This document shows, piece by piece, positions 1-64,000 of a stretch of DNA of 64,000 nt (within the stretch, counting starts at the first letter, position 1; each line of letters opens with the position of its first letter). The position numbers were made by a program, and so were the translations under genes. This stretch comes from Saprospirales bacterium (GTDB taxonomy: Bacteria; Bacteroidota; Bacteroidia; Chitinophagales; Saprospiraceae): NCBI GenBank assembly GCA_007695035.1, contig REEO01000041.1, positions 1 to 64,000 on the forward strand, read 5' to 3'. The notes beneath the pieces were generated by a model. It worked only from the letters and a program-made list of their open reading frames with translations. It had not been told where the DNA came from and did not search any database.

Positions 1-77
1 CAAAGTTATGATTATCTAATAAATTTTCCTTTGACACACTTTATTGAACAGCCTCCCGGGTCGCGCACTCGAAAAAA

Positions 78-111
78 ACTCATCAACTCACAGACTCACC
101 AATTCACAACT
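78..111 (+). repeat. Dispersed intergenic repeat, copy A
   Basis: A 34-base sequence built from two imperfect 16-base units of the form ACTCACCAAATCACAG. It matches the reverse complement of 11976-12009 at 31 of 34 positions. No protein is readable in it. Its function is unknown; it lies in the spacer upstream of ccoI. Confidence 0.6.
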
Positions 112-235
112 GAAAAAGCCATCAACCAGTAACTGTTAGGAATACGAAGCCCTCCCCATTGAATCTCCGAAAGCACCATTAAGCTTCAAAAATCCACAAA
201 TAACCCAACCAACTCTGACCACAGTCATTTTTACC

Positions 236-251
236 ATTGATTTAAATCAAT
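236..251. promoter_or_regulatory. FNR/CRP-type operator upstream of ccoI
   Basis: ATTGATTTAAATCAAT is a perfect 16-base palindrome and contains the exact FNR/Anr consensus TTGAT-N4-ATCAA at 237-250. Its centre (243.5) is about 41.5 bases upstream of a start site predicted near 285 from the -7-like element at 273-280, which is the classical class II activator position. Oxygen-responsive control of cbb3 genes by FNR-family regulators is well known. Which regulator binds here is inferred. Confidence 0.75.
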
Positions 252-272
252 CCGGGATCGGCTCATCCTACT

Positions 273-280
273 GACCTTTG
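273..280 (+). promoter_or_regulatory. Putative -7 promoter element of ccoI
   Basis: GACCTTTG matches the Bacteroidota -7 consensus TAnnTTTG with one mismatch. The spacing to the upstream FNR-type palindrome fits activation of transcription starting near position 285, about 45 bases before the ccoI start codon. Confidence 0.45.
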
Positions 281-330
281 TTGGCCGAAGGAAGGCCGGC
301 AAGGTATTCCATTCATTTATCATCCCGGAG

Positions 331-2760
331 ATGGATACAAGTACTACTGTAGAAGAGAAAACTGAAAAGCAGCAAAAGGCTGGGGCCTGTTTTCACTGTG
401 GAGAACCGGTGGAAAAGGGCAATTACCGGTCGGAGGACAAGGAATTTTGCTGCAATGGCTGCCTCATGGCCTGGAAGCTGATAAACTCAGCGGGCCTGGA
501 TTTTTACTACAACGACGAGAAAAACCCCGAACTTCAGCGTAAAACCATTGATTTCGACCCTGGGCGCTTTGCGTATTTGGACGACCCGGATATTGCCGGT
601 AAGCTGATACGATACAGGAGTGGCAGTGTGCAACAAATATGGTTGGATCTTCCAGCCATACACTGCGCTTCATGCCTTCGGGTATTGGAAAATCTACACC
701 GTTTCAACGGCGGGGTGCTCAAGGTGAGTGTCAATTTTGAACGCAAGCAGGCCCACATACTTTTTGACTCGGAAAAAATAAGCCTTCGCGAAGTCGTACA
801 GCTACTGGCGGCCATAGGGTACGAGCCCAAACTGACGCTGGAAGAACTGGACGGAACCCGGAAAAAGAGGCCGGATATGGACCTCGTATTCAGGCTTGGT
901 GTGGCCGGTTTTTGTTTTGGAAACATCATGTTGCTGAGCCTGCCCGATTACCTGGCAGGGTCCCGGGAGCTCGAGGCCAATCTGGGGGAGTGGTTTAAAT
1001 ACATTTCCCTGATACTGGCCATGCCCGTTTTCTTCTACTCCTCCAATGCTTTTTTCAAACCTGCACTGGCTGGACTCAAAAATGGCTATGTCAATATGGA
1101 TGCCCCGGTTTCTCTCGCCATTTTGGCCACATTTGTCCGCTCGGTGGTGGATGTGACCTTTGGTTTTGGTACGGGCTATTTTGACAGCATGTCGGGGATT
1201 GTGTTTTTTATGCTGGTCGGGCGGTATTTGCAGTCGCGAACACACAGTTCACTCACCTTTGACAGGGACTTCAAATCCTATTTTCCGATAGCCATAGACA
1301 CCCTGGTTAAGGACGCATTCGTACCGAGAGCACTTCCCAGTCTCCAGGCAGGGGATATCATAAGGGTGCGGCCGGGAGAGATTATACCCGCAGATGGGGA
1401 CATAATAGATGGCACGGGGTATGTGGACTACAGCTTTGTAACAGGAGAATCTGCCATAACCCGCGTGGACAATGGAGAAAAAGTCTTTTCAGGGGGCCGG
1501 CAGACGCGGGATTTATTGACGATCAGGTTGGAAAAGGCTGTTGAACAGTCCTACCTCACCAGCCTTTGGAACAAGGACGCCTTTAAGAGAAAGAGTCTGG
1601 AGCGTATGGCGCGTTTTGACAGGATAGGAAGAGACTTTACCTGGGCGGTTATTGGAGTGGCAGTTGTGGCATCCATTTACTGGTTGTTTTTCGATCCTTC
1701 AAAAAGCCTGGACGCATTTACTGCCGTGCTGATTATCGCCTGTCCGTGTGCACTGCTGGTGACGGTCGCTTACACCCACGGGCACATAATCGGGGTGCTT
1801 TCGAGAAACAGATTTTACCTTAGAGATTCCGGTGTCCTCTCGACCCTGGCAAATCCGGGGGCTATTGTCTGGGATAAAACCGGGACACTCACCAGCCAGG
1901 ATAAATTCAATACCAACTACCGCGGTACCGAACTTACAGCAGATGACCAAAGAGCCATAGCTTCCCTCGCCAATCTATCCATGCATCCCCTGAGCAGAAT
2001 GCTGGTTTCTAAACTCGAAACGAAAGATTTTGCGATCACATCGAACTACCGCGAGGTGGCGGGGAAGGGCATTAGCGGCTCTGTGGATGGTATTTCCTAC
2101 ACCGTGGGAAGTGCAGAATGGGTGGGTGCAGAGCAATCGTATGAAAACCGGCAGGGCTCGGTTGTTTATGTGAAAAAAGGAGAGGAGGTGCTCGGTCGGT
2201 TTGAAATTTCACACCAATACAGACCCGGGCTGCTGGGAACCCTCAAAAATCTATCCCGTTCATTCAAAACCATTGTGCTGAGCGGCGACAACAACGCCCA
2301 GGAGGCCAATTTGAGAGAGGCTCTTGGACCTGAAGTCGAACTCAACTTTGACCAACTCCCTACGGACAAGTTACAGTATCTGGAAGAACTCAGAAAGAAA
2401 CACTCCAACACCATTATGATTGGCGATGGGCTCAACGATGCCGGGGCCTTGAGGAAAAGTGATTTTGGCCTGGCAGTGACGGACGAACTCAATAATTTTA
2501 CTCCTGCAAGTGACGGGATTATGCAGGGGGACAAACTGGTTCGACTGCCTGATTTTATCTCACTGGCCGCCAGGGGACAAAGGTTGATAGCCGGAGTATT
2601 TACCTATTCTGCCATCTACAATATCGCGGGGATTTATTTCGCGGTAAGGGCGGAGCTTTCCCCGATGATCGCCGCCATTATCATGCCTCTCAGTTCACTT
2701 TCCATCATTCTCATCACTTTTGCAGGCGTGTGGTATTTTGCAAAAAAGCTGAAGTTGTAG
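331..2760 (+). CDS. ccoI: Copper-translocating P1B-type ATPase (CcoI/FixI)
   Basis: Inner-membrane copper pump needed for assembly of the cbb3 oxidase copper-haem centre. The 809-residue protein has an N-terminal cysteine-rich metal-binding module (CFHC near 20-23, FCCNGC near 39-44), then a heavy-metal-associated domain with HCASC (C112, C115). Membrane segments follow, with the metal-binding CPC motif at 471-473, the phosphorylated DKTGTLT starting at D515, and GDGLND from about 698. The cysteine-rich N-terminal extension is typical of the CcoI branch and not of general CopA exporters. The gene stands alone behind an FNR-type box and is separated from the other cco genes by a convergent aldehyde dehydrogenase. 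The two stop codons are 2 bases apart. Confidence 0.92.
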   Translation: MDTSTTVEEKTEKQQKAGACFHCGEPVEKGNYRSEDKEFCCNGCLMAWKLINSAGLDFYYNDEKNPELQRKTIDFDPGRFAYLDDPDIAGKLIRYRSGSVQQIWLDLPAIHCASCLRVLENLHRFNGGVLKVSVNFERKQAHILFDSEKISLREVVQLLAAIGYEPKLTLEELDGTRKKRPDMDLVFRLGVAGFCFGNIMLLSLPDYLAGSRELEANLGEWFKYISLILAMPVFFYSSNAFFKPALAGLKNGYVNMDAPVSLAILATFVRSVVDVTFGFGTGYFDSMSGIVFFMLVGRYLQSRTHSSLTFDRDFKSYFPIAIDTLVKDAFVPRALPSLQAGDIIRVRPGEIIPADGDIIDGTGYVDYSFVTGESAITRVDNGEKVFSGGRQTRDLLTIRLEKAVEQSYLTSLWNKDAFKRKSLERMARFDRIGRDFTWAVIGVAVVASIYWLFFDPSKSLDAFTAVLIIACPCALLVTVAYTHGHIIGVLSRNRFYLRDSGVLSTLANPGAIVWDKTGTLTSQDKFNTNYRGTELTADDQRAIASLANLSMHPLSRMLVSKLETKDFAITSNYREVAGKGISGSVDGISYTVGSAEWVGAEQSYENRQGSVVYVKKGEEVLGRFEISHQYRPGLLGTLKNLSRSFKTIVLSGDNNAQEANLREALGPEVELNFDQLPTDKLQYLEELRKKHSNTIMIGDGLNDAGALRKSDFGLAVTDELNNFTPASDGIMQGDKLVRLPDFISLAARGQRLIAGVFTYSAIYNIAGIYFAVRAELSPMIAAIIMPLSSLSIILITFAGVWYFAKKLKL

Positions 2761-2762
2761 GT

Positions 2763-4154
2763 CTATTTTGACTTTTTCCATCCCAGCGCCCAGCGCATCC
2801 ATTTTTCCCTTTTCGAGCTGTAGGGCGGGTACTTAAAAATGGGATCGAGCCAGCCGGGTTTTTGCATAATGCTCTTATAATGGGAAAAAGCCCGAAAGCC
2901 GAATTCACCGTGATAACTACCGGTGCCGCTGTTGCCCACACCGCCAAAGGGCAAATTAGGATTGGTGATATGCATTATGGTCTCGTTGATGGCCCCTCCT
3001 CCGAAGGACACCTCGCGCAGCACCTTTTCGCGCACCGATTTTTTTTCGGAAAAAAGGTAAAGGGCAAGTGGTTTGGGAAATGATCTGATCAAGCGGATGG
3101 CATCGTCGATTTTTTCAAAAGAAATTACGGGCATCAGCGGGCCAAATATCTCTTCCTCCATGACCGCATCATCCGGATTTATACCAGCCATCACAGTTGG
3201 TTCAATAGTGAGCTTTTCCCGGTCACCACTGCCACCGCACACCAATTTGTCCCGCTCGATGAGTGACATGAGCCTGTCCCAGTGGGTTTCATTGATAATC
3301 CTGGTGTAATTGTCGTTTTCCGGGGCGTAATCGAATTTCTCTATTTGACGGACCACCGCCTCCAGAAATTCCTTTTCAACAGTCCGGTCAACCAACACAT
3401 AATCAGGAGCAATACAGGTTTGCCCGGCGTTGAGGTACTTGGCCCAAACCAATCTCCGCACCGCTGTTTTCAAATTGCAATCCCGGGTAACCACAGCCGG
3501 GCTTTTGCCGCCCAATTCAAGAGTGACGGGAGTCAGGTTTTCAGCAGCGGCTTTGTAAATGATTTTACCCACCCTGGGACTTCCGGTAAAAAAGATTTTG
3601 TCGAACTTTAGTTTGAGGAGCTCAGTGGTCTCTTCCACTCCGCCTTCCACCACCTGGATGTATTCCTCTTCAAAATGCACATTGATGACATCGGCCAGCG
3701 CTTTGGAAGTGGCGGGGGCCATTTCGGAGGGCTTCACAATGGCGGTATTGCCTGCGGCCATGGCTGTGATAAGCGGCAAAAGGGAGAGCTGTATGGGGTA
3801 ATTCCAGGCACCGATAATGAAGCAATTTCCCAGGGGTTCGGGCTGTATGTAGGACCGCGCCGGAAAATTGATGAGGTTGGTCTTCACTTTTTTTCTCCTG
3901 CTCCACTTTTTTACACTCTGCAAATTTTCCTCAATCTCCTTAATGAGTACTCCGAGTTCAGTGGCGATGGTCTCAAAAGGGCTTTTGCCAAAATCGGAAT
4001 ATATGGCCTCCAGAAAGATTTCTTCCGAATCCAGGAGCACCGCTTTCAACTTTTTCAATTGACGTTTACGAAAGGATACATCCTTCGTTTGATGGCTGCC
4101 AAAAAAAGTGCGTTGTTTATTCAAAAGCTCTGAAAATGACTCCTCCTCTCTCAT
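2763..4154 (-). CDS. Aldehyde dehydrogenase, ALDH3-like
   Basis: NAD(P)-dependent oxidation of aldehydes to acids; the substrate is not readable from sequence. With the ATG at 4154 the protein has 463 residues. The catalytic cysteine lies in NAGQTC (C247) and the general base glutamate in LELGGKSP (E213). FFTGSPRVG and the C-terminal NLPFGGVGNSG motif are also present. Length and motif spacing resemble the class 3 (fatty aldehyde) family. A longer reading begins at a TTG at 4178, but the ATG at 4154 is more likely. The gene is convergent with ccoI and divergent from ccoS, so it interrupts the oxidase locus. No functional link to the oxidase is evident. Confidence 0.88.
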   Translation of the reverse strand: MREEESFSELLNKQRTFFGSHQTKDVSFRKRQLKKLKAVLLDSEEIFLEAIYSDFGKSPFETIATELGVLIKEIEENLQSVKKWSRRKKVKTNLINFPARSYIQPEPLGNCFIIGAWNYPIQLSLLPLITAMAAGNTAIVKPSEMAPATSKALADVINVHFEEEYIQVVEGGVEETTELLKLKFDKIFFTGSPRVGKIIYKAAAENLTPVTLELGGKSPAVVTRDCNLKTAVRRLVWAKYLNAGQTCIAPDYVLVDRTVEKEFLEAVVRQIEKFDYAPENDNYTRIINETHWDRLMSLIERDKLVCGGSGDREKLTIEPTVMAGINPDDAVMEEEIFGPLMPVISFEKIDDAIRLIRSFPKPLALYLFSEKKSVREKVLREVSFGGGAINETIMHITNPNLPFGGVGNSGTGSYHGEFGFRAFSHYKSIMQKPGWLDPIFKYPPYSSKREKWMRWALGWKKSK

Positions 4155-4353
4155 GGAATTTTCCGGTTTCGGTGGCAAGATAGTGCAATTAGAGAAAAAG
4201 TAAGGTCAGCAAATGTTTAACTGCCCTTCTATTCATCCTTTCATGCTAAGCCTGCCTTTCCCCTTGAAAATTAGTGAACATGGGGGTTTTGGCTTATTTT
4301 ATTGCTGTCGATTGACTACAAATTCAGCCCGATGATCTCTGTCATTCCGGGGG

Positions 4354-4367
4354 GTGATTATTATCAG
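4354..4367. promoter_or_regulatory. FNR-like site upstream of the ccoS-ccoNO operon
   Basis: GTGAT-TATT-ATCAG has the symmetric TGAT-N4-ATCA core and agrees with TTGAT-N4-ATCAA at 8 of 10 defined positions; both outer bases differ. It lies 74 bases upstream of the ccoS start. I could not place a convincing TAnnTTTG element at the expected distance, so confidence is moderate. Confidence 0.45.
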
Positions 4368-4441
4368 GAGGGCAGATGATTATGATTAATCGGCGCCCGT
4401 TAACACCGCTTTAACTTAGTGCCATAAAACCGTATCTATCG

Positions 4442-4639
4442 ATGGGAATAATACTATTGCTACTACTCGCAAGTATATGTTTGGCAGGCCTTTTCCTCTG
4501 GGCTTTTTTATGGGCTTTGAAGAGTGGCCAGTACGACGATGTAGAGGGGCCGGCAGTGCGAATTCTCTTCGATGACACTACTCCTTCTTCCACTTCGGAG
4601 GAAGATACTGAATCCAATAATTGTACTTCAAAAAAATGA
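4442..4639 (+). CDS. ccoS: cbb3 oxidase maturation protein CcoS
   Basis: Small single-span membrane protein required for cofactor insertion into CcoN. Its 65 residues consist of a hydrophobic helix (about 2-26) followed by the family signature WALKSGQYDD and PAVRILFDD, then a polar acidic tail. The stop codon is 6 bases upstream of the ccoNO start, which indicates co-transcription. CcoS normally sits beside CcoI; here it heads the structural operon. Confidence 0.9.
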   Translation: MGIILLLLLASICLAGLFLWAFLWALKSGQYDDVEGPAVRILFDDTTPSSTSEEDTESNNCTSKK

Positions 4640-4645
4640 CCTGCT

Positions 4646-6793
4646 ATGCAGTTGGAAAAATTTAACTACGACAACAAGATCGTTAAATACTTTGCATACG
4701 CCACCATCCTTTGGGGAATGGTGGGGTTTCTGGTGGGATTGCTTGCGGCTTTGCAACTCGTTTTCCCTGTTTTTAACTTCAATATGGCGGAGACCTCTTA
4801 CGGAAGGATCAGGCCCCTCCACACCAATGCCGCCATTTTTGCCTTTGTGGGCAACGGTATTTTCATGGGGGTTTACTACTCCCTGCAGCGGTTGTGCAAG
4901 GCGAGAATGTGGAGCGACAAAGTGAGTTGGTTCCACTTTTGGGGTTGGCAGATCATAATTGTAGCCGCGGCTGTCACACTGCTCGCGGGATTTACCCAAG
5001 GAAAGGAATACGCTGAACTTGAGTGGCCCATTGACATCGCCATTGCAGTGGTGTGGGTTGCTTTTGGTCTCAACATGATGATGACCATTCTTCAGCGTAG
5101 AGAAAGTCACCTCTACGTGGCCATTTGGTTTTATATAGCGACCTGGGTGACGGTGGCCATGCTTCACATAGTGAATTCAGCAGCCATTCCCCTTGATTTT
5201 ATGAAGAGTTATTCTGCCTATGCCGGAATGCAGGATGCACTGGTGCAGTGGTGGTACGGTCACAATGCGGTGGCATTCTTTCTCACGACTCCCTATCTGG
5301 GATTGATGTACTACTTTTTGCCCAAGGCAGCCAACCGCCCCATTTACTCCTATCGGCTTTCGATCATCCACTTCTGGGCCCTTATATTTATATACATATG
5401 GGCCGGACCTCATCACCTGCTCTATACCTCACTCCCCGATTGGCTCCAGTCATTGGGTGTGGTATTTTCAGTGATGTTGATATTCCCGAGCTGGGGTGGT
5501 ATGATAAACGGTTTGTTCACGCTGCGGGGTGCCTGGGATAAGGTGCGGGAAGACCCGGTGCTGAAATTTATGGTGGTAGCAGTGACGGCTTACGGTATGG
5601 CAACCTTTGAAGGACCGATGCTGTCTCTGAAAAGCGTAAATGCCATCAGTCACTATACAGATTGGACGGTGGCCCACGTGCACGTCGGGACCCTGGGTTG
5701 GAATGGATTCCTGACCTTTAGCGTACTCTACTGGTTGATACCACGGATATTCCAAACCAAAATGTATTCCACGAAGCTGATGAACTGGCATTTCTGGATT
5801 GGTACCCTCGGAATAATGTTTTACGTCATTCCGCTCTACTGGGCCGGATTCACCCAGAGCATTATGTGGAAAACCTTTACAGACGACGGAGTATTGCAGT
5901 ACAACTTCCTCGAAACAGTGACTCACATATTGCCCATGTACGGATTGCGCGCATTTGGTGGCTTTCTTTACATAGTTGGTGCTTCGCTGATGGTTTACAA
6001 CATCGTAAAAACTGTAAAATCCGGATCATTGCTGGATAATGAACCGGCAGAGGCAGCTCCGAGACCATCCCTGGCGGCAGTGGATAAAAAATATCAGGAT
6101 AGCAACTGGCACAGATGGATTGAGAGAAGACCAATGCAATTACTGGTGCTCAGTCTAATAGTGGTTTCCATTGGAGGATTGGTGCAAATACTGCCGAGCT
6201 TTTTGATAAAATCCAATATCCCGACCATAGAATCGGTACAGCCTTATACGCCGCTTGAATTGCACGGCCGCGACATTTACATTAAAGACGGTTGTTACAA
6301 TTGTCACTCACAGATGATAAGGCCTTTCCGCGATGAAGTCGCCCGCTACGGTGAGTTCTCCAAATCGGGTGAGTTTGTTTACGACCACCCGTTCCAGTGG
6401 GGTTCCAAGCGAACCGGGCCGGATCTGGCGAGGGTCGGTGGAAAATACCCCGATTCGTGGCATTACTACCACATGATTGATCCCGAATCCATGGCCCCCG
6501 GCTCCATAATGCCGGCCTATCCGTGGATGACAGAAAAGGAAATCAATGTGGATAAAACCCCTGCTATGATCAGGGTGATGCAGAGATTGGGTGTGCCCTA
6601 TCCAGAGGGATATGATGAACAGGCCATAGACGACCTCATGGAACAGGCCAATCAAATTGCAGCCAACCTGGAAAGCCAGACCGACGAACAAGTGATACCG
6701 ACCTCAGAAATAGTCGCTTTGATCGCCTATCTGCAGCGGTTGGGTACCGATATCAGCAGAGAAGCGCCCAGGGCTGATCTGGATGAAGAGTGA
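4646..6793 (+). CDS. ccoNO: cbb3-type cytochrome c oxidase, fused subunits I and II (CcoNO)
   Basis: Catalytic core of a high-affinity terminal oxidase that reduces oxygen to water. The first roughly 470 residues are CcoN, a multi-span haem-copper subunit with conserved histidines such as H59 (RPLHTNAA), H206 (WWYGHNAV), the GPHHLLY pair and VHVGTLGWNGF. After a linker, a further membrane helix leads into CcoO, a mono-haem cytochrome c with CYNCH at 550-554 followed by SQMIRPFRDE, the CcoO signature. At 715 residues it equals a CcoN plus a CcoO. The fusion is common in Bacteroidota. A 75-base gap with a hairpin precedes ccoQ. Confidence 0.95.
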   Translation: MQLEKFNYDNKIVKYFAYATILWGMVGFLVGLLAALQLVFPVFNFNMAETSYGRIRPLHTNAAIFAFVGNGIFMGVYYSLQRLCKARMWSDKVSWFHFWGWQIIIVAAAVTLLAGFTQGKEYAELEWPIDIAIAVVWVAFGLNMMMTILQRRESHLYVAIWFYIATWVTVAMLHIVNSAAIPLDFMKSYSAYAGMQDALVQWWYGHNAVAFFLTTPYLGLMYYFLPKAANRPIYSYRLSIIHFWALIFIYIWAGPHHLLYTSLPDWLQSLGVVFSVMLIFPSWGGMINGLFTLRGAWDKVREDPVLKFMVVAVTAYGMATFEGPMLSLKSVNAISHYTDWTVAHVHVGTLGWNGFLTFSVLYWLIPRIFQTKMYSTKLMNWHFWIGTLGIMFYVIPLYWAGFTQSIMWKTFTDDGVLQYNFLETVTHILPMYGLRAFGGFLYIVGASLMVYNIVKTVKSGSLLDNEPAEAAPRPSLAAVDKKYQDSNWHRWIERRPMQLLVLSLIVVSIGGLVQILPSFLIKSNIPTIESVQPYTPLELHGRDIYIKDGCYNCHSQMIRPFRDEVARYGEFSKSGEFVYDHPFQWGSKRTGPDLARVGGKYPDSWHYYHMIDPESMAPGSIMPAYPWMTEKEINVDKTPAMIRVMQRLGVPYPEGYDEQAIDDLMEQANQIAANLESQTDEQVIPTSEIVALIAYLQRLGTDISREAPRADLDEE

Positions 6794-6817
6794 TGAATTA
6801 TTGATCAAAATTGCGAA

Positions 6818-6843
6818 TGGGGAAGTGATTTAGAACCTCCCCA
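6818..6843 (+). other. Hairpin in the ccoNO-ccoQ spacer
   Basis: TGGGGA at 6818-6823 is complementary to TCCCCA at 6838-6843, with a 14-base loop. No T-run follows, so it is not a standard intrinsic terminator. It could stabilise or process the ccoNO part of the mRNA, which would let the core subunit be made in different amounts from CcoP; this role is inferred. Confidence 0.4.
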
Positions 6844-6868
6844 CTCTTAGTCAAAAAAATTAAGACCT

Positions 6869-7063
6869 ATGAAGTTTATCAATTATCTGGAGAGTATAAC
6901 GGGCATTGGCATTTTTCCCATGACTTCGCTCCTCATCTTTTTCCTGTTTTTTACAGGAGTGATATTGTACTCTATGTCAATCAGGAAGAGCACTATTGAG
7001 GAACTCAAGCAAATACCATTGGATAACGATCAAAACGACAGCAGTGATGATGAAAAAATTTAA
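6869..7063 (+). CDS. ccoQ: CcoQ/FixQ-like small subunit
   Basis: A 64-residue protein with one hydrophobic helix (about 14-36) and a charged, acidic cytoplasmic tail. Sequence conservation in CcoQ is weak, so the call rests on size, topology and position between ccoNO and ccoP. CcoQ stabilises the interaction of CcoP with the core complex. Its 3' end overlaps the ccoP start by 14-17 bases, suggesting translational coupling. Confidence 0.75.
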   Translation: MKFINYLESITGIGIFPMTSLLIFFLFFTGVILYSMSIRKSTIEELKQIPLDNDQNDSSDDEKI

Positions 7064-8189
7064 ATCTACAGCCGGTCATACTATTGCCGGATTGATATTG
7101 GCCTTGTTGCCTTTTGTTGATTTGGCGGCTCAGGATTCCCAGGGTAGAACATTGAGGGAGTTTGCAGCGCAATTGCAGCCCATAGAATGGACACTGATAT
7201 GGATATCAATCTGCCTTTTCGGAGTTATTCTCTACCTCGGTTATTTCCTGAAAACTTTAGCTTACGACAAGTTCTACGCTTCGGATTCAGGTGGGGTATC
7301 GAAAATCGTTGCCGTGGGGGTTCTGACCACAGCCCTATTTTTGGGTAGCAGCACCGAAGCAATGGCGCAGACCGGGGCTCCGGCTGATTTTGAAACCACC
7401 ATTACCCTCATGCTGCTGCTTGGAATCATAGCCATTCAACTGGTAGTGATATTTCACCTCTGGGGAAGTATTGGTTCACTGTTGAAAAAGCCGATCGACC
7501 GACCTGTCGATAAACCCTATCTGATGGCTACCACGGTTTGGGGTGCGCTCTGGAAAAACATGAACAAATCCGTCGAGATAGAGCGTGAAAAAGACGTCCT
7601 ACTCGATCACGCTTACGACGGCATAAGGGAGCTGGACAACGATTTGCCACCATGGTGGAAATGGGGATTCTACATTACTATCATTTTCTCCGTCATTTAC
7701 CTGGCGCGATATCACGTTTTTCAAACCGCTCCACTTCAGATGGAAGAATACGAAATCGCGGTGGCAAGGGCAGAGGCTGAAAGGGCTGCACTCAGAGCCA
7801 CTTCTCCGGACATAACCGAAGAAACCGTGGTATTTCTCGATAGTGAAGAAGACCTCGAAATAGGAAAAACCCTCTACGTTACCAATTGCGCGGTTTGTCA
7901 CGGCCAGTTGGGCGAGGGTGGAATTGGCCCCAACCTGGTAGATGATTACTGGATACACGGTGGGTCCATCAGAGATATCTTCAGAGTTACGAAATACGGG
8001 GTGATTGAAAGGGGTATGACGCCCTGGCAGGATATTCTCACTCCACTTCAAATAGCACAGGTCTCCAGTTTTGTGAAGACTTTGCGAGATACCGACCCTC
8101 CCAACCAAAAGGAGCCGGAGGGTGAACTGTATGTACCGGAAGAAGAGACCAGCGATGCCGAAGAAGCCGAAGAAGCCCCTGTGGGATAG
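7047..8189 (+). CDS. ccoP: cbb3 oxidase subunit III (CcoP), single-haem form
   Basis: Membrane-anchored cytochrome c that delivers electrons to the CcoNO core. The start is taken at the paired ATGs 7047/7050 inside the ccoQ end. The 380-residue protein has an N-terminal hydrophobic segment ending LAAQ, then several hydrophobic stretches, a W-rich segment (PPWWKWGFY) and one cytochrome domain with CAVCH at 281-285 followed by GEGGIGPNL. Classical proteobacterial CcoP carries two haem c sites; only one CxxCH is present here, as in other Bacteroidota. An acidic Glu/Ala-rich tail ends the protein. An 83-base gap precedes ccoG. Confidence 0.9.
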   Translation: MMKKFKSTAGHTIAGLILALLPFVDLAAQDSQGRTLREFAAQLQPIEWTLIWISICLFGVILYLGYFLKTLAYDKFYASDSGGVSKIVAVGVLTTALFLGSSTEAMAQTGAPADFETTITLMLLLGIIAIQLVVIFHLWGSIGSLLKKPIDRPVDKPYLMATTVWGALWKNMNKSVEIEREKDVLLDHAYDGIRELDNDLPPWWKWGFYITIIFSVIYLARYHVFQTAPLQMEEYEIAVARAEAERAALRATSPDITEETVVFLDSEEDLEIGKTLYVTNCAVCHGQLGEGGIGPNLVDDYWIHGGSIRDIFRVTKYGVIERGMTPWQDILTPLQIAQVSSFVKTLRDTDPPNQKEPEGELYVPEEETSDAEEAEEAPVG

Positions 8190-8272
8190 GCTGCAGGGAG
8201 AGAGACAAATTGGGTTGATTATTTAAATCCCGGTCCACATTGACCTGGTTGAGCGGGAGAAAGGAAAACTGA

Positions 8273-9673
8273 ATGAAAAAAAAGCAGACTGACAGGGAAG
8301 TCTTTAGGGACAGTGTGTCCACCATTGACGAGTCGGGCAGGAGGAACTGGATTTATCCGGTAAAACCGAGCGGTAAGTTTTACAATTATCGCGTTTACCT
8401 CTCCTACCTCCTTCTCGCCATATTGGTTTTCACACCTTTTATCAGGGTCAATGACAGGCCACTCTTTCTATTTGATATACTGGAGGGCAGGTTTATACTT
8501 TTTGGTAAGATATTTTGGCCCCAGGATTTCTTTATTTTCGGCCTGACTATGATCACCCTCATAGTCCTGTTGATTCTATTTACCGTGGCTTTTGGCCGGA
8601 TTTTCTGCGGATGGATCTGCCCGCAGACTATCTTCATGGAAATGCTCTTCAGGCGCATTGAATACTTTATAGAGGGCTCTGCATCAAAGATGAAATTGCG
8701 GGACAAAAGACCCTGGGACTGGGAGAAAATAAGGGTGAGGGGTACCAAGTATGTCGTTTTTTGGGGAGTCTCTTTCCTCATTGGCAATATTTTCCTTGCT
8801 TACATCATCGGATCAGACCAACTCCTTGAAATCGTGACCTCCCCACCCACGGAGCATCTGACGGGTTTTATTGCCATGTTGATCTTCACCACCGTCTTTT
8901 TCTTTATCTACTCCTGGTTCAGGGAGCAGGTCTGCATTGTGGTGTGTCCCTATGGCAGGCTGCAGGGCGTGATGCTTGACAGGGACTCCATGGTGGTCGC
9001 CTACGATTATGTGCGGGGAGAACCTCGCGGAAAAATCAGTAAAACCGCCCCGGATGACCTCGGAGACTGTATCGATTGCGACCTCTGTGTGAAAGTGTGC
9101 CCCACGGGCATCGACATCAGGAACGGCACCCAGATGGAATGCGTGCACTGCACCGCCTGTATGGATGCCTGTGACAGCATTATGGAAAAAGTCAACAGGC
9201 CAAAGGGTTTGATACGCTACGCCTCTGAAGAGGGAATTGCAAAAAACAAACCGCTTAGATTCACTCCGAGAATGCGGATTTACTCGGTGGTTTTGCTGGC
9301 ATTAGTAGGACTGCTGTCTTTTATTCTGGTGACCAGAGCCGATGTGGAGGCCAGAATACTGAGAGTCGGTGGTCAACTCTACCACATACAGGAAGAGGAG
9401 GGTACCATCAGCAATTTGTACAACCTGCATTTGGTTAATAAAACTTTCCGGGAAGTACCGGTGGAGTTGCGCCTTTTGAACTTCGATGGAAGAATCGATA
9501 TCGTCGGGGACCGGCAATTGAACGTGCCACCTGAGAGTAATATCCAGAGTCCCATACTGATTTACCTCGACCGGGATCAAATACAGCAGCGGACTACTGA
9601 AATTGAGATTGGAATATATTCAGGTGATGATCGGATCAGCACCTACAGGACAAATTTTCACGGACCTAATTAA
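8273..9673 (+). CDS. ccoG: cbb3 oxidase accessory polyferredoxin (CcoG/FixG)
   Basis: Membrane protein with two 4Fe-4S clusters, known as a cupric reductase in copper delivery to the cbb3 oxidase. The 466-residue protein has transmembrane helices in the N-terminal half with FCGWICPQTIF, and a ferredoxin segment CIDCDLCVKVCP (from C266) and CVHCTACMDACD (from C290). One more helix follows, then a C-terminal Ig-like domain typical of FixG. The gene lies 11 bases upstream of ccoH and belongs to the same operon. Confidence 0.94.
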   Translation: MKKKQTDREVFRDSVSTIDESGRRNWIYPVKPSGKFYNYRVYLSYLLLAILVFTPFIRVNDRPLFLFDILEGRFILFGKIFWPQDFFIFGLTMITLIVLLILFTVAFGRIFCGWICPQTIFMEMLFRRIEYFIEGSASKMKLRDKRPWDWEKIRVRGTKYVVFWGVSFLIGNIFLAYIIGSDQLLEIVTSPPTEHLTGFIAMLIFTTVFFFIYSWFREQVCIVVCPYGRLQGVMLDRDSMVVAYDYVRGEPRGKISKTAPDDLGDCIDCDLCVKVCPTGIDIRNGTQMECVHCTACMDACDSIMEKVNRPKGLIRYASEEGIAKNKPLRFTPRMRIYSVVLLALVGLLSFILVTRADVEARILRVGGQLYHIQEEEGTISNLYNLHLVNKTFREVPVELRLLNFDGRIDIVGDRQLNVPPESNIQSPILIYLDRDQIQQRTTEIEIGIYSGDDRISTYRTNFHGPN

Positions 9674-9684
9674 AAAACTGAATT

Positions 9685-10125
9685 ATGAGCTGGGGTTACA
9701 AAATACTATTTCTTTATCTGGGCTTTGTCGCCATCATACTGACATTGGTTGTGAGTTCTTTTGGTTACGAAGTTCAAGTAGTGGCGGAAAACTACTACGA
9801 AAGGGAACTTCACCAACAGGATGTTATTGACGGGACTTTCAATATGAGAGATCTCGGAGAAAAGCCGGAGATCGTCTTCGAAGACAGTGGCATGTACATT
9901 CACCTGCCTGAGTCGCTGAGCGAAAAAACTCCCAAATCCGGTGAGTTGTGGCTGTACAATGTCATGCGCTATCAGCAAGATTACAAATTTGAGTTTGAAG
10001 ACCACGAAGAGGTGTACTTTACCGTTCCTGCGCCCCATTTGACCAGGGGGAATTTTATCCTGAAACTCAGATGGAGTCAGGATGGCACCCCTTATTATTT
10101 TGAAGAGCGTGTAAATCTAAATTAG
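9685..10125 (+). CDS. ccoH: FixH/CcoH family assembly protein
   Basis: Assembly factor that stabilises the cbb3 complex. The 146 residues comprise one N-terminal membrane helix (about 5-26, with SWGYKILFLYLGF) and a periplasmic domain that contains the family's NYYERE segment near residue 37 and a C-terminal GNFILKLRWSQDG. It sits 11 bases after ccoG and one base before the next gene, so co-expression is likely. Confidence 0.85.
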   Translation: MSWGYKILFLYLGFVAIILTLVVSSFGYEVQVVAENYYERELHQQDVIDGTFNMRDLGEKPEIVFEDSGMYIHLPESLSEKTPKSGELWLYNVMRYQQDYKFEFEDHEEVYFTVPAPHLTRGNFILKLRWSQDGTPYYFEERVNLN

Positions 10126-10126
10126 G

Positions 10127-10810
10127 GTGGAAATAATAACGGCCGGTTTATTGATGGGGCTTGCTTCGGGACTTCACTGCCTCGGTATGTGTGGTCCACT
10201 GGTGGCTTCATTCCCCAACAAATCGGTGCTTTATCCGTGGTGGATGGACACTTACCATCTGGGTAGAATAAGTATTTACGGACTTTTGGGGGTGATCTCC
10301 GGTTTTTTGGGAAGTCTGATATCCTTTGCCAGCTTTCACCTGTTTGCCGGTTTTGTCATTCTCCTATTGTTGGCTGTCGGACTGGCTTTTGCGTGGCGGA
10401 GCGACCTGCATGTGAATTTACTGAACAGGGGACTTTTTCAAAAGTGGTGGATGAAGGCGGCCAATACCAATGGTCCCGGTGGGCGCGCTGCCCTGGGTGC
10501 AATGAATGGGTTGCTGCCCTGTGGAATGGTTTACTTTGCACTGGCCACTTCACTGGCGTGGGGCTCTACGGGAAGCGGGGTGGTATTCATGCTCTCTTTC
10601 GGTCTCGGCACCCTGCCCATTTTGCTGATGATACCGATTGCCGGCAATATGCTATCCCCGGCTTTTAAGCGAAAATTCAAGCCTATGAGACCCATACTTT
10701 TAATCGCCAGTTTGCTCATCGTTTTTTGGAGGGTGGTGGTTCAACCAATGGGCTGGGATGCCCTCCTGCCCTGGATAGAAGCCCCAACAATGTGCGGTGG
10801 ACTAAGCTGA
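10127..10810 (+). CDS. DsbD_2/TauE-SafE-type membrane protein, last gene of the cco operon
   Basis: A 227-residue polytopic membrane protein starting at a GTG one base after the ccoH stop. The N-terminal GLASGLHCLGMCGPL carries the HCxGMCGP signature of the UreH-like/DsbD_2 transmembrane family, and a second conserved block is ALGAMNGLLPCGMVY. Members recur at the end of cbb3 operons and are thought to take part in copper or thiol handling during assembly; the exact role is not established. The cysteines H-C-L-G-M-C and P-C-G are candidates for metal or redox chemistry. Confidence 0.8.
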   Translation: MEIITAGLLMGLASGLHCLGMCGPLVASFPNKSVLYPWWMDTYHLGRISIYGLLGVISGFLGSLISFASFHLFAGFVILLLLAVGLAFAWRSDLHVNLLNRGLFQKWWMKAANTNGPGGRAALGAMNGLLPCGMVYFALATSLAWGSTGSGVVFMLSFGLGTLPILLMIPIAGNMLSPAFKRKFKPMRPILLIASLLIVFWRVVVQPMGWDALLPWIEAPTMCGGLS

Positions 10811-10850
10811 AACCGCCTTTAAAGAATCATTCAGTTTTCTCTTTAGGTTA

Positions 10851-10886
10851 GGGGGTTCCGGATAATGTTTCGGACCCCCCTTTCAT
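10851..10886 (+). terminator. Intrinsic terminator of the cco operon
   Basis: GGGGGTTCCG pairs with CGGACCCCCC across a 10-base loop, with one bulged T, and is followed by a T-rich tract. It lies 40 bases after the stop of the last cco gene. Confidence 0.75.
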
Positions 10887-11084
10887 TTTGAACGGGTATC
10901 CACATGGCTGCCACCCTTATGATTATTGCCAGCTAACAACTTACCGGAAATATGGTTTTGGAGAATGGTGACCCGGAAAGGGTTTGAAGGTGGAAACCCA
11001 CATGGAGGGGCTGGTCCTTTTTTTGATTTTTTTGTCTGTAAATCAACTGCTGAGAGAAGAAGAACCAGACGCTATTTTTTTAAT

Positions 11085-11377
11085 ATTCTGAAGAACTCGA
11101 TTACAGCTTTCCCTGCGTTTTCTTTGCCGGCAACAGGGAGGAATTATACGAAAACTACAGCGTTAGAGCATTTCCAACCTATATTATTGTCAAAGATAAT
11201 AGCATGGTATTCAAGGGCAGTCTGTCAAATTCCGAAAGATGGCTGGCAGATAATCTCCCTGATTCTAGATTGAAATCACTTTTTCCTTCCTGCCGGGCAG
11301 GTAGGTGTAATGTGGAGATCTGGTTGAAAAACCCTGCTTTTTTAACTATCCATGGTAGTTGGTATGCTCAGGGATAA
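11085..11377 (+). pseudogene. Decayed thioredoxin-fold fragment
   Basis: One frame from 11085 to the TAA at 11375-11377 reads a start-less peptide with NREELYENY, VRAFPTYIIVKDN and GSLSNSERWL. This resembles the C-terminal half of thioredoxin-like domains (cis-proline in RAFPT followed by two strands). A stop codon precedes it, and the upstream sequence in another frame (from about 11002) continues without a clear CxxC motif. I read this as a remnant of a frameshifted gene; it is short and could be chance. Confidence 0.35.
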
Positions 11378-11396
11378 TCTTTTTGATTCCCTTTCA

Positions 11397-11789
11397 TTAT
11401 TCCGATTGAGACCAGTGGGAAACCCACCTTCCCACCACATAGCCGATAATCACCAGCGTTAAGGCGAGTATGTTGTTTGCGAGAATATTGAAAAGGGCCA
11501 GTTTGTACTCTCCTGATTTCAACAGATTGAGGTTTTCCAGACTGAAGGTGGAGAAGGTGGTAAAGCTGCCGAGTACGCCCACAAACAAAAAGGATTTTAA
11601 CTCCACGCTCATACCTTTCCTCTCCCACAATCCCCACAGCACACCAATAATCAGTGCACCCAGGGAGTTCGCCACCAGAGTCCCCCAGGGGAAGCCCATT
11701 CCGAGCCACTTGTGCGTAAATACAGAGGTAAAATACCGCGCGGCAGCCCCTACGGCCCCGCCAAACATAAGAAGTACAATTTGTGCCAT
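11397..11789 (-). CDS. crcB: Fluoride ion channel (CrcB/Fluc)
   Basis: Exports toxic fluoride as a dual-topology dimer. The ATG at 11789 gives 130 residues with four hydrophobic helices. Family marks are the N-terminal GGAVGAAARY, the conserved asparagine in LVANSLGAL and the signature GSFTTFSTFS. The length is typical. It is a single-gene unit. A fluoride riboswitch was looked for upstream and not convincingly found. Confidence 0.92.
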   Translation of the reverse strand: MAQIVLLMFGGAVGAAARYFTSVFTHKWLGMGFPWGTLVANSLGALIIGVLWGLWERKGMSVELKSFLFVGVLGSFTTFSTFSLENLNLLKSGEYKLALFNILANNILALTLVIIGYVVGRWVSHWSQSE

Positions 11790-12406
11790 CTTTCCTTTTT
11801 TTCTTCCCGCTCCATTGAGCAAAAAACAGTTCGCATTCGCTACCGGGACCAAACTTCACATCACTTTCCCGGACCGGGTGCAGATGCGTTAAGCAATCTC
11901 CATCACCGTAAAGGTAGGCTGTTTTAATAAATTGGTTTGGCTCAGGTGGCGGTTTTGTGATATTGGGGCCAGGCTAGTTGTGATTTGGTGAGTCTGTGAT
12001 TTGGTGAGTGGTATTCTTAGCCGCAAGCTCTATGTGGCATGTATTCTATCAATTCCTTGGAATTGAATATACTGATGGATCTTTCTTGCGAATACTGGTT
12101 TGATGCGATGGCCTTTGTGTATTTGACCCCTAACCCTGCGTTACGTCCGCTGGAAATTTAACCAATAGAGAATCTCATGGTGGAGGAATATAATTAATAG
12201 ATTACAGTAGTGTAAGATGCATAAATCATTGTGTGTCTAAGGATCGGGATTTTGCGGTTGATTTAGGAATCCAATATGCATGGCTATTCAACACGCAAAA
12301 TATTGGGTCTCTTCAACGGATATTGGATCTAAACCCGGATTTGGGTAGGGGAGATTCGCAAGGTGTTGCGTATCTACGGATTTGGGGAAATTTGATTGAT
12401 GGGTAG
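11790..12406. other. Gene-poor spacer
   Basis: No open frame with recognisable protein content. It holds repeat copy B (11976-12009) and otherwise AT-rich sequence without a feature I can name. Confidence 0.5.
11976..12009 (-). repeat. Dispersed intergenic repeat, copy B
   Basis: Reverse-strand partner of the repeat at 78-111 (31 of 34 identical). Internally it is a 14-base direct repeat, GTGATTTGGTGAGT, at 11980-11993 and 11996-12009, a period of 16. It is not flanked by target-site-like duplications that I can see. Confidence 0.6.
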
Positions 12407-12432
12407 AAAATACGCACGGCCGCGTGTATTTT
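12407..12432 (-). terminator. Palindromic hairpin downstream of the VOC gene
   Basis: A near-perfect 26-base inverted repeat: AAAATAC on one side, GTATTTT on the other, and a GC-rich CGGCCG centre, with one mismatch and one wobble per arm. On the minus strand it ends in a T-run about 80 bases after the VOC gene stop, as expected for an intrinsic terminator. Its symmetry would let it act in both directions. Confidence 0.5.
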
Positions 12433-12469
12433 CAGATATTAACCATATATCCTAACGGTCTATATCGCC

Positions 12470-12507
12470 TTTCCACTTTCTGTACTTTGTACTTTCTAAA
12501 CTTTCTA
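12470..12507. repeat. Degenerate ACTTTCTGT-type simple repeat
   Basis: Tandem variants of ACTTTCTGT, ACTTTGT, ACTTTCTAA and ACTTTCTAC, abutting the 3' end of the VOC gene. It is low-complexity sequence of unknown role. Confidence 0.45.
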
Positions 12508-12508
12508 C

Positions 12509-13564
12509 TCAATCCCTGACCCGTCGAAATTGGAGGGTATTGATCATCCAGTTGGGCAGGCTTTTTTCAGGGCCTCTTTTCTTCAGGTCCATGAACCAGC
12601 CCAGTTTTTTTATAATGGGCAGTTTGTGGGCTTCGACAAATTCGATGGGTGTGCCATCGGGGTCTGAGATATAGGAAAACTGACCTGCGGTTTCTCCCAT
12701 ATCGAAGCTGTTTGCACTGTTTACGGTAAATGGGTAACCCTTTTCACGGCATTCTCTCTCAAGGTGGTCCATCCCCTTTACGTCGAAACAAAGATGAATA
12801 TATCCGAGTTCTCCCCAGATGCGGTCTTTGAAAATGTGGCCGGGTTTGCGGTCCAGGGCCTGCACCAATTCAATCCGACTCGGTCCCAGCAACTTGCTGA
12901 ATGGACCCTTGCGGGCTTTGTGCCCGAGTACCAAGCGCCGGTAGTTTTGTTCGCCACCGGGCAGTTTCGCCCACTCTTCAAATTGACCCGTTTCATCACA
13001 AATGACTTCCTCGTACTCCAAAATTCCGGAGTACACCTCCATGGCCTTATCAATGTCTGATACTCCGATTACCGCTCCGTAAACTCCACCGGTGGGTGAC
13101 TTTTGTTTCTTGTAGTACTCCTGCGCTTCTACGACCTCAAAAAGGTTGTGGAACGGGTCGCGAAGGTAGTAATGGCGATTTCCGTCCGGTCCGAGGCTCA
13201 GCTCACTCAGGATTTCCACTCCCATTTCAGTGTGCAATTTGTACGAGCGCTCAATATCGCGGGTTTTCATCTTGCAGATGTAAATTCCACAATCCCCCAG
13301 CCGGGTGTCAAAAACGGGTGCTTTGGGTTCCATACCGGTGTGTTCCCATACTTCAAATCCGCCCCCACCTTCCATATTTATGGCCAGTGCAGCGTAGCGC
13401 TCACAGACCTGGTCGTTGGTGTAGTGCAACATAAGCTCGGCCACAGCGGTATCTTCGAAGACCTTGATGTCCATCCCAAATACTTTGCGATACCACTTCC
13501 ATCCTTCGCGGGCATTTTTAAGCCCTATCCCAATTTGTTGAATTCCCACCAGGTTTTTATTCAT
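12509..13564 (-). CDS. Two-module VOC (glyoxalase/dioxygenase fold) protein
   Basis: A 351-residue protein from the ATG at 13564 (a TTG at 13609 is an alternative). It has two vicinal-oxygen-chelate modules: residues about 1-145, beginning IQQIGIGLKN and ending NLFEVVEA, and about 155-330, with YGAVIGVSDI and ending TPIEFVEA. In metal-dependent VOC enzymes the first strand usually carries a histidine (HIGI). Here module 1 has Q at that place and module 2 has no histidine either, while the last-strand glutamates and a histidine in GYIHLCFDV remain. The metal site may be altered. It resembles dioxygenase relatives of the 4-hydroxyphenylpyruvate dioxygenase type in length, but I do not see enough to assign a substrate. 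Confidence 0.75.
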   Translation of the reverse strand: MNKNLVGIQQIGIGLKNAREGWKWYRKVFGMDIKVFEDTAVAELMLHYTNDQVCERYAALAINMEGGGGFEVWEHTGMEPKAPVFDTRLGDCGIYICKMKTRDIERSYKLHTEMGVEILSELSLGPDGNRHYYLRDPFHNLFEVVEAQEYYKKQKSPTGGVYGAVIGVSDIDKAMEVYSGILEYEEVICDETGQFEEWAKLPGGEQNYRRLVLGHKARKGPFSKLLGPSRIELVQALDRKPGHIFKDRIWGELGYIHLCFDVKGMDHLERECREKGYPFTVNSANSFDMGETAGQFSYISDPDGTPIEFVEAHKLPIIKKLGWFMDLKKRGPEKSLPNWMINTLQFRRVRD

Positions 13565-13763
13565 CTGATTGCCGTTTTCATCCTCTTTTACCGGTTTACT
13601 TTTTGCCAATAAACGGTCTGACTCAATGACCGGTTTGTCATGTCATACCTCAGGAAAATATTTCCCGATTCGCAAAGGGACAAACATAATGCTTTTCCCA
13701 CAGACCAACCTATTGCTGATTGTATTATTCATCAATGAGTCCACTCCGAATTACGGTGTTTTA

Positions 13764-13796
13764 ATGGACAATGGACAGTTGACAATGGACAATGGG
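13764..13796. repeat. ATGGACA-type tandem repeat
   Basis: Four near-copies of the heptamer ATGGACA, arranged as two direct repeats around AGTTG, in the spacer between the VOC gene and xdhC. No coding potential is evident. The rest of 13610-13993 shows no gene. Confidence 0.5.
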
Positions 13797-13993
13797 GTGG
13801 TTCTGGCGAGAATTCAGGGACCTGGGAAGGGTAATGATTTTTGGGAAATTCGATCCCTAGGATATTGGTTTCTCGCGACGCAAAGAAGCTAATTTTGCCA
13901 AAAAAACCTCCACAATTTACACTCCCAGAATATCGATAAATTGCAGATAACAAAGCACTTACTTCGACAAAAGCCATCAACCATCAGCCCCCA

Positions 13994-14959
13994 TCACCCG
14001 TATCGCTTCCTCATCCCCTCTTTGGCGTTTTTGTAAAGGATGAGTTGAGCTGCGATGCTGATACCGATTTCAGAAGTGGTTTCACTTTTTATGTCAAGGC
14101 CTATAGGAGCGACTATCTTATCCAGATCGCTTTGTGGATGACCTTCATCCAGCAATTCACGCCAGAGAACCTCAATTTTTCGGACACTTCCCATCATTCC
14201 GATGTAGCGAAACTGCTTGCCCAACAATCGCCTGGCGATTACTTTATCGGTGCGATAGCCGAAGGAAATAATTACCACATACACGTGGTTTCCCTCCGGA
14301 ATGTGACGGTCAATTTCCTCGTAGCGGACGATTTTTTTAAAATGAGCAAAGGGATTTTCCACAAAGGTGTTGAGTCCGGGTCTGTGGTCGAGCAGGTGAA
14401 TTTCAAAGTCCAGTGTGGACAGTATTTCGCACAGGGCGAGACCGACATGGCCACCCCCGATAACATAAACACGGGATTGAAGATTTACCGGCACGGTGAG
14501 TTTCCATTTTCCCGGTTTTTCTCCCGCAGTAAACTCGCTGTCTCTTGCGAATTCTTCGTTGAGATTGACGCCCGATTGGTTGTAGGTTATGAGTAGTTCT
14601 TTGCGGCCGTCAATTTCCTTAATCCAATTCAAGTCCTCTGAATCCAGATAAAAGAAAGCGATGGTTTGCTCCCCGGAACAGATCATTCCCGATTTGTTCG
14701 AGGAGGCCTCAGACTGGTGTTTTTGATGTTTGAGAAATGGATCAAAACGGCCGTGATCGAGTAATGATTTGGAGAGTTCGACCAATTTGTGTTCCATAAT
14801 ACCTCCCCCAATGGTACCGGTCATTTGATTTTTGGATGCGAGCATGTGAAAGCCTTTTCGACCGGGACTGCTCCCACTGTGATCGGTTACAACCATCAAT
14901 ACAGCTCTGCGGTCATCTTTGAGTATTTTATATGCCTCTTTGAAAAATGTTAAAACCAT
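13994..14959 (-). CDS. xdhC: XdhC/CoxI-family molybdenum cofactor insertion protein
   Basis: Binds molybdenum cofactor, helps its sulfuration and inserts it into xanthine dehydrogenase. The ATG at 14959 gives 321 residues. An N-terminal XdhC/CoxI domain has DHSGSSPGRKG and GTIGGGIMEHKL. The C-terminal Rossmann domain carries VYVIGGGHVGLALC. The start overlaps the stop of the membrane-protein gene by 10 bases, so this is the last gene of the xdh operon and is probably translationally coupled. Confidence 0.9.
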   Translation of the reverse strand: MVLTFFKEAYKILKDDRRAVLMVVTDHSGSSPGRKGFHMLASKNQMTGTIGGGIMEHKLVELSKSLLDHGRFDPFLKHQKHQSEASSNKSGMICSGEQTIAFFYLDSEDLNWIKEIDGRKELLITYNQSGVNLNEEFARDSEFTAGEKPGKWKLTVPVNLQSRVYVIGGGHVGLALCEILSTLDFEIHLLDHRPGLNTFVENPFAHFKKIVRYEEIDRHIPEGNHVYVVIISFGYRTDKVIARRLLGKQFRYIGMMGSVRKIEVLWRELLDEGHPQSDLDKIVAPIGLDIKSETTSEIGISIAAQLILYKNAKEGMRKRYG

Positions 14960-15441
14960 ACACTGCTCATTGAATAATAAATTGCCATCAATCCCGAAAA
15001 TAGAGCACTTGCCCAAAACCGATACTTCAAATTGACCTTGTTTTGAATGACAAAATTTGCCCCAATCGAAATCGGAATATTAATTAAAAACGCTATGGTA
15101 GCAGATTGTAGAAGCAGTAGGGATATTTCATCTGCTTTTCCACTGACGAGATAAACAATGCACAAGTGTCTGGCGATCCATAGAGGATTGAAGTAAATCA
15201 GTGCCAGCGAAGTATTGGCGACCATTCTCCGCCTTTTATCCATTTTCCCTATCCGGCGCTCAATCCATCTAAAATAAGTCTGGATTTCCCAGGCGTAAAG
15301 AGTACTTCCCATGATAAAAATTCCCAGGCCTCTCCAGACACTGTAATCCCCTGTAATTAATGCCGCGATGGTATCTCCGGAAAAATAAATCAAGCCCCCG
15401 GTGATGGCCTGCTTAAAAAAGCTCCGTTTGTTTGGCTTCAT
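14950..15441 (-). CDS. Integral membrane protein embedded in the xdh operon (Mpv17/PMP22-like)
   Basis: A 163-residue, very hydrophobic protein with four probable helices. By eye it follows the Mpv17/PMP22 layout: a first helix with TGG..FSGDTIAA, an aromatic segment ending YFRWIERRIG, a third helix after RRRMVANTS, and a last pair with GANFVIQNKVNLKYRFW. The similarity is weak and not conclusive. The gene overlaps the end of xdhB by 29 bases and the start of xdhC by 10, so it is locked into the operon. Purine or urate transport, or a link to quinones, are guesses. Confidence 0.7.
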   Translation of the reverse strand: MKPNKRSFFKQAITGGLIYFSGDTIAALITGDYSVWRGLGIFIMGSTLYAWEIQTYFRWIERRIGKMDKRRRMVANTSLALIYFNPLWIARHLCIVYLVSGKADEISLLLLQSATIAFLINIPISIGANFVIQNKVNLKYRFWASALFSGLMAIYYSMSSVWF

Positions 15442-17713
15442 GCACTGCTTCTTTTTCCTGACCGCCTCCTTTTTTATAGAGGTCCTTGAGTACTTTTTCC
15501 GGTGTGTAAGGTGCGTTTATTTCAAAATCTGCTTCCGGGTTGAATGCAGTGACGGCATTTCGGATGGCAAAGTAAGCACCGAGCCCGTACATCAAAGGTG
15601 GCTCCCCCACAGCCTTTGACTTCTTTATCGCCAGTTCGTGACCTTCAGTCTCGAAGTGGCGAATGGCAATCTCCCGGGGCACACTGTAAATATCGGGTAT
15701 TTTATAGGTGGACAGCGCATTGGAAAGGAGTTTCCCCCTTTCGTCATATAGTAATTCTTCCAGCGTAAGCCACCCAATGCCCTGGACCAATCCACCCTCA
15801 ATTTGTCCGTTGTCCACTGGAAGATTCATGCTTTGGCCGCAGTCGTGGACCAGCATAACCCGGTCTATTTCATACGTTCCCTTCAGGCAATCAACCACCG
15901 CGGTAATGATTGCTGTTCCATAAACGTGGTAAGCAAAGGGGTGGCCTTTTTCCCTTTTTTTGTCAAAATGGATAGTGGGTGTAGCGTAGTGGGCGTGCTC
16001 GCTCAGACTAATCCTTTTTGAAAAAGCCAAACCGATCAGTTGCTCCCAGTTCATATCGGAAATTATGCCATCGGCCACAACTTTTTCATTCACCAATTCA
16101 ATTTCATTGGCATTTAATTTTTCTGCTGCTGCCTTTTGGAGGCGGGATAGAATGCGGTCACATGCAATTTGCAGGGCTTTTCCATTGAGGTCTGCCCCCG
16201 CACTTGCTGCGGTAGGGGATGTATTGGCAATTCGGAGGGTATTTGTGGATTCGAGCTTTACCCGGTCAGTTGAAATGCCAAAGCTCTCAGCCGTGACCTG
16301 CAACAACTTGGTATTGACTCCCTGGCCCATTTCGACAGCCCCGGTGCTCACTACCACGCTTCCATCGGTATAAACGTGAACCAGTGCGCGAGCGTGATTC
16401 ATCATGGTGTTGGTAAAAGAAATACCAAAGCAAATGGGTTGCACCGCCAGGCCTTTTTTGTGCCGCTCATTAGTGGCGTTGAATTCAATGATCTCTTCTC
16501 TGATTTTTTCTAATTCAAATTCATGGGCGCATTGTTCCCAGGTTTCTTTTGCAAGGGCCTGGGTCATCTTTTGTCCGTAGGGCATGACATCGCCCTCTGA
16601 CAACAGATTTCGCTTTTGAATGCGGTCTGCGGGCACCTTCAGAGCACTAGCGGCCCGGGCAATCGCAGATTCAATAATAAACTTACCTTGAGGACCTCCA
16701 AAACCCCTGAATGCGGTATTGGGTGGTAGATTGGTCCTGCAACTGTAGGCTGTGGCTCTGACATTGGGTACAAAGTAGGCATTGGTGGAGTGGAAAAGAG
16801 TCCGTTCCAAAACGGCAGGAGAGAGGTCTGCTGCCGCCCCGGCATTCTGATAATGGGTCACTTCATACACTAAAATTTTCAGGTCTTTGCTCAACCCAAT
16901 GCGGTAGTCCGATGAATAGGGATGGCGCTTGCCGGTCATCATCATATCGTCCATGCGATGTAGGGAAATTTTAACCGGTTTTTGCAGTGTTTTCGATGCA
17001 AGTGCTGCCATCACTGCCCAAGCCGTCGCCTGGTCCTCTTTTCCTCCAAATCCACCACCGAGCCGCTGGACATTGACCTCCACTTTGTGCATGGGAAGAC
17101 CGAGTACTGCTGCCGCAGTCCGTTGCACAGCCGTCGGACCCTGTGTGGAGGAGGCGATGTAAATACTGTCGTCTTCTTTGGGCCATGCATAAGCCCCCTG
17201 ACCTTCTATGTAGAGATGCTCCTGGCCATTCACTTCTACCCGCCCTGAAAAAATGTGCTCGCATTGATCCCAGGCATTTTCGACATTGCCAGTGTTGAAT
17301 GTGCGCGGAGGTACTATCAGTGAACCGTTATTGGCTGCTTCCCTCGGGTCTGTAACCACGGGGAGTTCGCTGAAATCAATTTCGATCTTTTTCCTGGCCA
17401 GTCTGCAAATTTGTTCTGAAGTGCCGACGATCAGTCCGATGGGTTGACCCCAAAAGTGTATTTCATCCTCGGCAAATAACGGCTCATCGGGAACAATACC
17501 TCCGATCTGGTTGGCACCGGGAATGTCGCTGTGGGTAAATACAGCCACCACTCCTTCCATTTCCAGTGCGGAATCGAGGTTTACGTGGTTGATCTTTGCG
17601 TGTGCGACAGGGGCACAAAAGGGCTGAGCAAATAAAGTGCCGTGAATCTCCTGAATGTCATCCAGGTAAATTGAGGTGCCGCGTACGTGATTTTTTGCAT
17701 CTATGTTGATCAT
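15413..17713 (-). CDS. xdhB: Xanthine dehydrogenase molybdenum-binding subunit
   Basis: Large catalytic subunit that hydroxylates hypoxanthine and xanthine at the molybdenum cofactor. At 766 residues it has the expected length. The N-terminal GTSIYLDDI and GTLFAQPFCAPVAHAKI are typical of the hammerhead domain. Cofactor-binding blocks include GGGFGGKEDQ, NTAFRGFGGPQG, EMGQGVNTKLLQV and, near the C terminus, KAVGEPPLMYG with the catalytic glutamate. The start overlaps the xdhA stop by 4 bases (ATGA). Substrate specificity within the xanthine oxidase family cannot be proved by eye, but the xdhC partner and the subunit layout support xanthine dehydrogenase. Confidence 0.92.
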   Translation of the reverse strand: MINIDAKNHVRGTSIYLDDIQEIHGTLFAQPFCAPVAHAKINHVNLDSALEMEGVVAVFTHSDIPGANQIGGIVPDEPLFAEDEIHFWGQPIGLIVGTSEQICRLARKKIEIDFSELPVVTDPREAANNGSLIVPPRTFNTGNVENAWDQCEHIFSGRVEVNGQEHLYIEGQGAYAWPKEDDSIYIASSTQGPTAVQRTAAAVLGLPMHKVEVNVQRLGGGFGGKEDQATAWAVMAALASKTLQKPVKISLHRMDDMMMTGKRHPYSSDYRIGLSKDLKILVYEVTHYQNAGAAADLSPAVLERTLFHSTNAYFVPNVRATAYSCRTNLPPNTAFRGFGGPQGKFIIESAIARAASALKVPADRIQKRNLLSEGDVMPYGQKMTQALAKETWEQCAHEFELEKIREEIIEFNATNERHKKGLAVQPICFGISFTNTMMNHARALVHVYTDGSVVVSTGAVEMGQGVNTKLLQVTAESFGISTDRVKLESTNTLRIANTSPTAASAGADLNGKALQIACDRILSRLQKAAAEKLNANEIELVNEKVVADGIISDMNWEQLIGLAFSKRISLSEHAHYATPTIHFDKKREKGHPFAYHVYGTAIITAVVDCLKGTYEIDRVMLVHDCGQSMNLPVDNGQIEGGLVQGIGWLTLEELLYDERGKLLSNALSTYKIPDIYSVPREIAIRHFETEGHELAIKKSKAVGEPPLMYGLGAYFAIRNAVTAFNPEADFEINAPYTPEKVLKDLYKKGGGQEKEAVHEAKQTELF

Positions 17714-19107
17714 ATCAGTTCGCTCATTTTGATTTGTGATGGGAACATATTTAGAAAGTGTGCTTTGAACAATTGGGTGGCCAGCAAGCGCTTGTAATCT
17801 GCACTCCCCCTGGCATCGCTGATGGGAGAAATCTCTGATTGCAATATCTCTGCAGCCTCCATTATAGTACTTTCAGAAAGCTCACGCCCCTGCACATATT
17901 CACTAGTCTTGCGGAGGTACAGTGGAATGGGACTCACTCCGCCCACCGAGAATGAAGCTCTGATAATCACCCCCTCATTTTCCTCCAGGAGAGCTGCAGC
18001 ATTCACACTGGCGATATCCAGGTATTTGCGCTTGCATACTTTTTCGAAATTGAACTTCCCCGGACCTGGAATTTCAAAGGAAGTCCGGGTTATGAGTTCC
18101 TCCGGTGTTTTACTCAGTTTTTTGTAATCCAGGTAAAAGCTGTTTAGGGGAATAGATCGCTCTCGGTCCGCTGTGTCCTTTAGAGTAATCTCTGCATTGA
18201 GTGCCAACAAAATGGCAGTAAGGTCTCCAATCGGTGAGGCGTTCACCAAATTACCCGCCACAGTGCCCGTATTGCGAATGGGATTGGAAGAGACTAATTT
18301 CATGTATTCGTACCAATTGGGAATACTTTCCTTTAAAAATGGGGCCTTCATCATATCGGATGCGGTACAGAGTGGCGCCATGTGACAGCGGCTGCCCTCC
18401 TTCCAAATCCTCGTACCATTTTGGTATTTGAAAGGGAAAACCACCTCCATGAATGGCATTTCATCTTGTTTTTGCACATAGAGGTCCGTTCCTCCGCCCA
18501 CGGGTTGTTTGCCGCGGTGTATAAATACCTCGCTTTCGATTTGATCCAGCAGATGGGGAATTTCTCTAAAGTAAGCAGGTATGAATTTCTTATCGATCAA
18601 TGCGTCCAGCGTTATTGCCTCACCCAAATTGTCGAGGTCTTCCTGCAATTGACCCGCTGCCCGCTCAATGGATTTGTAACCTGTACAGCGACAGATATTT
18701 CCATCGACAGCATCTTTTGCAGTTCGTGAAAGGGAGGTGTCAGGATTAAGGGTATAACCACAAAGTGAGACTACAAAACCGGGGGTGCAAAACCCGCATT
18801 GCGTACCGGAGCAGGAAACCATGGCTTCTTGTGCCTTGTTGAGTTCGCTCATGTTCAGACCTTCGATGGTCACTACGTGCCTGCCGTGAGCATTGGCCAG
18901 TGGAGTGAGACAAGAGGTGCAGTTTTCATACCGTATTTCTCCATTTTCAACCGAACCTAGCAATACCGTACATGCTCCGCAATCCCCTTCCCGGCATCCT
19001 ATTTTTGTTCCGCGCAAATTGGCGTCGTATCGGATGAAATCTAGCAGTGTGGTAGCCGGATTGGTCGTTGTTTTTAACTCTCTGTCATTTAATACAAAAT
19101 GTAGCAT
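17710..19107 (-). CDS. xdhA: Xanthine dehydrogenase iron-sulfur/FAD subunit
   Basis: Electron-transfer subunit with two 2Fe-2S clusters and FAD, passing electrons from the molybdenum site to NAD. The 465 residues start with a plant-type ferredoxin domain (C38, C43, C46, C66). The second cluster domain has CGFC at 104-107 and CRC at 139-141. An FAD domain follows, with GGGTDLYVQ and NTGTVAGNLVNASPIGD. It is the first gene of the xdh operon and divergent from the lipase gene, with a 204-base spacer. A partial TAnnTTTG match (CATTTTTG) lies just upstream of its start. Confidence 0.93.
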   Translation of the reverse strand: MLHFVLNDRELKTTTNPATTLLDFIRYDANLRGTKIGCREGDCGACTVLLGSVENGEIRYENCTSCLTPLANAHGRHVVTIEGLNMSELNKAQEAMVSCSGTQCGFCTPGFVVSLCGYTLNPDTSLSRTAKDAVDGNICRCTGYKSIERAAGQLQEDLDNLGEAITLDALIDKKFIPAYFREIPHLLDQIESEVFIHRGKQPVGGGTDLYVQKQDEMPFMEVVFPFKYQNGTRIWKEGSRCHMAPLCTASDMMKAPFLKESIPNWYEYMKLVSSNPIRNTGTVAGNLVNASPIGDLTAILLALNAEITLKDTADRERSIPLNSFYLDYKKLSKTPEELITRTSFEIPGPGKFNFEKVCKRKYLDIASVNAAALLEENEGVIIRASFSVGGVSPIPLYLRKTSEYVQGRELSESTIMEAAEILQSEISPISDARGSADYKRLLATQLFKAHFLNMFPSQIKMSELI

Positions 19108-19290
19108 GGCAATTATATTTGCAAAAATGAATCCGTTGGGAACCGATTACTTTGCAGTCCCATTTTTCGGTGCTTTCGGCCTTTCCAACCAACCAAAGAT
19201 AAGAAAAATTTCCCTAAACCAGTATTCTTTGAATGACTGGCCGGGCTGTGAGCCAAATCTCCAACTGCCCTGTACTCTCCTATTTTTTAT

Positions 19291-19298
19291 TATTTTTG
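19291..19298 (+). promoter_or_regulatory. -7 promoter element of the lipase gene
   Basis: TATTTTTG is an exact match to TAnnTTTG and ends 13 bases before the start codon at 19312. The implied leader is only a few bases long. Confidence 0.5.
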
Positions 19299-19311
19299 TA
19301 GAAAATATTTT

Positions 19312-20655
19312 ATGAAAATACTCTTAATCTGGCTGCTTCTACTTTCTACCGGTTTGATTACTATAATTTTGGAAAACATTAGGGAGGGAGATTCTCCGGA
19401 CCCTGGAGGATTACACTCAGGTGAAGTATTTGAGGACTGTGATTCAACCGCTCTTCCAGTAGTATTCATTCACGGATTTTTGGCCTCAGGAGACACTTAT
19501 GAAAAACAAGTGGCGAGATTTATCGCCAATGGCATTTGTGCAGATAGGTTGTTTTTATTTGATTGGAACTCACTAAGCCGCGTGGACAAATCCGAAACTC
19601 TGGATAGATTCATTGATGAAGTACTCGACCAATCCGGGGCTCATCGGGTAAATTTGGTGGGCCATTCTGCCGGAGGGGGGCTGGGTTATTCTTATATGAG
19701 CAGACTTCCCTTCGCCCGTAAAGTCGCTTCCTATGTGCATATCGGCGCGCGACCCGAACCCTCACCACCTGGACCGGAGGGCGAGATTCCGATGCTCAAT
19801 ATATACTCAGGAACGGATCCGATTGTACCGGGAGCGGAAATACCCGGAGGGCAAAATTTAGACCTTCAAACTGCTGACCATTATCAGGTGGCCACTTCAG
19901 TCGAAACTTTTGAGGCGATGTTCAACTTTTTTTACGACCGGGAAATAGAGCATTTACAACCCCCTGAAGGCAATAAAGACCACGTAAAGTTGGCGGGTAA
20001 ATCCCTGACGCTTGGAGAAAATCGGCCGAATGCAGGTGCTGAAATTGCTGTTTTTGAACTCGATTCGGAAACCGGCTTTAGGGTGAGTGAGATTGCCAAT
20101 GTGACTACTGTGGTTGATAGTTTGGGCCACTGGGGCCCCGTAAAAGCTCCGCGGGGAGTGCCTCTGGAGTTTGAATTGAGGCCGACCAATGATGAAAGTG
20201 ACCGACGCATTTTTTACTACAGAGAGCCTTTTGATGTGGACAATAAACACCTGTATCTCCGGTCCTTTCCACCCGCTCAATCCATGGCCGGAATGCTGCT
20301 TTCAGAGGTGCCGGAAGACGACAACCAAACAGCAGTAGTTATTTTTAGTGCAAGTAAAGCAGTCATTCACGGACGCGATGATTTGGAGATAGGGGACATC
20401 CAACTGGCCACACCGGAGTTAGCCGATGCTGATCAGTCCGTCATTTCCTGGTTTTTATACGATGAGAATGGCAATGGCCAAACAGATACCACCCAAATTC
20501 AAGCCTTCGCAGCTGTTCCCTTTTTGAACGGTGTGGATGTTTTTATCGGGACTACCGAGCAAAAGAGTATTGAAGCCCGACTGAATGATATCATCCTTCG
20601 ATTTCCTAACAGAAAATCGGGCTCTGAAGGGGTGGTGGTGTTGGTTTTTGATTGA
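19312..20655 (+). CDS. Secreted alpha/beta-hydrolase lipase with C-terminal beta domain
   Basis: A 447-residue probable lipase/esterase with an N-terminal hydrophobic signal or anchor (about 3-20). The alpha/beta-hydrolase core has the oxyanion loop VVFIHGFLASG and the nucleophile elbow GHSAGGG (S119). Likely partners are D169 in GTDP and H190 in ADHYQV. The pattern HG..ASG.TYEKQ..RF..NG recalls the Archaeoglobus AF1763-type lipases, which also carry an extra C-terminal beta-rich domain; here residues about 220-447 could form that domain. The gene is monocistronic and divergent from xdhA. Confidence 0.8.
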   Translation: MKILLIWLLLLSTGLITIILENIREGDSPDPGGLHSGEVFEDCDSTALPVVFIHGFLASGDTYEKQVARFIANGICADRLFLFDWNSLSRVDKSETLDRFIDEVLDQSGAHRVNLVGHSAGGGLGYSYMSRLPFARKVASYVHIGARPEPSPPGPEGEIPMLNIYSGTDPIVPGAEIPGGQNLDLQTADHYQVATSVETFEAMFNFFYDREIEHLQPPEGNKDHVKLAGKSLTLGENRPNAGAEIAVFELDSETGFRVSEIANVTTVVDSLGHWGPVKAPRGVPLEFELRPTNDESDRRIFYYREPFDVDNKHLYLRSFPPAQSMAGMLLSEVPEDDNQTAVVIFSASKAVIHGRDDLEIGDIQLATPELADADQSVISWFLYDENGNGQTDTTQIQAFAAVPFLNGVDVFIGTTEQKSIEARLNDIILRFPNRKSGSEGVVVLVFD

Positions 20656-20667
20656 GTGGTTTAACCT

Positions 20668-21291
20668 TTAATTCCCATCAGAGGAATTAGTTAAAGGGCG
20701 ATTTTTTTTTACATAGTATATCATTTCCAACACTCCAATTAAAATAAAGGAATAGGCCAGCAATTCAATGCTCTCCTCGGAGGCATCCTTGACTGTTCTG
20801 AGGTATTCCTCCTGCATTAGGTTGGACCAGTTGGTCGTCCTTCCGTATAATCTACTGAATATATGTAGAATTACCAATCCAGTAAGGATAATAGCAAAGG
20901 AAAACCGTTCATGAATTTCTGCTAATTGCTGGATAAAGGTTCTAAAATTCTTTATTGTTATAATGGCAGAAATGGCCACTGTGGTCCAAACAATCAATTG
21001 CCAAAAACCATCGAAAACCCTGGCATCAAAGACATCGTCCATTTCCCTGAACAAATGGGTTAGAAAAAATAGTGCCATCAGGGTAGAAATGATTCTAAAA
21101 CCCTTTTCGGACCAAGCCAAAAATCCCAGTAAAAGGATTACAACTGCTAAGAATATTTCTTGTGTTTTTTCTGTCATTGAAGCTTCGGTGAAATCTCCCT
21201 CAGTAAAATCACTCGCAATTATTGTAGATATTATCCACATAAGTGCGGAATAGAGTAATAATCGAATAAAGAGCGGCAATATCCTTTTCAT
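20668..21291 (-). CDS. Unrecognised integral membrane protein
   Basis: A 207-residue protein with five or six hydrophobic segments separated by charged loops (FTEGDFTEAS, REMDDVFDARV, KNFRTFIQQLAEIHERF, and a loop ending in EESIELLAYS). I do not recognise a family. It is convergent with the lipase gene, 12 bases apart, and lies downstream of the broken PAP2 gene on the same strand. A membrane location is all the sequence supports. Confidence 0.7.
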   Translation of the reverse strand: MKRILPLFIRLLLYSALMWIISTIIASDFTEGDFTEASMTEKTQEIFLAVVILLLGFLAWSEKGFRIISTLMALFFLTHLFREMDDVFDARVFDGFWQLIVWTTVAISAIITIKNFRTFIQQLAEIHERFSFAIILTGLVILHIFSRLYGRTTNWSNLMQEEYLRTVKDASEESIELLAYSFILIGVLEMIYYVKKNRPLTNSSDGN

Positions 21292-21400
21292 ATGATTTTG
21301 GTTCTATAAATGAATTTAGCTTTTAAGAGCAATTTCGCTTGGTTAATTAATGCATGATTGTCAGACTGAGAAGTGGTTGTCACTTTGTTAGGATTTAGAT

Positions 21401-21977
21401 TCAAGTTGGCTCTTTTTTGACAGTCCGCATGCGTACTACTTGCCTGAAGGTCAGGTAGAGTGGGACGGAAATTAAGGTGCCGACTATCCATCCTGCAATC
21501 AAATCAGTGGGATAGTGAACGCCAATGTAAATTCTGCTGTAACTAATGATAACCGACCAGGCAATCAACCAGTAAATTAATTTTGGATACCAGCGACTTA
21601 ATAGCCAGTCCAACCAATATGGCCGACCCAAAAGTACTGGAGGCATGGGCAGAGAAAAATCCGAAATTCCCGCATCTTTTGGCAATGTACCTACCCTGCT
21701 CAATCAGGTCTGTATCGCAGGTGCGCAATCGCTGGAAAAAGTCTTTGGATAAGTTAGAGGATTGGTCCGAAATAAATACAAACAGCACAACAAAGAGCAG
21801 AAAAATTCCTGTATTAAGCCACCCCATTTTTTGTTGGATGAGAAATAACAGAAGGATGTAAAGGGGTATGGATGTCCACTTTTCTGTGAGAATCAGCCAA
21901 AAGTTGTCAAAGGATTCCACCCCAAGATTATTCAAAAGGAGGAAAATCCGTTGGTCCCATTCCAAAATAAAATCCAT
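21401..21977 (-). pseudogene. Frameshifted PAP2-family membrane phosphatase
   Basis: Two overlapping minus-strand frames together make one phosphatidic-acid phosphatase-like protein. The upstream frame (from the ATG at 21977) has the first motif in altered form (KDFFQRLRTC, where KxxxxxxRP is expected) and FFSAHASSTFG (the SGH motif region). The downstream frame supplies SRIYIGVHYPTDLIAGW, the third motif with the catalytic histidine. The reading must change frame near 21585-21605. Since the motif 3 coding is intact, this is either a recent frameshift, a sequencing error, or less likely programmed frameshifting. The expected activity is hydrolysis of lipid phosphates such as undecaprenyl pyrophosphate. 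Confidence 0.75.
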
Positions 21978-22049
21978 TGCCCACAAGAGTCTTGGCCAAA
22001 AAGATAAATAATTATTTCAATGCATTTGATGGGCTTCCATTGGCCGGTT

Positions 22050-22937
22050 CTACTTTTTCCTGAAGCGCTTATGTACAATGGGATAAGAGAAAACAGTAAT
22101 CAGAATAATGGCTCCTCCCAGGTAAAATTGCAGGGACAGTTCATGGTGCTCACTGAGGATGGCAATTGCAAGCAGGATACCGTAGATTGGTTCAAGGTTG
22201 ATAGTCAGGGCAGTGGCAAAGGCGGAGAGATGGTTGAGGGCCCGGAGAGAAAGTGCATATGCGAGGGTAGTGCACAAAAGCGCCAGTACCACAAGATAAA
22301 CCCAGTCCATGGGTTCGGGACTCAAATTTACGTCACCCCCACCGACTGCTATCAGGGCAATGACAATGCTTAGAAAAAGTGTGGCACCCCCCATCTCAAT
22401 GGCAGAAATGGTCAGGGGGTCGGAGCGGGTTATCATCTTTTTGTTGAGTATGCCGAAAGTGGAGGCTAAAAAGGCAGAAATGAGCCCTACCACAACCCCT
22501 GTGTAAAACTCCGTATCAAGGGATTGTACCACAAGCACCATTCCTGGAATGATGAGAATGCTCAGTGCGGTTTCGTACCAGTAAAAGGGCCGTTTGACAA
22601 TGATGGGTTCCAAAATGGAGGTCATAAAAGATGTGGTGGCCAGGCAAATCAGCGCCACCGAGGCATTGGCAAGTTTGATGGCACCGAAAAAAGTCACCCA
22701 GTGAAGGGCCGCAATCGCTCCGATAATCAAGTATTTTACTGCGAGCTCACGCGGTATGCGCTTTAGCGTATTCCTCACCCTGAAAAAAAACAGAAAGCTC
22801 AATCCCGCAATCCAAACCCGGTACCAAACCAGCTCCAGGGCTGATAAGGTGATGAGGTCGCCCAGTATGGCTGTAAAACCAAAGAGCAAGACGGCTGCGT
22901 GAAGTTCGAGATATGCCTTCCTTTCCGCGTTTATCAT
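22050..22937 (-). CDS. EamA/DMT-superfamily exporter
   Basis: A 295-residue inner-membrane transporter with about ten hydrophobic helices in two EamA repeats (roughly 8-137 and 148-287). Typical traits are W.R.WIAG early, the HWVTFFGAIKLANAS segment of the first repeat, and NLEPIYGILLAIAIL of the second. The family exports metabolites and amino acids; the substrate is unknown. A near-match promoter element lies just upstream of the start codon. It is a single gene. Confidence 0.85.
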   Translation of the reverse strand: MINAERKAYLELHAAVLLFGFTAILGDLITLSALELVWYRVWIAGLSFLFFFRVRNTLKRIPRELAVKYLIIGAIAALHWVTFFGAIKLANASVALICLATTSFMTSILEPIIVKRPFYWYETALSILIIPGMVLVVQSLDTEFYTGVVVGLISAFLASTFGILNKKMITRSDPLTISAIEMGGATLFLSIVIALIAVGGGDVNLSPEPMDWVYLVVLALLCTTLAYALSLRALNHLSAFATALTINLEPIYGILLAIAILSEHHELSLQFYLGGAIILITVFSYPIVHKRFRKK

Positions 22938-23059
22938 GCGGCAAAGTTGATGGAATATTTAATATCGCAGTGAGTAATATGTTAAATAACGGCAGAAAAA
23001 TTCACCATCATTCGCCAGGGAAAAAAGTCAATCACTGAAAACACGTCAGCGCTAACCGA

Positions 23060-23908
23060 TCAAACTAACTCCTCTTCCCGGGCGCGTTTTTTGGCCATGG
23101 TGCTTTTTATCTCCCGCCATTTACTGCCCATAAGTTTGTTCATGCCCTTATCTACGAGAAAGTGAGTGGCAATGTTGTAGATGCCTCGCGCTCTTCGCAT
23201 CAGACTTTCATTGGCACGAAGACTGATGGAGTACCCAAAATCGGTGTATTCAATGTAATGCCAGAAGCCTGAAGGTATAAACAAGGTCTCTCCGGGATAC
23301 AACATACATTCGTAACCCTTCACTTTTTTAAGTGCTGGAAACTCCTCGTAATCCGGGTTGTTGACGTCAATATAACTAGCCACGGTGTATGGGTGTCGGT
23401 AGATGTTTTCCGTCTGGTTAGGGTCAAACAAAACCACTCGTTTTCGACCGTATATTTGATTGAGAAAAACATGTGACAGGTCGATGTCAAAGTGAAGCGC
23501 GACCTTAGACCCCTCCCCTCCAAAGAACATAAACGGAAAGGAGTCGATGAAACCCGGCATAATATCCAGCTTTTCAAAATCGTCGCATAGCTCTGGTGCG
23601 TGTTTAAAGATATTGAATAAAAACATCCTCAAATCAGTGGGTCCTCCTTCCAGTGTTTCGATAAAATCCCGGAGCATCATTTTCTTATCCGCTGACATAT
23701 AGGTTTTCCCGGGCTTTGAGTAATTGGAAGAATAGACAGGCACTTTCAGGTCGCCGTATTCGGACTTGAAAAATTCCGGTGTCCATTTTTCGGTCGCCGG
23801 CCAGGATTTTATCAGATCGGTGAAAATAACAGGCTGCCGGTTTTCCAAAAAGGGATTAAATGTCTCCCTGTTCAATCCACTTTCTCGCTGGATGTCGTAT
23901 AGCTTCAT
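23060..23908 (-). CDS. JmjC/cupin_8-like Fe(II)/2-oxoglutarate oxygenase
   Basis: A 282-residue cytosolic protein from the ATG at 23908. The fold is that of factor-inhibiting-HIF-type cupins. Iron ligands are readable as H139 and D141 (LHFDID) and H217 (GFWHYIEY), with K155 and neighbouring residues (GRKRVVLFDP) in the usual 2-oxoglutarate strand. The N-terminal RQPVIFTDLIKSWPA and GETLFIPSGFWH are classic cupin_8 motifs. Relatives hydroxylate ribosomal proteins or other proteins; the target here is unknown. It has its own promoter element at 23926-23933. Confidence 0.85.
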   Translation of the reverse strand: MKLYDIQRESGLNRETFNPFLENRQPVIFTDLIKSWPATEKWTPEFFKSEYGDLKVPVYSSNYSKPGKTYMSADKKMMLRDFIETLEGGPTDLRMFLFNIFKHAPELCDDFEKLDIMPGFIDSFPFMFFGGEGSKVALHFDIDLSHVFLNQIYGRKRVVLFDPNQTENIYRHPYTVASYIDVNNPDYEEFPALKKVKGYECMLYPGETLFIPSGFWHYIEYTDFGYSISLRANESLMRRARGIYNIATHFLVDKGMNKLMGSKWREIKSTMAKKRAREEELV

Positions 23909-23925
23909 TTCAAAACATTTACCGA

Positions 23926-23933
23926 CAAATATA
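23926..23933 (-). promoter_or_regulatory. -7 promoter element of the JmjC gene
   Basis: On the minus strand this reads TATATTTG, an exact TAnnTTTG match, 17 bases before the start codon. It favours the ATG at 23908 over the longer open frame, which would begin upstream of the promoter. Confidence 0.5.
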
Positions 23934-23998
23934 TTAACATTAGAAACAAATATTGACACCACACTGCAGAAAAATGAATGCAGTGCCAGTAGTTTGGG

Positions 23999-24889
23999 TT
24001 ATTGTATAACTTTTATACTCATAATGATGTCTTCCCGCGGCCGGTCGCCCGGATTGGTGGGTTGTTCGGCAATTTTATCAATGACTTCCAGTCCTGAAAT
24101 CACCCTGCCAAAAACAGTGTATTCTCCATCCAGAAAAGGGGCACCACCTAATTTCTCGTATTCCTCGACCTGTTCCGGGGAGTAGTTGAATCCACTTCTC
24201 ATTTCCTGTCTCCTGAGCATATCTTCCGTTACCGTGTTGCCGTGAACTATGTAAAACTGCGACCCTGAAGATTTCTTTTCGGGGTTTACAGCATCACCGG
24301 TTCTAGCGGCTGCAATGGCCCCTTTAGTGTGAACGAATCTCGGATTGATCTCAGCATCAATTTGATAACCGGGGCCTCCGGCTCCCAGTCTCGCATCCGG
24401 TTCTACATTCCGTGAATCCGGGTCTCCCCCCTGTATCATAAAGCCTTTGATAACTCTGTGAAACAACAGGCTGTCATAAAATCCCTCCTTGGCCAATTTG
24501 GTAAAATTATCTCTGTGGATGGGGGTTTCGTCGAATAGCTCTGCAAGCATGGTTCCAAAGGTGGTTTCAATTTCAATAAGGCAGTTTTCAGGGGGAAGTA
24601 CTTGCAATCGCATCTCTTTTTTGGCCTCCCTGTTTCCCTTCATTGCCCTGAGCTGAACCACGTAATTTCCCGACCGGGTGAAGCGGTGTACGGGATTGGT
24701 GTCGGTGGAGTAGGTGCCATCGCCAAAATCCCAAAAGAAGGACTCTGCTTGTTCAGATTCATTTGTAAACTGAATTTCAACAGGCGCCTTTTTTTCTTCC
24801 TCTGCCTCTATGGTGAATTCAGCCACGGGCCTCGCGCAGGAAACAATAAGCAATAGAAGGCCAAATAACAACAGCTTGTGCATATTCAT
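23999..24889 (-). CDS. PKD-domain cyclophilin lipoprotein (peptidyl-prolyl isomerase)
   Basis: Envelope foldase of 296 residues. A lipobox ends at the cysteine of LLIVSC, then a PKD-like Ig domain (about 40-98, with FWDFGDGTYSTDTNP) precedes a cyclophilin domain (about 103-296). Cyclophilin marks are FHRVIKGFMIQGGD, GSQFYIV and YTVFGRVISG. A roughly 35-residue insertion between the QFYIV strand and YTVFG is shared with the next gene. It is the third gene of a minus-strand trio starting at 25944, 39 bases after its neighbour. Likely action is prolyl isomerisation of exported proteins in the periplasm. Confidence 0.88.
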   Translation of the reverse strand: MNMHKLLLFGLLLLIVSCARPVAEFTIEAEEEKKAPVEIQFTNESEQAESFFWDFGDGTYSTDTNPVHRFTRSGNYVVQLRAMKGNREAKKEMRLQVLPPENCLIEIETTFGTMLAELFDETPIHRDNFTKLAKEGFYDSLLFHRVIKGFMIQGGDPDSRNVEPDARLGAGGPGYQIDAEINPRFVHTKGAIAAARTGDAVNPEKKSSGSQFYIVHGNTVTEDMLRRQEMRSGFNYSPEQVEEYEKLGGAPFLDGEYTVFGRVISGLEVIDKIAEQPTNPGDRPREDIIMSIKVIQ

Positions 24890-24928
24890 CTTTTTAGAAA
24901 TAGAAAAAACTAAAAATGAGGATAAAAA

Positions 24929-25576
24929 TTATCTTCCATTGACTAAGCGGATCATCATTCTCACATCCTCAGTTGGGCGGTCGGCCACACCTGTTTGAAC
25001 AGAAGCAATCCGGTCCACGACTTCCATACCGGAGACCACTTCGCCAAACACGGTGTAATCCATATCCAGATTGGGTGTACCACCTCTTTCCAGGTAAAGT
25101 TGGCGTTGTTCATCCGAGTATTTTATTCCCTTCATTTCTTCAATCATATTGAGGCTTTCCTCTGATTGTTCGGTTCCGTGGACGATGTAAAACTGCGAAC
25201 CGGAAGAGCGTTTCTGTGGGTTTTGATTGCGTGCTGCAGCCAATGCACCGCGTAGGTGGATGGCCCCTATTTCAGCCTCTATCTCATAACCCGGGCCACC
25301 AGTTCCCAGCCTCTGTTCCGGGGTGGCATTGCGGGAGTTTGGATCGCCACCCTGAATCATAAACCCCTCAATCACTCTGTGGAAGAGCAATCCATCGTAG
25401 AATTCATTTTCCACCAGACGGATAAAGTTATCACGGTGTTCCGGGGTGCTGTCGAACAGCCTGATGGTTATGTCGCCATAGCTGGTTTCAATAACAGCAT
25501 AGGTGCTTTCATCCGGCTCGCCACACGAACCAATAAGCAATGCTATAAAAACTGCCAATATTCCTATTTTCCTCAT
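24929..25576 (-). CDS. Cyclophilin lipoprotein (peptidyl-prolyl isomerase)
   Basis: A 215-residue paralogue of the preceding protein without the PKD domain. It has a lipobox ending in LLIGSC, then a cyclophilin core with FHRVIEGFMIQGGD, GSQFYIVHG and YTVFGEVVSG. The same insertion before YTVFG is present. The two genes are adjacent, suggesting a local duplication followed by gain or loss of the PKD module. The start lies 2 bases after the upstream gene's stop, so they share a transcript. Confidence 0.9.
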   Translation of the reverse strand: MRKIGILAVFIALLIGSCGEPDESTYAVIETSYGDITIRLFDSTPEHRDNFIRLVENEFYDGLLFHRVIEGFMIQGGDPNSRNATPEQRLGTGGPGYEIEAEIGAIHLRGALAAARNQNPQKRSSGSQFYIVHGTEQSEESLNMIEEMKGIKYSDEQRQLYLERGGTPNLDMDYTVFGEVVSGMEVVDRIASVQTGVADRPTEDVRMMIRLVNGR

Positions 25577-25578
25577 GA

Positions 25579-25944
25579 CTAATTCTGTTGAAGTAAATCT
25601 TTGCCAAATATTTGGTCGAAATAAATTATAATTTTCTCTTTTAATAGTTTTTCCTGATTGTCCACACCGGCTACATCCACCTGTCTAATGGGAGTCCAAT
25701 GTGGCCAGCCGTCTGCATCCATTCCCTCAAATTCGTAGTAATCGTCCTCAAGTAAAGAACAGACCGCTACGTGCATCAAATCCTGTTTTTCCTCTTTTGA
25801 AAATTGTGTCTCGTGTGTACCCAACTCCCTGATGCCAATGAGTAACAGCACAGCGTTGAGGTCGGGAAGTTTTTCCAGTCCCAGGGTTTCCTTGATTTTG
25901 TGGCGAATCCTCAGCCACTCAAAATCCAGTTTCCATTCCTTCAT
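25579..25944 (-). CDS. Unrecognised acidic protein preceding the cyclophilin genes
   Basis: A 121-residue soluble protein from the ATG at 25944; a GTG at 25962 would add six residues but lies too close to the promoter element at 25967-25974. It is rich in acidic and aromatic residues (KLDFEWLRIRHKI, LEDDYYEFEGMDADGWPHW). I do not recognise a named domain. It is the first gene of a trio with two cyclophilins, separated from the next gene by 2 bases, so a role with those proteins is possible. Confidence 0.65.
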   Translation of the reverse strand: MKEWKLDFEWLRIRHKIKETLGLEKLPDLNAVLLLIGIRELGTHETQFSKEEKQDLMHVAVCSLLEDDYYEFEGMDADGWPHWTPIRQVDVAGVDNQEKLLKEKIIIYFDQIFGKDLLQQN

Positions 25945-25966
25945 TGACGCATTTTCTTTCACAGTG

Positions 25967-25974
25967 CAAAGTTA
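25967..25974 (-). promoter_or_regulatory. -7 promoter element of the cyclophilin operon
   Basis: TAACTTTG on the minus strand, an exact TAnnTTTG match, 22 bases before the ATG at 25944. Confidence 0.5.
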
Positions 25975-26197
25975 TAACTTATTCCCTTTGCAAAACCACT
26001 TTTCTAAACGCAAATAACCGCATTTATTGGTATTTGGAACACGGTAATGATTGTTGGGAAACCAAACCTTTCCTTTCAGCTTCCTTTTGATTGGCTTCTA
26101 TTCAAAAATAACAACCAACAACAACTGCGTATGAAGAATTGAAGGTTCCCTGTCAATAATTCTGCCTTCAAAAGGGGTCTTCTGATTTCATACCAAT

Positions 26198-26205
26198 TAC
26201 CTTTG
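26198..26205 (+). promoter_or_regulatory. -7 promoter element of the M16 gene
   Basis: TACCTTTG, an exact TAnnTTTG match, ends 10 bases before the ATG at 26216 (7 before the GTG at 26213). Transcription would begin almost at the start codon, giving a leaderless or near-leaderless mRNA. Confidence 0.5.
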
Positions 26206-26215
26206 CACTGCAGTG

Positions 26216-27520
26216 ATGAGCAGACAGAGAAAAATTAAGGGAGAAAGCCAACCGAAAGCCGACCGAAAATTAGGACCGGGCATAGAGGCCGTCAGGGAGG
26301 TGAAATTGCCGGAAATTGCCACGGAATATCTTCCCGGTGGCAGTCCTGTGCACTATATCAAGACCCCTTCCGCACCGGTGGTTCAACTGGAAATAGCGGT
26401 GGATGCGGGGAGATTGAAAGAGCGGGCGCCACTTGTATCGAGAGCCTCAGCAGCCCTTTTGAAAGATGCAACGCTCCGGTATTCCAGGGAAGAGATTGCT
26501 TCCATTGCAGACAGAACCGGTGGCACCATAAATATTCAGGCAGGACTAGAGTACGCATCCATACAAATTTATTGTCTCGAGGAGCAGGTGGATATACTGC
26601 TGGACCTGGCGCGCGACATGTTACTTTTCCCCCTATACCGGCCTGAAGATCTGCGGAAATACGTTCGGAAAAGAAAGAGCAGGTTGAAACGGGACCTGAC
26701 TGTCAATGAGGTGCTCGGCTACCGCAAACTCACCGAGATGATTTTCGGTCCGACCCATCCCTACGGATACAACAGCACCGCCGAACTTTACGATGCACTG
26801 GAAGATACCCAACTTTCACATTTTCACAGAGAGCACTACCGTACAGGAAATATGCAGGTGTTTCTCTGTTGTCGAAATCCCGGGCATATTCTCAGGAAAT
26901 TGGAGAGGATTTGGTCCGGACTCGAGGGTGGTAGATCGGAGGACCGACAATTTGAGCTCCAGCCGTTTCGCGCCACTTTTGCCGAAGTGGCTGCTGTGAA
27001 AAAAGGCCAGGCATCCATAAAAATGGGCCTTGGCATGTTTCCCAGAAAACACCCGGATTTTGCCGGGATATATTTCCTGAATACCCTACTGGGAGGATTT
27101 TTCGGTTCGAGATTGATACATCTGATCCGGGAGTCAGAGGGTTTGGCCTACAGTGTTTTTTCCTCGGTAGAGACATTCAGGACTTCCGGATTTTTTGTGG
27201 TGGGTTGTGAGACGAGTTCCTACCGTGCAACCAGGGTTATTGATCTTGTTTTGAGCGAACTGCAGCGATTGAAGACCGAACAGGTTACTGAGGAGGAAAT
27301 ACTTTTGGTCAAAAACTATCTTTTCGGTCTGTTCACCTCCATGCTGGACGGACCCCTCAACACCATGGAATTGTTGAAAGGACTCATCACGGAGGGGGCC
27401 GGAATTCCTTCATTTTACAGGATGATGGACGATTTCAGGGAAATGGATGCCGCTCGTATCTCTGCACTTGCACAGCAGTACTTCAAGGTGGAGGAAATGA
27501 AGACTGTATTGGTGCGATGA
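26216..27520 (+). CDS. M16-family zinc-peptidase homologue without the zinc motif
   Basis: A 434-residue protein with the two-lobed M16 layout. Position of the inverted zinc motif HxxEH is occupied by SRASAALLKDA, so no catalytic metal site is present. The C-terminal lobe keeps the substrate-positioning R/Y features (FFGSRLIHLIRESEGLAYSVFSS). Such inactive members normally pair with an active subunit encoded next door; none is visible here. No signal peptide is present, so a cytosolic location is likely. The GTG two codons upstream is a possible start. Confidence 0.82.
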   Translation: MSRQRKIKGESQPKADRKLGPGIEAVREVKLPEIATEYLPGGSPVHYIKTPSAPVVQLEIAVDAGRLKERAPLVSRASAALLKDATLRYSREEIASIADRTGGTINIQAGLEYASIQIYCLEEQVDILLDLARDMLLFPLYRPEDLRKYVRKRKSRLKRDLTVNEVLGYRKLTEMIFGPTHPYGYNSTAELYDALEDTQLSHFHREHYRTGNMQVFLCCRNPGHILRKLERIWSGLEGGRSEDRQFELQPFRATFAEVAAVKKGQASIKMGLGMFPRKHPDFAGIYFLNTLLGGFFGSRLIHLIRESEGLAYSVFSSVETFRTSGFFVVGCETSSYRATRVIDLVLSELQRLKTEQVTEEEILLVKNYLFGLFTSMLDGPLNTMELLKGLITEGAGIPSFYRMMDDFREMDAARISALAQQYFKVEEMKTVLVR

Positions 27521-27571
27521 GGTGGCCAGAAAAAAATTATGCCTCCACAGATACGGCGTACTTGTTATTAT

Positions 27572-27589
27572 AGCTAACTTAGCTTTTTA
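27572..27589 (+). terminator. Weak terminator-like hairpin after the M16 gene
   Basis: AGCTA-ACT-TAGCT followed by five Ts. The stem is short and AT-rich, so it would be a weak terminator. Confidence 0.35.
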
Positions 27590-27848
27590 ATTGTCCATGA
27601 CATCCGGCTAAAATTATCAGAGGGATAAATTCCCGGAGTGGTTAAATCCGCTCGAAATAGCGTGATAAAGGTTGTTTCAATAGCAATCTAAAATTTTACA
27701 TAAGGGTGATCTCTGGACAATTGGCTTAGTAATTGACGGCGCGAAAGGATTAGGAATTTGTTTAAACCCTCAATTTGGCTGTCATCGATTTATTATTGGG
27801 AAGATGGTGAAATGGAGAAATGGGGTTGAGACAGGCGCAGGCTAGATT

Positions 27849-27866
27849 GCCGGTCAATAGGCCGGC
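27849..27866 (+). other. GC hairpin in the probable mreB leader
   Basis: GCCGG pairs with CCGGC across an 8-base loop, 27 bases before the mreB start codon. It could affect translation or mRNA stability of the mre operon; this is inference from position only. Confidence 0.35.
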
Positions 27867-27893
27867 TTGGAGATTATCGCAAATATAAGGCGA

Positions 27894-28925
27894 ATGAAAT
27901 TATTTAGTTTTTTCAGACAGGAGTTGGCCATCGACCTCGGTACGGCCAATACACTCATCATCCAGGATGGTGAAATAGTAGTGGATGAACCTTCTATAGT
28001 TGCCATAAACCGAAAGACCGGGGAAACCATAGCGGTTGGCCACAAGGCCATGCAAATGCATGAGAAAACCCACGAGGAAATAAAGACAGTGAGGCCCTTG
28101 AAGGACGGAGTTATAGCTGATTTTCAGGCAGCGGAGAGCATGATTGAGGGTATGATCAATATGATAGGTGGAAGAAGACGGTTTTTCTCTCATCTGAAAA
28201 TGGTCATTTGTATCCCCTCGGGCATTACTGAAGTGGAAAAACGTGCGGTTTTTGATTCAGCAGATCACGTGGACAGCAAGGAAACTTACCTTATACACGA
28301 ACCCATGGCAGCAGCACTGGGTATTGGTCTGGATGTGGAAGAACCCGTGGGAAATATGATCGTGGACATCGGTGGGGGCACCACCGAAATTGCTGTTATT
28401 GCGCTGTCGGGAATTGTCTGTGAACAATCCATCAGAACGGCGGGGGATGAATTTACCCTGGATATTATGGACTTCATGAAACGGCAGTACAACATCATGA
28501 TCGGAGAGCGGACAGCCGAACAGATAAAGATCAACATCGGTGCTGCTAATCCCGACTTGCCCAATCCCCCAGATGATTATGCTGTAAACGGAAGAGACCT
28601 GATGACAGGGATACCTAAACAGATTACCATTGGTTATTCCGAGGTAGCTGAAGCATTGGACAATTCCATTTCGAAAATTGAGGAGGCCATATTAAAAGCC
28701 CTCGAAAACACACCTCCGGAGTTGGCTTCAGACATTTACAAGACCGGGATTTACCTCACCGGTGGAGGTGCCTTACTTCGTGGGCTTGATCATCGGATTG
28801 CAGAGAAGACCAAATTAATGGTTCACATTGCTGATGATCCCCTCAGGGCTGTGGTTAGAGGGACCGGATTGGCATTGAAAAATTCTGACAGGTACTCTTT
28901 CCTCATTGACCGCAAGAGCATCTGA
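27894..28925 (+). CDS. mreB: Rod shape-determining actin homologue MreB
   Basis: Bacterial actin that forms membrane-associated filaments guiding lateral cell-wall synthesis. The ATG at 27894 gives 343 residues, the usual length, starting MKLFSFFRQELAIDLGTANT with the phosphate-1 loop. Other nucleotide-binding motifs are VDIGGGTTEIAVI and IYLTGGGALLRGL. It heads mreB-mreC-mreD-PBP2, with 21 bases to mreC. Upstream in-frame codons exist, but the N terminus starting at 27894 fits the family. Confidence 0.96.
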   Translation: MKLFSFFRQELAIDLGTANTLIIQDGEIVVDEPSIVAINRKTGETIAVGHKAMQMHEKTHEEIKTVRPLKDGVIADFQAAESMIEGMINMIGGRRRFFSHLKMVICIPSGITEVEKRAVFDSADHVDSKETYLIHEPMAAALGIGLDVEEPVGNMIVDIGGGTTEIAVIALSGIVCEQSIRTAGDEFTLDIMDFMKRQYNIMIGERTAEQIKINIGAANPDLPNPPDDYAVNGRDLMTGIPKQITIGYSEVAEALDNSISKIEEAILKALENTPPELASDIYKTGIYLTGGGALLRGLDHRIAEKTKLMVHIADDPLRAVVRGTGLALKNSDRYSFLIDRKSI

Positions 28926-28946
28926 AAAGTTTAAGATCAATGTGTC

Positions 28947-29777
28947 ATGGTCGATTTGATAAGATTTTTTCTGAGAAACGGCGCCCTGTTTCTCTTTATC
29001 CTGCTTCAGAGCATTTGTTTCTGGATGCTCATCACCTTCAATCAATCGCACCGGGCCATTTTTTTGCACAACAAAGTCTTGGTGACAGCTGGCCTGCAGG
29101 AGCGGATCGACAATTTATTTGATTATTGGGATTTGTATCATATTTCGGACAGCCTGGCCGCAGAGAATGCCCTGTTGCTTGAAAAAATCTTCGAATCTCA
29201 ACAAAAAGAACCGGCAGATACCCTCGCGACCATACACGGAGGTAAAGGGGCCTACTCCATCGTTCCTGCGAAAGTAATATACAACCGCATCGGCGGACGA
29301 AATAATAATATGCTTATCAATCGCGGGACTAACGATGGCGTGGACAGAGGCATGGGAGTCATTGACGGTAGCACGGGGCTGGTTGGAATCACTCGATACT
29401 GCTCTGCGAATTTTTGCAGGTTGATATCACTTTTACACAGTCAGACCATGATCAGCGCTCGCATTCAAAATAGGGATTATTTCGGTTCAGTGGTTTGGCA
29501 TTCGGTCAATCCCACCAGGATGAATTTGGAGGCTGTACCTGTACATGCGAGATTTGAGCGCGGCGATACCTTAGTGACCAGCGGGTATTCTACTCTTTTC
29601 CCCCCCGGAGTGGAAATTGGAATTATTGAAGATTTTGATGTGCCTCCCGGCAGTAATTTTTACAACATACAAATCAGGCTCATCAATGATATTTCGAAGG
29701 CCAAATACGTATATGTCATCAATGACTTGCTTGCCGAAGAAAAAAAATTGCACCTAATGCACCTGGATGATGAATGA
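28947..29777 (+). CDS. mreC: Rod shape-determining protein MreC
   Basis: Periplasmic scaffold of the elongasome that links MreB to PBP2. It has 276 residues with one N-terminal transmembrane helix (about 12-30), a short coiled region near 60-75, and a beta-rich domain with the family motifs NRGTNDGVDRGMGVI, GSTGLVGI and a late GDTLVTSG. The 3' end overlaps the mreD start by 11 bases. Confidence 0.92.
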   Translation: MVDLIRFFLRNGALFLFILLQSICFWMLITFNQSHRAIFLHNKVLVTAGLQERIDNLFDYWDLYHISDSLAAENALLLEKIFESQQKEPADTLATIHGGKGAYSIVPAKVIYNRIGGRNNNMLINRGTNDGVDRGMGVIDGSTGLVGITRYCSANFCRLISLLHSQTMISARIQNRDYFGSVVWHSVNPTRMNLEAVPVHARFERGDTLVTSGYSTLFPPGVEIGIIEDFDVPPGSNFYNIQIRLINDISKAKYVYVINDLLAEEKKLHLMHLDDE

Positions 29778-30291
29778 AATAGTAAGAAAATATATCGGAT
29801 GGGGTCTGGTACTGGCTCTGGTGCAGATATTTGTATTCAGAGAGGTGAACTTCGGATGGGGAGATTTTTACTATGTCCATATTTTGGTATATCCTGCGCT
29901 CATACTGGTACTTCCGATAAAAATCCCACGTACTTACCTGATGATCATTGGGTTTTTCCTCGGCCTGATTCTCGACCTGTTTTACCTATCACCTGGAATC
30001 CACAGTTCCGCCCTTGTTTTTATGGCCTTTATCAGGACCCTGGTACTCAATCTGCTGGAGCCACGGGGTGGTTACAAAGTCAACTCAAGCCCTACGATTT
30101 ACCACCTTGGGATGAACTGGTTTTTGAGCTATTCTGCCATAATGATTTTCCTGCACCACCTGTTTTATTTCTCCGTGGAGGTATTTACCTTTAATGAAAT
30201 GCTGTATATTTGGTTGAGGACAGTATTCAGCTTTATATTTTCCATGTTGTTTATACTGATTTTCTGCGTTATTTTTAATCCCAGGTACTGA
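29767..30291 (+). CDS. mreD: Rod shape-determining protein MreD
   Basis: Small polytopic membrane protein of the elongasome. The 174 residues are highly hydrophobic with five or six helices and the sequence GFFLGLILDLFY, matching the conserved LGLxxDxxY-type segment. The call also rests on its place between mreC and PBP2. Start is the ATG at 29767, with a second ATG 3 bases on. Confidence 0.85.
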   Translation: MMNEIVRKYIGWGLVLALVQIFVFREVNFGWGDFYYVHILVYPALILVLPIKIPRTYLMIIGFFLGLILDLFYLSPGIHSSALVFMAFIRTLVLNLLEPRGGYKVNSSPTIYHLGMNWFLSYSAIMIFLHHLFYFSVEVFTFNEMLYIWLRTVFSFIFSMLFILIFCVIFNPRY

Positions 30292-30304
30292 TAGAGGATA
30301 TAGA

Positions 30305-32164
30305 ATGGCTTTTCAAAATAAAGACGGCATACAACGATTGAATATCATAATCGCAGCGGTGGTTATCACTGCAGCGATACTGATATTCAAGCTCGTTCAG
30401 CTCCAGTTGTTGGATGTGGAGTTTATCGAGAGAGCCAAAGCCTCTGCCATTCAGGAGCGGACCACCTACCCTGCACGGGGTTTACTCTACGACCGGAAAA
30501 ACCGCTTATTGGTGCAAAACGAGGCCATTTACGACCTTGTTTTTACGGCTTCAAAGGTGGACCCGGATATGGATACGCTCAAGTTTTGCAATCTCCTGGG
30601 AATAGACCTTGCCACTTTTGAAAACAATATTCAAAAAGATTGGTCTCGCCCGATGTACAGTCGTCACGTTCCCGCTATTTTCATGGGGCGGATAGACCCG
30701 AAAACTTTCGCGGCATTTCAGGAGCATCTACACCAATTCCCGGGGTTTGAATTCGTCCTCAGGAATGTGCGGTCCTACCCGCACCAGCATGCGGCTCATG
30801 TGCTGGGTTACATCAGTGAGGTAAACCGGGAGACCATCAACCGCTTTCCGGGAATTTATCAACCGGGTGATTTTCGAGGGGCCAGCGGATTGGAACTGAT
30901 TTATGAACCATCGCTGCGCGGAAGCAAGGGACTGGAACTGATACTCAGAGACAATCTCGGGCGCCACGTGGGATCTTTTTCCGGTGGTATTCTGGACACA
31001 CCGGCCGTTTCAGGCCAAAACCTGCAATCCACCCTGGATATTGAATTGCAAGCGTATGCGGAAAAGCTCATGAGGAACAAAAAGGGCAGTGTAGTGGCGC
31101 TTGAGCCCGCTACCGGTGAAATACTGGCCATGGTTTCCAGCCCGACCTACGACCCCAACAAACTCGTTATCAAGCGCGGGCGTGGGGATGCCTTTTTAGA
31201 GTTGGTCCGCGACAGCCTGCAGCCACTGTTCAACCGCTCTATACAAGCGAAGTATCCACCGGGCTCTGTGTTTAAACCGGTACTTGCGCTTATAGCACTT
31301 GAGGAGGGAGTACTTAATACCAGAAGACACATCACCTGTCAGGGAGCTTACTACTACCGAAGTTCGAGGTGGGGTTGTGTAGCAGGGGCCGGTACGCGCA
31401 ATGTGAGCCGGGCAGTCCACGAGTCCTGCAATTCATTCTTTTTCCAGATATACAGGGATTTGCTCGAAAGGGAGGGTTTTGCCAATCCTCAACCCGGGCT
31501 TGAGAAGCTCAACGAATACCTGGATCGCTTTGGTTTGGGAAGCAGGCTGGGAGTGGATATTCCCGGAGAGATAACCGGCCATGTCCCCAATGACGATTTC
31601 TACAGGCGACTTTACGCTTCAGAGGGCGGGAGATGGTATTCTACCTATACTCTTTCCAATGCCATCGGCCAGGGTGAACTAGAAATGACCACCCTTCAAA
31701 TGGCCAATCTCGCGGCGATCATCGCCAACGGTGGATACTTTTATTCTCCACACCTGATACGAGGGAAAATTTTGGATAATGGAGAGGTGGAAAAGCTGGA
31801 AAAAGACCGACGAGAAACAGGCGTTTCCTCCGAGCATTTTGACGTAGTCACCTCCGGTATGGAACTGGCTGTCAGAGCGGGTTCAGGTCGTATGGCCTAC
31901 ATACCCGGTCTGGATGTTTGCGGTAAGACTGGGACGAGCCAAAATCCCCACGGTGACAACCACTCGGTATTCTACGCTTTTGCCCCCAAAGATGATCCAC
32001 AAATAGCGGTGGCTGTGTATGTGGAGAATGCCGGTTGGGGAAGTACCTTCGCAGCACCCATTGCCGGCCTCATTATCGAAAAATATCTGAATGAGGAGAT
32101 AAGTCTCGGAAGGCAATGGATCGAAAACAGAATGCTGGAGGCCGATTTGCTGACCATACCCTGA
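30305..32164 (+). CDS. mrdA: Penicillin-binding protein 2 (MrdA), elongation transpeptidase
   Basis: Cross-links peptidoglycan during rod elongation. The 619-residue protein has an N-terminal membrane helix (about 15-35), a dimerisation domain with the family motif PARGLLYDRKN, and a transpeptidase domain with SVFK (nucleophile S321, K324), SCN in the SxN position and KTGTSQ. Its place after mreBCD is the usual one, but rodA, which commonly follows, is absent: the next gene is folA. Confidence 0.94.
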   Translation: MAFQNKDGIQRLNIIIAAVVITAAILIFKLVQLQLLDVEFIERAKASAIQERTTYPARGLLYDRKNRLLVQNEAIYDLVFTASKVDPDMDTLKFCNLLGIDLATFENNIQKDWSRPMYSRHVPAIFMGRIDPKTFAAFQEHLHQFPGFEFVLRNVRSYPHQHAAHVLGYISEVNRETINRFPGIYQPGDFRGASGLELIYEPSLRGSKGLELILRDNLGRHVGSFSGGILDTPAVSGQNLQSTLDIELQAYAEKLMRNKKGSVVALEPATGEILAMVSSPTYDPNKLVIKRGRGDAFLELVRDSLQPLFNRSIQAKYPPGSVFKPVLALIALEEGVLNTRRHITCQGAYYYRSSRWGCVAGAGTRNVSRAVHESCNSFFFQIYRDLLEREGFANPQPGLEKLNEYLDRFGLGSRLGVDIPGEITGHVPNDDFYRRLYASEGGRWYSTYTLSNAIGQGELEMTTLQMANLAAIIANGGYFYSPHLIRGKILDNGEVEKLEKDRRETGVSSEHFDVVTSGMELAVRAGSGRMAYIPGLDVCGKTGTSQNPHGDNHSVFYAFAPKDDPQIAVAVYVENAGWGSTFAAPIAGLIIEKYLNEEISLGRQWIENRMLEADLLTIP

Positions 32165-32227
32165 TCTTGTCTAAGCTTCGATCCGCTTAAGGTTGAGGTA
32201 CAGATTTTTTCAACGCCCTAAAGCGCT

Positions 32228-32235
32228 TATATTTG
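32228..32235 (+). promoter_or_regulatory. -7 promoter element of folA
   Basis: TATATTTG, an exact TAnnTTTG match, 54 bases before the folA ATG at 32290 and 63 bases after the PBP2 stop. It suggests folA has its own promoter. Confidence 0.5.
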
Positions 32236-32289
32236 CGTCGAATCCCGGTGGGTGGCACCCAGCTTTTTCCGGAAAAAACAACAAAGTCA

Positions 32290-32784
32290 ATGAGAATCAA
32301 TGCCATGGTAGCTACAGATAAGAACAATGTCATCGGAAAGGACAATCAAATCCCCTGGTACCTGCCCGCTGACCTGAAGTACTTTAAGAGACAAACCCTC
32401 AATCACCACATTTTTATGGGTAGAAAGAGCTTTCTATCCATCGGTAAGCCCCTTCCTCAAAGGGTGAATATGGTGCTGACCAGGGACCCCTTTTTCTCCG
32501 CCAATGGAGCAGTAGTGGTACACTCGGTAGATGAAGCGCTCGATATCGCGCGAAAAGCCGGGGAAGACGAGTTTTTTATAATCGGAGGTGGGGAAATATA
32601 CAACCTTTGCCTGCCCATCACCGAACGCGTGTTCAGAACCCTGGTTATGACGGAAGTCGATGGGGATACCTTTTTTCCGGACCTCCCGGCCGAAGAGTGG
32701 AAGCTGACAAGCGAAGAAGAGGGAGAAGTCGATGAGCGGAACATAATTCCCTTTGTATTTCAGATTTTTGAGAGGAGAAAGTGA
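32290..32784 (+). CDS. folA: Dihydrofolate reductase
   Basis: Reduces dihydrofolate to tetrahydrofolate with NADPH. The ATG at 32290 gives 164 residues beginning MRINAMVATDKNNVIGKDN. Diagnostic features are IPWYLPADLKYFK (catalytic aspartate), HHIFMGRKSF and FFIIGGGEIYN. The longer open reading frame upstream would not add family sequence. It is followed by the DCC-family gene after 55 bases. Confidence 0.94.
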   Translation: MRINAMVATDKNNVIGKDNQIPWYLPADLKYFKRQTLNHHIFMGRKSFLSIGKPLPQRVNMVLTRDPFFSANGAVVVHSVDEALDIARKAGEDEFFIIGGGEIYNLCLPITERVFRTLVMTEVDGDTFFPDLPAEEWKLTSEEEGEVDERNIIPFVFQIFERRK

Positions 32785-32839
32785 CTTCACTGATGGTTCT
32801 GCATTCCGGCCATGACCCATTTTATTCTCTCATTGTTAC

Positions 32840-33298
32840 ATGTCTATGAAGCACGAAGAAAAAAACATTCTTCTTTACGACGGTTACTGTCTAATGTGCA
32901 GCCGGCTGGTGCAGTGGGTAATGCGCAATGACAAAGACGGGAAGATTTATTTCGCTGCCCTCCAGGATGATTCCATCCGCCCTCTTATGGAGCTGGCGCC
33001 AGACCATATTCGCCGGGCCGACAGTGTGATATTGTATTCGAAAGGCAGTTTCTCTTACCGCTCCACTGCCGTTCTCAGACTGTATAAACTGCTCGGTTTC
33101 CCGTGGAACCTGGCCATGGTTTTTTGGGTGGTGCCCCGGCCTTTACGTGACGCTGTTTATAAGTTGATCGCTCGTTACCGGCTCCGGTGGTTTGGCAGAA
33201 ACGACAGTTGCTATTTGGTACCGGAGGGGAAGAGGTCCCGCTTTTTGACCGATCCGGGAAATCGGTATGGTATTAGTGGGGAGTCCGGCAGTCAATGA
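32840..33298 (+). CDS. DCC-family (DUF393) thiol-disulfide oxidoreductase-like protein
   Basis: A 152-residue cytosolic protein with the DGYCLMC motif (C17, C20), the DxxCxxC signature of the family near the N terminus. It continues with FAALQDD and a positively charged C-terminal half. Members are thioredoxin-like in fold and of uncertain function. The gene lies close behind folA. Confidence 0.85.
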   Translation: MSMKHEEKNILLYDGYCLMCSRLVQWVMRNDKDGKIYFAALQDDSIRPLMELAPDHIRRADSVILYSKGSFSYRSTAVLRLYKLLGFPWNLAMVFWVVPRPLRDAVYKLIARYRLRWFGRNDSCYLVPEGKRSRFLTDPGNRYGISGESGSQ

Positions 33299-33474
33299 GT
33301 GTATTGGTTTTTTGAAAACTTCCGCTATTTTACAGCACGATAATTGAAGGCCCCTTGTTTAGGTCAGGGAATATGTTGGTATCATTCACAGAAACTATAC
33401 AGAATCCAATTTTCAATGAACTTTATTATCTTCTAAACTCACAACAGCCACCCTTTTAAATCAGTTATACTCTC

Positions 33475-36400
33475 ATGTTGATTCGGATTGGAATACTGGC
33501 CTGCTTTCTCTGCATCTCTGCCACCCTGTTCTCCCAGGGAAGGATAGCGGATGAGGAGTTTGGTAAAAACAGGGTGCAGTACCACGATGACTTCAGTAAC
33601 TGGTGGCGCTATGAGGCAGACAATGTCATCGTATTCTGGTATGGCAAAGCGCGGAATATTGCCGAAGGTGCCTTTCAGATTGCAGAATACGACTACCCGG
33701 AAATTCAAGCCGCACTCCAGCACCGGATCAATGAGCGAATTGAGGTCATTGTTTACACCGATATTACGGATCTCAAGCAGAGCAATATTGGTTCGACCGA
33801 GCTTTTTGAGGTGCAAACCGGGGAGACAAAAATTGTCGAAAACAAGGTGTTTGTCTATTTTAACGGTAGTCATTCCGACCTTCGAAGACAGATCAGGGAG
33901 GGACTTGCCCGGGTTTTTATTGATCAAATGGTCTTCGGCTCCAATTTTCAGGAAATGATACAAAGTGCGCTGGCCGTGGACTTCCCGTTTTGGTTTAAGG
34001 AGGGGTTGGTAGCGCATGTGGGAGAAATGTTCAATTACGAAGATGACAGCCGGTTTCGCGATAAGTTTTTAAACCAGGAGCCGGAGGAAATTGAAGATTT
34101 AATAGACTGGGACCCCCGGATTACAGGCAAGGCATTTTGGCACTACCTCACCCTTCACTACGGAAGAGCTACCATTGCAAATATTCTATACCTGACTCGA
34201 ATCAACAGGAATTTGGAAAACGGATTCCGGTTTGTGATCGGAAAGTCTTTTGACCAGGTCAAACGCGAGTTTTTTGAATATTACCAATCCAATTACGAAG
34301 AGGAATCCAAGCGCTTTACCGGAGGCGTCTCTCACAGAGAGGTCCGCGGATTTATCAATCGGCATGATGCCGAGATTATCGACATAGCCATCAGTCCCGA
34401 TGGCAGCCGGGTAGTCTATGTGGAGAATGAAATTGGCCGCAATCGCGTTTTTTTACATGACCTGAATACCGGAGATCGCTCGTTATTGTTTCGCGAGGGT
34501 TTTAGAAACCCCTTTCAGGACCCGGATTACAATTATCCCAATGTCAGATGGCATCCTGATGGAGACAAACTCATGATACTGTACGAGAGGCGGGATGTCA
34601 TCTACTTCAGGGAGTATGACCTTAGCGCTGACGAGTATCAGGAGCAGGAGATCAACCCCATTTACCAGCGGGTGTACAGTATTGACTACTTCGATGAGCG
34701 CACTTTGGTGCTGGCTGCTACCACGGATGGATTTTCTGACCTGTATTTATATGACCTTCCCACCAGGCAATCTACCAGATTAACCCGGGACATTTACGAC
34801 CACAAATGGGTGGCCGCTTTTGAAAAAGACGGTGAGAGAGGCATACTTTTCTCGTCAAACAGACAGACCACCTCTCTGGAGAGAAAGAGGCGGGATTCCA
34901 TATTGCCCTTTGACCCCTTTAACCTGTTTTATTTGGATATATCGGGAGAGGCAGACAGTGCAGTACAGTTGATCGAATCAGCTTCCTCGGATGAAACCCT
35001 TGTAAGGCATTCCGGTGGAGATCACTTCCACTTTTTGAGCAATTATAATGGAGTGAATAATATTTACCGGAAGGCATTGCCGGGTGCCGTGGAAGAGGAT
35101 GAAAATTACCCGGTGCCAGTGAGTGGCAGGGCCCTTACCAGCATGCCCGCAAACATAAGCACTTTTGACTACCGGAATGGCACCCTGATATTCACCAAAA
35201 TACAAGGGGGTACACCCACACTTTTCCGGGCGGAAAGTCAGGCGGTACAGACCATTTCACCCAATCCGACTATTTTGCGGACCAAATTACACGGAGATAT
35301 CAGTATAGAGTTGGAACCGGTTCCTTCTAAACAATTTGATCCCGAAAGAATAAGCGATGGTCAGCGTTTTCAAAGTCGATTTGAAGATCCAGCACAAATG
35401 CCCTTCACCAAGGAGGAGCCCTTCGTCCTTCAGCGAGGTGACCAGCGTCGCATGGTGAGCAAGTCATTGGCATCAGTGGATAAAGAAGTAAAGCGTTTTA
35501 GGTCAGCCCGGGCCATAGCTTCTCGTCTGCACTTCAGGTTTGAGGAGGTATCTACGAGTTTGGACAACAGTCTGCTGTTTAGCGGTCTGGATGCTTATTC
35601 GGGCATACAGGAGGGATTTGACGTGCCACCGGTGGGTATTCTAATACGAACAAGGGCATTTGATATATTTGAGGATTACATCTTTGAGGGTGGAGTGAGG
35701 ATTCCAACTTCTTTCAACGGTTCGGAGTTTTACCTGATTTTCGACGATAACAAAAGGCGGTGGAACAGGCGTTATGCCGTTTACAGGAGGTCCCGTACAG
35801 AGCGGGAGCCCGCCAGGTTTGGCTCATTTGATCAAGAGAAGAACACCACCCATATTTTCCAAAATCGCTGGACTTACCCCTTCGATATTTTCCGGTCGGT
35901 GCGCTTTACCGGAACCCTGAGACTGGATCGCTTTATTTCTCAATCCACCTCCACTGAGTCACTTGAGCGACCGGATTTCAATCGTCAGAGCTTTGGATTG
36001 AGGGCTGAGTATGTTTTTGACAACACCTACGATGTACTGATCAACATCAAAAACGGAACCAGGTATAAGTTCTATGTTGAGGGAGTTAATCAATTCAGGG
36101 TGCAGTTCTCGCCCTGGGAGTTTGATGCATCCTCGGGCTTTATGACTGTCATAGGATTTGATGCGCGACACTACGAGAGGATACTAAAGCATTCGATCAT
36201 TGCCTTGCGCGGTGCTGGAGCCACTTCACTTGGGTCGGAGCGCATACTTTTTTACATGGGCGGGGTGGAAAACTGGTTCTCACCCGGTTTTAATCAAAAC
36301 ATTCCCATACCACAGGACGAAAAATTTGCCTACCAGGCCATGGCGCTCAATATGCGCGGTTTTGATCAAAACATTCGAAACGGTACTTCTTACCTGGTAC

Positions 36401-36744
36401 TCAATACGGAGTTGCGCGTGCCCTTGTTTCACTATTTTTCAAGAACACCACCACGGTCCAATTTACTGAATTCCTTCCAACTAGTCGGGTTTTTTGACCT
36501 CGGCTACACCTGGTATGGATCAGACCCCTTTGACGGCGACAATCCACTCAATTCAGCCACCATCAGCAACCCCGTCAGCACCATTGAGGTGGAGTATTTC
36601 AGAGACCCGGCCGTAATGGGATTTGGATTTGGATTCAGGGCTAAATTGTTCGGATATTTTTTCAGAGTGGATCGCGGTTGGGGCGTCGAGACCCGCCAAA
36701 TCCAGGACCCCAAGTGGCACATCAGCATGGGTTTTGACTTTTAA
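33475..36744 (+). CDS. Large outer membrane protein: pseudo-peptidase, beta-propeller and barrel
   Basis: A 1089-residue secreted protein with a signal peptide (about 1-20). Residues about 45-290 resemble the peptidase MA-like (gluzincin) fold: PFWFKEGLVAHVGE matches the PxWxxEG motif, but the site expected to be HExxH reads REGLA, so both zinc histidines are missing. Residues about 300-640 show PD40/TolB-type propeller repeats (for example IDIAISPDGSRVVYVEN, NVRWHPDGDKLMILYE). The last roughly 330 residues are aromatic alternating strands ending in a terminal phenylalanine, as in outer membrane beta-barrels. The barrel call is inferred. The gene is monocistronic. Confidence 0.78.
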   Translation: MLIRIGILACFLCISATLFSQGRIADEEFGKNRVQYHDDFSNWWRYEADNVIVFWYGKARNIAEGAFQIAEYDYPEIQAALQHRINERIEVIVYTDITDLKQSNIGSTELFEVQTGETKIVENKVFVYFNGSHSDLRRQIREGLARVFIDQMVFGSNFQEMIQSALAVDFPFWFKEGLVAHVGEMFNYEDDSRFRDKFLNQEPEEIEDLIDWDPRITGKAFWHYLTLHYGRATIANILYLTRINRNLENGFRFVIGKSFDQVKREFFEYYQSNYEEESKRFTGGVSHREVRGFINRHDAEIIDIAISPDGSRVVYVENEIGRNRVFLHDLNTGDRSLLFREGFRNPFQDPDYNYPNVRWHPDGDKLMILYERRDVIYFREYDLSADEYQEQEINPIYQRVYSIDYFDERTLVLAATTDGFSDLYLYDLPTRQSTRLTRDIYDHKWVAAFEKDGERGILFSSNRQTTSLERKRRDSILPFDPFNLFYLDISGEADSAVQLIESASSDETLVRHSGGDHFHFLSNYNGVNNIYRKALPGAVEEDENYPVPVSGRALTSMPANISTFDYRNGTLIFTKIQGGTPTLFRAESQAVQTISPNPTILRTKLHGDISIELEPVPSKQFDPERISDGQRFQSRFEDPAQMPFTKEEPFVLQRGDQRRMVSKSLASVDKEVKRFRSARAIASRLHFRFEEVSTSLDNSLLFSGLDAYSGIQEGFDVPPVGILIRTRAFDIFEDYIFEGGVRIPTSFNGSEFYLIFDDNKRRWNRRYAVYRRSRTEREPARFGSFDQEKNTTHIFQNRWTYPFDIFRSVRFTGTLRLDRFISQSTSTESLERPDFNRQSFGLRAEYVFDNTYDVLINIKNGTRYKFYVEGVNQFRVQFSPWEFDASSGFMTVIGFDARHYERILKHSIIALRGAGATSLGSERILFYMGGVENWFSPGFNQNIPIPQDEKFAYQAMALNMRGFDQNIRNGTSYLVLNTELRVPLFHYFSRTPPRSNLLNSFQLVGFFDLGYTWYGSDPFDGDNPLNSATISNPVSTIEVEYFRDPAVMGFGFGFRAKLFGYFFRVDRGWGVETRQIQDPKWHISMGFDF

Positions 36745-36910
36745 AATCTTCGATAAGGAATCATTGTCTTGGGGATAAATCTCACTTCCGGAATTGGACT
36801 TTCCGTGTTTTACCCCATCCCCATTTTCTCGATTTTGCGTCCAACAAGTAGAACCAATGCAATTACGATATTTCCTCAATCACCAAAGCAACCCGTAAAT
36901 CTCACCTATC

Positions 36911-37546
36911 ATGAAAATAGTATTTTCCATTGTCTTTGTATGTGCAATCATTTTTTGCTCAAAGGCTCCGAATGACCACAGTCCTTTGCCCTCCAACGGC
37001 GTAATGGCAACCCCTTTAATGGGTCTTGTCAATGACCAGAGCCCATCGATTTACTACAAACGTTACTTGTCACACGAAACCGCATCCTACTTTAATCTGA
37101 AAATAGGCACCGAAACCCTTTCAAGGATTAATTATGAATATTCAACAGGGCTGGAGATGCAGTTTTCAAATTTCAACTGGAAGTTGGGATTTGAACGAGG
37201 ATGGTATCGGGGGAATTCCAGTATTTATATCGGTTTGGAAATCGGACGCACCGTAATCAAAAGAGATGGCGCATATTTAATGCCGGAGGAAGGGGCATTG
37301 TTCGCATCGGGTAAGTATGAGGTCACTAAGAGTTCTACTCTGAAATAGGGAAATTGAGGGTGTTCAGCCTCATGTCATTTGTGGGTTTTCGCCACCAGTT
37401 AAACCGGCATTTTACTATAGGGGTTAAGGCGGCCTTTGGAATTGGCAGGTTTTGAGTTTAATAGTACCAATCTTAGTCAGGAACACAAAGGCAGGATTAC
37501 CGATTTTACACCGGTGAGTTTTATCTCTTTACAGAATCACTTTTAG
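36911..37546 (+). pseudogene. Outer membrane beta-barrel protein gene with two frameshifts
   Basis: The first frame runs from the ATG at 36911 and shows a signal-like start, then strand-rich sequence (FSNFNWKLGFERG, SSIYIGLEIGR), but ends early near 37348. Reading resumes in the next frame as EIGKLRVFSLMSFVGFRHQL and HFTIGVKAAFGIG. After a second shift it continues as GFEFNSTNLSQ and finishes with SLQNHF and a TAG at 37544-37546. A terminal phenylalanine and alternating strands are typical of outer membrane barrels. The restored product would be about 210 residues. This is a decaying gene unless the sequence has errors. Confidence 0.6.
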
Positions 37547-37601
37547 TAAGTCTGAAAAGGGCTCACCCCCGGAATTTTGAAAGCTGGGTTTCCAGCCTCC
37601 A

Positions 37602-38363
37602 CTAACGGCCTGCAATTTTTATCCTGGAATGTACGATGCTGTAAATGATGCCCAAGACAAAAATGCTGTAAAGCCAGGAAGCGGGGAAACCCCTGATCGT
37701 AAATCCTCCAATGGTGGTTTGCATATCGTGCAGGCCCTCCATAAAAAGAGATATGCCAATAAAGCCAAGGAAAATGAACATCACCACAATGAGTTCGGGG
37801 TGCTTATGAATAAAGCGGTATATTTTATTGAGGAAAAGGACAATCAGTATTCTGGATATTATCATTCCAATCATTAACAGGGTGAAGTCGGTGGAAATGG
37901 CGACCACCCCCAACAGGGAATCATAGGAAAAGACAAGGTCAATAACGGCAACCCAAACAATCATGTAGGGCAGTGCCATGTCCAGGAGAACCACTTTGTT
38001 TTCGTCTTTGATGTCATCCCCTTCAAAATACCGCCTTATTTCTGCGATTGCATGAGCCAATAAATAGATCCCGGCTACGAAGAAAATGAGCCCTCGCGTA
38101 CCAACATCCATTTCAAAGCCAAGTATGTTGATGGAAAAAAGGTAAATGCTGTTGTCGAGAATGGTGAGTGCTGTTCCGAGAATGGCTGCGCGTAGGCCAA
38201 TGGAGAGGAGAAATCCAAGGATGATTATTTTGAGACGCGACATGGGGCTGCGCTTTTTAAGCACAGCAAACAAAATTATTAGATTGTCCACCCCGAGGAC
38301 AATTTCCACCAATACAATGGTAATGATGGTTAGCAACACATGACCCTCGGCAATTTCTAGCAT
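37602..38363 (-). CDS. TerC-family integral membrane protein
   Basis: A 253-residue protein with about seven hydrophobic helices. The two acidic family signatures are present: EIVLGVDNLI near residue 20 and DLVFSYDSLLG near residue 141. TerC relatives are linked to manganese export and to metalation of secreted proteins, and historically to tellurite resistance. Nothing nearby tells which applies. It is monocistronic and convergent with the broken barrel gene. Confidence 0.88.
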   Translation of the reverse strand: MLEIAEGHVLLTIITIVLVEIVLGVDNLIILFAVLKKRSPMSRLKIIILGFLLSIGLRAAILGTALTILDNSIYLFSINILGFEMDVGTRGLIFFVAGIYLLAHAIAEIRRYFEGDDIKDENKVVLLDMALPYMIVWVAVIDLVFSYDSLLGVVAISTDFTLLMIGMIISRILIVLFLNKIYRFIHKHPELIVVMFIFLGFIGISLFMEGLHDMQTTIGGFTIRGFPASWLYSIFVLGIIYSIVHSRIKIAGR

Positions 38364-38412
38364 TTCTGAAGTACAGGGTGGAAATTATTGGAAAACGCAG
38401 CTGCGGATTACA

Positions 38413-39105
38413 TTACTTTTCTACCACTTCTTCCAGTTGCGTATAACCCTGCAGCCTGCCTCGCCTGTTCATAGTTTCAGATCGGATCATGCCGTAGCGC
38501 GGGCTGTAGTACTCAACCGATTGCGACCTGGAGCGAATCACAGCCCTTACCATATTTTCCTGGCTTATTTTATACGCTTCAAAAGTTCCTGCAGGCGTGG
38601 TGATCTCAGATTTTTCATCCACCGTCCTGTCGGTTATCTCCATGTGGATGGTCATAGGAATGGGTGAGGTAATCCGGGCTTCCATTTGGGCGTCCGGCAA
38701 TCGGTCTCCCACGGAAATATTATCCGGTATTGAAAGGTGAGTACCACTTATGTCCATTTGCATTCCCTCGCCAAAGGCATCGCTGAATTCATTCATATGC
38801 AAGCCTTCTAAGCCGATGTAGTAGGTGTCTTCTTCACAATAGGCAGTGAAAGAATTGGTCATTAAGATGTCGCCATTGGGTTCGCGAACGGTGAGGGCAA
38901 CCTTAGCTTCAATTCGGTCTCCATCTCGCTTTAGTTCCATTACTTTCCACTGATGTCTGCTCTCCAATCTATCCCTTCTGTCGTAATGAGCATAGGTCAT
39001 ACTTTCAAATTCCTCAAAGGGAAAAAACTGACTGCAAGGGGACTGACTTTTTAGTTCGGTCCCGGCCATTAATAGTGCAAAAAGTACTACAATTGCTAAT
39101 CTCAT
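38413..39105 (-). CDS. Secreted DUF3108/TapB-like protein
   Basis: A 230-residue exported protein starting at the ATG 39105, with a hydrophobic signal sequence (RLAIVVLFALLMAG) directly after it. A longer frame from 39159 is excluded because the promoter element at 39157-39164 overlaps it. The mature part begins SPCSQFFPFEE, is beta-rich, and includes ITTPAGTFEAYKI and VEYYSPRYGMIRSE, which resemble the DUF3108/TapB family of periplasmic proteins. Function is unknown. Confidence 0.7.
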   Translation of the reverse strand: MRLAIVVLFALLMAGTELKSQSPCSQFFPFEEFESMTYAHYDRRDRLESRHQWKVMELKRDGDRIEAKVALTVREPNGDILMTNSFTAYCEEDTYYIGLEGLHMNEFSDAFGEGMQMDISGTHLSIPDNISVGDRLPDAQMEARITSPIPMTIHMEITDRTVDEKSEITTPAGTFEAYKISQENMVRAVIRSRSQSVEYYSPRYGMIRSETMNRRGRLQGYTQLEEVVEK

Positions 39106-39156
39106 GTTTTTAATGGTTTTAATTACAAGACTCAATAACTTGCCAACGCCTAAGCG

Positions 39157-39164
39157 CAAAGTTA
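39157..39164 (-). promoter_or_regulatory. -7 promoter element of the DUF3108-like gene
   Basis: TAACTTTG on the minus strand, an exact TAnnTTTG match, 51 bases before the start at 39105. It decides the choice of start codon for that gene. Confidence 0.5.
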
Positions 39165-39257
39165 AGTTTTTAATACGGAGTTACAGTGATATTTTTTGGC
39201 AGAAAGCAAGGCATCGCGACAGGGAGTAAAATATATGTCTTATACCCCCGGAGCCTC

Positions 39258-39710
39258 TCAGCACCTGTTGCGAAGATTTAGATACATTTTTTCCAACACC
39301 CGCAGAAAGATCCGGTACTCTTCTGAACTTATGCCATCAAGCGCCCGGTTTGTGATGGAGTTGATGAGTGGCACGAGTTCGTTTCTCAGTTCTTTTCCGC
39401 TGATAGTGAGGTAGATGAGCTTGTTCCTTCGGTCCTTTTCATCGCTTACCCTGACGATGACTTTCATGCGCTCCAGTTCATCGAGGCTTCTGGTGATTGC
39501 GGCCTTATCTTTGATGTTGGTCATTGCCAGCTCCTGCTGTTTCACCCCGTCTCGCGTCCACAAGTCGAGTAATACACCAAAGTGTCTTTCATTCAACTCA
39601 AGTTTGAGTTTTTTAAGCTCCTTTTTGAATCGAAGCCTCATCAAGCGACCCATCCGGTTGGACAGGAGGCCGAATATTTCCCCAGTATTTTTAAGGTGGA
39701 TAGAACTCAT
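39258..39710 (-). CDS. MarR-family transcriptional regulator
   Basis: A 150-residue winged-helix regulator. The recognition region is TRDGVKQQELAMTNIKDKAAITRSLDELE, read in two parts (TRDGVKQQELAM then IKDKAAITRSLDELE), followed by the wing V..VSDEKDRRNKLIYLT with the conserved D-x-R-x-K pattern. Helices at both ends form the dimer interface. Its regulon is unknown. Neighbouring genes on the same strand are separated by gaps of more than 45 bases. Confidence 0.9.
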   Translation of the reverse strand: MSSIHLKNTGEIFGLLSNRMGRLMRLRFKKELKKLKLELNERHFGVLLDLWTRDGVKQQELAMTNIKDKAAITRSLDELERMKVIVRVSDEKDRRNKLIYLTISGKELRNELVPLINSITNRALDGISSEEYRIFLRVLEKMYLNLRNRC

Positions 39711-39756
39711 CTTATACCATTCAGTTTAGGTTTTTTGCCAAACTATATTCCTAACC

Positions 39757-40320
39757 TTAGCCTCCTTCTCTAAAAGCCTCAAATCCCATTTCCAGTACAG
39801 CTGTGAAATTCCTCGGTGGAATGGACCTGAAGCGCATGTGCATGACCACGTCAAATTGTTGTCCACCCAGCACCTCCTTCAAATTTGTAATACTGGGTAT
39901 AAGTTGGACCCGGTCTATCCTTCTAATCGGAATTTGCAGGGTGTAAGCAGCCTCAAAATTCAGGTCTCTGTTGTCTGGCTTAAATAAATCAATGACGATT
40001 TCATCAATCATGCTCAAGTCTTCATCTCCCAGCAGTGTGGTCAATCTGGCGAAGGAGGTGTTGATTGCTGAGATATCTTCAAACTCAAGGTTGTTTTGTT
40101 CCAGAAAAAAGTCAATGCCTGTCTCCTTGTTTTGAAGTACCAATTGATGAAAATTGAATGTGTTCAGGCCAGCAGGAACATTTACTTCAAAAATATACCG
40201 CATTTCAAATACCGCTCTGGCACTGTCACTTCTGCATGATAAACCACCTGTAATAACAGCAACGGCTAAAATCCAGATCAATAAACGAACTCCGAGACCG
40301 GTGGTGGTACTTGATACCAT
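39757..40320 (-). CDS. Unrecognised lipoprotein
   Basis: A 187-residue exported protein. The N-terminal hydrophobic stretch ends in GGLSC, a lipobox with the cysteine near residue 29. The mature part is beta-rich (FEMRYIFEVNVPAG, HMRFRSIPPRNFTAVLEMGF). No family was recognised. It is transcribed in the same direction as the MarR gene, 46 bases upstream of it. Confidence 0.7.
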   Translation of the reverse strand: MVSSTTTGLGVRLLIWILAVAVITGGLSCRSDSARAVFEMRYIFEVNVPAGLNTFNFHQLVLQNKETGIDFFLEQNNLEFEDISAINTSFARLTTLLGDEDLSMIDEIVIDLFKPDNRDLNFEAAYTLQIPIRRIDRVQLIPSITNLKEVLGGQQFDVVMHMRFRSIPPRNFTAVLEMGFEAFREGG

Positions 40321-40553
40321 TATATGATGAATTCAGTTTTTATAGTCTAATATAAGTAAACGGTTGGTTCTGCTGAGATGTTGGCGCTCCCACTTACATT
40401 GTAATTTGCGAGATGAAAAATACTCTATCATTGCCCGGGACTCATCCCAACCTTCCGGCACATTAATTTAATTCCCAACCGCCTCAAAAAGTTCGTTTCT
40501 AGCCAGCTAGCCGGAAAATCCATCATTTTTTACCCCGGATAAAAAAAAGGCTG

Positions 40554-40561
40554 TATATTTC
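40554..40561 (+). promoter_or_regulatory. -7-like element of the ligase-CBS gene
   Basis: TATATTTC matches TAnnTTTG at five of six fixed positions, 36 bases before the start codon and just upstream of the palindrome at 40564. Confidence 0.4.
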
Positions 40562-40563
40562 GA

Positions 40564-40577
40564 GATAATTAATTATC
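40564..40577. promoter_or_regulatory. Palindromic operator candidate
   Basis: GATAATTAATTATC is a perfect 14-base palindrome located at the predicted transcription start of the ligase-CBS gene, 20 bases before its ATG. A dimeric repressor bound here would block transcription. The sequence is AT-rich, so chance cannot be excluded. Confidence 0.4.
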
Positions 40578-40597
40578 GACCTTTAAAACGGAGCAAA

Positions 40598-42532
40598 ATG
40601 GGAGAGCAGAAAGTATCAATACTCAAGGGCGGTAGAAGCCTTCAGCGCTTCACCAGGCATCTGATTAACGATGTTGAAGCCCTCAATCACATGATCGAAA
40701 ATGACTGGTTTGAAAAAGATATTGTACGCATAGGTGCAGAGCAGGAAATGTGCCTGGTAGATAAAACTACTTTCAAACCTTTGCCCAAGAACATCGAATT
40801 GCTCGAGATGCTTGGAGATGTGGATTTTGCAGAAACAGAACTTGCGAAGTTCAATCTGGAGATCAATTTGGATCCCCGTGTTTTTAAGGGAGATTGTTTT
40901 TCTCAAATGGAGAGTGAAACCCGCCGCAATATATTGTACATCCAGGAGCGCGCTGATAAAATGAATGCCCAAATCATCCTCACCGGTATTTTACCTACCT
41001 TGAGACAGCACCACCTGGAGATGGATAATCTGACCCCGGTAAAGCGATACAAAGCACTAATGGATGCCATCGATTCCCAACTGCTCAAAGATGCTTACGA
41101 ACTCAGACTCACAGGAATTGATGAAATCAATATCAAGCACAACTCCCCCATGCTGGAGGCTTGCAATACCAGTTTTCAGGTTCACCTTCAGGTGCATCCG
41201 GGCAATTTTGTGCAATTGTACAACATTGCACAGGTTCTTACTGCCCCAGTCATGGCTATTTCAGCCAATTCACCCATTGTATTTGGAAAGAGACTTTGGC
41301 ACGAGAGCAGAATCGCCCTGTTTCAGCAATCCCTGGATACCAGAAGCAGCAATGAGCACCTCCGGGAGCGAAGTGCCCGGGTCTATTTTGGTAACGATTG
41401 GGTCCGCAATTCCATACTCGATATATACAAAGAGGATATTTCGCGGTTCCGGATGCTGATAAGTGGGGATCAGGAAGAGGATGCGCTCCAGTTAATCAAG
41501 GAGGGCAAGGTTCCCAAACTCAGAGCACTTCAGGTCCACAATTCCACGGTGTATCGCTGGAATCGACCCTGCTACGGAATCAGTGAAAACGGCCAGCCAC
41601 ATCTCAGGATTGAAAACAGGGTCTTGCCCGCAGGACCTACCATAGCCGATGAAGTGGCCAATGCTGCTCTCTGGTTAGGAGCCATGGTTGACTATTCTTC
41701 GACTTTTGAGGACATCACCCAGTTTATCAGTTTTCCGGAGGCAAGGGACAACTTCATCAAAGCAGCGCGATACGGAATTGATACGAAATTTACCTGGCTC
41801 AATGATATCAAGGTTTCAGCAGTTGACTTGATTAGAGATGAAATAATTCCCCGGGCCAAAAGCGGGCTGAAAAAAATGGATGTGGATGAAAAGGATATTG
41901 AGTACTATATGGGGATGATCGAAAAGAGAACTGAAAAGCACGTAACCGGCGCGAGATGGATGCTCAGGTCTTACAACGACCTCATTGAAAAAATACCGAG
42001 GGATGAGGCGGTTTCGGTACTCACTTCTTCAATCATCAGAAACCAAATGGCTTCTCTACCTATTCACGAATGGCACGCCCCTTCCGCCAAAGACCTGGAG
42101 ATCTACGAACCCTCTAAAATCCAGGTGGAGGAATTTATGACCACAGACTTATTCACAGCGCGAAAGGACGATATTGTAGACCTTGTAGCCGAAATGATGA
42201 ACTGGAGAAAAATTCGGTACCTGCCTGTGGAGAATGATAAAGGAGAATTGGAGGGACTTATGACCTTAAGAGTGATTTTGAGACATTTCTTGAAAATGAG
42301 AAAACTCAAGAGCAATAAAACCACTACAGTAGGTGAGCTCATGCTGAAGAAAGTGAAAACAGTGCGACCGACAGATACCATTCTTCACGCCATGCGGATT
42401 ATGAATGAAAACAAGTTTGGTTGCCTACCGGTGGTCAAGGGCAAAGAGTTGGTTGGAATTATTACCGAGCATGACTTTTTGAGAATTTCCGGTCGGCTTA
42501 TCGAACGACTGGAAGTAGAGGATGCAGATTGA
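40598..42532 (+). CDS. Glutamate-cysteine ligase-like protein fused to two CBS domains
   Basis: A 644-residue cytosolic protein. Residues about 40-450 match the GCS2 (carboxylate-amine ligase) type, with RIGAEQEM, FNLEINLDPR, NTSFQVHLQVHP, RIENRVLPAGPT and WLRSYND-like WMLRSYND near the end. Residues about 505-635 form a CBS pair, the first around VEEFMTTDLFTARKDD and RYLPVENDKGELEGLM, the second around VGELMLKKVKTVRPTD and GCLPVVKGKELVGII. CBS pairs usually bind adenine nucleotides, so adenylate control of a peptide-bond-forming ligase is a reasonable inference. The amino acid substrates are not known. Confidence 0.85.
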   Translation: MGEQKVSILKGGRSLQRFTRHLINDVEALNHMIENDWFEKDIVRIGAEQEMCLVDKTTFKPLPKNIELLEMLGDVDFAETELAKFNLEINLDPRVFKGDCFSQMESETRRNILYIQERADKMNAQIILTGILPTLRQHHLEMDNLTPVKRYKALMDAIDSQLLKDAYELRLTGIDEINIKHNSPMLEACNTSFQVHLQVHPGNFVQLYNIAQVLTAPVMAISANSPIVFGKRLWHESRIALFQQSLDTRSSNEHLRERSARVYFGNDWVRNSILDIYKEDISRFRMLISGDQEEDALQLIKEGKVPKLRALQVHNSTVYRWNRPCYGISENGQPHLRIENRVLPAGPTIADEVANAALWLGAMVDYSSTFEDITQFISFPEARDNFIKAARYGIDTKFTWLNDIKVSAVDLIRDEIIPRAKSGLKKMDVDEKDIEYYMGMIEKRTEKHVTGARWMLRSYNDLIEKIPRDEAVSVLTSSIIRNQMASLPIHEWHAPSAKDLEIYEPSKIQVEEFMTTDLFTARKDDIVDLVAEMMNWRKIRYLPVENDKGELEGLMTLRVILRHFLKMRKLKSNKTTTVGELMLKKVKTVRPTDTILHAMRIMNENKFGCLPVVKGKELVGIITEHDFLRISGRLIERLEVEDAD

Positions 42533-42583
42533 AGGGATGAATAGCATAGTTTGGGGCCCTAAAAGATTAATTCCCGGAATCTA

Positions 42584-42988
42584 TCAGAAAACATCGGGAT
42601 AGGTAAGGTACTCCCAAGTCGTGCTGGACCCGGAAAGTCTAACCAATTGCGTATCTATAAAATGCTCGTATCTAGAAAACAGTATATAATTGCCCGGATA
42701 CTGGGCCGGAAAAACACACAGTCCATCTTCTCCGGTCGTGCAGGAGGCAAAATAATTCCCCAACTCCAACTTCTCCACACTCTCGAATAAATACAACTCT
42801 ACTTCTTCGGTATAGCCGGTGAAATCCTCTGCTCTACAAGCCGGAAAGTCATCAGGCGCACAAAATGCTGTTACCACATGCAACCTCGCATTTTTTTCAT
42901 CCACATCCAGATCGGTAAAATCCTCCGCTTTTTCATCGCTGCACGAAAACAGACAGAAAGCCAGTAAAATCGCAGATGCAAATCTCAT
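42584..42988 (-). CDS. Unrecognised small lipoprotein
   Basis: A 134-residue exported protein with a short signal ending in CLFSC (lipobox cysteine near 16). The mature part is acidic at first (DEKAEDFTDLDVDEKN) and holds four further cysteines that could form disulfides (FCAPDDFPAC, FASCTTGEDGLC). It has the look of a carboxypeptidase-regulatory-like or Ig-like beta domain. It is convergent with the ligase-CBS gene. Confidence 0.65.
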   Translation of the reverse strand: MRFASAILLAFCLFSCSDEKAEDFTDLDVDEKNARLHVVTAFCAPDDFPACRAEDFTGYTEEVELYLFESVEKLELGNYFASCTTGEDGLCVFPAQYPGNYILFSRYEHFIDTQLVRLSGSSTTWEYLTYPDVF

Positions 42989-43047
42989 AAAATACCCTTT
43001 TTTGTTGAACGACTGTCCGGTTGAGAGGTTAATTTAATAATAATCGG

Positions 43048-43055
43048 TAAATTTG
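43048..43055 (+). promoter_or_regulatory. -7 promoter element of aconitase
   Basis: TAAATTTG, an exact TAnnTTTG match, 27 bases before the acnA start codon. Confidence 0.5.
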
Positions 43056-43082
43056 CCGCCATTCAGCTAAAAAATTTTAGAT

Positions 43083-45356
43083 ATGATGCCATTTGATATA
43101 GACATGATCAGGAATTTCTACAGTTCCCTGGAGGATAAACTTAATGAGGTCAGAGGAAAAATTGACAGACCACTTACCCTGACGGAAAAAATATTATTTA
43201 CTCACCTTCACGCTGAATCTCCGTTGAAGGATTACAAAAGGGCAGGTGATTATGTATTTTTTGCACCGGATAGGGTAGCCATGCAGGATGCCACCGCACA
43301 GATGGCATTGCTCCAGTTTATGATGGCCGGCAGGAAAAACGTGGCCGTACCGACCACTGTGCATTGCGACCACCTCATTCTGGCTGAAACCGGGGCAGCA
43401 GCAGATTTAAAAACATCCATCGAAGCCAACAAAGAGGTGTTTGACTTTCTCGCCAGTGTTTCTAACAAATACGGAATAGGATTTTGGAAGCCTGGAGCCG
43501 GAATTATTCACCAAATTGTACTTGAAAACTACGCATTCCCCGGAGGAATGATGATAGGTACAGATTCGCATACACCCAATGCCGGAGGTCTCGGAATGGT
43601 TGCTATTGGTGTGGGTGGCGCCGATGCGGTGGACGTGATGAGCGGTATGCCCTGGGAATTAAAAATGCCTAAAATAATCGGTGTTAAACTGACGGGTAAA
43701 TTGTCGGGATGGACTTCTCCCAAGGATGTGATACTCAAAGTTGCAGGAATTCTCACCGTGAAAGGAGGAACAGGTGCCATAGTTGAGTATTTTGGAGAAG
43801 GGGCTGAGTCCATGTCCTGTACCGGAAAGGGAACCATTTGTAATATGGGCGCAGAAATCGGAGCAACCACCTCGACTTTTGGTTACGACGATGCAATGGG
43901 TAGGTATTTGCGCGCTACTAACCGGGCGGAAGTGGCCGATCTGGCCGACGCTCACAAAGAGCACCTCACAGGGGACAAAGCCTGCTACGACAATCCTGAA
44001 AAACACTTCGACCGCGTGATTGAAATTGATCTCTCCACGCTTGAGCCCCATATCAACGGACCTTATACGCCCGACCTGGCCAGACCGATATCGAAGTTTG
44101 CCGAGGAAGTTAAGAAAAATGGATATCCGGAAAAATTGGAGGTGGGCCTCATTGGTAGTTGTACCAATTCATCTTACGAAGACCTCACCAGAGCGGCTTC
44201 CATCGCCAAGCAAGCTGTCGATAAAAAATTGAAGGTCAAATCTGAATTTACGGTCACTCCTGGTTCTGAGCTCATTCGCTTTACGGTGGAGCGCGATGGA
44301 TTGCTGGAGGACTTTGAAAAAATGGGTGGAGTGGTTCTAGCCAACGCTTGTGGTCCATGTATCGGACAGTGGGCAAGGCACACCGATGACCCCGATAGAA
44401 AGAATTCAATTATCACTTCCTTCAACAGGAACTTTTCTAAGCGAAACGATGGCAATGCCGCAACACATGCCTTTGTAGCCTCCCCTGAAATTACCACTGC
44501 CATGGCAATCGGAGGCTCATTACTTTTTAACCCACTCAGTGATACCCTGGTGAATGATTATGGAGAAGAAGTGAGACTGGAACCTCCTTCGGGCGTGGAG
44601 TTGCCGGTGAAGGGTTTTGATGTGGAAGACCCGGGCTACCAACCGCCTGCAGACAATGGAAAAAATGTGGAGGTAGTTGTGGATCCCAAATCCAACAGAT
44701 TGCAACTTCTGGAGCCGTTTAAGCCGATCAAGCCCGAGGATCTCAAAAACATGAGAATCCTGATTAAAACCAAGGGGAAGTGCACAACGGATCACATTTC
44801 CATGGCGGGTCCCTGGTTGAAGTATCGTGGGCACCTGGAAAATATCTCCGACAACTGCTTTATCGGAGCGATTAATTTTTTCAACGAGGAGATGAATTCA
44901 GTGATCAACTACGAGACCAACGAGTATATGCCTGTGCCCGATTCGGCAAGGGCTTACCAAAAGGCAGGTATTTCGACGGTGGTATTTGGTGAGGAGAATT
45001 ACGGAGAGGGTTCATCGCGTGAACATGCAGCCATGGAACCACGATTCCTCGGAGTTAAGGCCGTGGTCGTAAAATCTTTTGCGCGAATCCACGAGACCAA
45101 TCTCAAAAAACAAGGGATGCTCGCCCTTACCTTCATCAATACCGATGATTACGATCTCATTCGACAGGATGATAAAATCGATATTCTCGGACTGGAAACC
45201 ATGAAGCCGGGTGAAAACCTCAAAATGGTTTTGAACCACGCCGATGGAACGAGAGATGAATTCGAATTGGCGCACACATACAATGAAGCCCAGATCGATT
45301 GGGTGAGAGCAGGTTCAGCCCTCAATAAGATCAGAAAAGAACTGGCTGCCAAATAA
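43083..45356 (+). CDS. acnA: Aconitate hydratase, mitochondrial-type
   Basis: Isomerises citrate to isocitrate in the citric acid cycle via a 4Fe-4S cluster. The 757 residues match the mitochondrial aconitase length, not the longer IRP-like AcnA. Cluster ligands are C360 (GSCTNSS) and C423/C426 (CGPC). Other signatures are [33 protein letters not shown] and the C-terminal swivel domain. It starts at the first of two ATGs and ends before a clear terminator. The symbol acnA is used in the broad bacterial sense. Confidence 0.95.
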
Positions 45357-45393
45357 TAATCAGCAGCCCGTCTCTTGGGAATAAATTTTTCAG

Positions 45394-45432
45394 AACAGGT
45401 TCTGTGCCAAGACGCGGGACCTGTTTTCTTTT
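45394..45432 (+). terminator. Intrinsic terminator of acnA
   Basis: AACAGGT at 45394-45400 pairs with ACCTGTT at 45419-45425, followed by TTCTTTTTTC. It is 37 bases after the aconitase stop. Confidence 0.7.
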
Positions 45433-45562
45433 TTCTGAAATATCTACAGTGAAAAACACCCAATGATTAAGCGATTTTATTACCGCTTAACAGCTTAATA
45501 GAACTATGTTTAAAACACAACTGTTTGAACTCTGTATTGTGTGAATTTAAATCGAGAAAATC

Positions 45563-47332
45563 ATGGACCAGGAAACCAAAGTTTTGAAAGGGGGAGAATT
45601 TGTAATCAGCTCCTCAGAACCCGATCACCTTTTTGTACCGGAAGATACCAATGAGGAACAAAAGATGATCCGCCAATCGTGCAGGGATTTTGTTTTTTCC
45701 GAGGTACAAAAAAATGGCAATGAGATTGCCAATCAGCACGACCTGCTTAAAGCTGCGGCTGAACTCGGACTCCTGGGTGCGCATATTCCTGAACAGTACG
45801 GAGGTACTGAGCTGGATACCAACACCAACACCATGATACTCGAAGAACTCGGTAAGGGTGGCGGGTCCTACGACACTTCGTTCGCCGCACATACCGGTAT
45901 CGGAATGCTTCCCATTCTCTACTACGGGACCGAGGAGCAAAAAAAGAAGTACCTGCCGTCCATGTCAGACGGAAGCCTGATCGGTGCTTATTGCCTGACT
46001 GAGCCAGGAAGTGGATCCGATGCTCTGGCCGCCAAATCTCATGCGGAACTGACTGAGGATGGAAAGCACTATCTGCTGAACGGTCAGAAAATGTGGATTT
46101 CCAATGCCGGATTTGCCGGGGTATTTATTGTTTTTGCAAAAATCGATGGCGAAAAATTTACAGCCTTTATTGTGGACAGGGATTCAGAAGGAGTGACACT
46201 CGGTGAGGAAGAAGATAAGCTGGGAATAAAGGGCTCCTCCACCAGGCAGGTGTTTTTTGAAAATGTAAAAGTGCCGTTAGAGAATGTATTGGGAGAATTA
46301 GGAAAGGGTCACCACATCGCCTTTGCAGTTCTTAACATCGGGCGGTTTAAACTGGGTGCGATGTGCATGGGAGGTTCTAAGCTCGCCTGTGAAATAGGAA
46401 TCCAGTATGCCAATGACAGACAGCAATTTGGTAAGCCAATCTCATCTTTTGGAGCAATCAGATACAAAATCGCCGAACAGGCCATACGTATTTTTGCTCT
46501 GGAATCAGCCGTTTACCGCGTCTCTCAACTGATGCAGGAAATGCGAGCACAGATGGTAGCCGGAGGAATCGACTACGCCACTTCTCTCCAAAAGTCCGCT
46601 GAAGAATATGCTGTGGAGTGCGCGATAATCAAAGTGGTGGGGTCGGAAGTACTCGATTATGTGGTGGATGAACTGGTACAGATCCACGGTGGTTACGGAT
46701 TTTCTGAAGAATACAAGCCCGCGAGTATATACAGGGACTCCCGAATAAATCGAATTTATGAGGGCACTAACGAAATTAATCGTTTGCTGATGGTCAATAT
46801 GCTGCTCCGAAAAGCGGAAAAAGGAGACCTGAATCTCAAGGACCCGGCCTGGAATGTGCAAAAGGAACTCACCAAAATGCCTTCCTTTGAAAAACCATCC
46901 GGCAAATGGGCAGCAGAAACCATTGCCGTAGAAAACATGAAGAAAATATTTTTACTTACTTCCGGCGCAGCAGTGAAATATCAAATGGATGGTAAACACG
47001 ATCTGCGGAATGAGCAGATGGTTCTTACCAACATTGCTGATATCTTAATTGATATGTTTGTTGCAGAGTCGCTGTTGTTGCGGGTCCAAAAGTCGGTAGT
47101 GGAGGAAAATGAAGAACTATACCGGGCGATATTGAGTACCACCATTTCAGATGCTCAATACCGAATTTCCAAAAATGCAAAAGATGCCTTGCACTCCTTC
47201 GCAAGTGGGGATGAACTCAGAGTGATGAGTATGGGCGTGGATCGCTTTACCAAATACCCACATCCAAATATCAGAGAGAACCGGGAGTTGATCGCAGCGA
47301 AGCTGGTGAACGCAAACGCATACAGCCTGTGA
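45563..47332 (+). CDS. Acyl-CoA dehydrogenase, very-long-chain (VLCAD/ACAD9-like) type
   Basis: FAD-dependent first step of fatty acid beta-oxidation. At 589 residues it is longer than the usual 380-400 residue dehydrogenases, the extra length being a C-terminal helical domain as in VLCAD. Seen motifs are GAYCLTEPGSGSDA (substrate/FAD loop), KMWISNAGFAG, RQQFGKPISSFGAIRYKIA and the catalytic RIYEGTNEINR. It is a single gene with a terminator between it and HU. Confidence 0.93.
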   Translation: MDQETKVLKGGEFVISSSEPDHLFVPEDTNEEQKMIRQSCRDFVFSEVQKNGNEIANQHDLLKAAAELGLLGAHIPEQYGGTELDTNTNTMILEELGKGGGSYDTSFAAHTGIGMLPILYYGTEEQKKKYLPSMSDGSLIGAYCLTEPGSGSDALAAKSHAELTEDGKHYLLNGQKMWISNAGFAGVFIVFAKIDGEKFTAFIVDRDSEGVTLGEEEDKLGIKGSSTRQVFFENVKVPLENVLGELGKGHHIAFAVLNIGRFKLGAMCMGGSKLACEIGIQYANDRQQFGKPISSFGAIRYKIAEQAIRIFALESAVYRVSQLMQEMRAQMVAGGIDYATSLQKSAEEYAVECAIIKVVGSEVLDYVVDELVQIHGGYGFSEEYKPASIYRDSRINRIYEGTNEINRLLMVNMLLRKAEKGDLNLKDPAWNVQKELTKMPSFEKPSGKWAAETIAVENMKKIFLLTSGAAVKYQMDGKHDLRNEQMVLTNIADILIDMFVAESLLLRVQKSVVEENEELYRAILSTTISDAQYRISKNAKDALHSFASGDELRVMSMGVDRFTKYPHPNIRENRELIAAKLVNANAYSL

Positions 47333-47356
47333 TTGCTTATTTTATTACAGGGGCAT

Positions 47357-47395
47357 AAAAAAGGCAGATGAACTTAATCACCTGCCCTTCTTTTC
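47357..47395. terminator. Bidirectional terminator between the acyl-CoA dehydrogenase and HU genes
   Basis: GGCAGATGA pairs with TCACCTGCC (one wobble) across a short AT loop, with A-runs on the left and T-runs on the right, so both strands end in T-tracts. It serves the convergent genes ending at 47332 and 47415. Confidence 0.75.
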
Positions 47396-47414
47396 TTTTG
47401 TACCAGCGTACAAA

Positions 47415-47687
47415 TTAGTTTACTGCTTCAGCTAGTTTCTTACCAGCTTTGAACTTGGCTACAGTTCTGGCCTTGATTTTGATCTCCTTGCCAGTTTGAG
47501 GGTTTCTTCCTGTTCTTGCAGCTCTTTTGCTGGTTGAGAAAGTTCCAAAACCTGGGAGGGTAACTTTTTCTCCTTTCTGGAGGCTGGTAGTGATAGAATC
47601 CAAAACTGCATCTACAGCTCTGGTTGAATCAGCTTTTGTAAGTCCACTGTGCTTAGCAACGCTGTTAATTAAATCTCCTTTGTTCAT
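47415..47687 (-). CDS. hup: HU-family DNA-binding protein
   Basis: Nucleoid protein that bends DNA. The 90 residues have the classic layout: MNKGDLINSVAKHSGLTK, VTLPGFGTFS, then the DNA-binding arm with RTGRNPQTGKEIKIKA and a KFKAGKKL tail. It has a strong-looking promoter at 47727-47758. Confidence 0.96.
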   Translation of the reverse strand: MNKGDLINSVAKHSGLTKADSTRAVDAVLDSITTSLQKGEKVTLPGFGTFSTSKRAARTGRNPQTGKEIKIKARTVAKFKAGKKLAEAVN

Positions 47688-47726
47688 TTCAACAAGTTTT
47701 AATTACTTAAATGAATTAATTTGCTG

Positions 47727-47758
47727 CAAATGTATGTTTAATCAACCGAACGGACAAA
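47727..47758 (-). promoter_or_regulatory. Complete Bacteroidota promoter of the HU gene
   Basis: On the minus strand TTTG (47755-47758) is followed by 20 bases and then TACATTTG (47727-47734). This matches the Bacteroidota sigma-ABfr consensus TTTG-N19-21-TAnnTTTG at both boxes. The start codon is 39 bases downstream of the -7 box. Confidence 0.8.
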
Positions 47759-47874
47759 CTTTTTTAGAAAAAAAAGTGGCTGAAACTATTGTCTTTTCTG
47801 CATTTCAGCTATCTTTATGTTCTGGTCTTATGAATAGTAATTTTTAATAATACAATCAAATAATTGACAATCAG

Positions 47875-48057
47875 ATGATTAAGTATGTGAAGCTTCGATA
47901 TTTGTTAGGTTTTATGCTGCTTGGAGGGTTATTGACTTTTTCCTCTTCTTGCAGCAAAAAAACCGGTTGTCCGATGAATGAACAAATAGAAGTTGACCTG
48001 GATGACCCGAGACACGATCGCAATCGCGCGCGCAGTGGATTGTTTCCAAAACGATGA
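47875..48057 (+). CDS. Tiny cysteine-containing lipoprotein
   Basis: A 60-residue protein with a hydrophobic signal ending at the cysteine of TFSSSC, then CSKKTGCPMNEQIEVDLDDPRHDRNRARSG, written here only as its parts SKKTGCP and DLDDPRHDRNRA. The mature form would be about 34 residues with a second cysteine. Similar short lipoproteins are frequent in Bacteroidota. Function is unknown. Confidence 0.65.
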   Translation: MIKYVKLRYLLGFMLLGGLLTFSSSCSKKTGCPMNEQIEVDLDDPRHDRNRARSGLFPKR

Positions 48058-48111
48058 CTTTCACTTTTTTGCTCCCCGGCAAGGAATTATTGTGGTGCAT
48101 TAATAATACTT

Positions 48112-49365
48112 TTAATCCACCATTTTTATGCCCGTGCTTTTTTGCCGGGAAATATAATCTCCCAGGGAATTCATAGATAGGATGACCGCAAAAATGGCAA
48201 TTCCCGGGAATACGGCCAGCCACCACGCCCTGAAGTATAATCTCGCCTCGTTAAGCATGGAACCCCAACTTACCTGTTCTACTGAAAATCCTATTCCCAA
48301 AAAGGAAAGTGTGGATTCTGCCAGTATAGCGGAACTCACTCCAAATGCTGCTGCAACTGCTATTGGAGGAATAGCGAGGGGCATTATTTCTCTGAAAATT
48401 ATGTAGTTCTTACTACGACGGAGCAATTGCGCAGCTTGCACAAACTCCTGCTCCCGGAGACTCAAAAATTCCGCCCTGGTGTATCTCGCAAATGCCGGCC
48501 ACATAAGCAGTGAAATTATCAGCGACATTTGTAAAATGCCGGGGCTTTCAATAATGGCTAGCAGCGCCAACAAAATAAATAAGGATGGTACTGCTCTGAA
48601 GATTTCAATGAGTCTGAGAAGGATGAGGTCAAGTGGAATTCCCATCGTCCCGGAAAGGCCCAGCCTTAAGAGAGCAGCTCTCATACTGGTTTTGACGGTC
48701 GAGGACCACAAATAAACCAGTGCTGTACTCGCCAACAACCACCCACTGAGATATAGCCAGCTTCCCCCGCAGTCCAGTTGCAGGTACAGTAGGTATAAAC
48801 CCACAGTTAAAATGATTGTACCTCCTGCAATCTCCAGTATATTTAACCGCCAACTTTGGTCACCAAAGAAACCGGCTGCTGCACCGAATAACACCCCGAC
48901 CAGCATTGCTGCCAGAACAGATAACAATCCAATAATGAGTGCTACCCGGCTTCCGTGGATTAAACCCGCCAGGACGTCTCGTCCCATTCCATCCGTCCCC
49001 AACCAGTGCCGGTATCTCTGGCTGCTTATATTTTGTGGACCGAGTGGGCTTATGTATCCTGCATTGGCCCTGTCAATGGTTTGTGGGCTGTAGGGAATTG
49101 GGGCACGCACTACCGATTCCATTTCCTCCTTTTTGCCCAAATAATATATGCGTGGACTGGATTGACCACTTACTTTAGAAAGGGTCTCCCTGAAAGCCGG
49201 GAAATGCCTTTGACCGTCTATTTTACAGGTCAATGGCAGTTCGTTGGCAAGCTGGTCGGCAAAAAGTGCAGTAAAGAGCCATATGAAGCATATCGCCATA
49301 GTCAGGTAGGCCGGCATTTTTACCTTGCCGCGGGCTTTTCCTCTATTTTGAAATACCTCAATCAT
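48112..49365 (-). CDS. Peptide ABC transporter permease, OppC/YejE-like
   Basis: Inner-membrane permease of 417 residues, starting 8 bases inside the end of the preceding permease gene. After the first helix a long periplasmic segment includes ANELPLTCKIDGQRHFPAF, reminiscent of YejE (ANxxPL...YFPxF). The core has HWLGTDGMGRDVLAGLIHGSR, an additional helix near 175-215, and the EAA-type coupling loop near ALAAFGVSSAILAESTLSFLGIG. It is larger than ordinary OppC (about 300 residues). It is the third gene of a three-gene operon and no ATPase gene follows. Confidence 0.85.
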   Translation of the reverse strand: MIEVFQNRGKARGKVKMPAYLTMAICFIWLFTALFADQLANELPLTCKIDGQRHFPAFRETLSKVSGQSSPRIYYLGKKEEMESVVRAPIPYSPQTIDRANAGYISPLGPQNISSQRYRHWLGTDGMGRDVLAGLIHGSRVALIIGLLSVLAAMLVGVLFGAAAGFFGDQSWRLNILEIAGGTIILTVGLYLLYLQLDCGGSWLYLSGWLLASTALVYLWSSTVKTSMRAALLRLGLSGTMGIPLDLILLRLIEIFRAVPSLFILLALLAIIESPGILQMSLIISLLMWPAFARYTRAEFLSLREQEFVQAAQLLRRSKNYIIFREIMPLAIPPIAVAAAFGVSSAILAESTLSFLGIGFSVEQVSWGSMLNEARLYFRAWWLAVFPGIAIFAVILSMNSLGDYISRQKSTGIKMVD

Positions 49366-50761
49366 ACCTGACTTTTGGGTTTGCCCTGGTGTAGAGTATG
49401 TCGGCGATCAACTGCCCCACCAGGGTGAGAATAGCACCGATAAACAGAATTGCAAAAACCACATTCCAATCCTGCCCAAATATGGAATCCCACATCAGCC
49501 TTCCCATACCGGGAATATTAAAGATAACCTCGATTACCACCGAGCCTGAGATCAAGCCGGGAATAAGCGTCCCCAGTAAGGTAATAAGTGGAAATACTGC
49601 ATTGGGAAACAAATGCCTCCAAATGGTAACAACCTCGCTGTTTCCCTTCAGGCGCGACATGGCGATGTAGCGGGATGCGCTTTCCCTCAAGGCCGTTTGC
49701 TCCATTTGGCGGGCTACAAAGGCTACGCCACCTGAAGCCAGGCAAAGTACAGGCAGCAGCAAGTAACTCATGCCCTGAAAAAAACTGGCATCACCATCCA
49801 TGGTATGCAGCATGATTTGACTAGGAGAGGGAAAAAGGTTGGTCCATTTTCCGTATTCTTCCGTGGTAAAAAAGACCACCAGCAGAGTGGCGAGCCAGAA
49901 GAGTGGCACCGCGTAAAGTGCATAAACCACTGTTCTCAGAAGCTCCTTACATCTTTTTCGCTTAGTCGTGGCAAGATACATTCCGAGGGGAATGCCGGCA
50001 GCAAAAGTTAGCAAAAGACTGAAAAAAGAGATGCTCAGTGTATAGCCGATTGAGTTGCGAATTTTTGAACCTACTGAACGACCATCTCTGAGTGAGTAAC
50101 CCCAATCTCCCGAAAATATTCCCGCCAGCCAGTGGTGGTATTGGTTCTGAGTGCCGTGCCAGCTCAATTTGGGAATCCACCAACCAAATGGACGTTTTGC
50201 AGAGGTTATTTCATTGCCGTATTTCACCACATCCTTTACTGACGGATGAAAGCTACACTTTTCAGCGGGCATGAAAAGGAGTGCATTATTTGTGATTTCT
50301 GCAACTGCCGCTTTCGATCCCGCCCTGTTGAATTGGTGTTCAAAGTCGGACCAGAACACTGCTGTATCACATTCATCCAGTTGAAATTGGATATCTCTGC
50401 TCAATGCTTTTCCCGCTTCGAAATAACTGCGAACCAAATCAACCTGGCCCGTTTCATACATCAGTTGTTTAATATTTTTGCGAATAGCAGGTCGTTCAAT
50501 GTCCCTGAAGTGGGCTTCTCTTGCACGTGGATGCACGCTGAAGTAAAAAAGAGGCCTGTCAAGCCCCAGGTGCCGGTAGGTTCGCTGATAATTGGTCATG
50601 GCTCCCAGGTCGAAATGCTCCTCCCCTTCGATGCTCAAAATACCCGTCAGCCGCTCTGCAGGATCTCCGGGTATGATTTTACTCAAGAAAAAAACCACCA
50701 GGCTTATGACGAAAAGTGTCGGTAGGAACAACAAAACCCGTTTCAGCAGATAATTCCTCAT
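49358..50761 (-). CDS. Peptide ABC transporter permease, OppB/YejB-like, with a large insertion
   Basis: Inner-membrane permease of 467 residues from the ATG at 50761 (a TTG upstream at 50797 is less likely). The first helix and KIIPGDPAERLTG are standard, then about 130 extra residues follow before IFSGDWGYSLRDGRSV resumes the OppB core. The core ends with GSVVIEVIFNIPGMGRLMW. The insertion (about residues 75-205) is acidic with conserved-looking aromatic residues and one pair of cysteines; it should lie outside the inner membrane and could touch the binding protein. Ordinary OppB is about 310 residues. Confidence 0.85.
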   Translation of the reverse strand: MRNYLLKRVLLFLPTLFVISLVVFFLSKIIPGDPAERLTGILSIEGEEHFDLGAMTNYQRTYRHLGLDRPLFYFSVHPRAREAHFRDIERPAIRKNIKQLMYETGQVDLVRSYFEAGKALSRDIQFQLDECDTAVFWSDFEHQFNRAGSKAAVAEITNNALLFMPAEKCSFHPSVKDVVKYGNEITSAKRPFGWWIPKLSWHGTQNQYHHWLAGIFSGDWGYSLRDGRSVGSKIRNSIGYTLSISFFSLLLTFAAGIPLGMYLATTKRKRCKELLRTVVYALYAVPLFWLATLLVVFFTTEEYGKWTNLFPSPSQIMLHTMDGDASFFQGMSYLLLPVLCLASGGVAFVARQMEQTALRESASRYIAMSRLKGNSEVVTIWRHLFPNAVFPLITLLGTLIPGLISGSVVIEVIFNIPGMGRLMWDSIFGQDWNVVFAILFIGAILTLVGQLIADILYTRANPKVRYD

Positions 50762-50803
50762 GGTCCTTTTACTTGGCTGACGCCTTATATTGATCAAATC
50801 TGC

Positions 50804-52582
50804 TCAAAACTCCACCTCCCTGAGTTGTGCCATTCCTTCAAAATACCCCGGCCTTTTTGCGGAAGTGATGAGCTGAAGCCGGGAATTCACCACCACTCTC
50901 TCGGTTGGTGCTACCAGCATAATCACTGGTTGATCTTCGAAAATTATCTCTTGAACTTCGCGGTAGAGCGACTTTAAGGCCTCCGGGTTTTCCTCCATCC
51001 TGATCCTGGTCATTAGGGAATCAGCAACCGGATTGGAATAAAGAGAGAGGTTGTTGCCGGCAGGTGCCCTGGAGTCCGTGTGCCAGTTTTGCTTCAGGTC
51101 GGGCAATGACAGGCTTTGTCTCAATACAAGCGGTGTCATTTGATATTCCCTGTTCATCATATCCTCCCGGATCAATCTGAATTCCCGGGTTCTGATATTG
51201 AAATCCACACCTATCCGCTCTCCTGTTTCTCTCATTAAGAGTGCCAAATTTTGTCCAATTTCTCCCGACGATACATCTATGGTTAGTTGCAGGTCCATGG
51301 GGCCTGAATCTGTGTCCTTGTCCCGGATTCCGTCCCCGTCAGAATCGGTCCAACCGGCCAATGTGAGCAAGCTATCCGCCTTTGATATACTGTATTTGAT
51401 GGGCTTAAGTGACGAATTAAATTCCTCCTTGTTAGGGTGTACCACTGTAGGGGCAGGGATGGCAAAACCACCCATTATTTCATCGATCACAAAATCGAGG
51501 TCTGTCATATGGGCCAACGCCCTTCTGACCTTTCTATTTCTAAGTATGGGGTCCTGATTATTTAGGACGAAGTAGTAAATTTGAAATAGAGGCGGTGTGT
51601 GGAAATCGAAACGGTCAGCGAAGTTATCATCGTTCTTCAATTCTCTGAAATACCGCGGAGGCAATTCACTGGCAATGTCGATACTTCCATCCTTCAATCC
51701 GCTGAGTGTAACCGCCTGGTCCGGGATGATAAGGTAGTGGATGCGCAAAGGTCCCGGGCGAAAAATCTCCTCCCCCCACCAATCTTCCTTTCGCTCGAGG
51801 GTAATGCGCTGTCCTGATTCGAAGTTCACCAATCTATATGGTCCTGCTCCTTTAACCATTTCCGAACTGTAGGTAGCTGATGTAAACAACTCGGCAAAGG
51901 ATGCCAGGGCATTTTCTTCACGGTCATCGAGAGAACCCTCTTCGTAGTTGAATAGTTGTTCCAGTTCCAGGTGGCGCATCAATCCCCGTGGATCGTATAT
52001 ATGCTTAGGGTAAATGGGGAACCCGGCTGCCACCTCTATGCCATGAAGATAATCCGCATCTACCATCACCGTGAATTTTCGCTTGTTATTCGGATCAACT
52101 TCCACCCGGCGAAGGTGTTGGAGAAAACCCCTCCAGCTTGAGGCGGGGACTTTGGGATTCAGTGCTGCCTTCAGGGTGAAAATATAGTCGTCGGCAACAA
52201 CAGGTCTCCCATCCGGCCACTCTGCCACCTCCCTGATTTCAAAAGTGAATGCCCGGGTTTTGTTACCGTCAATGATCTCACCATCCTCCACCTCCGGATG
52301 GTCTTTTGCCAACATGGGCACAAACTCCAGGGTTTGCGGGTCGTGGTCGAGCAGATACATAAAAATATTATTCTCAATCTGGCTGGCATAGCCGCTGCGG
52401 GACAACATGGGATTGAGTCTTGTGGGATCGGCGGGAATTCTCACCCTCACTGTTTCAGGTGTTGCCCCTTCACTTATTCCCTCCCTTTCTCCGGCTTCCG
52501 GACCACATGATTGAAGAGGTACAATTAGTGCCAGAGTCAGTACAAAGAGGATTGAGGTCTGTAGAATCCTGGTGAAAATCAT
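50804..52582 (-). CDS. Peptide ABC transporter substrate-binding lipoprotein (SBP_bac_5)
   Basis: Periplasmic or surface-anchored solute-binding protein of 592 residues with a lipobox ending in LQSC. Family-5 features include the start PTRLNPMLSR, WPDGRPVVADDYIFTLK, GAGPYRLVNFESGQRITLERKEDWWG and the late RKVRRALAHMTD segment. Oligopeptides are the usual ligands. It is the first gene of the operon and has a promoter element at 52599-52606. The spacing to the permease start is 42 bases. Confidence 0.9.
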   Translation of the reverse strand: MIFTRILQTSILFVLTLALIVPLQSCGPEAGEREGISEGATPETVRVRIPADPTRLNPMLSRSGYASQIENNIFMYLLDHDPQTLEFVPMLAKDHPEVEDGEIIDGNKTRAFTFEIREVAEWPDGRPVVADDYIFTLKAALNPKVPASSWRGFLQHLRRVEVDPNNKRKFTVMVDADYLHGIEVAAGFPIYPKHIYDPRGLMRHLELEQLFNYEEGSLDDREENALASFAELFTSATYSSEMVKGAGPYRLVNFESGQRITLERKEDWWGEEIFRPGPLRIHYLIIPDQAVTLSGLKDGSIDIASELPPRYFRELKNDDNFADRFDFHTPPLFQIYYFVLNNQDPILRNRKVRRALAHMTDLDFVIDEIMGGFAIPAPTVVHPNKEEFNSSLKPIKYSISKADSLLTLAGWTDSDGDGIRDKDTDSGPMDLQLTIDVSSGEIGQNLALLMRETGERIGVDFNIRTREFRLIREDMMNREYQMTPLVLRQSLSLPDLKQNWHTDSRAPAGNNLSLYSNPVADSLMTRIRMEENPEALKSLYREVQEIIFEDQPVIMLVAPTERVVVNSRLQLITSAKRPGYFEGMAQLREVEF

Positions 52583-52598
52583 TGCTATAGCATTTTCA

Positions 52599-52606
52599 CA
52601 AAAATA
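52599..52606 (-). promoter_or_regulatory. -7 promoter element of the peptide ABC operon
   Basis: TATTTTTG on the minus strand, an exact TAnnTTTG match, 16 bases before the start codon at 52582. Confidence 0.5.
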
Positions 52607-52782
52607 GGAATAATATCGAAACCCGCTTTGGATGGTGGTTTAATTTGGTCACTTTTATTCGGTGATAATGCAGCTGGAACAGAAGTTTGCATACCCGGCA
52701 TTTCTCATGACTTTAATGATATACATATCGCAACAATTGCGCCCCAATAATGCTTACTAACTGTAAACCAACTTACCACAAC

Positions 52783-53703
52783 ATGTCTCTACAGGAAAAA
52801 AGTGTACTTATCGCAGGCGGTACCGGTCTTATTGGAACGCATTTATCTAACTATCTGACCCAGCAGGGCATGAAGGTTTCGCACTTGAGCAGAAGCAAGC
52901 AAAAGAACAGTCCATATATAACATTCACCTGGAATCCCGCAGAACACGAAATGGATACAGAGGCACTTCAGGGTGTGGATTATATCATCAATTTGGCAGG
53001 AGCCGGAGTTGCCGATGGCCGGTGGACGCGGGCCCGGAAAAAACTCATCCTTGAAAGCAGGCTCGACAGTGCTGCTACCTTTGAAAAGCACCTCGCTGAA
53101 ACCGGGATCAAACCCAGTGCCTATTTATCTGCCTCTGCGGTAGGTTACTATGGAGACAGGGGCGAGGAAATACTTACCGAAGAATCAGAGCCTGGAACAG
53201 GTTTTCTCTCCGAAACTAGCGTTGCATGGGAAAAAGCTGCAGACGCCATCGAGAAATATTGTCAGGTGGTGAAAGTGCGGATTGGTTTGGTATTGAGTAC
53301 CAAAGGAGGTGCTTTGCCCAGTATGGCCAATCCCCAAAAACTGGGTGTGGGTGCGCTCATGGGCAGTGGAAAACAATTTTACCCCTGGATTCATATTCAC
53401 GACATGGCTCGCATTTTTGAGTATCTGATGGAAAACCGGGACCTGAACGGGGTGGTAAATGGTACGGCACCAGTACCAGTGCGGCAGACTGACCTGGTCG
53501 ATGCCATAAAAAAGGGTATGAACCGCCCTGCACTTAAATTACCGGCGCCTTCTTTTGTACTGAAAACCATGTTGGGTGAAATGGCCACTGCCGTATTGGA
53601 TAGTACAAGGGCAGTTCCTGAGAAGCTCAATAAGGCAGGCTTTGAGTTCGAACACACAGAAATTATTGAAGCACTCAGACACCTCGTGGAAAACAAGATT
53701 TAA
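52783..53703 (+). CDS. TIGR01777-family NAD(P)-binding epimerase-like protein
   Basis: An SDR-fold protein related to sugar-nucleotide epimerases. From the ATG at 52783 it has 306 residues, beginning with the dinucleotide-binding GGTGLIGTHL. It continues with NLAGAGVADGRWTRARK, SASAVGYYGDRG (the catalytic Y-x-x-x-K region is altered, as usual in this family) and GSGKQFYPWIHIHD. A C-terminal DUF1731-like segment ends in LNKAGFEFEH. The substrate is unknown. The longer frame from 52750 adds residues that do not match the family. Confidence 0.85.
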   Translation: MSLQEKSVLIAGGTGLIGTHLSNYLTQQGMKVSHLSRSKQKNSPYITFTWNPAEHEMDTEALQGVDYIINLAGAGVADGRWTRARKKLILESRLDSAATFEKHLAETGIKPSAYLSASAVGYYGDRGEEILTEESEPGTGFLSETSVAWEKAADAIEKYCQVVKVRIGLVLSTKGGALPSMANPQKLGVGALMGSGKQFYPWIHIHDMARIFEYLMENRDLNGVVNGTAPVPVRQTDLVDAIKKGMNRPALKLPAPSFVLKTMLGEMATAVLDSTRAVPEKLNKAGFEFEHTEIIEALRHLVENKI

Positions 53704-53834
53704 ATTCTGCTTCGGAGTAAATCAATTCCAGGGATTGCATGAACTGGAGAAAGTATGGAGTGCCAGAGGTCATTCTCTTTAGGGGAAGAGGAATAAATGA
53801 TCCATTCATAAAATATTTTAGTAGGTCGTTGGCA

Positions 53835-54026
53835 TTATATAAAATCCAGTTCTTCCCATTCAGGTTCCAACATCATCCGGCTGCGCATGCAGATGTTAAA
53901 GGGATTATCATGGACCTTTTGATCTTCGGAATATTCCTGATTGACTCCATCGCTATTGTCTTCCAAAAAGAAGAAATCCACTCCATCCAGAACCGATAAT
54001 TGAAAGTAGGGTTTCAGCATAATCAT
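53835..54026 (-). CDS. Possible small acidic protein
   Basis: A 63-residue frame with a composition that looks protein-like: aromatic pairs and acidic runs (GVDFFFLEDNSDG, EYSEDQK, EPEWEELDF). No homologue is recognised and no promoter element was found. It is reported as a candidate, not a firm gene. Confidence 0.35.
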   Translation of the reverse strand: MIMLKPYFQLSVLDGVDFFFLEDNSDGVNQEYSEDQKVHDNPFNICMRSRMMLEPEWEELDFI

Positions 54027-54419
54027 GCATTTTTGTGGTTAGCAATGAATCCGGTGAAAATATAAGCTCTTTAGCTAATTCATGCCAATTATTTCCATAA
54101 TATTTGTCACAAATATAGAGCTGGACTATTTAGCCGGGGTTAATCTCTTGTTATTACCCAGTTAAAAATATCCAGCGTAAAAAATTTCATTGAAACAATG
54201 CTTTTGGAGGTTATTCATCCAGAGTTTAGAAAATTCCTGGATTTAGAATGATATGTTGACAATAACTGGTTCGACAGACCAAAATAAATTCCCGGAATTG
54301 TTTGCTATTGGTCTTAATTGGTGACTACAGATTGGCTATGGCTATTTTAATATCAGAAAAAAGTGTTTGTGACGTTTTAAATTCCCGGTAAAATACTGGG
54401 TAAAAGCTCAGCTAAGTAT

Positions 54420-54427
54420 TACCTTTG
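54420..54427 (+). promoter_or_regulatory. -7 promoter element of the eRF1-like gene
   Basis: TACCTTTG, an exact TAnnTTTG match, 37 bases before the start codon. Confidence 0.5.
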
Positions 54428-54464
54428 GGGCCTTTTTAAGAAAAGTGATATAAATTATCAAGAC

Positions 54465-55535
54465 ATGATAGAAAAAACATTAAAGGAGATTAAGGATGTG
54501 TTGGAGTATCCGAGTGTGACTATTTTGATGAAAACGCATCGCACGCATCCCGAAAACAAAAAGGATGCAACCCGTCTGCGAAATTTGTTGAGAGATGCAG
54601 AAAACAGGTTGTTGGGTGACTTCAACAAGCGAGAGATTGATGGGCTGTTGAAAAACCTCAAAAAATACGAGGATGGATTTGACCACAACCTGAATTTGGA
54701 CAGTCTTGTGTTATTTGTAAATTCCGATACTGCCCGGCACGTCCGACTACCGATTGAGGTTGAGGAACGGGTGATTATTGATAAGAACTTTGCCACCAGA
54801 GACCTGGTCAGGGCACTGCATAAAGAAGAGCACTACTACATATTGCGACTCAGCCAAAACAGTGTGAACCTCTTTGAAGCCTACAGTGATCGGCCGGTGA
54901 GAGAGGTGAATGAAGGAGAATTCCCCATGGAAAATGAATTGTACAATACCGATACTCTCAAAAGGTCAATGGCTGCCAAAGAGGACAACATGAGCAGAGA
55001 GTTTTTCAACAGAGTGGACAAAGCTTTTCAAAAGCTACACAATCAAGATCCACTCGGCGTTGTACTAGTGGGAGTGGACCGCAATATCTCCTTCTTCAGA
55101 GAAGTAATGGACAACAGTCAGATTGTGATAGGTTCACTTATTAAGAACCTGGATCACAAAACCCCTTATCAGGTGGTTAAAGAAGTGTGGCCGGTGGCCC
55201 AGGAGGGAATCATAGAGAGGCGAAAAGAAGCTCTTGATAAGTTGGGAACTGCAATTGGACAAAACAAGTTTTCCACTGATCTCAACGATATATGGAAGAT
55301 GGTCAATCAAGGTAGAGGCGATCTCCTACTGGTGGAAAACGATTACTTCCAGCCGGCTAAACTAGATGAGGACAATCGCTTAAAGCTAATGGAGCACCAG
55401 ACAGAACCCGGAGTGATAGATGACATTGTTGATGAAATTATAGAAAGACATCTCAGTAAGGGAGGTACTATTACCTTTATGGATAATGGTCAGTTGAAAG
55501 ATCATCAGGGGATCGCCCTTGTTTTGAGGTATTAA
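54465..55535 (+). CDS. Bacterial eRF1-like protein (baeRF/Balon-type candidate ribosome hibernation factor)
   Basis: A 356-residue cytosolic protein with the layout of bacterial archaeo-eukaryotic release-factor-like (baeRF) proteins. The N-terminal domain (about 1-125) includes SLVLFVNSDTARHVRLP and KNFATRDLVRALH. The middle domain (about 170-250) carries GVVLVGVDRNISFFREV. The C-terminal domain ends in GGTITFMD and IALVLRY, the usual baeRF finish. I do not see a GGQ motif, so it should not release peptides. Balon, a member of this broad group, binds the A site of dormant ribosomes in Psychrobacter. A hibernation role here is inferred. It is a single gene with its own promoter and terminator. 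Confidence 0.75.
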   Translation: MIEKTLKEIKDVLEYPSVTILMKTHRTHPENKKDATRLRNLLRDAENRLLGDFNKREIDGLLKNLKKYEDGFDHNLNLDSLVLFVNSDTARHVRLPIEVEERVIIDKNFATRDLVRALHKEEHYYILRLSQNSVNLFEAYSDRPVREVNEGEFPMENELYNTDTLKRSMAAKEDNMSREFFNRVDKAFQKLHNQDPLGVVLVGVDRNISFFREVMDNSQIVIGSLIKNLDHKTPYQVVKEVWPVAQEGIIERRKEALDKLGTAIGQNKFSTDLNDIWKMVNQGRGDLLLVENDYFQPAKLDEDNRLKLMEHQTEPGVIDDIVDEIIERHLSKGGTITFMDNGQLKDHQGIALVLRY

Positions 55536-55580
55536 TACTTTGAGAATATAATGGGCCTTCCTCCTGAAGAGGAAAGATAA

Positions 55581-55622
55581 AAAACCCGCTACCGCTAAAA
55601 TGTTGGTAAGCGGGTTTTTTTA
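55581..55622 (+). terminator. Intrinsic terminator of the eRF1-like gene
   Basis: AACCCGCTACC pairs with GGTAAGCGGGTT (one bulged A) and is followed by seven Ts. It ends the single-gene unit. Confidence 0.85.
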
Positions 55623-55681
55623 TTCCAGAAATCTGTTGTAAAAAAGGAATGAATTCATTCAAAATTGCCGAATAATGGAGT

Positions 55682-55694
55682 CCTGGCGCCCAGG
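55682..55694. other. Short inverted repeat upstream of the SusC gene
   Basis: CCTGG-CGC-CCAGG, a perfect 5-base stem with a 3-base loop, 60 bases after the preceding terminator. Its role is unknown. Confidence 0.35.
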
Positions 55695-55726
55695 TGTATT
55701 TCTTTTCACAAGACGTCTTATCAAAT

Positions 55727-55743
55727 ATTAACCTAATGTTAAT
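55727..55743. promoter_or_regulatory. Inverted repeat upstream of the SusC gene, operator candidate
   Basis: ATTAAC-CTAAT-GTTAAT, a perfect inverted repeat with 6-base arms, 232 bases before the SusC start. It could bind a dimeric regulator. No -7 element was identified between it and the gene. Confidence 0.35.
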
Positions 55744-55974
55744 TGTTTTAATCTCCCCGAAGTAATCTAAAATACCCAATATCAACATTTAAAGCATTAA
55801 TAATAATTTTAAATTGAAAATTTTACTCCACACTAATGCCTTAGAGCAGGATAAAATTTTATAGCTTTACGGAATTGTTAAGCAGCGGTTAAGTCCTGTT
55901 GAACGATTAGAAGGTAGTTGCGAGAAAAAGTATAGAAATGTAAATCATTCAGTTAGTCAATAAAAACTTAGCTT

Positions 55975-58926
55975 ATGAAACAACTTTTATTAATTGCGTT
56001 ATCAGCTCTATTCTGTATGGGCTCCTTGCTGTCGCAGCAAACTGTAACAGGTACAGTTACTGATACAGATGGTGAGCCACTGATTGGGGCTTCAGTTAGT
56101 GTGCAAGGCACTACTGTTGGTACAATAACCGACCTGGACGGGAACTTTTCAATCGATGTCCCCGAACCGGAGTCTGTTATTGTTATTTCTTACACTGGTT
56201 ATGAGACACAAAGGGTTGAATTGGAACCTGGTCAAACCGAACTAAGGATTGAATTGGGTGCTGATGTCCGATTAATTGACGAGGTTTTGGTCACTGGTTA
56301 TCAACAGCAAGAGAGGGAGAGGATTACCGGCGCCATCTCCACGGTTGAAAGTGCCCGGATTGAGCAAGTACCGATTGCTTCATTTGACCAGATTCTTCAA
56401 GGAAGGTCAGCAGGTCTTATGATTCTTGGGGCAAGTGGACAGCCCGGTAGTACTGCGTCGCAGGTTTTGATACGAGGAACCGCAAGTAGCTCTAATAATC
56501 AACCACTCTTCATTGTGGATGGGGTTGCGGTAACTTCGGGGGTGTTCAATAGTTTGAATCCCAATGATATTGAAAATGTCACTGTATTAAAGGATGCCTC
56601 ATCTGCAGCTATCTACGGTGCAGCAGGTGCGAATGGTGTTATCATTGTGACAACAAAAGTACATGAAAGGGGGCAGCCAACACAGTTTACCTATAGAGGT
56701 TCTGTAGGTGTCAACAGCAATACCACCGGCAATTTTGATATGATGAATGCCCAGGAAAAACTGGATTTTGAAGAGCGCGTGATGGGAGGTCCTGGTTGGG
56801 TGTTTTCCCCAAACAATCCCAACTTTGAAGGCGATAATACTATCAGGGACAGTTTGGCTGCCATCAATACCAATTGGAGGGATGAGGTTTTGCAAACCGG
56901 TGTTTTCACTTCCCACGAATTGAGTATTTCAGGTGGTAACGAGCAATCTGATTTTTTTGTGTCCGGTCGCTACTACTATGAGGAAGGACAGGTAGTGGGT
57001 TCAGATTTTGAGAGGGGAACAGTGAGATTTAATTTCAACCACAGGGCTAATGATTGGCTGCGAATGGGAGTTCGCTCCAATTTAGCCATTTCGGAGTCTA
57101 ATTTTATTACCGCGGAAGGTGGGGTTAATCTAAACAACCCAATAGCTTTCGCCTACCTTGCAAATCCATATGAGCAAGTATTTTTGGACGATGGTTCCTA
57201 TCAGGTTGGTGCAGTGGGTAGAAACTTCATTGAGGATACGGACTTAAACGAAAATATCACCCGTAGAACTTCGGCGGTAATCAGCAGTTATTTTGAGGCA
57301 GATATTTTGCCCAGACTTACTGCCAGAACCAATTGGGGTGTTCGATATCAAATCAATGAACGAGAGCGATATATTAACCCTGAATCACTTTTATCAGCAA
57401 CTGTTCAGGGGTCGCAAGGTTCACTTAACAGAGGACATGCGAAGGGTTTAAATCTCACCGGTACAACCACTTTGGCTTACAGTAGATTAATGGATGTTCA
57501 TGAGTTCCGCCTTATGGGTGGACATGAGTACAGATCTATATCTAGCAGGAGTTTCAACTTCACTGGATTTGGATTGACATCCGGGCTCAGGACACCGGCA
57601 GGTGTTACTCCGGGTACCGGAGACAATGGTTTCATTCCAACTGTAGGTGGTACTTATACTGAGCGTGCAATCAACTCCTTTTTTGGTGAGGTGAATTATA
57701 CCTATGATTCTCGATACAATTTTTCAGGTTCATTGAGAAGAGATGGTTCGTCTGTGTTTGGTGAAGACAACAGATATGGAAACTTTTTCAGTGCTGGTGT
57801 TAGTTGGAACATTTCAAGGGAGGCATTCTTCGATGTAGGTTGGTTGGATGATCTGAAACTCGCATTTAGCTACGGTGAGTTGGGTACGGAGCAACCGCTT
57901 GGAAATTATCAGGCAAGGACATTGTACAGTCCCGGTAGCTATGGTGATGCATCTGCCCTTATTCCTTCAAGCCCCGGTAACCCTGATTTGAGGTGGGAAA
58001 CCGTTAAGGGATTCAATGTCAATCTGGAATTTGCGGCTATTTCAAACAGACTATTCGGAGAAATTAGCTTGTATTCTAATGAGTCCTCTGACATTCTCCT
58101 CGATCAGCGTATTCCACTGACTACTGGTTGGGAGACATCTCCGATAAATGCAGGGGACTTACGCAATAGAGGAATTGAGATAGAGCTTGAGGGAGTTGTT
58201 ATTCGCACACCTGATTTTGCCTGGTCTGTAGGTGTTAATTACGCTTACAACGACAATGAAATTATAAGCCTGGGTCAGGTTTCCGAGTTTGAGGTGGGAA
58301 CCAGTATTTGGAGAGAAGGTCTCCCCATTGGTACTCATTTCGAGGTAGAGTGGGCCGGAGTGGATCCAGCTACAGGGAATGCCCTTTATTTTGATTTGGA
58401 TGGCAATATAACCAATGTTTATTCCAGTGCGAACAGAGTTGCACACGGTACTTACATACCGCCTCACAATGGAAGTGTCTTTACGGATATAAGTTACCGA
58501 AACTTCACTTTCTCTGCTTTGGGTGTGTTTGCAGCCGGACATGAGATCTTTAACAATCAGACCTTTTTCATAACCAATCCGACATTCACCCAATTCAACC
58601 AAAGTAAGGATATGTTGGATGCATGGAGTCAGCCCGGTGATGTCACTAATATCCAAAGGTTGGACAGTCCCAGAAACTTCTCCTCAAAGGATATAGAAAA
58701 AGCTGATTTCTTCAGATTGAGAAATGTTACTGTTGGCTACAACTTTGATGTGGACAACCTGGGAATTGGAAATGCCTTCCGCAGTTTGAGAGTTTATGCA
58801 ATGGGTCAGAACCTGTTTACTGTTACTAATTTCACCGGATTTGATCCTGAGATTAATAATAATATTGCTCAGTTTGAATACCCGCCACAGCGGACGTTTA
58901 CTTTTGGAATTGACATAGGATTTTAA
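55975..58926 (+). CDS. SusC/RagA-type TonB-dependent outer membrane transporter
   Basis: Outer membrane barrel that imports ligands with its SusD lid, driven by TonB. The 983 residues have a signal peptide, an N-terminal carboxypeptidase-like regulatory domain (about 22-95, VTGTVTDTDGEPLIGAS), a TonB-box region (EVLVTGYQQQERERITGAIS), the plug with LIRGTASSSNNQPLFIVDG and VLKDASSAAIYGAAGANGV, and a barrel ending in GIDIGF. Of normal length. The ligand is not readable. Its partner susD-like gene starts 16 bases downstream. Confidence 0.95.
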   Translation: MKQLLLIALSALFCMGSLLSQQTVTGTVTDTDGEPLIGASVSVQGTTVGTITDLDGNFSIDVPEPESVIVISYTGYETQRVELEPGQTELRIELGADVRLIDEVLVTGYQQQERERITGAISTVESARIEQVPIASFDQILQGRSAGLMILGASGQPGSTASQVLIRGTASSSNNQPLFIVDGVAVTSGVFNSLNPNDIENVTVLKDASSAAIYGAAGANGVIIVTTKVHERGQPTQFTYRGSVGVNSNTTGNFDMMNAQEKLDFEERVMGGPGWVFSPNNPNFEGDNTIRDSLAAINTNWRDEVLQTGVFTSHELSISGGNEQSDFFVSGRYYYEEGQVVGSDFERGTVRFNFNHRANDWLRMGVRSNLAISESNFITAEGGVNLNNPIAFAYLANPYEQVFLDDGSYQVGAVGRNFIEDTDLNENITRRTSAVISSYFEADILPRLTARTNWGVRYQINERERYINPESLLSATVQGSQGSLNRGHAKGLNLTGTTTLAYSRLMDVHEFRLMGGHEYRSISSRSFNFTGFGLTSGLRTPAGVTPGTGDNGFIPTVGGTYTERAINSFFGEVNYTYDSRYNFSGSLRRDGSSVFGEDNRYGNFFSAGVSWNISREAFFDVGWLDDLKLAFSYGELGTEQPLGNYQARTLYSPGSYGDASALIPSSPGNPDLRWETVKGFNVNLEFAAISNRLFGEISLYSNESSDILLDQRIPLTTGWETSPINAGDLRNRGIEIELEGVVIRTPDFAWSVGVNYAYNDNEIISLGQVSEFEVGTSIWREGLPIGTHFEVEWAGVDPATGNALYFDLDGNITNVYSSANRVAHGTYIPPHNGSVFTDISYRNFTFSALGVFAAGHEIFNNQTFFITNPTFTQFNQSKDMLDAWSQPGDVTNIQRLDSPRNFSSKDIEKADFFRLRNVTVGYNFDVDNLGIGNAFRSLRVYAMGQNLFTVTNFTGFDPEINNNIAQFEYPPQRTFTFGIDIGF

Positions 58927-58942
58927 CCATAAAAAATAATAC

Positions 58943-60328
58943 ATGATGAATAAATACATAACATTACTAATTCTATCATTCGCAGTCCTGTTTTACAGCT
59001 GTGATAGTGAACTCGACTTAGAGCCAAATGACTCCGTTTCATTGGAGTTTGACAAACTGGAAGATTTCGAGTTGACCTTAAATGGAGTCTATTCCAGCTT
59101 TACTGCAGCAAGTTACTACGGTGAATTGAAACTTGCGATGGAAGCCTGGGCCGGGGACGATTTGAAAATATCTCCTCAGAACAATGGTCAGGGAGCTTTC
59201 ATTCACCATTGGAATTACACTTCAGGCGATCAGAATACTGAAGCCATTTGGGGAAGGATTTATACAACAATTTTTAGAGCAAACCTGATAATTAATAATT
59301 ATGAGGGATTAACTCCCGAGGATGACATGGAGGCTCAAAGATTGAATGAGATTGTTTCTCAGGCCTATGGTTTGAGAGCATTGGCTCATTTCCATGCATA
59401 TATGTTCTTCGGTGAAACGTACAATGATGGATCGGAATTGGCTGTTCCTTTTGTAACCGAGACCGGTATTGAGCAGAATCCTCCCCGGGTTACCACCAAT
59501 GAACTTTTTGGACAGTTAAAGTCCGATCTCAACCAGGCTATTGGATTGGCAAATCCCAATTTCCAGGTAAAAACTTTTGGACCCGCAGCCATGTACACCG
59601 TACTGGCTCATATTGCCCTGTTTGAAAGGGATTGGAATGGTGTAGTGAACCATGTCAACAATGCATTAGATGCCGGTGCTCCGGGGCTTGCCGATGCGTC
59701 AACTTACCTCAGTATGTGGAATGTTCAGGATATTGATGGTGGGGAGAACATCTTCAAGATCAACTTTGAGCCCACTAATGCCCGTATCGGCGATATCTTT
59801 TACATTCCCAGTTTGGACGTTGGCTACTTTTGGGTGACTGATGATTTGCTGCAACTGTACGATCAGGATAACGATGTAAGGTTTGAAGCGTTTTTTGATC
59901 TATCAGACTTCCCGAGGGTTATAAAGTACGTTGGTAGCCCTCCAGCTAATCCCAATGTTGCAGACGCTAAAGTATATAGAACTTCAGAGTTGTATCTAAT
60001 GCGTGCTGAGGCAAACTATGAATTGGGTAATGATGGTGATGCCCTTGCGGATTTGGATGCGGTGAGAAGTGCTCGTATAGAGGGCTTTTCTTCACCCGGT
60101 GAAACTGGCAGTGACTTGTTCGATGCTATAGTTACCGAACGCCGCAAAGAATTGGCCTTCGAAAGTAGAAGGTTTTTCGACATGAGACGTTGGAATATGC
60201 CAATTGATAGAATTGACTGTTTTGCCAATACCTGTTTCCTTGAGAATGACAATCATCGATTTGTCTTCCCAATACCTGAAGCAGAAATGTTTGCCAATGA
60301 TGAAATGGTTCAGAATCCCGGTTATTAA
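58943..60328 (+). CDS. SusD/RagB-type surface lipoprotein
   Basis: Substrate-capturing lid of the SusC transporter. The 461-residue lipoprotein has its lipobox cysteine in VLFYSC, a TPR-rich fold and SusD motifs such as WGRIYTTIFRANLIINN, RALAHFHAYMFFGETYND, YLMRAEANYELG and ERRKELAFESRRFFDMRRW. It lies in an operon with SusC upstream and the lipoprotein gene 19 bases downstream. Confidence 0.94.
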   Translation: MMNKYITLLILSFAVLFYSCDSELDLEPNDSVSLEFDKLEDFELTLNGVYSSFTAASYYGELKLAMEAWAGDDLKISPQNNGQGAFIHHWNYTSGDQNTEAIWGRIYTTIFRANLIINNYEGLTPEDDMEAQRLNEIVSQAYGLRALAHFHAYMFFGETYNDGSELAVPFVTETGIEQNPPRVTTNELFGQLKSDLNQAIGLANPNFQVKTFGPAAMYTVLAHIALFERDWNGVVNHVNNALDAGAPGLADASTYLSMWNVQDIDGGENIFKINFEPTNARIGDIFYIPSLDVGYFWVTDDLLQLYDQDNDVRFEAFFDLSDFPRVIKYVGSPPANPNVADAKVYRTSELYLMRAEANYELGNDGDALADLDAVRSARIEGFSSPGETGSDLFDAIVTERRKELAFESRRFFDMRRWNMPIDRIDCFANTCFLENDNHRFVFPIPEAEMFANDEMVQNPGY

Positions 60329-60347
60329 ACTCTAAAAAAATAATAAT

Positions 60348-61169
60348 ATGACATTTAATAAAATATTAGTCCCTATACTTGTTGTAGTTATGGCACTTAC
60401 CTTCTCATCCTGTGGAGACGAGCCGGACAATAAGTTGGATAGCGATGATTTTGCCTATTTTGCAACTGAAAGTACTCTTGTTACGAAAGGATCAACTGCT
60501 CCCATAGTAGTCAATGTGATTTTCTCTTCAACCAGGGGACACGATGTAAGTGCAAGCGCCGAGTTTGAACTGATTCTTGACAATGCTACGGAAGGTGTAG
60601 ATTTCGAAATAGGCAATGAAAGCAATCAGCTTCAATTTGATTCGACCAATGGTTTTAGACAAAGCATTACCATTATACCATTGGAAGATGCCATTGACAC
60701 TCCCGATGAGAGTACAATTGAAATTCAATTGACAAATTTGTCAAGTGGAACAGCCGGTTTTCCGGGCCCCGACCGACGTAACTCTCGACATGTAATAAAC
60801 ATGGTTGAAATAGATTGTGATTGGGAAATCAGTGGAACCTATTCTGTAACTACCGTTCAAACCAATCCCGCGGGTTGTGAGGGTGTTACCAACATGGTCG
60901 AGGTGAGTATTGTTGGAGAAGGGCTTTTCCAAATTACTGACATAACCGGTGGAATGTATGCGAATTGCTACGGCCAGGCAGATAACCCGGGAATTATAAC
61001 GGGAGAATGTAACGGCCCCGGGCTGGTTATAGATAACCAACCGGATGTAGTATATGGCGATGACGTTTTCAACGGTTCGGGTCAAATCAATCCCGATGGA
61101 ACATTTGAAATAGAATGGAGCAACGGATTTGGTGATAGTGGCTACAGCATATTTGTGCCAGAAGATTAA
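60348..61169 (+). CDS. Lipoprotein of the SusCD operon with a Calx-beta-like domain
   Basis: A 273-residue surface or periplasmic lipoprotein, cysteine in LTFSSC. Residues about 45-130 resemble Calx-beta repeats (ASAEFELILDNATEGVDFEI and the strand TIIPLEDAIDTPDESTIEI, read in pieces). A second half with paired cysteines follows (CDWEISGTYSV, CEGVTNMVEV, CYGQ, CNGP). It occupies the position of SusE/SusF-type accessory binding proteins. The ligand is unknown. A terminator follows 51 bases later. Confidence 0.75.
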   Translation: MTFNKILVPILVVVMALTFSSCGDEPDNKLDSDDFAYFATESTLVTKGSTAPIVVNVIFSSTRGHDVSASAEFELILDNATEGVDFEIGNESNQLQFDSTNGFRQSITIIPLEDAIDTPDESTIEIQLTNLSSGTAGFPGPDRRNSRHVINMVEIDCDWEISGTYSVTTVQTNPAGCEGVTNMVEVSIVGEGLFQITDITGGMYANCYGQADNPGIITGECNGPGLVIDNQPDVVYGDDVFNGSGQINPDGTFEIEWSNGFGDSGYSIFVPED

Positions 61170-61220
61170 GAAGATTGTTTCATTTGTAGCTAAAATATTA
61201 TAATACCCGTTACTATGTAC

Positions 61221-61259
61221 AAAAAAGGGTTGATGCCAAGCTGGTATCGACCCTTTTTT
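61221..61259 (+). terminator. Intrinsic terminator of the SusCD operon
   Basis: AAAAAAGGGTTGATGCC pairs with GGTATCGACCCTTTTTT (two wobble pairs) and ends in a six-T run. Confidence 0.85.
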
Positions 61260-61343
61260 GATTGTTAATGATTATATGCCTGAATGGATTAATCCTCAAA
61301 ATTTTTCAGCTTTTGAGCCCTTGTTGCCACATTTTGCCAGTTC

Positions 61344-61371
61344 GCCGGGTTGTATCATAACGGTTCCCGGC
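61344..61371. other. GC hairpin between the SusCD operon and the beta-helix gene
   Basis: GCCGGG pairs with CCCGGC across a 16-base loop. No T-run follows directly, so a terminator role is doubtful; it could be an operator or a leader structure of the downstream gene. Confidence 0.35.
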
Positions 61372-61465
61372 TTGCTTTCAGAATTGGCAATTATCTGACC
61401 AATTGGATAAGTCGTTTATTTTTGCTAAATCTGGGTGAACAATAGTCAATAATTGTTAATATGTG

Positions 61466-64000
61466 ATGTCTGGCGATGGTCATTTCAAATTGTTACTTAA
61501 ATCAATGCAAGTAATTGCTTTGGCATTTGCCCTAATGATATTCACACCCCTTATAACCTTTTCTCAAGCTATTTTTGTGGATCATTCTGCAGACGGCTCC
61601 AATGATGGCACTTCCTGGGAAGATGCATATTTCGACCTGCAAGATGCCTTACAGGTGGCAGTATTTGGGGATGAAATTTGGGTGGCCGGGGGTACTTATT
61701 ACCCCACCTCTAATGAAGGAGATCGTTCAGCCAGATTTGTTTTGCCTGATGGTGTGACATTACTGGGGGGGTTCGGAGGCTTTGAAGAAAATTCATCTGA
61801 TCGAAACATTGGCTTATTTAGAACCACACTAAGCGGCGATATTACTAGGACGGGCTCGCTTTACGGGAATTCTCATACCATACTCGATATATCCCATACC
61901 AACAGTGAATCATTGGTGGATGGGTTTACAATTTTTGGTGGAAATGCGGAAATAATTGCTGCCGATGGTTATCCCAGAAACAATTCTGGAGGTGGAATTT
62001 ATAACAATGGAGGAAGTGCAACCATCGCAAATTGCGTAATATCCGGTAATTCAGCCAATCAGGGCGCCGGTATGACAAATGTAAACGCGGCCAATATTTA
62101 CATGGTCAACACTGTGTTTAGGGACAACAAAGTAATCCTTCCCGGTGGCGGTGGGGGATTGTTGAATGCCGATGATTCACGTCTTGAGATTGTTAACTGT
62201 ACTTTTGAAGGGAATTCCTCTCAAACCACGGGAGGTGCTATTCTCAACCTGAACAATTCCGACCTGTATATTGAACAATCCGATTTTCTGAACAACGTGG
62301 CTATCAATGGTGCTGCTATTTATTGTTTTCTAAACTCCCGGCTAGAAATATCGAGGTCTGTTTTCCAGGGCAATCGTGCTATTGCTTTCGGAGGTGTAAT
62401 AGCTTCTGTTTTACATAATCAAATACACATCGACAATTCTGTCATTACCGGAAACATAGCGAAAAATGGTGGGACATTCTACGGGGAAAAAAGTCATTTT
62501 GACCTGTACAACATTACAGCAATTGGAAATGCTGCTCATGCAAAAGGGGGCCTTGTTTTTGACCAACTAAACTCTACCTTCAATTTTTACAACAGCATCC
62601 TTTGGGAAAACAAATTGGGTGATACCGACTCTCCACCATCGGAATTTTTCTACAGTGCCGGGGATAACACCACTCTTGGATTTTATCAATCCATTGTTCA
62701 GGGCTCCGGAGGCAGTGATGATTGGAATTTAGAGGGAGCTATTGATGGGGGTGGCAATCGCGATTTCGATCCCAAACTGGTCGCAAGCATAAATTCTATT
62801 CACGCACCTTCTACTTATGGTGATTTTCGACTCACGGAATGCTCTCCTGCTGTTAATTTTGGCAGCAATGACTACACAGATGGAATTTCTTCAGTGGACA
62901 TTGAAGGCAATGACCGGATTATTGATGGGATTGTCGATATGGGTGCGTATGAGTTTGATGAGGAAGTTCCACCTCCTGAGATTTCATGCCAAGAAATTGC
63001 TATACAATTGGAGGCCAATGGAAATATGTCCCTCCCTGTCAATGACCTCTTTGTGGTTATTGATTCCTGCGGTCCGGTAGAAGGTCAGATATTCGGTATG
63101 GATTCTATTGTGCTTGATTGTTCCAACATCGGCATTAATTATTTTACCGTCTATGCAAAGGACCTCTTCTCAGAAAAAGCTGATTCCTGCGAACTCAGCC
63201 TGGAAGTGTTGGAACCTACCTATCGCTTTATCATCAATGGAATAGAAGTACATCCCGGTGATGAGATCACTTTTTGCCCCGGAATTCCATTGAACCTGGC
63301 AATGCATAACACTATGGCCAAATCCGCACCAATAATATCCGATTTCAGACTCGGTATGGAAACTGTGCACGAGGATATAGTGCTGGATTATGAAGATTAC
63401 TACTTTGAGTTTTTAAAAGAGGAGGAAGGTCTTTATCCACTTACTTTTCTCTCCATTGAGGATGCAAATGGCTGTGCGTTGGGGGAAGATCACGCCTCTC
63501 AATACTTTTTCTTCATCAATATCGAATTCTCTGCGGATACCACTTTACTAACAAACAAGCTCTGCAGAGGGGATTTTTTCAGAGGTAGAATGATCAGCAG
63601 TGATACGGTATTCTACAGCACATACTACAATCTAAAGGGCTGCGACAGCATTGTTATTGAGAATATTGAGGTGTTTGATTCACCGAAGCTAACCTTAGAG
63701 GCTGACAGTGTGATTTGCAGTGGATCATACGCTGAAATTACCGCCCCGGAAGGCTTTATTTCTTACGAATGGGACAAAAACCCTGAGGATGTCAGACAAA
63801 TTCAGGTTTACACTGGTGGATTTTTTAGCATCACAGCCCGGGACGAGTTCGGCTGTCAATTTGAAGAGGATATTTTCATTCTGGAGCCAAACCCCATTGA
63901 TGCTAAATTCAACGTACAGCCTGCTACATGCCCCAGTTCGGAGGATGGAGTTATTCAACTAGAATGGATTTCCCTGGACGATGGAGATTTTGTATTCTCT
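61466..64000 (+). CDS. Secreted parallel beta-helix protein with choice-of-anchor Q-like end (partial, runs off window)
   Basis: An open frame of 845 codons that has no stop before the window edge, so the 3' part is missing. The ATG at 61466 gives a lysine-containing n-region and a hydrophobic signal (IALAFALMIFTPLITF); the ATG at 61505 is an in-frame alternative. Residues about 35-500 are right-handed beta-helix repeats rich in Asn and Gly (NNSGGGIYNNGGSA, GNSANQGAGM, NCTFEGNSSQTTGGAI), ending in DGIVDMGAYEF, a choice-of-anchor Q hallmark. Further Ig/PKD-like, cysteine-containing segments follow (SADTTLL, KGCDSIVIENI). It is probably a surface or secreted adhesin-like protein exported by a Bacteroidota-type system. 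Confidence 0.85.
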   Translation, partial: MSGDGHFKLLLKSMQVIALAFALMIFTPLITFSQAIFVDHSADGSNDGTSWEDAYFDLQDALQVAVFGDEIWVAGGTYYPTSNEGDRSARFVLPDGVTLLGGFGGFEENSSDRNIGLFRTTLSGDITRTGSLYGNSHTILDISHTNSESLVDGFTIFGGNAEIIAADGYPRNNSGGGIYNNGGSATIANCVISGNSANQGAGMTNVNAANIYMVNTVFRDNKVILPGGGGGLLNADDSRLEIVNCTFEGNSSQTTGGAILNLNNSDLYIEQSDFLNNVAINGAAIYCFLNSRLEISRSVFQGNRAIAFGGVIASVLHNQIHIDNSVITGNIAKNGGTFYGEKSHFDLYNITAIGNAAHAKGGLVFDQLNSTFNFYNSILWENKLGDTDSPPSEFFYSAGDNTTLGFYQSIVQGSGGSDDWNLEGAIDGGGNRDFDPKLVASINSIHAPSTYGDFRLTECSPAVNFGSNDYTDGISSVDIEGNDRIIDGIVDMGAYEFDEEVPPPEISCQEIAIQLEANGNMSLPVNDLFVVIDSCGPVEGQIFGMDSIVLDCSNIGINYFTVYAKDLFSEKADSCELSLEVLEPTYRFIINGIEVHPGDEITFCPGIPLNLAMHNTMAKSAPIISDFRLGMETVHEDIVLDYEDYYFEFLKEEEGLYPLTFLSIEDANGCALGEDHASQYFFFINIEFSADTTLLTNKLCRGDFFRGRMISSDTVFYSTYYNLKGCDSIVIENIEVFDSPKLTLEADSVICSGSYAEITAPEGFISYEWDKNPEDVRQIQVYTGGFFSITARDEFGCQFEEDIFILEPNPIDAKFNVQPATCPSSEDGVIQLEWISLDDGDFVFS

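Follow-up and report, generated by a model that had tools for sequence, protein, structure and literature searches.

The locus under study lies in a stretch of 64,000 nucleotides (the window) and contains an open reading frame of 356 codons at 54465-55535 on the forward strand, which starts with ATG and encodes a product of 356 aa (41.4 kDa, pI 5.7). The following features were assigned to it:

54420..54427, + strand: TACCTTTG, candidate -7 element of a Bacteroidota promoter; fits TAnnTTTG, no clear -33 TTTG.
54465..55535, + strand: gene for a 356-aa protein with three eRF1-like domains, predicted to be a ribosome hibernation factor of the Balon family (baeRF family 3); from NF052287, PF18845, phmmer and Foldseek.
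54546..54551, + strand: codons of the HP motif (H28-P29); from the alignment with the Balon HP motif (THREHPAN / THRTHPEN).
54906..54974, + strand: middle-domain loop, around residues 148-170, at the GGQ position of eRF1; from DSSP, pLDDT and alignment.
55578..55621 (about), + strand: intrinsic terminator with stem CCCGC...GCGGG and T7; fold z = -3.5.

The gene stands apart from its neighbours. The end of the upstream gene, which is found on the same strand and encodes an NAD-dependent epimerase with a DUF1731 domain, is separated from the start codon by 761 bp, and 439 bp lie between the stop codon and the downstream gene for a SusC-like receptor, which is accompanied by a gene for a SusD-like lipoprotein. 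No co-directional neighbour is close enough for an operon, in line with the single-gene unit proposed in the initial annotation. More specifically, an operon with the epimerase/DUF1731 gene was rejected on account of the 761-bp gap, which measures 416 and 403 bp in the related loci L034 and L035, and of the genes that intervene in L033. In the same-genus relatives the epimerase gene remains upstream but the downstream genes differ, so that in the sampled relatives the Balon gene forms a unit of its own. In L032 (6511-10885) the adjoining SusC and SusD are only 34% and 25% identical to the pair in the window, although the Balon proteins are 94% identical, which suggests a replacement of that adjoining locus. 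The gene has no raiA, chaperone or stress gene as an immediate neighbour, and in this it differs from many Balon genes. Elsewhere in the window, a 644-aa protein (40598-42532, + strand) carries a region that weakly resembles glutamate-cysteine ligase (GCS2) and two C-terminal CBS domains. A 715-aa open reading frame (4646-6793, + strand) reads by eye as the catalytic subunit of a cytochrome cbb3 oxidase fused to a CcoO-like haem subunit, and adjoins what appear, again by eye, to be other cbb3 and FixG-like genes.

The signals that flank the gene differ in quality. A TAnnTTTG promoter of its own had been claimed for the gene, and the box is present; it occurs at the aligned position in four of the five same-genus orthologues (L031, L032, L034 and L035), with TAnnnTTTG in L033. 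Nevertheless, the 8-mer shows no enrichment across the window (53 occurrences, with 46.7 expected by chance), and the three matches to the complete TTTG-N18-23-TAnnTTTG pattern do not include the TACCTTTG site. Because the box is no commoner than chance and lacks a TTTG at the -33 spacing, it is a plausible but weak promoter candidate. The terminator, which had been called strong, stood up well: a folding energy of -28 kcal/mol (z = -3.5) was obtained for the 90-nt region, only one in 200 shuffles doing as well, and a hairpin followed by a T run is found in four of the five relatives. The two closest of these (L031 and L032) keep the CCCGC/GCGGG stem, and L034 and L035 have a different GGGGC hairpin with a T run at that position. 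A scan for sigma-70 promoters and terminators showed no excess of either and missed the terminator at 55578-55621, probably on account of a bulge. Rfam yielded no match over the whole window, and therefore no known leader RNA upstream of the Balon gene.

The family assignment is clear from profile and sequence searches. The NCBIfam equivalog NF052287 covers the protein over its complete length (408.7 bits, profile 1-361/361; the cut-off is 330 bits), and the same holds for the Pfam model PF18845 of baeRF_family3 (E=7.7e-41, 140.7 bits, profile 1-168/168; gathering score 31.5 bits), whereas the models of baeRF families 6, 7 and 8 match more weakly. NF052287 is named after the locus AOC03_06830, which we take to be the Balon locus of Psychrobacter urativorans and which fits the match to 8rd8. 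A phmmer search of the PDB returned a single match, chain 8rd8_B, which is Balon (E = 2e-62, residues 4-356 on 3-369), with 36% identity from end to end. The depositors named this chain 'Methyl-accepting chemotaxis protein', but the entry itself is the Balon-bound 70S ribosome. A profile search with 31 homologues recovered Balon at 5.7e-93, Msmeg1130 at 7.6e-10 and Rv2629 at 1.4e-4, all three of which have been solved on ribosomes, and weakly also archaeal RF1. In a maximum-likelihood tree Balon and the window protein fall into one group with 14 Bacteroidota proteins (99/96). A comparison with PHROGs gave no significant match. By these sequence measures the protein is a Balon orthologue of baeRF family 3, a member of Balon's own family. 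Thus, the initial placement among the eRF1-like, baeRF-type hibernation factors is borne out by Pfam, NCBIfam, phmmer and Foldseek alike, and the baeRF profile search proposed at that stage answers the question of the subgroup with baeRF_family3; the assignment had been made to depend on a profile match, which was found with both PF18845 and NF052287. The description of Balon as a distant relative, on the other hand, has to be abandoned, as the E-value of 2e-62 and the passed equivalog model make Balon a direct, full-length member of the family.

The predicted structure leads in the same direction. A template-free AlphaFold2 model of the protein, built with 31 window and locus sequences, reached a pLDDT of 86.5. 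When it was compared with the PDB by Foldseek, the first three matches were the Balon chains 8rdw_B, 8rdv_B and 8rd8_B (E 6e-34 to 1e-31, prob 1.00), followed by the mycobacterial Balon Msmeg1130, aRF1, eRF1 and Pelota. The model thus has the three-domain fold of eRF1 and Pelota, and the possibility of a dissimilar fold, against which a structural comparison with Balon had been advised, did not materialize. Over the whole chain, the model and ribosome-bound Balon superpose with a TM-score of only 0.68-0.69 (rmsd 6.3-6.6 A), which may be attributed to interdomain angles.

The motifs provide a further point of comparison. The initial annotation had listed two end motifs of the baeRF group, of which IALVLRY is indeed the C-terminus of the protein, whereas GVVLVGVDRNISFFREV lies in the middle domain (around residues 197-213) and is not an end motif. 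The HP motif of the N domain is present in all six same-genus sequences. A scan of the 356-aa sequence confirmed that GGQ is absent, as had been stated, and found no NIKS either; the sole GG dipeptide, residues 333-334, is close to the C-terminal end. These observations bear on the idea that the protein is a ribosome-rescue or peptide-release factor, one that frees stalled ribosomes whether by hydrolysis or not. Such a role, either catalytic or Dom34-like, was proposed for the baeRF proteins in 2019, before Balon was solved (PMC6514570), and would be compatible with the eRF1/Pelota fold. Because GGQ is missing and the protein resembles Balon in sequence far more than it resembles any release factor, we regard it as very unlikely for this protein, the lack of NIKS and the position of the only GG dipeptide likewise speaking against it. 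A class I release factor of the aeRF1 type was rejected, as the catalytic GGQ motif is absent.

In the middle domain, pLDDT is low at residues 164-168, ahead of the long helix, where eRF1 has its GGQ. According to the alignment, the loop that precedes this helix lacks about 10 residues relative to Balon. The loop is presumed to be the counterpart of the lasso and bL27-trap region of Balon, and its lasso or bL27-trap contacts may consequently differ from those of Balon. That the Bacteroidota Balon is a structural variant, in which the shorter loop contacts the peptidyl-transferase centre or bL27 differently than in Psychrobacter, seems to us unlikely.

Within the genus, an orthologue of 69-97% identity was found in five of the seven other genomes. 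In one genome of the genus, which lacks a close orthologue, the sole baeRF protein (L015/L026, G005:C86:6986-8077) is divergent (about 33%/21% identity); a replacement or a gap in the assembly may account for this. For pairs with unsaturated dS, dN/dS of the Balon gene is 0.03-0.06; the gene is under strong purifying selection. Class-wide, 50 of the 295 genomes have a match to the Balon model and 6 pass its cut-off, the window genome being one of them. Many divergent baeRF families coexist in the Bacteroidia, and one could imagine that a family-3 paralogue has diverged and taken on a different task, for instance shielding from antibiotics or nucleases, in which case the shorter loop and the lack of stress-gene neighbours would find a place. 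However, no Balon paralogues were found in the genome, where the window protein is the only family-3 match, the equivalog cut-off is passed as in so few genomes of the class, and both the HP motif and strong purifying selection are retained, so that a drifted paralogue must be considered highly improbable. A search of the available literature yielded no Bacteroidota Balon, and we know of no Bacteroidota member that has been tested on ribosomes.

In the solved structures, members of the Balon family are bound at the A site in an mRNA-independent manner. Balon touches A1492 and A1913 through its HP motif, loops around A2602 and traps the tail of bL27; it was bound with EF-Tu(GDP), a partner that was also shown for Msmeg1130 (all PMC10901736). 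By analogy, we consider it highly probable (roughly 0.9) that the window protein is a hibernation factor of the Balon type, which would occupy the A site with EF-Tu(GDP) regardless of mRNA and keep the ribosome inactive and protected. This reading is supported by the equivalog score, the match to 8rd8_B with the HP motif aligned, the fold, the tree, dN/dS and the presence of a short HPF/RaiA (97 aa) in the same genome; the latter is encoded on another contig, after a gene that was recognised by eye as a XerC/D-like recombinase. Under stress, the protein would move into the A site of 70S ribosomes, be they vacant or elongating, and would do so without reading the mRNA. The HP motif of its N domain would touch the decoding centre, the middle domain, without GGQ, would be positioned at the peptidyl-transferase centre and not hydrolyse peptidyl-tRNA, and the C domain would recruit EF-Tu(GDP). 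The outcome would be an idle, protected and recoverable ribosome, probably alongside the separate HPF/RaiA. That the window protein binds ribosomes, has EF-Tu(GDP) as its partner and acts under stress is inferred from the solved family members.

The gene is an ordinary, well-preserved Balon gene in an uncultured Saprospiraceae-related bacterium, and it extends a known family without a new mechanism or a new question. Its relevance is that a true Balon orthologue, and not only a loose baeRF relative, stands alone in a Saprospiraceae-related genus; should its function be demonstrated, it would be of use in mapping which bacteria use Balon-EF-Tu hibernation.

Compared with known systems, the protein is nearest to Balon of P. 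urativorans (PDB 8rd8, 8rdv, 8rdw; PMC10901736), with which it shares homology over the full length, the order of the three domains, the fold, the HP motif, the lack of GGQ and NIKS, and the C-terminal IALVxRY. It differs in the 36% level of identity, in the loop that is some 10 residues shorter, in its phylum and in the isolated position of its gene. Msmeg1130 and Rv2629 (PDB 8v9j, 8v9k, 8v9l) have the same fold and belong to the same class of A-site ligands, but identity by Foldseek is 13-17%, and the mycobacterial Balon model NF052288 gives the window protein 30 bits against a cut-off of 480. With aeRF1 and Pelota/Dom34 the three-domain fold is held in common (Foldseek E 3e-15 and about 3e-9), whereas the window protein is 9-16% identical to them and carries neither GGQ nor NIKS.
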